DNA of 34,647 nt from Eubacterium sp. (GTDB lineage Bacteria > Bacillota > Clostridia > Lachnospirales > Lachnospiraceae), in NCBI GenBank assembly GCA_017480495.1, contig JAFVAQ010000010.1, positions 1 through 34,647 on the forward strand. Reading direction: 5' to 3'. Position 1 is the first letter of the stretch. Each line of letters begins with the position of its first letter. Both the position numbers and the translations under genes were made by a program. The notes beneath the pieces were generated by a model. That model saw nothing but the letters and a program-made list of their open reading frames with translations. It searched no databases and had not been told where the DNA came from. This document shows, in pieces, positions 1-34,647 of the stretch.

Positions 1-63
<63 letters not shown>

Positions 64-91
64 ACATTTTTGACTGATAAGACAGTCTAAA

Positions 92-162
92 AGCGGGTGA
101 TGGGAATCGAACCCACATATCTAGCTTGGAAGGCTGGTGTTCTACCACTGAACTACACCCGC
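92..162 (-). tRNA. tRNA-Gly (anticodon TCC)
   Basis: Complete cloverleaf on the minus strand: acceptor GCGGGTG/CACCCGC with discriminator T, the short D loop typical of tRNA-Gly, anticodon loop CTTCCAA (anticodon TCC, reading GGA) and T loop TTCGATT. The 3' CCA is not encoded, so it must be added by tRNA nucleotidyltransferase. Confidence 0.95.
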
Positions 163-234
163 ATATTTTTTACAAAACCTTACGGCTAGTAAATGATATA
201 TAATTTTTTGGATTATGTCAAGTAAAATCCTTAG

Positions 235-309
235 TCGGGGTGACAGGATTCGAACCTGCGACCTCCTGATCCCAAATCAGGCGCTCTAGCCAAGCTGAGC
301 CACACCCCG
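235..309 (-). tRNA. tRNA-Pro (anticodon TGG)
   Basis: Complete cloverleaf on the minus strand: acceptor CGGGGTG/CACCCCG with discriminator A, anticodon stem CCTGA/TCAGG with loop TTTGGGA (anticodon TGG, reading CCA) and T loop TTCGAAT. CCA is not encoded. Confidence 0.95.
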
Positions 310-399
310 TTTTAGGTGCTTGCTTAATCATAAACAGCGAATGTGATTATATAACTCTGAGTTCATCATGTCAAGTATAAATATATAATCATTTTTAAG

Positions 400-473
400 T
401 AGCGGGAGGGGGACTTGAACCCTCGACACTACGGGTATGAACCGTATGCTCTAGCCAGCTGAGCTATCCCGCC
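400..473 (-). tRNA. tRNA-Met, elongator type (anticodon CAT)
   Basis: Minus-strand cloverleaf starting GGCGGGA, anticodon stem TACGG/CCGTA with loop TTCATAC (anticodon CAT), discriminator A, no encoded CCA. The pairable position 1-72 (G-U) and the GGCGGGA start argue for elongator Met rather than initiator. A tRNA-Ile2 read by lysidine modification cannot be excluded from the anticodon alone. The T stem (GAGGG against CCCCC) has one A-C mismatch at positions 50-64. Confidence 0.88.
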
Positions 474-478
474 AGATA

Positions 479-551
479 TGGGGCCTACAGGGCTCGAACC
501 TGTGACCCTCTGCTTGTAAGGCAGATGCTCTCCCAGCTGAGCTAAGACCCC
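479..551 (-). tRNA. tRNA-Val (anticodon TAC)
   Basis: First gene of the array in transcription order. Acceptor GGGGTCT/AGGCCCC (one T-G pair) with discriminator A, anticodon stem TCTGC/GCAGA with loop CTTACAA (anticodon TAC, reading GTA), T loop TTCGAGC. CCA is not encoded. Its 5' end lies only 4 nt after a terminator-like hairpin. Confidence 0.95.
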
Positions 552-555
552 GTTT

Positions 556-583
556 AAAAGTGCCGTCCATCGACAGCACTTTT
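556..583 (-). terminator. Rho-independent terminator of the two-component operon, also leader of the tRNA transcript
   Basis: On the minus strand AAAAGTGCTGTC pairs with GACGGCACTTTT around a GATG loop, a 12-bp stem whose 3' arm ends in a T run. It lies between the kinase stop (677) and tRNA-Val (551). It also sits at the predicted start of the tRNA transcript (promoter at 587-615), so newly started RNA would lack the first A residues of the 5' arm. Confidence 0.7.
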
Positions 584-586
584 CCT

Positions 587-615
587 ATTATAGTTATGTC
601 ACCCCACTTTGTCAA
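587..615 (-). promoter_or_regulatory. Consensus sigma-70-type promoter of the tRNA array
   Basis: Minus strand shows TTGACA (610-615), a 17-bp spacer and TATAAT (587-592), a perfect match to both hexamers as expected for a stable-RNA operon. Predicted start near 580, about 30 nt before the tRNA-Val 5' end. Confidence 0.88.
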
Positions 616-676
616 GCGGTTTTTTTGATATTTTTCGACTGATTTTTTGATCGTTTTTTAACCGCTTCTTAAGGGG

Positions 677-3328
677 CTATTTTACGTTATTTTCTACCAA
701 AGGGAAGCTTACATTTACTCTGAAAAGATCCCCATCAATACTTATATCAAATGTACCATTTTGAAGTTCAGTAAGGTTCTTCGCAATAGATAGTCCGAGG
801 CCGGATCCTTCTGTATTTCTAGATCTATCTCCTCTTACGAATCTCTCTGATAATTCTTCTGGAGTTATATTAAGCATTTCCTTACTAACATTCTTTATAC
901 TGAATATTACAGAACCAGGTATATTCTCGCCATCTACATTATCTTTTTCAGGCTGCTCCTGATTAATGATATCTATATCCATATATACTCTGGTATCTGG
1001 CTTAGCATATTTAGCAACGTTATTCATAATGTTATCAATTATTCTATATACTCTTCTACCATCAGCATTTATAAGAGCATTATCTGTTTTGAAGCCTTTA
1101 ACGACCACAAGATTATTCTCCTTAAACTTATCCTCATGTTCACCCATGCACTGGTTTATAAGCTCTACAAAGTTAATATTCATAAGCTCTAGCTCTACAT
1201 TTCCAGTGCTTGTTTTAGAAGCCTCTATGAGGTCCAGAATAAGCTGTTTTAATCTCTCAGACTTCTGATCAAGTACATCTATATATTCCTTAGCCTTTTC
1301 ATTATCAATATCTTCCTTCTTCAAAAGGTCAACATAGTTAATAATTGAAGTAAGTGGAGTTTTAATATCATGAGATACATTCGTGATAAGTTCAGCCTTA
1401 GTTCTTTCATCTCTAAGAGAGGATTCAACGGCTTTTGATAAGCTATCTCCTAGATTATTTAGACTCTGACCAAGTTCGCGTGTATCTAGTCTTAGCTCGT
1501 CTACATTAACCTTGGCATCAAATTCACCATTTTCTATTTTACGGCTAGTTTCAAGAAGTTTATCCATATCCATGCCACGTTTGAGCATAAGTCCTGCTCC
1601 AGCAATATCAATTACAGCTATAAGCACTGCTGCCAATATACTTTCGTCATATAAACTAGCAGCAAATGCTAAAAGAGTAATTATATTAATAGCTAGTAAA
1701 AATACCAGCACAACAACAAGCCTTAACTTACCAGCAATATTCTTGCTTATACCCTTATAACCACCAAATATATACTTAAATAGAATTACGATAACAAATC
1801 CATCAAAGAATTCCTTACACTTTATTCTTCTAACTACATTCATTACAACTCCTGCTGTAGCTATATAGAAGATTAATATTGCAAATAGACACGCTAAAAC
1901 GAGAGCTCCCATCTCCTTTGACATTAGATCCGCAACTAAACTTGTTATTCCTGTCACTGCAAATAGGCTAAAGGATGCGCCTAAAAGCATAACATATATA
2001 AATCCCCAAACGATGTATGGAGCTTTATCGACAAAGAATAGCTTAGCCGGCTCACCGATAATAAGAAGAACTACACAAATACAAAATATTATTCCACTTA
2101 TTACGCAACCCCAAACAGGATATTTATAATTAGAACATAATCTAAAAGCAACGCCTTCAATTAAGAACTGATCATTAACGGTCTTATTCTTTATTGAATA
2201 TACAAAGCTTTCATCACAGATATTTGTTAGTTCTTCCAGCTCATCCTCAGAAATGTAATCAAAGTCGACTTTATCTCCAGTTTTATTTTTATACCACTGT
2301 TCTACTTCTTTTTTCTTTGTATCATAACTAACAAAAATAACTGCATTTTCTTTTGAAGTATTTAAAAATTTTGAGTAGCTTTCTTCCTCCTCTGAACTGT
2401 TTAGCTTATCATCTCCAAAGCTGAAGCCATAGTCTGCAGTATAAACCATATATTCATGATAATCTTCAATCTGAAGACACTGCTTCTCTTCCTCACTTAA
2501 GCATGTATATAAAAGCTCAGTATTATTTCTCATAATCATAGAAGTAAGGATATATTCTTCTATTTGCTTTTTACCCTCTTTACCATTCTTTAGATAATCC
2601 TCAATAACATCATCATACTGAATATATAGATAGTCAGAAGGTTCTGAGAAAGAAACAAGCTGTAAATAACCATTTGGACTATAATAAATATAATCACTGT
2701 TTATTGAATATAAATAGAGCTTATCATTTATATTCTTGAAATAATCTCCTTCACCAATATCCAACCCCTGAATATTATTCCAGAGAAATTCATATTCCTT
2801 GTCTTCAGGATCATAGTCATCTGAATATTTAATACAATAATCAGCTGCAATACTCTGATACTCTGACCATGTAAGACGAATAAATCTGTCATCACTTAAC
2901 TTGATCTGTTTCGCATATCCATTCCAGATAGAACCCTCTCCAGAATTAACATCAACATATCCAGATAATCTATTAGTTACGTCATCCTCGAATAGGTCGT
3001 TTACAGAGTTAGTACTTGGAGATAATTCCTCTTTACCATCATTATCTTTAATCGCTGAATAATCATAAAATTCGAACTTCTTGGAATCCAAATCAATCTT
3101 GTTGGCAATATTCTTTATATATGCTTTTTTCTGAACCTGCTTAAGATCAGCAAATACACCATTTTGAACATTTACAGATTCTTCATAAGGCTTATCAAAG
3201 CTTGTCTCATCCATAAAAATGCCGTATCTAAATCCAGAAACTACAGCAGATACAATTAATAAAATAATACTAAAGTATCCTAGAACATATAGCCCAAGTC
3301 TAAACCATTTATTCTTAATAACCTTCAT
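677..3328 (-). CDS. Membrane sensor histidine kinase
   Basis: Sensor kinase of a two-component system, expected to autophosphorylate and pass phosphate to the response regulator encoded just upstream. Layout: one N-terminal transmembrane helix (about residues 10-32), a large acidic extracytoplasmic region (about 33-405), roughly six further hydrophobic segments (about 405-600), a HAMP-like linker, a HisKA box VSHDIKTPLTS with the phosphoacceptor His near residue 653, then a HATPase_c domain with N box (IIDNIMNNVAKYA) and G box (GSGLGLSIAKN). I place the start at 3328 rather than at the in-frame ATG at 3343: AAAGGA lies 6 nt before 3328, whereas nothing like a ribosome site precedes 3343. At about 883 aa it is much longer than the usual 400-600 aa. 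The kinase core is unmistakable; the ectodomain is not recognised, so the signal is unknown. Confidence 0.93.
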   Translation of the reverse strand: MKVIKNKWFRLGLYVLGYFSIILLIVSAVVSGFRYGIFMDETSFDKPYEESVNVQNGVFADLKQVQKKAYIKNIANKIDLDSKKFEFYDYSAIKDNDGKEELSPSTNSVNDLFEDDVTNRLSGYVDVNSGEGSIWNGYAKQIKLSDDRFIRLTWSEYQSIAADYCIKYSDDYDPEDKEYEFLWNNIQGLDIGEGDYFKNINDKLYLYSINSDYIYYSPNGYLQLVSFSEPSDYLYIQYDDVIEDYLKNGKEGKKQIEEYILTSMIMRNNTELLYTCLSEEEKQCLQIEDYHEYMVYTADYGFSFGDDKLNSSEEEESYSKFLNTSKENAVIFVSYDTKKKEVEQWYKNKTGDKVDFDYISEDELEELTNICDESFVYSIKNKTVNDQFLIEGVAFRLCSNYKYPVWGCVISGIIFCICVVLLIIGEPAKLFFVDKAPYIVWGFIYVMLLGASFSLFAVTGITSLVADLMSKEMGALVLACLFAILIFYIATAGVVMNVVRRIKCKEFFDGFVIVILFKYIFGGYKGISKNIAGKLRLVVVLVFLLAINIITLLAFAASLYDESILAAVLIAVIDIAGAGLMLKRGMDMDKLLETSRKIENGEFDAKVNVDELRLDTRELGQSLNNLGDSLSKAVESSLRDERTKAELITNVSHDIKTPLTSIINYVDLLKKEDIDNEKAKEYIDVLDQKSERLKQLILDLIEASKTSTGNVELELMNINFVELINQCMGEHEDKFKENNLVVVKGFKTDNALINADGRRVYRIIDNIMNNVAKYAKPDTRVYMDIDIINQEQPEKDNVDGENIPGSVIFSIKNVSKEMLNITPEELSERFVRGDRSRNTEGSGLGLSIAKNLTELQNGTFDISIDGDLFRVNVSFPLVENNVK

Positions 3329-3357
3329 AGCAAATCCTTTCATAAACGCAAGATAAA

Positions 3358-4059
3358 CTAAAGCTTTTCAACCTTATATCCCTGGCCCCAAACGACCTTC
3401 AGATATCTAGGTTCTTTAGGATTAATCTCGATTTTTTCTCTGATATGTCTGATATGAACTGCAATTATATTATCGGAACCAACTGCATCTTCGTCCCATA
3501 CCGCCTCGTAGATCTGATTAGTATTAAATACTCTACCTCTATTTTCAGTAAGGTATTTCAGGATATTATACTCAATCGGTGTAAGCTTTACCTCGTCACC
3601 ATCTACAGTTACAGACTTGGCACTGTCATTTATTTCAAGGCCACCATTAACAATGACTATATCATCGTCACTTACCGTCTCTGTGATAGAACCAAGCTGT
3701 GTATAGCGTCTGATCTGTGACTTAACTCTTGCTACAAGTTCAAGTGGGTTAAATGGTTTAGTCACATAATCGTCAGCTCCTATATCAAGTCCCAGAATCT
3801 TATCAGCATCCTCAGACTTAGCAGAAAGAAATATAACAGGCACTTGACTTATCTCTCTGATCTTACGTGTAGCCATGATTCCATCCATATTTGGCATCAT
3901 AATATCAATGATTACCAAATGAATCTCCTCTGACTTTATCTTATCCAGCGCCTGAAAGCCGTCGTACGCCTTTACTACGCCGTAACCAGCTGTCTCCAGA
4001 TAGATACTTATAGCTTCCACGATATCCTTATCATCGTCGCAAACAAGTACGTTATACAT
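3358..4059 (-). CDS. OmpR/PhoB-family response regulator
   Basis: DNA-binding response regulator, first gene of the pair with the kinase 29 nt downstream. Receiver domain (about 1-115): acidic cluster CDDD (8-10), phosphoacceptor Asp52 in VIIDIMMPNMDG, Ser79 in the switch position and Lys101 in VTKPF. The C-terminal winged-helix Trans_reg_C domain (about 135-230) has LTPIEYNILKYLTENRGRVF and the VDDxIxAVHIRHIREKIE-type recognition region. I chose the ATG at 4059 because GGAGG lies directly before it; the open frame extends 10 codons further upstream without a better ribosome site. The target genes cannot be told from sequence. The neighbouring acidic protein at 4248-4484 is one candidate by position only. 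Confidence 0.95.
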   Translation of the reverse strand: MYNVLVCDDDKDIVEAISIYLETAGYGVVKAYDGFQALDKIKSEEIHLVIIDIMMPNMDGIMATRKIREISQVPVIFLSAKSEDADKILGLDIGADDYVTKPFNPLELVARVKSQIRRYTQLGSITETVSDDDIVIVNGGLEINDSAKSVTVDGDEVKLTPIEYNILKYLTENRGRVFNTNQIYEAVWDEDAVGSDNIIAVHIRHIREKIEINPKEPRYLKVVWGQGYKVEKL

Positions 4060-4189
4060 ATTCCCTCCACTCCGCTTTGCATAAAGCAAAACAATAAAAC
4101 GTTTTATGAATTAGATTGTAAATTCTAGTTATTAAATAAATGCTATTTAATTATTAAGATTTTTTTAAGTTATATTTACAAAAAAATAT

Positions 4190-4217
4190 AGAGGGACTAT
4201 GAAAACATAATCCCTCT
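4190..4217 (-). terminator. Rho-independent terminator after the acidic small protein
   Basis: On the minus strand AGAGGGATTATG pairs with CATAGTCCCTCT (one T-G pair) around TTTT, followed by ATATTTTTTTG. It lies 30 nt after the stop of the gene at 4248-4484. Confidence 0.85.
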
Positions 4218-4247
4218 TAAAAAACAAATATAATAGTATGTTTTGAT

Positions 4248-4484
4248 TTAAGCCTCTGCAGGTGCTACATCATCTGTGAAGTCTGTATCATCATCGAAGA
4301 AATCATCATCGAAATCATCATCAAACTCATCAAAATCATCAAGATAATCAGGAGTCAGATATTTATAAACTGCTACTGCAATACCAACAATAAGTGTAAT
4401 AACACCTATTATAATACATACTGCAACAATGGCATTCTTAGCTGTCTCCACTGCATCGTCTTTAACCACTACATCGTTTCTCAT
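4248..4484 (-). CDS. Small single-span membrane protein with a very acidic C-terminal tail
   Basis: Unrecognised protein of about 78 aa. A short N-terminal segment is followed by one strongly hydrophobic helix (about 18-42, IVAVCIIIGVITLIVGIAVAVYKY) and then a tail of about 30 residues made almost wholly of Asp, Glu and Phe (DDFDEFDDDFDDDFFDDD) ending in PAEA. The ATG at 4484 is preceded by AGGGGG; a TTG two codons upstream is the alternative. The gene is a one-gene unit with its own promoter, a 14-bp palindrome just after the predicted start site, and a terminator. Possible roles such as binding cations or a basic partner at the membrane are guesses only. Confidence 0.75.
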   Translation of the reverse strand: MRNDVVVKDDAVETAKNAIVAVCIIIGVITLIVGIAVAVYKYLTPDYLDDFDEFDDDFDDDFFDDDTDFTDDVAPAEA

Positions 4485-4510
4485 AATCAAGAAACCCCCT
4501 TTCAGTAAAA

Positions 4511-4524
4511 TGTATACGTATACA
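4511..4524. promoter_or_regulatory. Perfect 14-bp palindrome, operator-like
   Basis: TGTATACGTATACA is self-complementary over all 14 bases. It lies from about +5 to +18 relative to the predicted start of the small acidic protein gene, where a bound repressor would block transcription. The dimeric regulator that would use it is not identifiable here. Confidence 0.55.
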
Positions 4525-4534
4525 ACATATTCAG

Positions 4535-4563
4535 ATTATACCATATATTAAATGTTATGAAAA
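4535..4563 (-). promoter_or_regulatory. Promoter of the acidic small protein gene
   Basis: Minus strand: TTTTCA (4558-4563), 17-bp spacer, TATAAT (4535-4540). The -10 is perfect and the -35 matches 4 of 6. Predicted start near 4528. Confidence 0.65.
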
Positions 4564-4571
4564 GTTAAAAA

Positions 4572-5198
4572 TTATTCAACTACTACTTCGCCATCACCTA
4601 TAGCATCACTAAGCAAACCTTCTATCAGGTCTTTAGCGTGCTTGTCTGCTTCTTCCTTGAGAGTATCTATACTGGCATTTTCCTTTGCATCAGCCTCAGC
4701 ATTAGATACAGCATCTACTCCATCTTCCTTGGACTCCCAATTAAATATAGCATAGCTCTCATCATAGAATTCGATTGAGTCCGGATCTACATAAACCTTC
4801 TGAACCTCAGACTTAGGAATCTTGACATAGACCTTATCATCCTTTTCTGTGACCTCTATCTCTGAGACATCTATACCCGCCTCTATTTCCGCAGTATAAG
4901 TCATAGAATAGCTCTTCTTAGTAAGAAATGGTATATCCCCCTCTTCGTAGCGAATATATCCCTGGTAGATAATCTTCTCAGTCGTAAGCTCACTAACACT
5001 TTCAAGTCTCTCAGAAACCTCAGCTGAAGTTATTCTCTTCTCAGCTTCGAGCTTCTCGAGGTATCGCTTATGCATTACTATACCTACAACAACCGATATA
5101 GCTATTATTATAATAAGAGCGACAATAGATATAAGTAGTTTATAAATTGAGAACGTAAATGCTCTCCTCTCTCTAGCTTCTAACTTTTCTTCTTCCAT
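4572..5198 (-). CDS. Membrane-anchored DUF4230-type protein
   Basis: 208 aa. A charged N-terminus is followed by one transmembrane helix (about 19-42, LLISIVALIIIIAISVVVGIVM) and an extracytoplasmic domain. The segment from SVSELTTEKIIYQGYI to AGIDVSEIEV and VKIPKSEVQKVYVDPDSIEF fits my memory of DUF4230 (LTT-start, AGID-S-I, then an I-P-P/K-S/P repeat and DPDS). Function unknown. Third gene of the pspA-pcrA operon, 10 nt after pcrA, with AGGGGA before the ATG. No clear terminator follows it. Confidence 0.75.
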   Translation of the reverse strand: MEEEKLEARERRAFTFSIYKLLISIVALIIIIAISVVVGIVMHKRYLEKLEAEKRITSAEVSERLESVSELTTEKIIYQGYIRYEEGDIPFLTKKSYSMTYTAEIEAGIDVSEIEVTEKDDKVYVKIPKSEVQKVYVDPDSIEFYDESYAIFNWESKEDGVDAVSNAEADAKENASIDTLKEEADKHAKDLIEGLLSDAIGDGEVVVE

Positions 5199-5208
5199 AT
5201 ATTATCCC

Positions 5209-7449
5209 CTAAACCTTTTTAAGCTTTGCAAGTGTTGCAAAGAGTCTCTTCTCTCCAACAGTATCGAAAGCAACTGTCACTTCATAATCATCCGCTTCCT
5301 TAACCATGCTGATAACCTTACCTTTGCCAAACTTTATATGTCTGACTGTATCTCCTACACCATATTCTATAGAACTTACATCAGCAAGAGGAGCTGTAGC
5401 CTTCTTGAAAGACTTTGGCGGTGGAGCTGTATACCTTGTAGCCGAAGCACCTGATGTAATAGATGCACCTGAATTAGATCCAACAAATGAGCTTGTAAAT
5501 GGATCTTTCTTGATTACATTTGCTTTGATTCCAGTTCTAGTCATATATTCCTTAGGAATCTCACTTATAAATCTAGATTCCAAAGGATAATTTCTATTAC
5601 CATGCATCATTCTGGTAGTAGCTGAACTTAAATAAAGTTCTTCCTTAGCTCTTGTAATACCAACATAGCATAGTCTTCTCTCTTCCTCAACTGCATCTGG
5701 ATCATCGCTATCCATAGCCATACCGCTAGGAAATAGCCTCTCCTCCATACCAGTAATAAAGACAACCGGGAACTCCAAGCCTTTAGCACTATGAAGAGTC
5801 ATAAGAGTAACCTTATTATCAGTATCTTCAGCACTATCATCAGTATCAGCAACTAGAGAAATGTCTTCGAGAAGTCCCATAAGAGATGGTTCTTCTTCCT
5901 CTTCCATGTAACCTACAATCTTGTTCTTTAATTCTTCTAGGTTATCAAGTCTAGCAGCAGACTCGTCAGTTCTCTCTATCTCAAGCTCTTTTCTATAGCC
6001 TGTCTTCTCCATGATATCCTCATAGAGTTGTTCAAGATCACCACTCTCAGCAACTGGAACAAGGGATTCCATAAGCTCTATAAAGCCACCGATTTTTTCT
6101 GCGGCTCTACCTAAAAGACTTCTATTTGCCTCATTTTTACAGAAATCATACATTGATACGCCTGCTTCAGTACTTAGCTCACGAATCTTAGTAATACTGG
6201 TTTGTCCTATACCACGCTTAGGAACATTAATAATTCTTGAAAAAGAAACTTCATCTGAACTATTACTTAAGAGCTTCAGATATGCAACAATATCTCTTAT
6301 TTCTTTTCTATTGTAGAAGCCAGTACCACCCACAAGCTTGTAAGGAATATTCGCATAAACGAGCTTCTCTTCTATTGCTCTGGACTGTGCATTTGTACGG
6401 TACAGAATGGCCATATCTGAGTATGGTCTTCCCTCTATATTTTTCTCAAGGATTATATTTACTGCACCATGAGCTTCTTCATATTCCGTCTCATATACAG
6501 TGTAATTAATCTTAGAGCCTTCGCCATTTTCCGTCCAAAGCCTCTTATCCTTACGCCCTTCATTATTAGCTATAACTGCATTTGCGGCATTCAGGATATT
6601 CGATGTAGATCTATAGTTCTGCTCCAGCTTAACAACCTTGGCATCAGTATACTCATCCTCAAAGTTTAGAATATTATAGATATTCGCACCTCTAAACTTA
6701 TAGATGGACTGATCATCGTCACCAACTACGCAGAGATTACGCCATTTAGCAGCGAGAAGTCTAACGAGCTCGAACTGAGAATTATTAGTATCCTGATACT
6801 CATCGACCATTATATATTTGAAGCGTGTCTGATAAAGCTCAAGAACCTCTTCATCCTTCTGGAAAAGCTCAAGTGTCTCAAAAATAAGATCATCAAAATC
6901 AAGAGCATTATTTAGCTTCATTCTCTTCTGATACTCACGATATATACGAGCCATCTGAATAGCTCTATAGTCAGAACCCGCCTCTAGGTCCATATCCTCT
7001 GGAGTCTTATATCCTTCTTTTGCAGTTGATATGAAGCTGATACAAGCTCTCTCTGGATACATCTTAGGATCAATAGCCAGAGTCTTAAGAACTTCCTTAA
7101 CTACAGCTTTCTGATCATCAGTATCGTAAATTGTGAAATTATTATTTCCACCTATTCTTGAATAGAAACGTCTAAGTATCTTCACACACATAGAGTGAAA
7201 TGTACTAACCCAGACACCCTCTGCCTGTGCACCTATCTCTCGTTCAACACGTTCTTTCATCTCATTTGCAGCCTTATTTGTAAATGTGATAGACAGTATG
7301 TTATAAGGATCAACTGACTTCTCATCAATGAGATAAGCTATACGGTGAACCAAAACACGAGTTTTTCCACTTCCTGCACCTGCAAGTATAAGAAGAGGCC
7401 CCTCGGTATACGAGCAGGCCTCTGATTGTCTATCATTTAAACCTAGCAT
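5209..7449 (-). CDS. pcrA: ATP-dependent 3'-5' DNA helicase PcrA/UvrD
   Basis: Superfamily 1A helicase for DNA repair and clearing recombination intermediates and blocked replication or transcription complexes. Visible motifs: Q motif LNDRQSEA, Walker A GAGSGKT (24-30), motif II MVDEYQDTN, motif III VVGDDDQSIYKFRGA, motif IV/V regions and VTLMTLHSAKGLEFPVVF, motif VI VGITRAKEELYL. The C-terminal region contains GDTVRHIKFGKGKVISM, the Tudor-like element that in PcrA contacts RNA polymerase. 746 aa is normal for the family. Its ATG overlaps the pspA stop codon (TAATG), so translation is probably coupled. Confidence 0.97.
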   Translation of the reverse strand: MLGLNDRQSEACSYTEGPLLILAGAGSGKTRVLVHRIAYLIDEKSVDPYNILSITFTNKAANEMKERVEREIGAQAEGVWVSTFHSMCVKILRRFYSRIGGNNNFTIYDTDDQKAVVKEVLKTLAIDPKMYPERACISFISTAKEGYKTPEDMDLEAGSDYRAIQMARIYREYQKRMKLNNALDFDDLIFETLELFQKDEEVLELYQTRFKYIMVDEYQDTNNSQFELVRLLAAKWRNLCVVGDDDQSIYKFRGANIYNILNFEDEYTDAKVVKLEQNYRSTSNILNAANAVIANNEGRKDKRLWTENGEGSKINYTVYETEYEEAHGAVNIILEKNIEGRPYSDMAILYRTNAQSRAIEEKLVYANIPYKLVGGTGFYNRKEIRDIVAYLKLLSNSSDEVSFSRIINVPKRGIGQTSITKIRELSTEAGVSMYDFCKNEANRSLLGRAAEKIGGFIELMESLVPVAESGDLEQLYEDIMEKTGYRKELEIERTDESAARLDNLEELKNKIVGYMEEEEEPSLMGLLEDISLVADTDDSAEDTDNKVTLMTLHSAKGLEFPVVFITGMEERLFPSGMAMDSDDPDAVEEERRLCYVGITRAKEELYLSSATTRMMHGNRNYPLESRFISEIPKEYMTRTGIKANVIKKDPFTSSFVGSNSGASITSGASATRYTAPPPKSFKKATAPLADVSSIEYGVGDTVRHIKFGKGKVISMVKEADDYEVTVAFDTVGEKRLFATLAKLKKV

Positions 7450-8138
7450 TACTGTGTTGAACCCTGTCCTAATTTAGCTTTAAGGGCTGCAAGTTCATCT
7501 TGAACAGCTGCATCAGGAGCAGCATCATATTTGGATGTTAGATTATCTACCTCACTAGAAGCTGTTGTTGCATTGAGTTCTGCTTCTGCAGTAGCAACAT
7601 CCAGCATAGCGTCTGCCTTATCTTCAATTCTCTGGAAGGCAGCAAAGCTTGATGAAGAATCAACCTTTGACTGAATCTTATTGATATCCTGCTGAGCTTT
7701 TGCAAGCTTAACCTTAGCCTTGATCATGTCACGTCTGGACTCAAGCTCTGATATATCATTTACGAGCTTGTCATGCATCTGACGCATCTTCATAGCATTT
7801 GCAGCTGCGATATCATATGTCTGCTGAAGTGTAGCCTGACGAGCAACAAGCTTAGACTTCTCTGTAAGGAACTTAGTTGCATCAGCATCATTTCCTGCTA
7901 CAACAGCCTTCTCAGCATAGTCCTGCATTCTTGCTATCTCAAGATTGATCTCATCGAGATCTCTCTTAGCCTTTGTCTCGTTAGCCATAACCTCAGCTGT
8001 CTCATTCTTAACCTTAACAAGATCATTGTTCAGATTACGAAGTGTCTGATCAACCATCTTCTCTGGATCTTCTGCCTTATCCAGAAGAGCATTGATATTA
8101 GATGACATTATATCCTTAAATCTTGATAAAATACCCAC
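7449..8138 (-). CDS. pspA: PspA/IM30 family envelope-stress protein
   Basis: 229-aa, almost fully helical coiled-coil protein of the PspA/Vipp1 family (ESCRT-III related), which polymerises on the inner face of damaged membranes. The N-terminus GILSRFKDIMSSNINALLDKAEDPEKMVDQ is characteristic: an amphipathic helix, then the conserved ALLDKAEDPEKM. The C-terminus is Ala-rich and ends after a linker in ALKAKLGQ. GTG start supported by GGAGG upstream. First gene of the operon with pcrA and the DUF4230 gene. Pairing with a DNA helicase is not a standard psp arrangement; no pspF-type regulator is near. Confidence 0.93.
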   Translation of the reverse strand: MGILSRFKDIMSSNINALLDKAEDPEKMVDQTLRNLNNDLVKVKNETAEVMANETKAKRDLDEINLEIARMQDYAEKAVVAGNDADATKFLTEKSKLVARQATLQQTYDIAAANAMKMRQMHDKLVNDISELESRRDMIKAKVKLAKAQQDINKIQSKVDSSSSFAAFQRIEDKADAMLDVATAEAELNATTASSEVDNLTSKYDAAPDAAVQDELAALKAKLGQGSTQ

Positions 8139-8177
8139 TTTTGTATCCTCCCTTTTTATTTATAAATACACTTAAAC

Positions 8178-8206
8178 ATTATACTCTACCAAATAATATA
8201 TTTCAA
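8178..8206 (-). promoter_or_regulatory. Promoter of the pspA-pcrA operon
   Basis: Minus strand: TTGAAA (8201-8206), 17-bp spacer, TATAAT (8178-8183). Predicted start near 8171, about 33 nt before the pspA GTG. Confidence 0.75.
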
Positions 8207-8225
8207 TTTGATATTATATAAAATG

Positions 8226-9644
8226 TTAAATCACATCAAGTACTATACCTCTTGCATCTTCAGGTACATAACTCTCTGCATCACTATATATAATCGCATC
8301 TTCAAGCATCTCTGTAGCATCTTTTATATTAAACTTATCCTTGGAATAAATAGTCATAATAGCATCGTTCTTGGATACCTTATCTCCAACCACCTTATGA
8401 AGTACAACTCCAGCAAAAAGATCTATCTCATCCTCTTTCTTGATTCTTCCTGCGCCTAGTTCAAGTGAAACTCTACCAATTTGTTCAGCGTCAATCTTTG
8501 TTATGACTGCTGGCTTATCTCCTGTATATAATATTTGTTTATAGCCTTCATTTGTAAATTCAGCAAAGTCTTTACCATTTAAATCAATATCTAATAATTT
8601 ATCTACAAAAGAAGCATCTCCGCCTTGAGCTGAAATAAAGTCCTTAAACTTCTCATATGGAGCATTTGTCTTGAATATCTCATCTATCTTTTCATAAACT
8701 AAATTATGAATATTAGTTAGATTTCTAGGATCATCCTTTTCAAGTTCAGTATTCTTCTCATAATAATCCAGACTAAGATTCATATACTCATCTGACAAAA
8801 TATACATATTCTTACATAGCTCTCTAATAAGCTCGTAGAGTCTAGGATTTCTAACCTTTCCAGTAAGAAACTGAGCCGCCTCAATAACTTCAAGCAGGTT
8901 TCCAACTGTATATCCTAGTGGCTGGTTCATATCTGAGATTACTGCTGTGCAATCTCTGTCATCCAACTCAGCTATCTTTATCATTGTATCAGCAAGTTCT
9001 CTAGCGCTATCTAAATCTCTCATGAAGGCGCCTGTTCCACACTTAACATCAAGAACTATGGCCTCTGCTCCAGAAGCAAGCTTCTTACTCATTATGCTAG
9101 AAGCTATCAGCGGTATACTGTCAACCGTTCCTGTTACATCACGAAGGGCATATAATTTCTTATCTGCAGGAGCAAGACTCTTCGTCTGAGCTATGTCTGA
9201 AAGACCAACTGTCTTAACTAACTCAATAAATTTTTCATCAGAAACCTCTGAGCTAAACCCTGGAATAGAATCCAGCTTATCTATTGTTCCGCCTGTTATA
9301 CCAAGACCTCTACCACTCATTTTAGCTATTGGTACATTTAAAGCAGCCATAATAGGTCCTACAATAAGCGTTGTCTTATCTCCTATACCACCTGTCGAAT
9401 GTTTATCTACAACTGTCTTTCCAATTTCCGAAAGGTTTATAACATCTCCACTATACTTCATAGCAAGAGTTAGATCAGTTGTCTCTTGAATAGTCATACC
9501 TTTAAGACAAATAGCCATAAGAAGGGCGGACATCTGATAATCAGCTATCCTTCCATTTAAAATACCCTCTATAGAGAAATATATCTCCTCCTTCGTAAGC
9601 TCTTCGCCCTTTTTCTTTTTCTCGATAATATCAATAATATTCAT
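8226..9644 (-). CDS. pdp: Pyrimidine-nucleoside phosphorylase (thymidine/uridine phosphorylase family)
   Basis: Cleaves uridine, thymidine and deoxyuridine with phosphate to free base and (deoxy)ribose 1-phosphate. The family signature is present as MSGRGLGITGGTIDKLDSIPGF, together with the phosphate-binding VDKHSTGGIGDKTTL segment and LDVKCGTGAFM. The N-terminal helical domain begins with the typical DIIEKKKKGEELTKEEI. 472 aa is about 35 residues longer than usual pdp/deoA proteins; the extra length is a charged insert around residues 285-350, before the C-terminal PYNP domain. Last gene of the minus-strand pyrimidine operon, 18 nt after the aminopeptidase, which fits pyrimidine salvage. deoA is the alternative name. 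Confidence 0.93.
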   Translation of the reverse strand: MNIIDIIEKKKKGEELTKEEIYFSIEGILNGRIADYQMSALLMAICLKGMTIQETTDLTLAMKYSGDVINLSEIGKTVVDKHSTGGIGDKTTLIVGPIMAALNVPIAKMSGRGLGITGGTIDKLDSIPGFSSEVSDEKFIELVKTVGLSDIAQTKSLAPADKKLYALRDVTGTVDSIPLIASSIMSKKLASGAEAIVLDVKCGTGAFMRDLDSARELADTMIKIAELDDRDCTAVISDMNQPLGYTVGNLLEVIEAAQFLTGKVRNPRLYELIRELCKNMYILSDEYMNLSLDYYEKNTELEKDDPRNLTNIHNLVYEKIDEIFKTNAPYEKFKDFISAQGGDASFVDKLLDIDLNGKDFAEFTNEGYKQILYTGDKPAVITKIDAEQIGRVSLELGAGRIKKEDEIDLFAGVVLHKVVGDKVSKNDAIMTIYSKDKFNIKDATEMLEDAIIYSDAESYVPEDARGIVLDVI

Positions 9645-9662
9645 AACTTTACTATTACCCCT

Positions 9663-11735
9663 CTAATTATCATCTATCATAGCATTTAATTCTTCTGTGC
9701 CCGGAAGAACGAAACGCCCCTTCACTATTATATCAACCTCTGTACCATCTTCATATATTGCAAAGAGTCTTCCTAGCTCATTATATGGAATGGTTATATC
9801 CGTATGACAATTGAAGTATGCCTTTTCAGGTTCACTCTCTCTTAAGTCTGCAAAGCTATTGGACCTGCTAACTATTTCCTTACCATCAGGATTAAATACA
9901 GCATGATCCTCTGCATGGCTGTAACAAGTATCCCCAAGGGCAAAATGAGGGCCCGTCTTCTCTACTATCAGAATAGGAAGCTTCTCGAGGATATCATACT
10001 TTCTAGCCACGCTATATGCATAGGTATTAGTACCTATAGCGAACTCACCTATCGGAAGGAATTCATGATTAAAGAGAATGTTTTCTTTAATGTACTGCTT
10101 ACCCTTCTCAATTCCTTCACTTCCCAGTGATATATAATTATCGCAATTATAATCAGTTACTACTCCATCTTCGAACTTAAATTCAATGTTGTCGAACTTG
10201 TATCCATTTAAGTATGAGCTACTAACATTAAGCGTTCCATGAGTTCCCTCAAGGACAGGTGATGTAAAGACTTCGCCCAGAGGAATATTTACATCTGCTG
10301 TACAGTTCTCAAACTGAGTCTCTTTTTCTGGACTCTCTAGCTTTCTCATCTTAACCGTCATATCTGTACGGTTCCCATTCATACCAACAACTCTGACTAC
10401 ATCAGCTTTATCGAGAGTATCGATTATACTCTGCTGAATCTTTTTATATTTTTCATTATCAAGAGTGTTGATATTTATTATTTCATCGAATATCTCTTCA
10501 AAATTATGCCCTATATCAGGAAGCGGAAATGCAATAATAGTGAAGCTATAGGAGTCGCCAGGAAGATATTTATTCGAAATCTCTCCCATTTCTCCATACA
10601 TCTTACGGCTTATTACCTGCTGAACTTCGTCAAGCGGAGCAACGCTTTCCTTAGAAACAGGCGAAAATCTCTTCTCCCCAAAGGTTTCTATAACAGCTGG
10701 CCCTGCAAAGCCTGTTACCTCTTCCCTTAGTTTCTTATAACATTCCTCTGCAGCCTCAACTCTCTTTTTAGCAAAAGCCTTATCTAGATAAAACCTATCA
10801 TCATTTCTATGATCATATTCAAATTGCATATTTGGAGAAGTTGATTCGTAGCCTTGCTTAATAACCTGTCTACGAACCGCTCTATTAATAGCGCACCTGG
10901 AAATAATAGTTTCAAGGCCCATTTCCTTAAACTTTTCTATGGCTCTTTTAACTATTCTCTCCTCACCTATATGATATCTTATCCATACTCTATTCTTGCC
11001 TTCAAAGCTTATACCCATCACATCAAAGCCGCGTCTAAAGCCGTCAGTATAAGTCGAAGCAAGAAGGTCTATCCTGTTCTCCGAAAGCTTAGCTAGATAC
11101 TCAGCAAGTTTTATCTCTGTATCGGATATATATTCACCGTATTTATATAAATAGTCCGGATTTGATAGATTCGAATTCATGATAATACTATATCCCAGAC
11201 TATTATCTGCCTTAAATGTATCAAGCATTCTATCCAGAGCAAAAAAATCAATATAATCATAGACATAATAATAAACTATATCTCTCACTGAAGAATGAGT
11301 CAGCTTATCTCCTGATATAAAGAGGAAATATACCTGAAGGAACATTTCCAGAAGGAATACTATCTGGGGAGTCTTATTATCAAAGATATATCCAGGAAGT
11401 CCCTGCAGCTCAGCTGATATATAAGAGAATATTCCTCCTAAGGCACCAAGCTTTTTCTCCGCATAGTCAGGGTTACTGTAGGATGATAGATAATTGTCCC
11501 CAATTATGTCCTCGTACATCTTATAGTTATTTTCTTTATCACAAAACTCCTCTATACCTTCCTGATACACACTCAGCATAAATAGTATATACTTAGCTTT
11601 AGAATTAAAAAAATCCAGATAAAAACTATCAGCCAATCCTTCTGAATTGGCTAGTTCATCTGGTATCTCTTTGATTCTTTCTATGACAAGTTCTAGTCTT
11701 TCTGTTAAAGACTGCTCATTAATAAAAATATCCAA
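9663..11735 (-). CDS. M29-family aminopeptidase with a long extra N-terminal domain
   Basis: 690 aa. The C-terminal half (about 290-680) matches M29 (AmpS/PepS/AmpT) metallo-aminopeptidases. The metal and catalytic residues known from the family appear in order: Glu496 (VLEGTHG), Glu564 (IGEFAIGTN), catalytic Glu592 and His597 (VEKTGPHFALGD), then His644 and Asp646 (HTDITIPY). The spacing is conserved except for a short insert between His597 and His644. The first roughly 280 residues are an added helical region I do not recognise; most M29 enzymes are about 410 aa. No signal peptide, so cytoplasmic. TTG start, preceded by AGGAG about 10 nt away. It sits in the pyrimidine operon, with no obvious metabolic link. 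Confidence 0.85.
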   Translation of the reverse strand: MDIFINEQSLTERLELVIERIKEIPDELANSEGLADSFYLDFFNSKAKYILFMLSVYQEGIEEFCDKENNYKMYEDIIGDNYLSSYSNPDYAEKKLGALGGIFSYISAELQGLPGYIFDNKTPQIVFLLEMFLQVYFLFISGDKLTHSSVRDIVYYYVYDYIDFFALDRMLDTFKADNSLGYSIIMNSNLSNPDYLYKYGEYISDTEIKLAEYLAKLSENRIDLLASTYTDGFRRGFDVMGISFEGKNRVWIRYHIGEERIVKRAIEKFKEMGLETIISRCAINRAVRRQVIKQGYESTSPNMQFEYDHRNDDRFYLDKAFAKKRVEAAEECYKKLREEVTGFAGPAVIETFGEKRFSPVSKESVAPLDEVQQVISRKMYGEMGEISNKYLPGDSYSFTIIAFPLPDIGHNFEEIFDEIININTLDNEKYKKIQQSIIDTLDKADVVRVVGMNGNRTDMTVKMRKLESPEKETQFENCTADVNIPLGEVFTSPVLEGTHGTLNVSSSYLNGYKFDNIEFKFEDGVVTDYNCDNYISLGSEGIEKGKQYIKENILFNHEFLPIGEFAIGTNTYAYSVARKYDILEKLPILIVEKTGPHFALGDTCYSHAEDHAVFNPDGKEIVSRSNSFADLRESEPEKAYFNCHTDITIPYNELGRLFAIYEDGTEVDIIVKGRFVLPGTEELNAMIDDN

Positions 11736-11754
11736 AAACTCAAGTCTCCTATTA

Positions 11755-12069
11755 TTAGATTAAATATAAAACAACCAGAATAATTAGATCTATAACAGAT
11801 ATAATAATTGCTCCTCTTTTACTTAGTATTCCACCCTCTGAATCATTTAGTGAAATAAGAGCAAAAATCAGTGCTGTTACAGCCATTATTCCAGAAGCAA
11901 GAAGGAGCGCACCTATTTGTTCCGGCACGGCCCCCTTCAAGATTATAGCAAGTATAATAGAGAAGATAATAACAAGGAGAGCTATTACTCCAAAAATAAG
12001 TGAAATAATAGCATCCTTAGACATTACCTCATCTGAAAATTTGTAGCCTTTTTTTCTTCTTAAAGCCAT
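11755..12069 (-). CDS. Small three-span membrane protein (DUF6142-like)
   Basis: 104 aa: a basic N-terminus (ALRRKKGYKFSDEVMSKD) then three hydrophobic segments (about 20-45, 53-72, 84-104). From memory it resembles DUF6142 proteins of Lachnospiraceae, but this is tentative and no function is known. Its ATG directly follows the pyrD stop codon (TAAATG) with no intervening base, so it is probably translationally coupled to pyrD. Confidence 0.75.
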   Translation of the reverse strand: MALRRKKGYKFSDEVMSKDAIISLIFGVIALLVIIFSIILAIILKGAVPEQIGALLLASGIMAVTALIFALISLNDSEGGILSKRGAIIISVIDLIILVVLYLI

Positions 12070-12975
12070 TTATTTTACACAACCTCTTATCTCGTCTAGA
12101 CTATTTATGCCATTCTTACGCATAAAGTCTTCTATACCGTCGATTATTTCTATAGTTGCTGTTGGATTATTAAAATTCGAAGTACCAACAGAAACTGCTG
12201 TAGCACCAGCCATAATAAATTCAAGTGCATCCTCTGCTGTTCTGATTCCACCCATACCGATAATAGGTACATCTACAGCATTTGCAACCTGATATACCAT
12301 TCTGACAGCTACAGGTCTTACTGCAGGACCTGAAAGACCTCCAGTTTTATTTGCAAGTGCAAAGGTTCTTCTATTTATATCTATCTTCATACCTGTAATT
12401 GTGTTGATAAGGGACAGGGCATCCGCACCACCATCAACTGCAGCACGCGCCATCTCAGTAATATCAGTAACATTTGGGCTAAGCTTCATTATGAGAGGTT
12501 TCTTAGCCTTTGCCTTAAGGGCCTTTGTTATCTCATTAAGAGATTCTGGTTTTGTACCGAAAGCAATTCCACCCTCTTTTACATTAGGACAGGAAACATT
12601 TATCTCAAGTAGATCTACTGATTCTATATCACTAAGTCTCTCAACGCATTCTTCATATTCCTTTATGCTGTGTCCACACACATTTACAATTACCTTAGTA
12701 TCGTACTTTTCAAGGAACTTAAGATCTCTATCTATAAATGTATCAACGCCAGGATTCTGAAGTCCGATAGCATTTAACATTCCACCATAAACTTCAGCAA
12801 CACGTGGTGTAGGATTACCCTCCCAAGGAGTTATCGCAACTCCTTTCGTAGTAACTGCACCAAGTCTAGATAAATCCACGAACTCGCCGTATTCCATACC
12901 CGAACCAAAGGTTCCTGAAGCTACAGTAACGGGATTCTTCATTTCTACTCCACAAATATTTACAGAAGTATCCAT
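12070..12975 (-). CDS. pyrD: Dihydroorotate dehydrogenase B, catalytic subunit
   Basis: FMN enzyme converting dihydroorotate to orotate in de novo UMP synthesis. 301 aa, class 1B: FGSGMEYGEFVDL near the N-terminus, LNAIGLQNPG, the active-site loop EINVSCPNVKEGG with catalytic Cys129 (Cys marks class 1; class 2 uses Ser), MKLSPNVTDI and the FMN-phosphate site GMGGIRTAEDALEFIMAGATAVSVGT. Works as PyrD2-PyrK2 with the electron-transfer subunit encoded immediately upstream; the pyrK stop and pyrD start overlap (TAATG). Confidence 0.97.
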   Translation of the reverse strand: MDTSVNICGVEMKNPVTVASGTFGSGMEYGEFVDLSRLGAVTTKGVAITPWEGNPTPRVAEVYGGMLNAIGLQNPGVDTFIDRDLKFLEKYDTKVIVNVCGHSIKEYEECVERLSDIESVDLLEINVSCPNVKEGGIAFGTKPESLNEITKALKAKAKKPLIMKLSPNVTDITEMARAAVDGGADALSLINTITGMKIDINRRTFALANKTGGLSGPAVRPVAVRMVYQVANAVDVPIIGMGGIRTAEDALEFIMAGATAVSVGTSNFNNPTATIEIIDGIEDFMRKNGINSLDEIRGCVK

Positions 12976-13751
12976 TATAGCTCCACCTCCTCAGCATTAA
13001 ATACAGGTCCATCTACACAGATTCTCTTATTATTAACCTTTGAATGATCATCTACATCTACAGACTTACATACACAAGCGAGACATGCGCCTATTCCACA
13101 GGCCATTCTCTCTTCTAACGATATAAATGCATCTATATCTTTTTCATAAGCATAGGCCTTGATAGCTCTAAGCATTGGCTTAGGACCACAAGCATAGATC
13201 CTATCACCTGTAACACCATACTCATTTGCCGCGTCTATTACATTTCCCTTAACACCAACACTACCAGTATCACTAGACATATAAACTGTGGCAATCTTTT
13301 TAAACTCATTTAGAAGAAAAGTATTATCCCTGAAACCAAGAATAACAGTAAGCTTATCCTTAGGCACGCCTTTATCGCTAAGTTCCTTAGCCAGCTGAAG
13401 CATTGGAGGTATACCGATTCCGCCACCCATAAGAATAGGACTTTCGCAGTCGAGTTCATATCCATTTCCAATAGGTCCAACAACCTTAATAGTGTCCCCC
13501 TTCTTAAGAGTACTGAACTCCTTAGTGCCTTCTCCCACTGTTCTATAAACGAGTCTAAGCGTACCCGCTTTCTTATCTATCTCGCATATACTTATAGGGC
13601 GAGGCAGAAGTCTCGCAGAGTCCCTGGAATATAAGGATACAAACTGTCCACTATGTGCATTCTCAGTAAGCTCCTTATTCTTTATATACATGCTATATAT
13701 ATCATCAACTAAATGATCCTGTTTAATTATTTCAGCTTGAGTACTTTTCAT
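12975..13751 (-). CDS. pyrK: Dihydroorotate dehydrogenase B, electron transfer subunit
   Basis: FAD and [2Fe-2S] subunit that passes electrons from PyrD to NAD+. About 258 aa: FAD-binding RLLPRPISICEID near 50, the NAD-domain start MGGGIGIPPMLQLAKEL, and a C-terminal iron-sulphur site with Cys218, Cys223, Cys226 and Cys245 (CGIGACLAC...RICVDGPVF). The start is the ATG at 13751, preceded by AGGAG with an 8-nt spacer; the open frame extends 12 codons further to a TTG with no ribosome site. An IS110 element lies upstream where pyrF would normally run into pyrK, and I find no convincing minus-strand promoter in the 90 bp left of the element. Confidence 0.96.
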   Translation of the reverse strand: MKSTQAEIIKQDHLVDDIYSMYIKNKELTENAHSGQFVSLYSRDSARLLPRPISICEIDKKAGTLRLVYRTVGEGTKEFSTLKKGDTIKVVGPIGNGYELDCESPILMGGGIGIPPMLQLAKELSDKGVPKDKLTVILGFRDNTFLLNEFKKIATVYMSSDTGSVGVKGNVIDAANEYGVTGDRIYACGPKPMLRAIKAYAYEKDIDAFISLEERMACGIGACLACVCKSVDVDDHSKVNNKRICVDGPVFNAEEVEL

Positions 13752-13816
13752 TTCTATTTCTCCTCGTATAATATCTTTTAGATACAATAAATGTACCTTG
13801 ATAACTTAATTAAATT

Positions 13817-13845
13817 TGTTCAATAGGCTTAGTAAAGCCCATGAT
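13817..13845. repeat. Left copy of a 29-nt imperfect inverted repeat
   Basis: The reverse complement of this stretch matches 14061-14089 at 26 of 29 bases (differences at 14069, 14075 and 14081). Most of it lies outside the proposed element, in the left target flank. Its inner edge coincides with the proposed crossover TG (13842-13843). It contains the small hairpin GGCTT-AGTA-AAGCC. Confidence 0.85.
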
Positions 13846-13850
13846 ATAAT
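13845..13850 (+). promoter_or_regulatory. Left-end -10 half of the IS110 circle-junction promoter
   Basis: Perfect TATAAT. In the integrated state the bases 17 bp upstream (aatagg, 13822-13827) are not a -35, so the promoter should be weak; with the right-end TTGACA in a circle it becomes consensus. Predicted start near 13857. Confidence 0.7.
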
Positions 13851-13856
13851 TGTTCC

Positions 13857-14040
13857 TTAGTGTCAATCAGGTAATAGTTCTGTTTTCTCCTGTCGGATCA
13901 GAGAATGATCACTTCATAATTAGTCTGTTCCCCTGACATGGAAGTTAGCTTCAGACCAGCTGGCTGTTTGCTTAAGTTCATGGACTGCCTCTTAGCAGTG
14001 GGGTTCGCATTAGTCCATTTTAAGCTGGATTCTTATATGC
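13857..14040 (+). ncRNA. Candidate bridge RNA of the IS110 element
   Basis: Non-coding left end of the element, downstream of the junction -10. It folds by eye into successive stem-loops: an outer TGTCA/TGACA pairing (13861-13865 with 13934-13938) enclosing hairpin GATCA-GAGAA-TGATC (13896-13910), then GAAG-TTAG-CTTC, then a long stem with GCTTAA/TTAAGC and ATGGACT/AGTCCAT (13980-14017). TGGACTG at 13981-13987 equals the right end plus core (15483-15489), and TTATAT at 14033-14038 is the complement of the left end just after the core (13844-13849), as donor-loop guides should be. Extent and fold are inferred from known IS110 (IS621) bridge RNAs; the 3' end is uncertain. Confidence 0.5.
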
Positions 14041-14060
14041 GAGGGTGTCGATGCTCCATG

Positions 14061-14089
14061 ATCATGGGTTTTACCAAGCCGATTGAACA
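14061..14089. repeat. Right copy of the 29-nt imperfect inverted repeat, inside the IS110 leader
   Basis: Pairs with 13817-13845 at 26 of 29 bases. It lies 31 nt before the transposase ATG and overlaps the palindrome CCATGATCATGG (14056-14067). The half-site CCATGAT in that palindrome is also identical in direct orientation to the left flank plus core at 13839-13845. Confidence 0.85.
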
Positions 14090-14120
14090 CTCAAATCCAA
14101 CATAGAAAGAAGGTGAAAAA

Positions 14121-15347
14121 ATGAACCCACTTTACGTCGGTATTGATGTTAGTAGTAAATCCAATGTCGTTTACCTGATGCTCCCTGATGGTGAGAAACA
14201 CAGTAACTTCTCTGTTCCAAACTCTCAGGATGGATCAACTCAGATGATAAAGAGAATTCTTTCTGTACTTACATCTCATTCCCTTGACACTGTCATCATC
14301 GGGCTTGAAGCCACTTCAGTGTATGGTGACAATCTGGTCTATTTCTTAAGGGAAGATGCCATTCTGGCACCTTATAACAGAAAGATTCATGTTCTCAATC
14401 CCAAGCAGGTAAAGAAGTTTAAGGACTCCTACAACGACCTGCCCAAGAATGATTACATTGATTCCTTCATCATCGCTGATTGCCTGCGCTTTGGTAGAAT
14501 CAACAATGAGGTTTATGTTTCTGATTATCGCTATAAAGCTCTTCAGAACCTCACAAGGGCACGTTTTTACGCTGTCCAAAACCTCACAAAAGAAAAGCAG
14601 CGTTTTATAAACGTCCTATTCAAGAAGTATTCTACTATGACGCAGGAGAAGGTATTCTCTAATACCTTCAGCACTACTGCCTTTGCTGTCTATCAGGAGA
14701 TTGAATCTGCAGAAGCATTGGCAAATATGGACTTACAAGAGCTTACGGACTTTATTATAGAAAAAGGAAAGAACCGCTTTCCTGATCCTGATGCCGTAGC
14801 CAAAGCCATTCAGAAAGCTGCCAGAAGTTCCTACCGTTTACCCAAGACGGTGAATGACTCCGTTAATCAGGTGCTTTCTATATCCATAACCTCAATGAGG
14901 GCATTGGAAGCTCAAATCAAGGAGTTTGATAAAGCTATTGAAGCTGAAATGAAACTCCTACCAAATGTATTGACATCCATTCCCGGTATTGGTCCGGTAA
15001 TCTCAGCTGGAATAATAGCTGAAATAGGTGATATCAATCGTTTTCCTAACCAAGCAAAGCTTGGCAAATATGCAGGTCTTGCTTGGAAGCAACATCAGTC
15101 TGGAGATTTTGATTCTGAACATACCCGACTCATCCAGTCAGGTAACAGATTTCTAAAATACTATCTGTACGAAGGTGCCTTTTCTCTTGTGAGATGCGAC
15201 ACAGAGTATTCCAACTTCTATCACTCCAAATATAAGGAAGTGAACAGATTCCAGCACAAACGTGCACTCGCATTAACTGCCCGTAAATTTACGCGGTTAG
15301 TCTTTCGACTGCTGAAAGACAATCGTTTATATCGTGCAGCAGAATAG
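14121..15347 (+). CDS. IS110-family transposase (DEDD/serine recombinase)
   Basis: 408 aa. The N-terminal RuvC-like DEDD domain shows Asp9 (VGIDVSSKSN), Glu63 (GLEATSVYG) and Asp111/Asp114 (KNDYIDSFIIAD). A coiled-coil-like middle follows, then the transposase_20 domain with SIPGIGPVISAGIIAEIGDI and YAGLAWKQHQSGDF. Ser327 of QSG is in the position of the catalytic serine of IS621 (81 residues from the C-terminus here, about 85 there). Start supported by GAAGGTG before the ATG. The gene is intact, without frameshift, so the element may be active. About 80 aa longer than IS621 transposase. Orientation opposite to the pyrimidine operon, so operon read-through would be antisense to it. Confidence 0.95.
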   Translation: MNPLYVGIDVSSKSNVVYLMLPDGEKHSNFSVPNSQDGSTQMIKRILSVLTSHSLDTVIIGLEATSVYGDNLVYFLREDAILAPYNRKIHVLNPKQVKKFKDSYNDLPKNDYIDSFIIADCLRFGRINNEVYVSDYRYKALQNLTRARFYAVQNLTKEKQRFINVLFKKYSTMTQEKVFSNTFSTTAFAVYQEIESAEALANMDLQELTDFIIEKGKNRFPDPDAVAKAIQKAARSSYRLPKTVNDSVNQVLSISITSMRALEAQIKEFDKAIEAEMKLLPNVLTSIPGIGPVISAGIIAEIGDINRFPNQAKLGKYAGLAWKQHQSGDFDSEHTRLIQSGNRFLKYYLYEGAFSLVRCDTEYSNFYHSKYKEVNRFQHKRALALTARKFTRLVFRLLKDNRLYRAAE

Positions 15348-15370
15348 ATAATCATTTCTGCTGATCAACG

Positions 15371-15400
15371 CCCTGCTTTTAAAAAGCAGAAATCGCAGGG
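15371..15400 (+). terminator. Hairpin after the transposase gene, probable terminator
   Basis: CCCTGC (15371-15376) pairs with GCAGGG (15395-15400), followed by TTTATT. A competing hairpin, CTGCTTTT with AAAAGCAG, uses the same 5' arm. It lies 24 nt after the transposase stop. Confidence 0.5.
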
Positions 15401-15467
15401 TTTATTAAGGTCGCCCAATTTTCGACAAATGATATGCAAATGTATTCAAAAATGTATTAATTCATAC

Positions 15468-15473
15468 TTGACA
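15468..15473 (+). promoter_or_regulatory. Right-end -35 half of the IS110 circle-junction promoter
   Basis: Perfect TTGACA, 14 bp before the proposed core TG (15488-15489), pointing outward. In the integrated state no good -10 follows at 16-18 bp; in the circle TATAAT falls at exactly 17 bp. Confidence 0.7.
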
Positions 15474-15493
15474 TATCACCGCTGGACTGATTA

Positions 15494-16408
15494 TTAGGAT
15501 AAAGCATTAACCCTAATATCTTCTATCATATCGATTGTTGCCTGTCTAGCGGCATCCTTATAATCCATACCTGCATACTTCTCATTCTTATAAGCAGCTA
15601 TGATTCCTCTAGAGGAATTAACAATAGCGCCAAGACCATCTTCGTTGAAGAAGCCCTTAAGGTCCTTACCGCTACCTCCTTGAGCTCCGTAACCAGGAAC
15701 AAGGATATAAGCCTTAGGCATTGCTTTACGAAGGAGTATTCCCATTTCTGGGTAAGTTGCTCCGACAACAGCGCCAACATTGCTATAATCTCCATCCATA
15801 CTATCTAGCCCCCACTCAGTTACCTTATCAGCAACTATCTCGTATAGAGGTCTGCCATCAATCTCTCTATCCTGGAACTCTCCTGATGATGGATTAGAAG
15901 TCTTAACAAGAACAAATATACCTCTATCCTCTTTATTACAAACCTCGATGAATGGCTTAACACCATCTGATCCAAGATATGGATTTACAGTAACGATATC
16001 TTCATCGAATGGATATATCTTCTCTCCACAAATTTCAACTGAACCAATATGACCTACAGCATAAGCAGTTGAAGTTGAACCAATATCTCCTCTCTTGATA
16101 TCTCCAATTACAACAAGCCCCTTAGTATGCGCATAGTCAACAGTCTTCTTATAAGCAATAATACCTGGAATACCAAATTGCTCATACATAGCAACCTGAG
16201 GCTTAACAGCAGGTATCAGGTCTGCTACAGCATCCATAAGTCCAACATTATAGTCATAGATAGCATCTGCTACCGCATCAAGAGTATGACCCTTTTCAGC
16301 ATAATACTTATTCAGAAGCTCCTCTGGTATAAAGGACATCTGAGGATCAAGTCCAACTACGATAGGTGCATTTTTCTTTTTAATTTCATTTACAAGCTTT
16401 TGAATCAT
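15494..16408 (-). CDS. pyrF: Orotidine 5'-phosphate decarboxylase, type 2
   Basis: Converts OMP to UMP, the last step of de novo UMP synthesis. About 304 aa, the longer type-2 (PyrF subfamily 2) form. Visible: VVGLDPQMSFIPEEL at the substrate-binding N-terminus, NVGLMDAVADLIPAVKPQVAMYEQFG, the catalytic loop GDIKRGDIGST (102-112, Lys105), and the C-terminal LVPGYGAQGG and IVNSSRGI phosphate site. ATG at 16408 chosen because AAAGGAG lies just upstream; the frame extends 17 codons further with no ribosome site and into a hairpin. The stop codon is intact, and the IS110 right edge lies 4 bp beyond it, separating pyrF from pyrK-pyrD. Confidence 0.96.
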   Translation of the reverse strand: MIQKLVNEIKKKNAPIVVGLDPQMSFIPEELLNKYYAEKGHTLDAVADAIYDYNVGLMDAVADLIPAVKPQVAMYEQFGIPGIIAYKKTVDYAHTKGLVVIGDIKRGDIGSTSTAYAVGHIGSVEICGEKIYPFDEDIVTVNPYLGSDGVKPFIEVCNKEDRGIFVLVKTSNPSSGEFQDREIDGRPLYEIVADKVTEWGLDSMDGDYSNVGAVVGATYPEMGILLRKAMPKAYILVPGYGAQGGSGKDLKGFFNEDGLGAIVNSSRGIIAAYKNEKYAGMDYKDAARQATIDMIEDIRVNALS

Positions 16409-16423
16409 GTTTATCTCCTTTAA

Positions 16424-16464
16424 AAAAGATGACAGCCAAATGTACCCTTCAGTTGTCATCTTTT
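16424..16464 (-). terminator. Terminator of the penicillin-binding protein gene, in the pyrF leader
   Basis: On the minus strand AAAAGATGACA pairs perfectly with TGTCATCTTTT over a 19-nt loop, followed by TTAAAGGAG, the pyrF ribosome site. It can end the rho/PBP transcript; because it directly precedes pyrF it could also act as an attenuator. The loop does not match the PyrR-binding consensus as I recall it. A possible -10 (TATAAA, 16462-16467) overlaps its 5' arm. Confidence 0.65.
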
Positions 16465-16506
16465 ATATTAAAATCTAATTAACTGAATATTATCCATCAT
16501 AGATAA

Positions 16507-19389
16507 TTATTGAGGTTGATCAACAGGAGCCTCCGTCGTCTCCGGTGGTGGCGGAGGAGCCTCCGTCGTCTCCGGCTCTGGTGGCGGTGCAGCCTCTGTT
16601 GTCTGCGGCTCTGGCTGTGGTTCCGGTGCCGGAGCAGATCCCGCAAAGGAAGCAGTAATCGTATGTTCACCCTGAATATCTGTAAATGTGAACTGAGATA
16701 CAGCACCAACACTATTTCCATCAACAACTACATCGCTAATTGTATATCCTGAAGAAGGAGTTATATAGAATGTAGCCTCTGAACCAGGTTCTACTACAAC
16801 TGATGAGGATATAGAGCCACCCTCACCTGCAGAGGAAGTTATCTTGATACCACCTTCTACCTCAGGGTGAAGTGTACACTTCGTTCTGAAGATAGATTCA
16901 TCATATTCAAAATCAGCTCCAACGATTTCGGCTTTACCCTGATCATCGTAAGATATTGTATATTCAACTGTATCAGGACATGCATTTGTAGCCATCATAT
17001 GAGACTCAGTGCAAATAGTAATTGTATTCATATGACCCTTACACATTTTCTTAGGAAGATTCTCCTCATCGCACCAGTCAGTACATGTAGGACAACCATC
17101 TATAGGCTTAAGTCCTGTAATCTTACATACTGTAGCCTTAGTAAGTCCTTCTGGCTGTTCCCAATCAGCAGAAGTATCCTGTTCCTCAAGTAGAGCAACC
17201 TTATCATTTATATCACGCCACATAACCTTATGGTTATTAGTGTTGATAGTAACATTTGAATCATATCCAAACCATATAGAGGATGTATAGTAAGGTGTCA
17301 TTCCGCAGAACCAAAGGTCGTAGGAATTAGAGGTTGTACCTGTCTTACCCGCACATTTAACTCCAGAAGTCATATTAGCTCTAGTACCCGTACCAGAGGT
17401 AACAACTCCCTTCATACCATCTATCAGCTGCCAAGCTGTGGTCTCCTTACACATTCTATGTGATCTCTCATTAGGATCTCTGTTATCAATAACAAGATTT
17501 CCGTCATGATCATATACTCTATCATAATATACAGGCTTAACATACATACCCATGTTAGCAATACCTGCATAAGCTGCAGTAATCTCAAGGTTTGTTACAC
17601 CATAGGTTAGACCACCAAGAGCTGTAGCCTGCTGAATATCTGAATATACATCCCCCTCAGGACCAATCTCTTTATCTATAATCGTTGTGAAGCCCTCATC
17701 TATAAGATATTCATATGCTGTAGCTGGAGTAACTGCAGTAATTGTCTGTACAGCAATAATATTCATAGATTGCTCAATGGCAGTTCTAAGTGAATTAGGA
17801 CCTCTATATCCACCATACCAGTTTCTAACTGGAACACCATTCGCAAATTCGTATGGCTTATCATCAAAACAGGAGCAAAGTCCACCCTCTGTATCAATAT
17901 AAGGTAGAAATGCTGCAAGTACCTTAAAGGTAGAACCTGGTTGTCTCATAGCATTTGTAGCTCTATCGAAACCAAGGTTTTCTTTCTTCTCTCCACGTCC
18001 ACCACCGATTGCCTTGATATAACCTGTCTTCTGATCAAGAATAACAAAGGAAGCCTGTGGCTGTGGTGCTGTCTTAAACTCTTCACTAAGGAAGGTCGCA
18101 CCTGTTGCATCCAGCATAGCCTCTTTATAAGTATCCGCCGCTGAACGTGCATCATCCTCTGAAGGATAGATATTATTATATTTTGAATTCTCTGTTAGCT
18201 TTCTATAGTAAGTAAGAAGTGTATTGGTATCATAGTTATATGTAGTGATACCATCTTTATCTAAAAGTGTTAGCTTATAGTTAAGAGCAACCGATGAACC
18301 TGCTGGATAATAAGATTCATCATTTATAACCTCATCTACTATATCCTGAATAGCATAGTCCTGAACAGAATATACGCTATAACCACCGGTATATATCTCG
18401 TCATAGGCTTCCTCTTCTGTCATGTCATACATTTCCATGAAGTCGGAGCATAGTCTACGCATAAGGTCATCTGTATAATATGAGTTATATTCAAAGTTTT
18501 CGTCGTTAGTCTTCTTAACCTGTTGAATTCTGTCATATACATTATCAGCCATTGCTGCATCATATTCACTCTGAGAAATATAATCCAGCTCAAGCATCTT
18601 ATCCAGAACGTCTTCTCGTCGATAACTATTATTCTCAGGGAATACAACCGGATCATACTTGTAAGGATTCTTAGTGATACCAGCTATAACAGCCATTTCC
18701 GAAAGTGTCAGATCACCAATTGACTTATCAAAGTATCTGTTTGCCGCAGCCTCTATACCGTTACAACCTTGTCCAAGATAAATAGTATTAAGATACGCCT
18801 CAACAATCTGTTCCTTTGAGTATATTTTTTCAAGATCAATGGCCAGATACTGTTCCTGAACCTTACGTTCAATCTTCTGAATCTTGGTCGTCTCATTCAT
18901 ACCAACATCGAAGACCTGGTTCTTAATAAGCTGCTGTGTGATGGTCGAAGCACCCTCATTAAAGTTTCTGGCCATAACATCCTTAACCAGAGCTCTGAAG
19001 ATACCCTTCATATCGATACCGTTATGTGACCAGAATCTCTCATCCTCGATAGCTACAAATGCATTTACTACCTGAGATGGAATATCATCATAATATACAT
19101 ATATTCTGTTAGAATTAACAGTCGAGAGTGTGTTACGCTCGTTGTTATTCTGATCATAAATAATTGTTTTAAATCCCTTAGGCTTAATGCTTATGTTTGA
19201 AATATCAGGAGAATCATCCAGGATACCCTTCATCATTCCAAAACCAGCACCTGCCATAACAAGAACAAGCATTACAAATACAACCAGAAGAAACTTGAGG
19301 ACTTCAACGAAGAATCTACGTTCAAATCTTCTAGTTCTGGATAATAATCTATCCTGCTTTTTCTTAACACTTTGTTTACTGAAATTCAC
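16507..19389 (-). CDS. Class A penicillin-binding protein (PBP1A type)
   Basis: Bifunctional peptidoglycan glycosyltransferase/DD-transpeptidase, anchored in the membrane. 960 aa: basic cytoplasmic N-terminus, transmembrane helix (31-53), GT51 domain with catalytic Glu115 in AIEDERFWSHNGID and GASTITQQLIKN, then a transpeptidase domain with RQPGSTFKVLA (SxxK serine), EQSMNIIAV (SxN) and KTGTT. A C-terminal extension holds a small beta domain (about residues 850-910; VEPGSEATFYITPSSGY...VDGNSVG...HTITASFAG) and a Pro/Glu/Thr-rich tail with repeated TTEA units. GTG start preceded by GGAGG with 6-nt spacing. Downstream of rho with a 56-nt gap that contains an extended -10 promoter. Confidence 0.95.
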   Translation of the reverse strand: MNFSKQSVKKKQDRLLSRTRRFERRFFVEVLKFLLVVFVMLVLVMAGAGFGMMKGILDDSPDISNISIKPKGFKTIIYDQNNNERNTLSTVNSNRIYVYYDDIPSQVVNAFVAIEDERFWSHNGIDMKGIFRALVKDVMARNFNEGASTITQQLIKNQVFDVGMNETTKIQKIERKVQEQYLAIDLEKIYSKEQIVEAYLNTIYLGQGCNGIEAAANRYFDKSIGDLTLSEMAVIAGITKNPYKYDPVVFPENNSYRREDVLDKMLELDYISQSEYDAAMADNVYDRIQQVKKTNDENFEYNSYYTDDLMRRLCSDFMEMYDMTEEEAYDEIYTGGYSVYSVQDYAIQDIVDEVINDESYYPAGSSVALNYKLTLLDKDGITTYNYDTNTLLTYYRKLTENSKYNNIYPSEDDARSAADTYKEAMLDATGATFLSEEFKTAPQPQASFVILDQKTGYIKAIGGGRGEKKENLGFDRATNAMRQPGSTFKVLAAFLPYIDTEGGLCSCFDDKPYEFANGVPVRNWYGGYRGPNSLRTAIEQSMNIIAVQTITAVTPATAYEYLIDEGFTTIIDKEIGPEGDVYSDIQQATALGGLTYGVTNLEITAAYAGIANMGMYVKPVYYDRVYDHDGNLVIDNRDPNERSHRMCKETTAWQLIDGMKGVVTSGTGTRANMTSGVKCAGKTGTTSNSYDLWFCGMTPYYTSSIWFGYDSNVTINTNNHKVMWRDINDKVALLEEQDTSADWEQPEGLTKATVCKITGLKPIDGCPTCTDWCDEENLPKKMCKGHMNTITICTESHMMATNACPDTVEYTISYDDQGKAEIVGADFEYDESIFRTKCTLHPEVEGGIKITSSAGEGGSISSSVVVEPGSEATFYITPSSGYTISDVVVDGNSVGAVSQFTFTDIQGEHTITASFAGSAPAPEPQPEPQTTEAAPPPEPETTEAPPPPPETTEAPVDQPQ
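16527..16620. repeat. GC-rich direct repeats coding for the Pro-rich PBP tail
   Basis: The 20-mer GGAGCCTCCGTCGTCTCCGG is present at about 16527-16546 and 16556-16575, with a degenerate third unit around 16588-16610. Far more GC-rich than the surrounding DNA. It codes for the PPPETTEAP-type tail, so unit number may vary between strains by slippage. Confidence 0.8.
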
Positions 19390-19431
19390 TTCTAGCCTCC
19401 AGGTGTTATTAATAAATCAAAACTAAACTTT

Positions 19432-19437
19432 ATTATA
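19432..19437 (-). promoter_or_regulatory. Extended -10 promoter of the penicillin-binding protein gene
   Basis: Minus strand TGTTATAAT contains TG-N-TATAAT, a perfect extended -10; no good -35 lies 17 bp upstream. It falls in an inverted repeat GTGTTAT/ATAACAC (19403-19409 and 19435-19441) that could be an operator. It would let the PBP be made independently of rho. Confidence 0.5.
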
Positions 19438-19445
19438 ACACTTTA

Positions 19446-20966
19446 TTACCTTTTCTGAAACAATTTCTTGGCAACACCAATAAATTGCTTATTATCCTTA
19501 GTTTGAGCAAATAATTTAAGAAGGTCCTCTGTCACATCCTCATTTTTCATACTATGGAATCTTCTATGAATTATATCCAGTACTTCTTTCTCCTCCGGTT
19601 CCAGAAGAAGGTCATCCTTTCTAGTTCCTGACTTGGATATATCAATTGCAGGGAACACTCTTTTCTCCTGCAGATTTCTATCAAGAACAAGCTCCATGTT
19701 ACCTGTACCCTTGAATTCCTCGAATACCACGTCATCCATTCTACTTCCAGTTTCAATAAGAGCTGTAGCAAGAATAGTAAGTGAACCACCCTCTCGCATA
19801 TTTCTAGCAGCACCAAAGAACTTCTTAGGCATATGTAGCGCCGCCGGGTCAAGACCACCAGAAAGTGTTCTACCACTTGGGGGAACTGTAAGGTTGTATG
19901 CCCTTGATAGTCTAGTAATAGAATCAATCAAAATGACAACATCATTTCCACTTTCAACAAGTCTCTTGGCTCTTTCTATGACCATTTCTGATACTCTCTT
20001 ATGATGTTCAGGAAGTTCGTCAAAGGTGGAATAAATAACCTCTGCATTAGGACCTTCGATAGATTCCTTAATATCTGTAACCTCTTCAGGTCTCTCATCA
20101 ATAAGCAGTACAAGAAGATTCATCTCAGGATTAGCAACACTTATTCTCTTAGCTATCTGCTTCAGAAGTGTTGTCTTTCCTGCCTTTGGAGGAGATACTA
20201 TCATACCTCTCTGTCCCTTACCTATTGGACTAAAGAGATCAACTATTCTAAGCGAAACTGGAGCTCCAGGATAATCCAGGTGAATTCTATCATCTGGGAA
20301 TATAGGAGTCATATCTTCGAATTTCTTCCTCTTCAGAATTTCAGATGGAGTATAACCATTTACCGATTCGATATATAGAAGCGCACTAAACTTCTCATTC
20401 GGACCATTCTTCTTTCTGATAGGTCCTCTTACTATATCACCGGTACGAAGTCTAAACTTTCTTATCTGAGAAGGTGAAACGTAAATGTCTCTTTCCCCTG
20501 GCATATAATTATCACTTCTGATAAATCCGTATCCATCTGTTAAAACCTCAAGGATTCCTTCAGCGACTTCCTTGACATTTTCATTCTCATTCTCAGATTC
20601 ATTTTCAGAACCAGCTTCATTTACAACTTCAGAATCTGTTTCTGTTTCAAGCTCCTCCTCAGGAGCTTCTTCATAAGCTTTAGAATCACCTTCTGCAAAG
20701 GACTTCTCTTCTATATATTCAGACTTACTGAATCTTTCTACCTCTTCTTCCTCAGTTACAGCAGTCTTCTTCTTAGTCTTTACATTTTTGTTTTTGCCTT
20801 TCTTATCAGCCACATTTTCATTTGCGGCCTTCTTAGCCTCGTTCATCTTATCGATATTTGTAAGGAGTTCTACCAACTCATCCTTTTTTACGCCCTTAAG
20901 ATTACGAAGTCCTCTAGACTCGGCTATTTCTCTAAGTTCCGAAACTTTTAACTTACTATAATTCAT
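19446..20966 (-). CDS. rho: Transcription termination factor Rho with acidic insert
   Basis: Hexameric RNA-dependent ATPase/translocase that ends transcription. 506 aa against about 420 in E. coli. Rho_N helical domain (4-37); a charged, low-complexity insert (about 40-135) with a basic start ([13 protein letters not shown]) and a Glu/Asn-rich end ([10 protein letters not shown]); cold-shock-like RNA-binding domain (about 138-225, DGYGFIR and DIYVS); Walker [10 protein letters not shown] (258-266), Walker B LLVLLIDE (284-291); and the C-terminal [29 protein letters not shown] preceded by AAAGGAG. Divergent from the DUF4364 gene. Confidence 0.97.
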
Positions 20967-20994
20967 CTAGTCTCCTTTCACTATTTTGGAAAAT

Positions 20995-21028
20995 ACTCTT
21001 GAAAATCATATACAAGTGGCGTATTCTA
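20995..21028 (+). promoter_or_regulatory. Possible promoter of the DUF4364 gene
   Basis: Plus strand TTGAAA, 17-bp spacer, TATTCT: five and four matches to consensus. The predicted start falls inside or just after the hairpin at 21016-21043. Weak evidence. Confidence 0.35.
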
Positions 21029-21043
21029 ATAAGCACACGCCAC
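21016..21043. repeat. Perfect hairpin in the rho/DUF4364 divergent region
   Basis: GTGGCGT (21016-21022) and ACGCCAC (21037-21043) are perfectly complementary around a 14-nt loop. It is about 50 bp from the rho start and 24 bp from the DUF4364 start. No U run follows on either strand, so it is more likely an operator or leader structure than a terminator. Confidence 0.5.
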
Positions 21044-21066
21044 AAAATTTACTAATGGAGTTTTAT

Positions 21067-21591
21067 ATGGAAAATCAAAACCTGATGCTATACAAGCTTA
21101 TAATACTGTATATGCTCGACAGAATAGATGAGTACACTCTGACAAATGCTCAGATTACCAGTTTTATCCTTGATAAAGGATATACAACCTTATTCAATAT
21201 ACACGAATCGCTGAGCGAGCTCATAGATAAAAACTTCATATCTGTAACTACCATCCGCAAGACTCAACATTATAAAATAACGAATCTCGGAGAGGAAGCT
21301 CTACTCTATTTCGAAAATAGAATTTCTAATAACATTAAACAAGAAATTAGGGATTATTTCAAGAAAGAAAAAATAAATCTCAAAAATGAATCTGAAATAT
21401 TCGCCGACTATACCTCTAAAAATAACGAATATGTAGTAAAATGTGCTATTCGCGAGCGTCGTGAAACTCTTCTGGATATCTCTATCACGGTACCAACAGA
21501 AGGTATTGCTCGCTCCATCTGTGATAACTGGCGTACAAAGAGTACTGATGTATATCAGTATCTTGTAAATGAATTATGGTCTAAAAACTAA
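21067..21591 (+). CDS. DUF4364 family protein (probable winged-helix regulator)
   Basis: About 174 aa of the clostridial DUF4364 family. The N-terminal half reads as a winged-helix fold (LYKLIILYMLDRIDEYTLTNAQITSFILDKGYTTLFNIHESLSELIDKNFI, then a short wing TTIRKTQHYKITNLGEEAL); the C-terminal half is mixed alpha/beta. Function unproven; a DNA-binding role is inferred from the fold. Start at the ATG 21067, preceded by GGAG at 6-nt spacing; an in-frame ATG at 21055 and a TTG at 20986 are less likely. Stop lies one base from the convergent engB stop. Confidence 0.85.
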   Translation: MENQNLMLYKLIILYMLDRIDEYTLTNAQITSFILDKGYTTLFNIHESLSELIDKNFISVTTIRKTQHYKITNLGEEALLYFENRISNNIKQEIRDYFKKEKINLKNESEIFADYTSKNNEYVVKCAIRERRETLLDISITVPTEGIARSICDNWRTKSTDVYQYLVNELWSKN

Positions 21592-21592
21592 T

Positions 21593-22177
21593 TTAGGCTA
21601 AGTATTCATCTAATATCATAAGAAGTTCATCACGTCCCTGCTTCGAGGTACTGGAGTAAGGGACTATTTTTATGTCCTTCTCCGCCTTCAGAGTTTCTCT
21701 TATAAGCTTTATGCATTTATCTTTCTGGCTACGCTTAATCTTATCAAGTTTAGTTGCAACAATAATAGGACTAAGCCCGCTTCTAACGATCCAGTCATAC
21801 ATCATGACATCATCCTTAGTTGGAGCATGTCTAATATCAACCAGCAAAACAACAGCTTTGAGGACACTGCGCGTACTCAGATATTTCTCTATCATTTTGC
21901 CCCACTTAGCTCTAGACTCAAGTGAAGCCTTTGCATATCCATAACCTGGTAAATCAACGAGATAGAACATCTCATTTACAGCATAGAAATTAATCGTTAC
22001 AGTCTTGCCGGGACTAGAAGACGTCCTGGCAAGATTTTTACGATTAAGTAATGAATTGATCAGAGAAGATTTACCTACATTTGACCTTCCGGCAAATGCT
22101 ATTTCCGGTATATCTTCCATAGGAAGCTTAGAAGTTGGTCCGCAGACAACCTTAAGCTCAGATGATTTAATCTTCAT
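21593..22177 (-). CDS. engB: Ribosome biogenesis GTP-binding protein YsxC/EngB
   Basis: Essential GTPase for 50S subunit assembly. 194 aa, usual length. G1 GRSNVGKSS, G3 DLPGYGYA, G4 TKLDK and G5 SSTSKQG are all visible, with the family N-terminus PEIAFAGRSNVGK. Last gene of the tig-clpP-clpX-engB cluster; only 1 nt separates the clpX stop from its ATG. clpX/engB adjacency is common in Firmicutes. Confidence 0.97.
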   Translation of the reverse strand: MKIKSSELKVVCGPTSKLPMEDIPEIAFAGRSNVGKSSLINSLLNRKNLARTSSSPGKTVTINFYAVNEMFYLVDLPGYGYAKASLESRAKWGKMIEKYLSTRSVLKAVVLLVDIRHAPTKDDVMMYDWIVRSGLSPIIVATKLDKIKRSQKDKCIKLIRETLKAEKDIKIVPYSSTSKQGRDELLMILDEYLA

Positions 22178-22178
22178 A

Positions 22179-23402
22179 CTACTCTACTTTCGGGTCTTTT
22201 CCCTCTGAAATAGTTTCTTTAGTAATTACAACCTTCTTAATATCATCATTTGAAGGTATTTCATACATTACATCTGTCATTGAATGTTCAAGAATAGCTC
22301 TTAGTCCTCTGGCGCCGGTAGCTCTTTCCATAGCTTCCTTGGCAACTTCTTTGAGGGCATCTTCCTCGAACTCTAGTTCAACACCATCAAACTCAAAGAG
22401 CTTCTGATACTGTTTTACTATAGATGACTTAGGTTCAGTAAGTATACTAACGAGCGCCTGTTCATCGAGCTGATCCAGTGTTACAACAACAGGAACACGA
22501 CCAACAAACTCAGGTATGATACCAAATTTAACAAGATCCTGAGGCTGAACCTTTCCTAGGAGTTCTGTATCAACTATAGTCTTGTCTAGCTGAATATCAG
22601 CATTAAAGCCTATAGACTTCTTACCCACTCTATTCTCTATAACCTTATCCAGACCATCAAAGGCGCCACCACAGATAAAGAGAATATTTGAAGTATCTAT
22701 CTCAATAAACTCCTGCTGTGGATGCTTACGTCCGCCCTGTGGAGGAACAGATGCAACAGTTCCCTCAACTATCTTGAGAAGAGCCTGCTGTACACCCTCA
22801 CCAGATACATCTCTAGTGATAGATACATTTTCAGACTTCTTAGATATCTTATCTATCTCATCGATATATATGATACCTCTCTCTGCTCTATCTACATCAT
22901 AGTCAGCAGCCTGTATAAGCTTAAGTAAGATATTCTCAACATCTTCACCTACATAACCAGCCTCTGTAAGAGTTGTAGCATCTGCAATTGCAAATGGAAC
23001 ATTTAACATCTTAGCAAGAGTCTGTGCCATATAGGTCTTTCCAGAACCTGTAGGTCCAATCATGAGAATATTACTCTTTTGTAATTCAACATCGAAGTTC
23101 TTACCAGCAAGAACTCTCTTATAATGGTTATATACAGCTACGGCAAGAGCCTTCTTTGCTGCTTCCTGACCTATTACATAATCATCAAGAAATGCCTTGA
23201 TATCCTTAGGCTTTGGAAGATTCAGCTCTCCGTCCGCTTCCTGCATATTCTTAAGTTCATCTTCTATTATGTCAGAACAGATACCAACACATTCATCGCA
23301 TATATAAGCGCCAGGACCAGCTATAAGCTTTCTTACCTGATCCTGAGTCTTATTACAGAATGAACATCTAAGTATCTTATTATCGTCATTACGACTAGCC
23401 AT
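22179..23402 (-). CDS. clpX: ATP-dependent Clp protease ATP-binding subunit ClpX
   Basis: AAA+ unfoldase that feeds substrates to ClpP. 407 aa. Zinc-binding domain with Cys13, Cys16, Cys35 and Cys38 (CSFCNK...CDECVGIC), Walker A GPTGSGKT, Walker [11 protein letters not shown], the pore loop GYVGEDVE and the IGF loop (KKSIGFNAD) that docks on ClpP, then sensor 2 [10 protein letters not shown]. 13 nt after clpP, so probably co-transcribed and made in step with it. Confidence 0.98.
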
Positions 23403-23415
23403 AGTTCACTCCCGA

Positions 23416-24000
23416 TTAATTACGATTCTCAACAACGTTGTCTATAAGGCCATATTCCATAGCTTCCTTAGCTGTCATCCAGTTATTACGCTCGCAATCT
23501 GCAAGAACAGTCTCATAGTCTTTTCCAGCGTTCTCTGCCATGATAGATATCAGGTTCTTCTTGATACGAAGCATATGTTCAACCTCTATCTCCATATCTG
23601 TTGCCTGCCCCTGAGTACCACCAAGTGGCTGATGAATCATTATTTCTGCATTTGGAAGTGCAAATCTCTTACCCTTTGCACCACCTGAGAGAAGAAATGC
23701 TCCCATAGATGCAGCCATACCAACACAGATAGTTGAAACGTCACACTTTATATACTGCATAGTATCATATATAGCCATACCAGCTGTAACTGAACCACCT
23801 GGGCTATTTATATATAGATTAATATCCTTATTAGAGTCTTCTGACTCAAGGAAAAGAAGCTGCGCTACAACAAGGCTTGCTGTAACATCATTTACTTCAT
23901 CTCCAAGGAAAATGATTCTTTCCTTAAGAAGTCTAGAGTATATATCATATGCTCTTTCACCTCTATTAGTAGTCTCAATGACTGTAGGTACTAATGCCAT
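23416..24000 (-). CDS. clpP: ATP-dependent Clp protease proteolytic subunit ClpP
   Basis: Serine peptidase forming the tetradecameric chamber that degrades proteins with ClpX. 194 aa. Catalytic triad Ser98 (GMAASMG), His123 (MIHQPLGG) and Asp168; oxyanion/Gly-rich NSPGGSV at 65-71. The N-terminus begins [25 protein letters not shown], typical of ClpP with a short propeptide. Strong AGGAGG before the ATG. Between tig and clpX. Confidence 0.98.
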
Positions 24001-24039
24001 AATATAACCTCCTATACTTAATAGCTTACATTAAATAGT

Positions 24040-25326
24040 TTATTTCTCTACTGCCTTTTCAGCGATGAACTGAACAGCCTTCTGCATTCTGATATCAGCC
24101 TTAAGTCCATCGATCTGCTCTGCACCCATTATATCCTTGATCTTATCAAGTTCCATCTGATACTGCTTAGCCATCTTCTCCATCTCAGCATTTACATCCT
24201 CATCAGATACTTCAAATCCCTGAGCATCTGCTACTGCTTCGATAATAAGACTTCTCTTGATCTGCTTCTCAGCCTCTGGACGAACCTGATCCTTCATATC
24301 ATCTCTTGTCTGGCCTGTCATATTGAGGTACTGCTCAAGATTCATTCCCTGATACATAAGCTGCTGACCAAAGTTATCAACCATCTTATCCTGCTGATAA
24401 GCGATCATTGGTTCAGGAAGCTCTACTGTAGACATCTCAACGAGCTTATCGATAGCCTTCTCTTCCTTCTCATGTTTAGCACTCTCAGCCTTGCGCTCTT
24501 CAACCTGCTTACGTACATCAGCCTTATACTCATCAACTGTCTCAAAATCAGATGTATCTGAAACATACTCATCATCAAGCTCAGGAACAACAGTCTCTTT
24601 AAGCCCAAGAAGGTCACACTTAAATACTGCAGCCTTACCAGCAAGATCCTCTGCCTGATAGTTCTCTGGGAATGTAACATTTACATCAAAGCTTTCACCA
24701 ACATTATGACCAACTATCTGATCTTCGAAACCAGGGATAAATGAACCAGAACCAAGAACTAATGGATAGCTCTCGCCCTTTCCACCTTCAAATGCAACAT
24801 CATCAACGAAACCTTCGAAGTTGATAGTAGCTTCATCGCCATCCTTAGCAGCTCTATCTGTAACTTCCTGCTTTGTTGAGTTAGCTTTAAGCTTGTTCTC
24901 GATTTCTTTCTCAACATCCTCATCAGTTACTGTTGTATCGATCTTCTCGATTTCGATCTTATCAAGATCACCTAACTCTACAGGAGGCTTTGTAGCAACC
25001 TTTGCCTTGTAGATGAAATCCTTACCTTTTTCAATCTGGCTTACAGAGATATCAGGATTTGAAACTATATCAAGATCACAGTCCTTAATCTCCTCGAAGT
25101 AAGTCTTATTAATAAGGTCATTAGCAGCATCTTCATAGAATACAGCGTAGCCATATGTCTTCTCGATAAATGCCATTGGAACGTGACCCTTACGGAATCC
25201 GTCAAACTGGAACTTATTCTTAGTTCTGTTATAAACCTCAACACATGCCTTGTTAAAATCCTCTGCAGGAACTGTAATAGTAAGCTCTGCCATGTTTCCT
25301 TCAAGTTTTTCGTAAGTTAAACTCAT
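24040..25326 (-). CDS. tig: Trigger factor, ribosome-associated chaperone
   Basis: Binds nascent chains at the ribosome exit and has peptidyl-prolyl isomerase activity. 428 aa, normal length. The N-terminal ribosome-binding domain carries the signature FDGFRKGHVPMAFIEKTYG (G-F-R-x-G-x-x-P); the FKBP domain follows (about 160-245, GDEATINFEGFVDDVAFEGGKGE... IPGFEDQIVGHNVGE); the C-terminal helical chaperone arms end the protein. AAGGAGG before the ATG. First gene of the cluster, with a promoter that overlaps the luxS terminator. Confidence 0.98.
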   Translation of the reverse strand: MSLTYEKLEGNMAELTITVPAEDFNKACVEVYNRTKNKFQFDGFRKGHVPMAFIEKTYGYAVFYEDAANDLINKTYFEEIKDCDLDIVSNPDISVSQIEKGKDFIYKAKVATKPPVELGDLDKIEIEKIDTTVTDEDVEKEIENKLKANSTKQEVTDRAAKDGDEATINFEGFVDDVAFEGGKGESYPLVLGSGSFIPGFEDQIVGHNVGESFDVNVTFPENYQAEDLAGKAAVFKCDLLGLKETVVPELDDEYVSDTSDFETVDEYKADVRKQVEERKAESAKHEKEEKAIDKLVEMSTVELPEPMIAYQQDKMVDNFGQQLMYQGMNLEQYLNMTGQTRDDMKDQVRPEAEKQIKRSLIIEAVADAQGFEVSDEDVNAEMEKMAKQYQMELDKIKDIMGAEQIDGLKADIRMQKAVQFIAEKAVEK

Positions 25327-25380
25327 CTTTATTTTCCTCCTTATGACCTATCGGTCTGATAATCTAATAATAAAATAAAA

Positions 25381-25413
25381 CACGGTCAGCGTCTCATATG
25401 GGCGCTAACCGTG
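25381..25413 (-). terminator. Rho-independent terminator of the luxS operon
   Basis: Minus strand CACGGTTAGCGCC pairs with a near-complement ending GACCGTG (one wobble, small loop around ATATGA), followed by TTTTATTTTATTATT. It lies about 70 nt after the luxS stop. The tig -10 sits 2 bp upstream of it. Confidence 0.85.
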
Positions 25414-25415
25414 AA

Positions 25416-25444
25416 ATTATATCATAGCTAATGTTTTTAGTCTA
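25416..25444 (-). promoter_or_regulatory. Promoter of the tig-clpP-clpX-engB cluster
   Basis: Minus strand TAGACT (25439-25444), 17-bp spacer, TATAAT (25416-25421). Predicted start near 25409, inside the 5' arm of the terminator hairpin at 25381-25413, so tig RNA would lack the first stem bases. Confidence 0.65.
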
Positions 25445-25481
25445 GATTATTTTTTTTGATTTAAATATCAAAATCTTTGAT

Positions 25482-26006
25482 TTATGAATCAAAGAACTGA
25501 CGGCCATCATCAGTTACAAGTCTTTCTGACTTTGGATAATTGAATATCTCAGGCTTACCAGCATTTGCACTTAAGTAATCCGCATACTTACGAGCATACC
25601 ACTTAGCCATAGGAAGATTATGCATTAAATAATTACCACAGTTTACAGCCTCAGCGCCTGGAACCTCATCCCATCCTTCTACAGACTGGAAAGCATTTAG
25701 TAGTAATTCATATACTTCACTTGGTTCACGGTTACCCTTCATAATAAGGTAGAAACCTGTAAGACAACCCATAGGTCCCCAGTAAACTATTTCATCCTTC
25801 CACTGCTCATTATTTCTAAGATATGTAGCAATTATATGCTCAAGAGAATGCATAGCTGCAACATCTATAGCTGGCTCTACATTTGGTTTTGTAACTCTTA
25901 CATCATATGTAGTAACCTTCTGATTCCCAACAATATCTACTCTACTAGTAAAGATACCTGGGACAATTTTAGTGTGATTAACAGAAAAGCTTGGAATTAA
26001 GTCCAT
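25482..26006 (-). CDS. luxS: S-ribosylhomocysteine lyase LuxS
   Basis: Cleaves S-ribosylhomocysteine to homocysteine and DPD, the AI-2 precursor, in the activated methyl cycle. 174 aa. Metal ligands His53 and His57 (MHSLEH), Cys123, with catalytic Cys81 (GPMGCLTGFYL) and Glu56. The lack of the classic LDH start and the sequence VNHTKIVPGIF place it with the more divergent LuxS type found in Clostridia and Actinobacteria. Strong AAGGAG before the ATG. Follows mtnN, which makes its substrate. Confidence 0.97.
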   Translation of the reverse strand: MDLIPSFSVNHTKIVPGIFTSRVDIVGNQKVTTYDVRVTKPNVEPAIDVAAMHSLEHIIATYLRNNEQWKDEIVYWGPMGCLTGFYLIMKGNREPSEVYELLLNAFQSVEGWDEVPGAEAVNCGNYLMHNLPMAKWYARKYADYLSANAGKPEIFNYPKSERLVTDDGRQFFDS

Positions 26007-26069
26007 TTGTATATCTCCTTTTTAACTCTTTATATCATAATTTTTCTTTATATAATTATATATTCATAA

Positions 26070-26789
26070 TCATATCTTCTTCATGGAATTCATCATTGCT
26101 GTAACCAGCTTTACAGAATTCTCTATTGCCATCTTCTGGAAGCTTGGATAATCCATCTCAGCGCTATCATCTGCCTTATCTGATATAGATCTGATAATAA
26201 GATAAGGAATCTGATTCAGCCACGCTACGTGAGCTATGGAAGCTCCTTCCATCTCAGTACATGTTCCGCCAAAATCTTTTACCATCTTATCCTTCATAGC
26301 TTTTTCAGAAACAAAGATATCGCCAGAAACAACTCTTCCTTCGAATACATTTATATCAGGGCAAACCTTTTCACAGGCTTCCTTAGCTACTGCTCTTAGT
26401 TCAGCGTCAGCTGGGTATATACTTGCCTCCTGATCTGGAACAACTCCTCTTTCATATCCAAGACCTTTAACATTCATATCATGCTCAAGTGAATCTGTAG
26501 ATAGAACAATATCTCCAATATCAATATTTGCATCAAGGCTACCTGCAATACCTGTATTGATAATAGCCTTAACATTAAATACGGCTACAAGTATTTCAGC
26601 GGCTACAGCTGCATTTACCTTACCTATACCGCTTCTTACAAGTACTACATCCTGTCCACCTAGAGTTCCTTCACAGAAATCCATTCCTGCATGTTTCTCA
26701 ATCTTTGGAGTGAGTGAATCTCCAGGACCGCCCATAACTGACTTGAGGTCATTTACCTCTTTATCCATTGCTCCGATTATACCAATCAT
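26070..26789 (-). CDS. mtnN: 5'-methylthioadenosine/S-adenosylhomocysteine nucleosidase
   Basis: Hydrolyses MTA and SAH, releasing adenine; SAH cleavage yields the LuxS substrate. 239 aa. MIGIIGAMDKEV with catalytic Glu11, GIGKVNAA, VIINTGIAGSLD, the purine-site TEMEGASIAHVA, and RSISDKADD carrying the catalytic Asp. Between a purine permease gene and luxS in one operon, so released adenine can enter the salvage genes upstream. Confidence 0.97.
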   Translation of the reverse strand: MIGIIGAMDKEVNDLKSVMGGPGDSLTPKIEKHAGMDFCEGTLGGQDVVLVRSGIGKVNAAVAAEILVAVFNVKAIINTGIAGSLDANIDIGDIVLSTDSLEHDMNVKGLGYERGVVPDQEASIYPADAELRAVAKEACEKVCPDINVFEGRVVSGDIFVSEKAMKDKMVKDFGGTCTEMEGASIAHVAWLNQIPYLIIRSISDKADDSAEMDYPSFQKMAIENSVKLVTAMMNSMKKI

Positions 26790-26816
26790 ATTATTTCCTT
26801 TCGTTTAAAACAGACA

Positions 26817-28175
26817 CTATATGAAAATATATTTAAGAATAAATAGCACCGCTAGTACATACATTATAGGGTTTATCTTCTTTGCGTTTCCACAACGAAG
26901 GTTGATAAGAACGTAGGATATACATCCAAGTGATATACCTTCGGAAATGCTGTAGAAAAGTGGCATTGAGAAGATTGTTATATAAGCTGGTATAGCAGAT
27001 GTCAAATGTTCTTCATCCATCTTAAGATCCGAAATACCTGTAAACATCAGAAATCCTACCATTATCAGCGCTGGAGCTGTAGCAAAGGAAGGAATAGATG
27101 TAAATACTGGCGCAAGGAAGGTTGAAAGGATGAAAAGAACTGCTGTTGTCAGAGCTGTAAGTCCTGTTCTACCACCTACACCAACACCTGATGCAGACTC
27201 AACAAATGTTGTAGTTGTTGATGTACCAAGTACAGCACCTGCAGAAGTTGCAACAGCATCAGCAAGAAGTGCTGGTTTAACACCTGGAAGCTTACCATTC
27301 TCATCAAGCATATCCGCCTTAGAGGCAACACCTATAAGAGTTCCAAGTGTATCAAAGAAATCAACAAATAAGAATGCAAAAATAACTACTATAAAATTAA
27401 GTATTCCTATACTATGAAGATCAACATCAAAGCATTGTCCAAAGGTTTCTCCTAACTTAGAAAAATCTGTCATATGGAATGAAGGGAATAAAGAATAGTA
27501 TCCAGCCTCAGGATTTGGAACATAAACTCCAAAGAACTGCATATCCATTCCAAGTATCCATGTAATAATGATACCAATAAGTATAGATCCTGGAACCTTC
27601 TTTATATAAAGTACAGCCATTATAGCAACGCCAACTGCTGCAAGTAATGCTGTGATACCTGTTGTAGAGAAATCCTTCTTGAAATCAACCATCTCAACAA
27701 GTGTTGCTCCACCAACAACGAGGTGCGCATTCTGAAGACCTATGAAACAGATGAATAGTCCGATACCAACTGAAACTGCCTTCTTAAGTTCAAGCGGTAT
27801 AGCATTGAACATCGCTTCTCTTACAGGTGTAACAGAAAGTAAAATGAAGATAACACCTTCTATAAACACTGCAAGCAGCGCAACCTGCCAGGAATAACCC
27901 ATTCCAAGTACTACTGTATAAGCAAAATAAGCATTTAGACCCATACCAGCCGACAGCGCAAAAGGCATATTTGCAAGAAGTGCCATAAGTACTGTACCTA
28001 TAAAGGAAGCAATACATGTCGCAAGTAGAACAGCTGTTGGATCCATGCCTGTTTCAGACAGGATACTAGGATTAACCGCAAGGATATACGCCATAGTAAC
28101 GAAGGTCGTTAAACCAGCAACGATTTCCTTTTTAACGGTGGTTCCATGTTCTTTGAGTTTAAACATTTTTTCCAT
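26817..28175 (-). CDS. NCS2/AzgA-type purine permease
   Basis: Integral membrane transporter for purine bases (adenine, guanine or hypoxanthine). 452 aa, about 12-14 hydrophobic segments. AzgA/PbuG-like motifs: TTVKKEIVAGLTTFVTMAYI, NPSILSETGMDPTAV, ALSAGMGLNAYFAYTV, GIGLFICFIGLQNA and DFFDTLGTLIGVASKA. Substrate between adenine and guanine/hypoxanthine cannot be fixed. Preceded by AAGGAG. Lies directly downstream of hpt, which would use the imported hypoxanthine or guanine. Confidence 0.92.
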   Translation of the reverse strand: MEKMFKLKEHGTTVKKEIVAGLTTFVTMAYILAVNPSILSETGMDPTAVLLATCIASFIGTVLMALLANMPFALSAGMGLNAYFAYTVVLGMGYSWQVALLAVFIEGVIFILLSVTPVREAMFNAIPLELKKAVSVGIGLFICFIGLQNAHLVVGGATLVEMVDFKKDFSTTGITALLAAVGVAIMAVLYIKKVPGSILIGIIITWILGMDMQFFGVYVPNPEAGYYSLFPSFHMTDFSKLGETFGQCFDVDLHSIGILNFIVVIFAFLFVDFFDTLGTLIGVASKADMLDENGKLPGVKPALLADAVATSAGAVLGTSTTTTFVESASGVGVGGRTGLTALTTAVLFILSTFLAPVFTSIPSFATAPALIMVGFLMFTGISDLKMDEEHLTSAIPAYITIFSMPLFYSISEGISLGCISYVLINLRCGNAKKINPIMYVLAVLFILKYIFI

Positions 28176-28213
28176 AACTAAAGACTCCTTAAAACTATTT
28201 ATTTGAAATGAAT

Positions 28214-28774
28214 CTAACCAAGTAGACTCTCATCATATTCAGCAATATATGGCAGATTTCTGTAGTACTCTCCATAATCAAGACCGTATCCGATCACAAA
28301 ATAATCTGGAATGGTAAATAATGTGTAATCCGCACTGATGTCGGCTATTCTTCTATCCGGCTTATCAAGAAGTGTAAGAATTTTAAGTGACAAAGGATTT
28401 CTACCCTTAAGTATATCTGCAACAGCTTTAAGTGTACGTCCAGTATCTATAATATCCTCAACTATCAGAACATGATAATTACTGATATCCTGAGTGAGAT
28501 CATATATAATCTGAACATCACCAGAAGACTCAGTGCTTTCGAAATAACTCTTCGCAGCCATAAAGCCAACTTCACATGGGATAGATATCTCTTTAGTTAA
28601 ATCAGAGAGAAATATATAAGCCCCCTTAAGAATACTTACAAGAAGAAGCGGCTTACCATTGTACTCCCTACTGAGTAACTTTCCATACTCAGCAGTCTTT
28701 TTTCTGATTTCATCCTCTGTGATAATTACTCGTCTGATTCCTCTTTCAAATTCTTCCTTATCTGTGATAACCAA
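28214..28774 (-). CDS. hpt: Hypoxanthine phosphoribosyltransferase
   Basis: Makes IMP (and usually GMP) from the base and PRPP in purine salvage. 186 aa. PRPP-binding loop VLIVEDIIDTGRTLKAV, LLLVSILKGAYIFLSDL near the N-terminus, and the base-binding PDYFVIGYGLDYGEYYRNLPYI at the C-terminus. TTG start, chosen because GAGGG lies 7 nt before it and no in-frame ATG comes early. 19 nt after the GH25 gene and 38 nt before the purine permease gene. Confidence 0.96.
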   Translation of the reverse strand: MVITDKEEFERGIRRVIITEDEIRKKTAEYGKLLSREYNGKPLLLVSILKGAYIFLSDLTKEISIPCEVGFMAAKSYFESTESSGDVQIIYDLTQDISNYHVLIVEDIIDTGRTLKAVADILKGRNPLSLKILTLLDKPDRRIADISADYTLFTIPDYFVIGYGLDYGEYYRNLPYIAEYDESLLG

Positions 28775-28793
28775 AGCTTATCCCTCTTTTCTA

Positions 28794-29972
28794 TCAATCT
28801 TCTTTATAAAGTATATTAAAATCAACTGCTCCACTTATTCCATCAATAGAACCAGTATTGCTATGCTGCCACATATAATAATCACCTGTGTAACTGGTCT
28901 TCGATGCGTAATTAGCCATCCATACAGGATGAGGTTTATCATTAGTCCAAACATGTTCTAGGAAATTAATACTACTGTATAGACACGCAGAATATCCTTC
29001 CGCTTCTACGCCTTTACAAAATGTATCAAAGCAATCATTAATATCTCTTATATTCATACCATAATTCTGGAAATGCATAAAGTCTTCCCAGTCATAAGCT
29101 ATAGGAAAATCTAGTTCTTCACCATCTAGTAGATTAAGCATGTAATCAAGACTCTTCTCAACCTCCTGAGTAGAGCCCTCTTCAGCATGCCAATATATAC
29201 CCACCTTAAGTCCTGCAGCTTTGGCATTTCTTATATTGTCTCTATAACATTTATCAGTGTATAGCTCACCGTCGTCTAAGCCACCTATTCTGATGATCAC
29301 AAAATCACATCCTGCAGCTTTGACCTTATTATAATCTACAGTTCCCTGCCATCTAGAAACATCTATACCAAGAACCGTATTGTCTTCCTTATAATTAGTT
29401 ATGAAATCCGAGAAGGATTCTGTTGGCTTTGTGTTTTCACCTCCACCACTGCTATCTGAAACTGAATCTGAAACAGTGACATCCATAGAGGAACTAGTAG
29501 AATGTCCAGCATCATCAGTAAGCGTCACTGTTATAGGATAAGTTCCAACTGTAGAAGTATCAACGCTTCCTGAGAGACTCACATCAACATCTCTATCTAC
29601 ATCATCGGCATAACCCATATGTTCCTTTACATCAAAGCTTGAACCAACCTTGATAGTAACACTCTTCTGGAAAATAAGAAAGACTGGGGCATCTGTATCT
29701 ATCAGTTCAGATGAATCAGCTACCTCCTCATACTTAGGAGTATCCGGTGTCGCCTCTTCAACCTTAGTCTCTTCAGTATCTGGTTCAGCCTTCGTAGCTT
29801 CAGTAACAGTTGCTTCTGCATCTCCGACCGATGCAACAAAAAGGCTACTATCATAAAAAGCCTCATCATCATGCTTTCCAGCTAATGATGAGACTATTAT
29901 AACTGTAGCCGTTCCAAGTAGAAGCAGTCCAAATATTATAAGTAAAATTCTTTTTACAATATCATTTATCAC
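28794..29972 (-). CDS. Membrane-anchored GH25 muramidase with an Ig-like domain
   Basis: Predicted peptidoglycan muramidase (lysozyme), facing outside. 392 aa: N-terminal hydrophobic anchor (8-32), Glu/Thr/Pro-rich linker (about 50-90), an Ig-like DUF5011-type domain (about 93-168, YPITVTLTDDAGHS), a Ser/Gly linker, then GH25 (about 198-392) starting LGIDVSRWQG with Asp204, the catalytic pair Asp294/Glu296 in YDWEDF and the family end MWQHSNTGSIDGISGAVDFNI. GTG start, overlapping the preceding gene by 11 nt, with no separate ribosome site, so translation is probably coupled. A neighbour of the unrelated purine genes. Confidence 0.92.
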   Translation of the reverse strand: MINDIVKRILLIIFGLLLLGTATVIIVSSLAGKHDDEAFYDSSLFVASVGDAEATVTEATKAEPDTEETKVEEATPDTPKYEEVADSSELIDTDAPVFLIFQKSVTIKVGSSFDVKEHMGYADDVDRDVDVSLSGSVDTSTVGTYPITVTLTDDAGHSTSSSMDVTVSDSVSDSSGGGENTKPTESFSDFITNYKEDNTVLGIDVSRWQGTVDYNKVKAAGCDFVIIRIGGLDDGELYTDKCYRDNIRNAKAAGLKVGIYWHAEEGSTQEVEKSLDYMLNLLDGEELDFPIAYDWEDFMHFQNYGMNIRDINDCFDTFCKGVEAEGYSACLYSSINFLEHVWTNDKPHPVWMANYASKTSYTGDYYMWQHSNTGSIDGISGAVDFNILYKED

Positions 29973-30474
29973 CTTTATTAATATGCGTCAGTCTATAAAT
30001 AAATCTTATTAGTGATGTCAGGAGAAACTGAAGAACTCCACCTAGCACATAATAAACATGAGGAAAATGTTCTACAAAGATTTCCATGATTAAGAAGTAT
30101 GCAATGCTCGTAAAGAACGAAACAATTATAAGTCTTCTTACTGACGACACTCCTATACTTTTATAATCAGCAGGATATAACCTGAATATAAACATTATAA
30201 GTGCTACACCAATTGCATAAAAAGGTGTGATACGGATAACCGCATTTAGATATCCTAGAGTTGATAGTTCAAAACTGATTTCACTTACAAGCATAAGTGA
30301 AGTCATAAATGCAAGAATAATAACTAGATAATCAAGAACTACCATGAAAACATTCTTTAGATCAACCTTCTTCTTTTTAACCTCTTCAGCAGCTTGAACT
30401 TCTGCTTCTTCCTGTACATCCTGTACCTTCTCAGTTTCAGAAATTGTAGCTGTCTTTTCTAAGTTCTCGCTCAT
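29962..30474 (-). CDS. Four-span membrane protein resembling the CapD/PglF membrane domain, without the dehydratase
   Basis: 170 aa. A charged cytoplasmic N-terminus (1-40) then four hydrophobic segments: about 41-64, 77-97, 112-130 and 137-158. The pattern DYLVIILAFMTSLML...FRLYPADYKS...SSVRRLIIVSFF...LLTSLIRFIYRL resembles the N-terminal membrane half of CapD/PglF-type nucleotide-sugar dehydratases (LY..W+Y..., +F.YR), but the catalytic half is absent. Also resembles GtrA-like small membrane proteins in layout. GAGGGG before the ATG. First gene of the operon, coupled to the GH25 gene. Function unknown. Confidence 0.7.
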   Translation of the reverse strand: MSENLEKTATISETEKVQDVQEEAEVQAAEEVKKKKVDLKNVFMVVLDYLVIILAFMTSLMLVSEISFELSTLGYLNAVIRITPFYAIGVALIMFIFRLYPADYKSIGVSSVRRLIIVSFFTSIAYFLIMEIFVEHFPHVYYVLGGVLQFLLTSLIRFIYRLTHINKGDK

Positions 30475-30536
30475 AAAAAACCCCTCATAAATCGATAAAG
30501 ATTAATATATACTAAAACCTTTTCAAACTAAGATTT

Positions 30537-30565
30537 ATTATAGTATAAATACACGATAATGTCAC
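30537..30565 (-). promoter_or_regulatory. Promoter of the GH25-hpt-mtnN-luxS operon
   Basis: Minus strand GTGACA (30560-30565), 17-bp spacer, TATAAT (30537-30542): 5 of 6 and 6 of 6. Predicted start near 30530, leaving a leader of about 55 nt. Confidence 0.75.
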
Positions 30566-30640
30566 GTCCTTTATGTCAACTTTAAATTTTAAGTTTTTTC
30601 AAATTTTGCTTAATTTTATGAAGAAATATTCTTTCTAATA

Positions 30641-30649
30641 TGATATAGT
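30641..30649 (+). promoter_or_regulatory. Extended -10 promoter of carB
   Basis: Plus strand TGATATAGT fits TG-N-TATAAT with one mismatch; no clear -35 at 17 bp. Predicted start near 30656, so the RNA would open with the hairpin at 30660-30682. Confidence 0.45.
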
Positions 30650-30659
30650 AGATGCAACT

Positions 30660-30682
30660 GGGCAAAATTTCTAAACTTGCCC
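30660..30682 (+). promoter_or_regulatory. Hairpin in the carB leader
   Basis: GGGCAA (30660-30665) pairs with TTGCCC (30677-30682) around 11 nt, a few bases after the predicted RNA start and 14 nt before the carB ribosome site GGAGG. No U run follows, so not a terminator; possible stability or translation control. Confidence 0.45.
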
Positions 30683-30709
30683 GGGGTCACAATATTGGAG
30701 GAATATGCT

Positions 30710-33700
30710 ATGTCACAAAGAACAGACATCCACAAGGTTCTAATCATAGGCTCTGGACCTATTATTATCGGCCAGGCTTGTGAGTTTGACTACTCTGGAA
30801 CACAGGCATGTAAAGCACTTAGAAATCTTGGATATGAAATCATCCTTGTTAACTCTAACCCTGCTACAATCATGACCGACCCAGAAATGGCTGATGTAAC
30901 ATACATCGAGCCACTTAACGTTAAGCGTCTTGAGGCTATTATAGCAAAAGAAAGACCTGATGCCCTTCTACCTAATCTAGGTGGACAGTCAGGACTTAAT
31001 CTATGTGCAGAGCTCGCTGACGCTGGTATTCTTGAAAAATATGATGTAAAGGTAATCGGTGTTCAGGTAGATGCTATCGAGCGAGGTGAGGACCGAATCG
31101 AGTTCAAGAAAACTATGAACTCTCTTGGTATCGAAGTTGCTCGTTCAGAGGTTGCTTATTCAGTAGATGAAGCCCTTAGCATTGCAAGTGAACTTGGTTA
31201 TCCTGTTGTACTTAGACCTGCTTACACCATGGGTGGTGCCGGCGGTGGTCTGGTATATAATAAAGAAGAACTTGCAACAGTTTGTGCTCGTGGTCTTAAA
31301 GCTTCTCTCGTAGGACAGGTTCTTGTTGAAGAATGTGTCAGCGGATGGGAAGAGCTTGAGCTCGAGGTTGTACGTGACAAAGACGGAAATATGATAACAG
31401 TATGCTTCATAGAGAATATTGATCCTATGGGCGTTCATACTGGAGACAGCTTCTGCTCTGCCCCAATGCTTACAATCTCTCAGGAAGTTCAGGACAGACT
31501 TCAGGAGCAGGCTTACAAAATAGTTGATGCTATACAGGTTATTGGTGGAACAAATGTTCAGTTCGCACATGATCCTGTAAGCGATCGTATAGTTGTAATC
31601 GAGATTAACCCTAGAACATCACGTTCATCAGCACTTGCATCTAAGGCAACTGGTTTCCCTATTGCTCTTGTATCTGCAATGCTTGCATCTGGTCTCACAC
31701 TTTCTGAGATTCCATGTGGTAAGTATGGAACTCTTGATAAGTATGTACCAGGCGGTGATTATGTTGTTATAAAGTTTGCTCGTTGGGCATTTGAGAAGTT
31801 CAAGGGTGTTGAAGATAAGCTTGGAACACAGATGCGTGCAGTTGGTGAAGTAATGTCTATCGGAAAGAACTACAAGGAAGCTTTCCAGAAGGCTATCCGC
31901 TCTCTTGAAAAGGGACGCTATGGTCTCGGACATGTTAAGAACTTCAATGAAATGACAAAGGATCAGCTCCTTCAGGCGCTTATTACTCCTTCAAGCGAAA
32001 GACATTTCCAGATGTACGAAGCACTTCGTAAGGGAGCTACTGTAGATGAGATACATGATATAACAAAGGTTAAGAAGTATTTCATCGAGCAGATGAAGGA
32101 ACTTGTTGATGAAGAAGAAGCTCTTGTTAAAGACTTCTCCGGTAAGGTTCCTACTGATGCCGCTCTTACACAGGCTAAGAAGGATGGATTCTCAGATAAA
32201 TACTTAAGCGAGATTCTTGATGTTGCTGAAGACGATATCCGTGAGGCACGTGAAGCTATCGGTGTTGTTGAAGCTTGGCAGGGAGTTCACGTAAGTGGTA
32301 CTCAGGATAGCGCTTACTACTATTCTACATATTGTGACGTAGATAAAAATGAAGTTAAATCAGACAAGCCAAAGATTATGATTCTTGGTGGTGGTCCTAA
32401 CCGTATCGGTCAGGGTATCGAGTTCGACTACTGCTGTGTACATGCGGCTAAGTCACTTAAGAAGCTTGGTTTTGAAACTATCATCGTTAACTGTAACCCT
32501 GAGACAGTTTCAACTGACTATGATACATCTGATAAGCTCTACTTCGAGCCACTTACACTTGAAGATGTATTATCAATATATAAGAAAGAACAGCCAGTTG
32601 GTGTTATCGCGCAGTTCGGTGGACAGACACCTCTTAACCTCGCTAGTGATCTTCAGAAAAATGGAGTTAAGATACTTGGTACTTCTCCTGAAGTTATCGA
32701 TCTTGCTGAGGATAGAGATCAGTTCCGTGCAATGATGGATAAACTTGGTATTCCAATGCCAGAGGCTGGTATGGCTACTACTGTTGAAGAGGCTATCGAT
32801 ATAGCTAACAAGATTGGTTATCCTGTAATGGTTCGTCCATCTTACGTTCTTGGTGGACGTGGAATGGAAGTTGTATATGATGATGATAGTATGTCAGGCT
32901 ATATGGAAGCTGCTGTTGGTGTGACTCCAGATAGACCAATACTTATTGATAGATTCCTACATCATGCTATGGAATGTGAGGCAGATGCCATTTCCGATGG
33001 TACTCACGCTTATGTACCTGCTGTTATGGAACACATCGAGCTTGCTGGAGTTCACTCAGGTGATTCCGCTTGTATCATTCCTTCAAAGCATATCTCAGAA
33101 AAGAATCTTGCTACTATCAAGGAATATACACGTAAGATTGCTGAGGAAATGCATGTAGTTGGTCTTATGAATATGCAGTACGCTATCGAAGATGATGTAG
33201 TATATGTTCTCGAGGCAAATCCTCGTGCATCTCGTACTGTTCCTCTTGTTTCTAAGGTATGTGGTATCAGAATGGTTCCACTTGCTACAGACATAATAAC
33301 TAGTGAGCTTACAGGCCGTAAGTCTCCTGTTCCTGATCTTAAGGAAAGAGAGATTCCATATTACGGAGTTAAGGAAGCAGTATTCCCATTCAATATGTTC
33401 CCAGAGGTTGATCCTATCCTTGGACCTGAAATGAGATCTACTGGTGAGGTTCTGGGTATTTCACAGTCAGCCGGTGGTGCTTACTTCAAGGCACAGGAAG
33501 GTGCTAAGGCTGAGCTTCCACTTGAAGGTACAGTTCTTATCTCTCTTAATAAGACAGAAAGACCTGAAGGACCTGAGGTTGCTAGAATACTTAGTGAGAA
33601 CGGCTTCAAGATACTTGCTACAGGAAATACTTATGAGACTATTATCGCAGCTGGAATTCCTGCAGAGAAGGTTAATAAGCTATATGAAGGCAGACCTAAT

Positions 33701-33940
33701 ATCTTAGATCATATGTCAAATGGTGACATACAGCTTATCATTAACTCTCCTTCTGGTAAGTATTCAGTTCATGATGATACTTACATCCGTAAGTCAGCTA
33801 TCAAGTATAAGATTCCATATATCACTACTATTGCTGCTGGTCATGCAGCTGCTGAAGGTATCGACCACATGAAGAAGCGTCACCTTGGTAATATCCATTC
33901 ACTTCAGGAGTGGCATACTTCAATCAAAGAGATAGATTAA
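30710..33940 (+). CDS. carB: Carbamoyl-phosphate synthase large subunit
   Basis: Makes carbamoyl phosphate for arginine and pyrimidine synthesis, using ammonia from the CarA glutaminase. About 1076 aa, full length. Two homologous ATP-grasp halves, starting [22 protein letters not shown] and [21 protein letters not shown]; ATP sites around [13 protein letters not shown] and [15 protein letters not shown]; metal-binding [18 protein letters not shown] and [17 protein letters not shown]-terminal MGS-like allosteric domain (about 935-1076, [17 protein letters not shown], where UMP or ornithine acts in homologues). ATG at 30710 chosen for GGAGG before it; a TTG 11 codons upstream lies inside the leader hairpin. 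carA is not adjacent, unlike most genomes. Confidence 0.97.
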   Translation: [1076 protein letters not shown]

Positions 33941-33964
33941 GTCACTAAGATTTAAGCATACTAA

Positions 33965-33992
33965 AAGCACCGATGAATCATCATCGGTGCTT
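33965..33992. terminator. Bidirectional terminator between carB and the edge gene
   Basis: AAGCACCGATGA pairs perfectly with TCATCGGTGCTT around ATCA. It lies 25 nt after the carB stop. The minus-strand side is followed by TTTT-AG only if the stem is taken one pair shorter, and the plus side by CTTATATTT, so it can serve the two convergent genes. Confidence 0.8.
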
Positions 33993-34005
33993 CTTATATT
34001 TATGA

Positions 34006-34635
34006 TTAGAAATCTATTTCATATTCAAAGAAACTATTCTTTTCCTTCTGGACAGCACTTGTAACGCTTGAATTTCCTTTAATCTTCATTGCATTAATTG
34101 CAGCATCTATTTTTAAAGCATCATTCATTTTAATACCAGAGGAACTGCTTAAATTTAGCCTATAAACTTGATGTGTCATAGAATTTTCAGCCAATCTAGA
34201 TGAAACTAAGCTTTGAATCTGAGGATCATTTCTGAAATAAAATAGCTCAGGTTCAACTGGTTTATGTCCTATAAACTCCATTTCTGCTGCCACCTCAAAT
34301 TTAGACGCATTAGCCTCACTCCTCTGCTTTTCATAATCAGCATCTGAATTATAACTACCCGGCACCTTTATAATAGACTTAATCTTTATATCCTTCGCCA
34401 TTTGATTACTATTAGATTCTTCATAAATAACCCGAAAATGCTTAGCCCCTAAATCGCGCGCAATATTCTGTAATTCACTGATACGTGCTATTCTTAAATG
34501 ATCAAAATAGGTCTCTAATGAAATATAATGATCTCTGTCAGTTGGATCAATATAATACATTTCACTTTCCATATCAGGGTCAAACTTAAGCCGAAAATCT
34601 GTTATTTTATTTGGATATATTGTAATCACATCCAT
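34006..34635 (-). CDS. Unrecognised protein, possibly cut by the window edge
   Basis: 209 codons from the ATG at 34635, but the frame stays open to the edge and the AAAGGA before that ATG is too close to be a good ribosome site, so the true start may lie outside. I do not recognise the family. It reads as a soluble alpha/beta protein without signal peptide or transmembrane segment: a strand-rich start (DVITIYPNKITDFRLKFDPD), a helix around IARISELQNIARDLGAKHF, then VIYEESNSNQ, a Ser/Asn-rich part, and repeated LSSSSGIK and KGNSSVTSAVQ near the end. Convergent with carB. Confidence 0.7.
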   Translation of the reverse strand: MDVITIYPNKITDFRLKFDPDMESEMYYIDPTDRDHYISLETYFDHLRIARISELQNIARDLGAKHFRVIYEESNSNQMAKDIKIKSIIKVPGSYNSDADYEKQRSEANASKFEVAAEMEFIGHKPVEPELFYFRNDPQIQSLVSSRLAENSMTHQVYRLNLSSSSGIKMNDALKIDAAINAMKIKGNSSVTSAVQKEKNSFFEYEIDF

Positions 34636-34647
34636 ATCCTTTGATTC

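Follow-up and report, generated by a model that had tools for sequence, protein, structure and literature searches.

The locus and its element

The window, as we call the whole stretch of 34,647 nucleotides analysed here, holds on its minus strand a pyrK-like gene (12975-13751), identified by PF10418 as the dihydroorotate dehydrogenase B electron-transfer subunit, and a pyrF-like gene (15494-16459) for OMP decarboxylase, which was upstream of pyrK before an insertion parted them. PF00215 covers 15497-16414 of the latter, and its ORF as listed may start too early. Between the two genes lies an IS110-group element on the plus strand, from 13763 to 15488 with the CT core at both edges included. 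Its transposase of 408 residues is encoded at 14121-15347, also on the plus strand. A search of the whole window against Rfam at gathering scores found nothing over the element and five tRNA matches elsewhere; a cluster of five tRNA genes occupies positions 1-551 of the minus strand.

The transposase is recognised by domain profiles, structure-sequence matches and its catalytic residues. The ORF matches PF01548 (the DEDD RuvC-like domain) and PF02371 (Transposase_20), both over cut-off, and scores 238 bits with the NF033542 profile against a cut-off of 140. The earlier note on this DNA had described an intact IS110 element with Asp9, Glu63, Asp111/Asp114 and Ser327 in place. That description is borne out: the domains are there, and D9, E63, D111, D114 and S327 are all present and align with the catalytic residues of IS621, the numbering of the IS621 structure chain being offset by 2 relative to the aligned residues by our own count. 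The best match among solved structures by sequence is the IS110 recombinase ISCro4 (PDB 9t56, E=2.4e-14), compared by its database row and an alignment only.

Two other identities were considered and rejected. A TIGR-Tas endonuclease is excluded by the NF052498 profile, which reaches 56 bits against a cut-off of 100. In the IS1111 group the inverted repeats are subterminal and the transposase gene is followed downstream by the noncoding guide region; the guide region here is upstream, so membership of that group is rejected as well. The domains, the catalytic residues, a guide-bearing left end, the core dinucleotide and a junction promoter place this element in the IS110 group, with the promoter read as sequence only and the right donor guide recognised by eye. 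The source genome assembly, which is 65.6% complete, holds one copy. Several contigs with relatives (L168, L169, L171-L177 and others) stop within the element, which probably makes counts of copies in draft genomes too low, perhaps in the source genome too.

The ends of the element

The earlier note placed the element at 13842 to 15489 on the strength of a promoter match that it took to fix both ends to within 1-2 bp, and it proposed aligning other copies to find where their homology stops. We queried 146 related genomes with the element plus short flanking stretches (21 matched, many by flank only) and a genome collection with the transposase protein (48 loci). The homology of many copies in other genomes continues left of 13842, to starts at 13744-13764, an outcome that the note itself had named as counting against its left end. 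The alignment of more distant copies stops earlier, yet their left-end motif is the same. Three genomes of the same genus are uninterrupted at this place; in them the match to the left flank reaches 13763-13773 and that to the right flank begins at 15486-15488. When the window's flanks are joined at the CT they are identical to the empty site of G034 at 378 of 398 positions and to that of G012 at 395 of 400, both gapless, and to that of G041 at 357 of 397 in an alignment with gaps.

We therefore take the element to be 13763-15488, because both the homology limits of the other copies and the empty sites put its ends there. The left CT core is 13763-13764: CT ends 48 of 48 left flanks, and the empty site reads CT in G034 and CC in G012 and G041. 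The right CT core, 15487-15488, is given by the empty sites and by the right-end motif, which finishes in CT in relatives. This core dinucleotide stands at both ends, and target duplication beyond it is absent from the empty-site alignment. The right edge in the earlier note was thus off by 1 bp, and its left edge, claimed to be precise, was 79 bp away from the true one. The TGAT that it took for the joint common to both edges does occur at both, but by coincidence; the bases really shared are those of the CT core. A start near 13842, with a junction promoter using the TATAAT at 13845-13850, is almost certainly wrong. Its hexamers are real, a joint at that place would set them 17 bp apart, and 33 of 38 relatives retain the inner TATAAT, but the other copies' homology past 13842 and the empty sites at 13763-13764 rule it out. 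The ends of this element are hard to find by eye and are now corrected; they show that a plausible promoter match can mislead.

The predicted junction promoter

With the ends corrected, joining them at the CT brings TTGACA in the right end (15468-15473, plus strand) to 17 bp from TATAAT in the true left end (13767-13772, plus strand). The strings on which the earlier note built (TTGACA at 15468-15473, TATAAT at 13845-13850, TGAT) are all present as it said, and its idea of a junction promoter with a 17-bp spacer holds as a sequence feature; what it had wrong was the -10 hexamer and the left end. The inner TATAAT that it used lies 80 bp inside the element and, by our own count, a circle closed at the true ends would put it 95 bp from TTGACA.

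The same arrangement is found in the relatives. The left-end -10 reads TATAAT in 35 of 48, TATAGT in 5, TATATT in 4, TAAAAT in 2, TATACT in 1 and TAATAT in 1. The right-end -35, found with a pattern that requires TTGAC, is TTGACA in 31 and TTGACT in 7 of 38. All listed right ends have 21 bases from the -35 to the core, which gives a 17-bp spacer, where the pattern allowed 20-22. Outside these 38 right ends, L053 has TTGCCA at the -35 place and L063 has lost its -35. Recurring as they do in relatives, the candidate hexamers and their spacing exceed chance. A promoter rebuilt at the circle junction is reported for IS110 elements in the parts consulted of Durrant 2024 (PMC11208160), Hiraizumi 2024 (PMC11208158) and Siddiquee 2024 (PMC11187229), so the predicted promoter here is known biology with corrected coordinates. 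Inspection of the left end by eye found no convincing outward promoter able to drive pyrK.

The predicted bridge RNA

The left ends of 38 elements can be aligned, and they have the order seen in IS621: first a target loop, in which a hairpin stands between the left and the right guide, and after it a donor loop. The body of the predicted bridge RNA spans 13818-14088 on the plus strand, and a 5' leader would run from about 13779. The outer helix (13818-13845/14061-14088) encloses both loops and covaries, with changes on both sides in 14 of 28 pairs. Helix 3, the hairpin between the target guides (13896-13910), has such changes at 4 of 4 pairs, and the donor loop contains the inner helices 5 and 6 (13970-14025; 13970-13975/14020-14025 and 13980-13986/14012-14018). 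Helices 2 and 4 have no pairs changed on both sides in the 38 sequences. Over the six helices and 54 pairs 91.4% of cells are paired, against 26-44% in slid versions, a percentage that is favoured by having read the structure from the same 38 sequences; less affected by this are the pairs with changes on both sides, which number 29 against 16.1+-2.0 after shuffling.

The covariation of the outer helix means that the RNA must begin upstream of 13818, as the junction promoter would have it. One could argue instead that the integrated copy makes its bridge RNA from an extended -10 promoter of its own, inside the element at 13842-13850 (TGATATAAT), and that the junction promoter is minor. The conservation of the TATAAT at 13845-13850 mentioned above fits this idea, but an RNA from near 13857 would be without the 5' strand of the covarying helix, and four Oscillospiraceae-type members have TACAAT or TAGAAT at the inner -10 place. 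We consider an internal promoter unlikely and prefer transcription from the junction.

The guides

Four guides can be proposed, all on the plus strand. The left target guide, TTTTCTCCT (13883-13891), resembles the anti-Shine-Dalgarno sequence and is identical to the occupied target at 8 of 9 positions. The right target guide, ATAATTAG (13916-13923), would pair with the target CTGATTAT at 8 of 8 positions with one G-U. The left donor guide, ACCAGCTGG (13955-13963), agrees with ACCGCTGG in the right end apart from an additional A; its GCTGG part was tested, while the ACC part and this A were matched by eye. The right donor guide region, TTATATGCGAG (14033-14043), could pair discontiguously with CTCGTATA, a match seen by eye only. 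Two other placements were dropped. A right target guide GGATCAG directly after the left guide falls in the hairpin between the guides, and a left donor guide near 14024 gave way to the covarying match at 13955-13963.

The target guides were compared with the flanks of their own elements and with shuffled flanks. The 48 elements with both a left end and a target loop give a mean match of the left target guide to the own flank of 7.52 of 9, against 5.86+-0.14 for shuffled flanks (0 of 20,000 shuffles as good); for the right target guide, in the 37 of them with a usable right flank (that of L063 set by hand), it is 6.30 of 8 against 4.98+-0.16 (0 of 20,000). These shuffles remove relatedness among elements only in part. 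Taking one element per distinct guide leaves 7.52 against 5.79+-0.16 for 40 left guides and 6.34 against 4.89+-0.18 for 32 right guides, each 0 of 20,000. Lachnospiraceae-like elements alone give 7.21 against 6.00 on the left (33 elements) and 6.70 against 5.22 on the right (23), again 0 of 20,000 each. In the 8 Bacilli elements the left guide was equalled by 1 of 20,000 shuffles, and the right target guide did no better than shuffled flanks (2,549 of 20,000). Individual left-guide matches over the 48 are 7-9 of 9 in 41, 6 in three, 5 in L048 and 4 in L039, L044 and L121. The left donor guide follows the element's own right end in the same way: 41 elements average 4.80 of 5 against 3.42+-0.14 (0 of 20,000), 34 of the 41 being identical, with the right end of L053 entered by hand. 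Guide and right-end variants change together through ACCGG, ACCAG, GACGG, ATTAG, GCCGG, GTTGG, GCAGG and ACAGG.

The CTCCT part is common to most guides and flanks, which leaves room for the argument that a preference for gene starts comes from the protein or from accessible DNA, with the guide match secondary. We give this very little credence. The four left-guide bases outside the CTCCT part match the own flank as well, at 2.90 of 4 against 1.86+-0.13 for shuffled flanks, and in Clostridia the right guide does likewise. Fifteen flanks have another ending than CTCCT; nine of them agree with the guide of their own element at 8-9 of 9 positions, two at 7 and four at 4-5. We think the guides choose the site.

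A probable target: the Shine-Dalgarno sequence

Most of the first left flanks that we inspected end in CTCCT or near it and have CAT, CAC or CAA a few bases leftward, which is how a Shine-Dalgarno sequence (SD) and its start codon read in reverse. The window's own site, AGGAGAAATAGAAATG, lies before pyrK and behind pyrF. The target would be the SD of pyrK, AGGAG at 13760-13764 on the minus strand, which, from the sequence and the empty sites, the insertion left intact.

To count such sites we used 66 distinct left flanks of relatives, from Lachnospiraceae to Bacilli, with a recognisable left end of the CGTA type. L003/L043, L006/L084, L033, L070, L090 and L118 stand outside the 66, having no recognisable left end or too little flank, as do the phage-borne L190 and L191 and the extra copies from E. 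faecium, Priestia and Anaerostipes hominis, which were found later; L081, with CC in place of CT, was read one base off. Read on the gene strand, 65 of the 66 begin with AG, 61 with AGG and 44 with AGGAG. A loose test, in which a start codon 8-19 nt from the core opens an ORF of at least 50 codons, is passed by 56 of 66 insertion sites; among 601 CTCCT sites elsewhere 19.1% pass it, and among 4,160 random positions 12.1%. With the start codon held to 12-14 nt, 51 of 66 pass, compared with 8.2% of 638 other CTCCT sites and 3.2% of 7,200 random positions, the background being the window and 59 loci that partly overlap, and the other CTCCT sites including true SDs. Passing sites share their orientation by construction, since the test itself requires that the left end face the gene. 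Two of the ten sites that fail the loose test had just 55 bases of flank.

Survivorship could be invoked here: insertion might be wide, with only intergenic copies near starts seen and the others lost, and intergenic insertions are generally less harmful. This account is very improbable in our opinion. It does not lead one to expect that 51 of the 66 cores would stand 12-14 nt from a start codon, or that the guide would spell the SD complement and follow its own flank even at sites without CTCCT (L032, L038, L053, L126, L127). The left target guide is written as the complement of an SD (about NNNNCTCCT), and we conclude from this that the element probably enters at the SDs of genes.

The pattern extends to distant relatives. 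Eight Bacilli plasmid elements, 44-49% identical, include seven with an annotated gene start 11-14 nt from the core and one, L127, without. Two phage-borne relatives of about 42% identity also read as SD sites by eye.

Several side observations belong with the sites. In Streptococcus phage phiD12 the transposase of the relative L190 (1492-2745) is annotated as two pieces. Weak or non-standard SDs, AGTAGT for example, hold L111, L114 and L115, with good-SD copies in the same genome (L100 and L111 are two copies in G759); the copies at weak SDs are possible off-target insertions. In L062 (about 2132-2157), L116 (about 1257-1281) and L169 (about 705-729) the left terminus is doubled, with CGTATAATAT.. 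repeated over 12-13 bp right behind the target, perhaps from insertion beside an older left end. L193, L194 and L195, at 37%, 31% and 26% identity, appear near SDs and were kept out of the counts because their ends are not fixed; L192 has no usable left end on inspection. L194, which has other ends, lies at about 1174-1200 between aminoglycoside and streptothricin resistance genes on an E. faecium plasmid, and on inspection the flank in front of sat4, GTTCCCGCCT, looks similar to what is presumed to be its guide, GTTCCCCCCT.

Copies with different sites and guides

Copies within one genome or species allow guide and site to be compared among close relatives. One E. faecium element is found in 13 records with 4 distinct flanks; all read TTCCTCCT with an ATG 13-14 nt from the core, the guide is ATTTCCTCCT in all, and two of the four flanks precede ArdC-like genes. 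Priestia has six copies with 5 distinct flanks, where AACTCCCT is a poor match. In Anaerostipes hominis three copies have the guide GTTACCTCCT in common and stand at ATGCCTCCT, AAACCTCCT and ATACCTCCT, and a fourth has the guide GTTTTCTCCT at the site TGTTCTCCT. The sequences give the impression that guide and site changed together inside a single genome, and these copies with differing guides and matching sites are natural snapshots of such a change. L029 in Eubacterium uniforme (ATCC 35992), compared with window positions 13765-15344, has a transposase that is 98% identical, but it occupies the SD of a different gene, and neither of its target guides is the same. So close a likeness suggests recent transfer between genera.

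Comparison with known systems

The element is like IS621, as described in the parts consulted of PMC11208160 and PMC11208158, in its catalytic residues, its predicted left-end bridge RNA with target and donor loops, its CT core and its sigma70-like junction promoter. IS621 targets REP elements, whereas the clade of the window element targets SDs, judging by the sites. The RNA of IS621 is 177 nt long; the one predicted here differs in having an outer helix around both loops and a right target guide that seems longer. Longer right target guides are reported for some orthologues. The likeness extends to ISEc21 and other IS110/IS1111 seekRNA elements, where, in the consulted portions of PMC11187229, a noncoding region directs the choice of site and the circle junction makes a promoter. 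The target of ISEc21 is a site inside IS3-family transposase genes according to the same portions, which mention no SD target like the one proposed here.

The family, the mechanism and the junction promoter are all known. Specialisation on SDs is the part for which our full-text searches gave no precedent: in the articles consulted we found no report of an IS110 element or bridge RNA directed to an SD, ribosome-binding site or start codon, though subscription papers, preprints or supplementary target lists (Durrant's motifs) may hold one. In the consulted part of PMC11187229 the sole passage on a ribosome-binding site concerns a cargo gene.

Conclusions

We are strongly inclined to the view that this is a bridge-RNA-guided IS110 recombinase which would form a circle with a TTGACA-17-TATAAT promoter and whose left target guide aims it at the SDs of genes. 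Recombination between the two CT cores would release the circle. The joined ends would then transcribe the bridge RNA and after it the transposase, the donor guides pairing with the circle junction and the target guides with a chromosomal site. Insertion would take place at an SD with the left end facing the gene, here at the pyrF-pyrK junction, and the gene would retain its SD and start codon. A cost would lie in the 1.7 kb that now part pyrK from its upstream gene.

With somewhat less assurance, we think it probable that the whole IS110 clade, from Lachnospiraceae through Oscillospiraceae to Bacilli and with transposases down to about 42-49% identical, is specialised on SDs. The core of the guide that resembles the anti-SD would be kept while neighbouring guide bases drift with each element's own site, and the SD would serve as a landing place that is universal, independent of the host and fairly harmless. 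It is our opinion that the SD makes a good address because no host lacks it, it is not part of the coding sequence and insertion leaves it whole. An anti-SD guide might also bind mRNA in passing. Our results suggest that evolution can fit a bridge-RNA element with a guide that addresses a functional signal, here the SD, and not a repeat. If that is confirmed, direct tests would become possible of how IS110 guides come to be re-aimed and of what makes the SD a stable niche for mobile elements.
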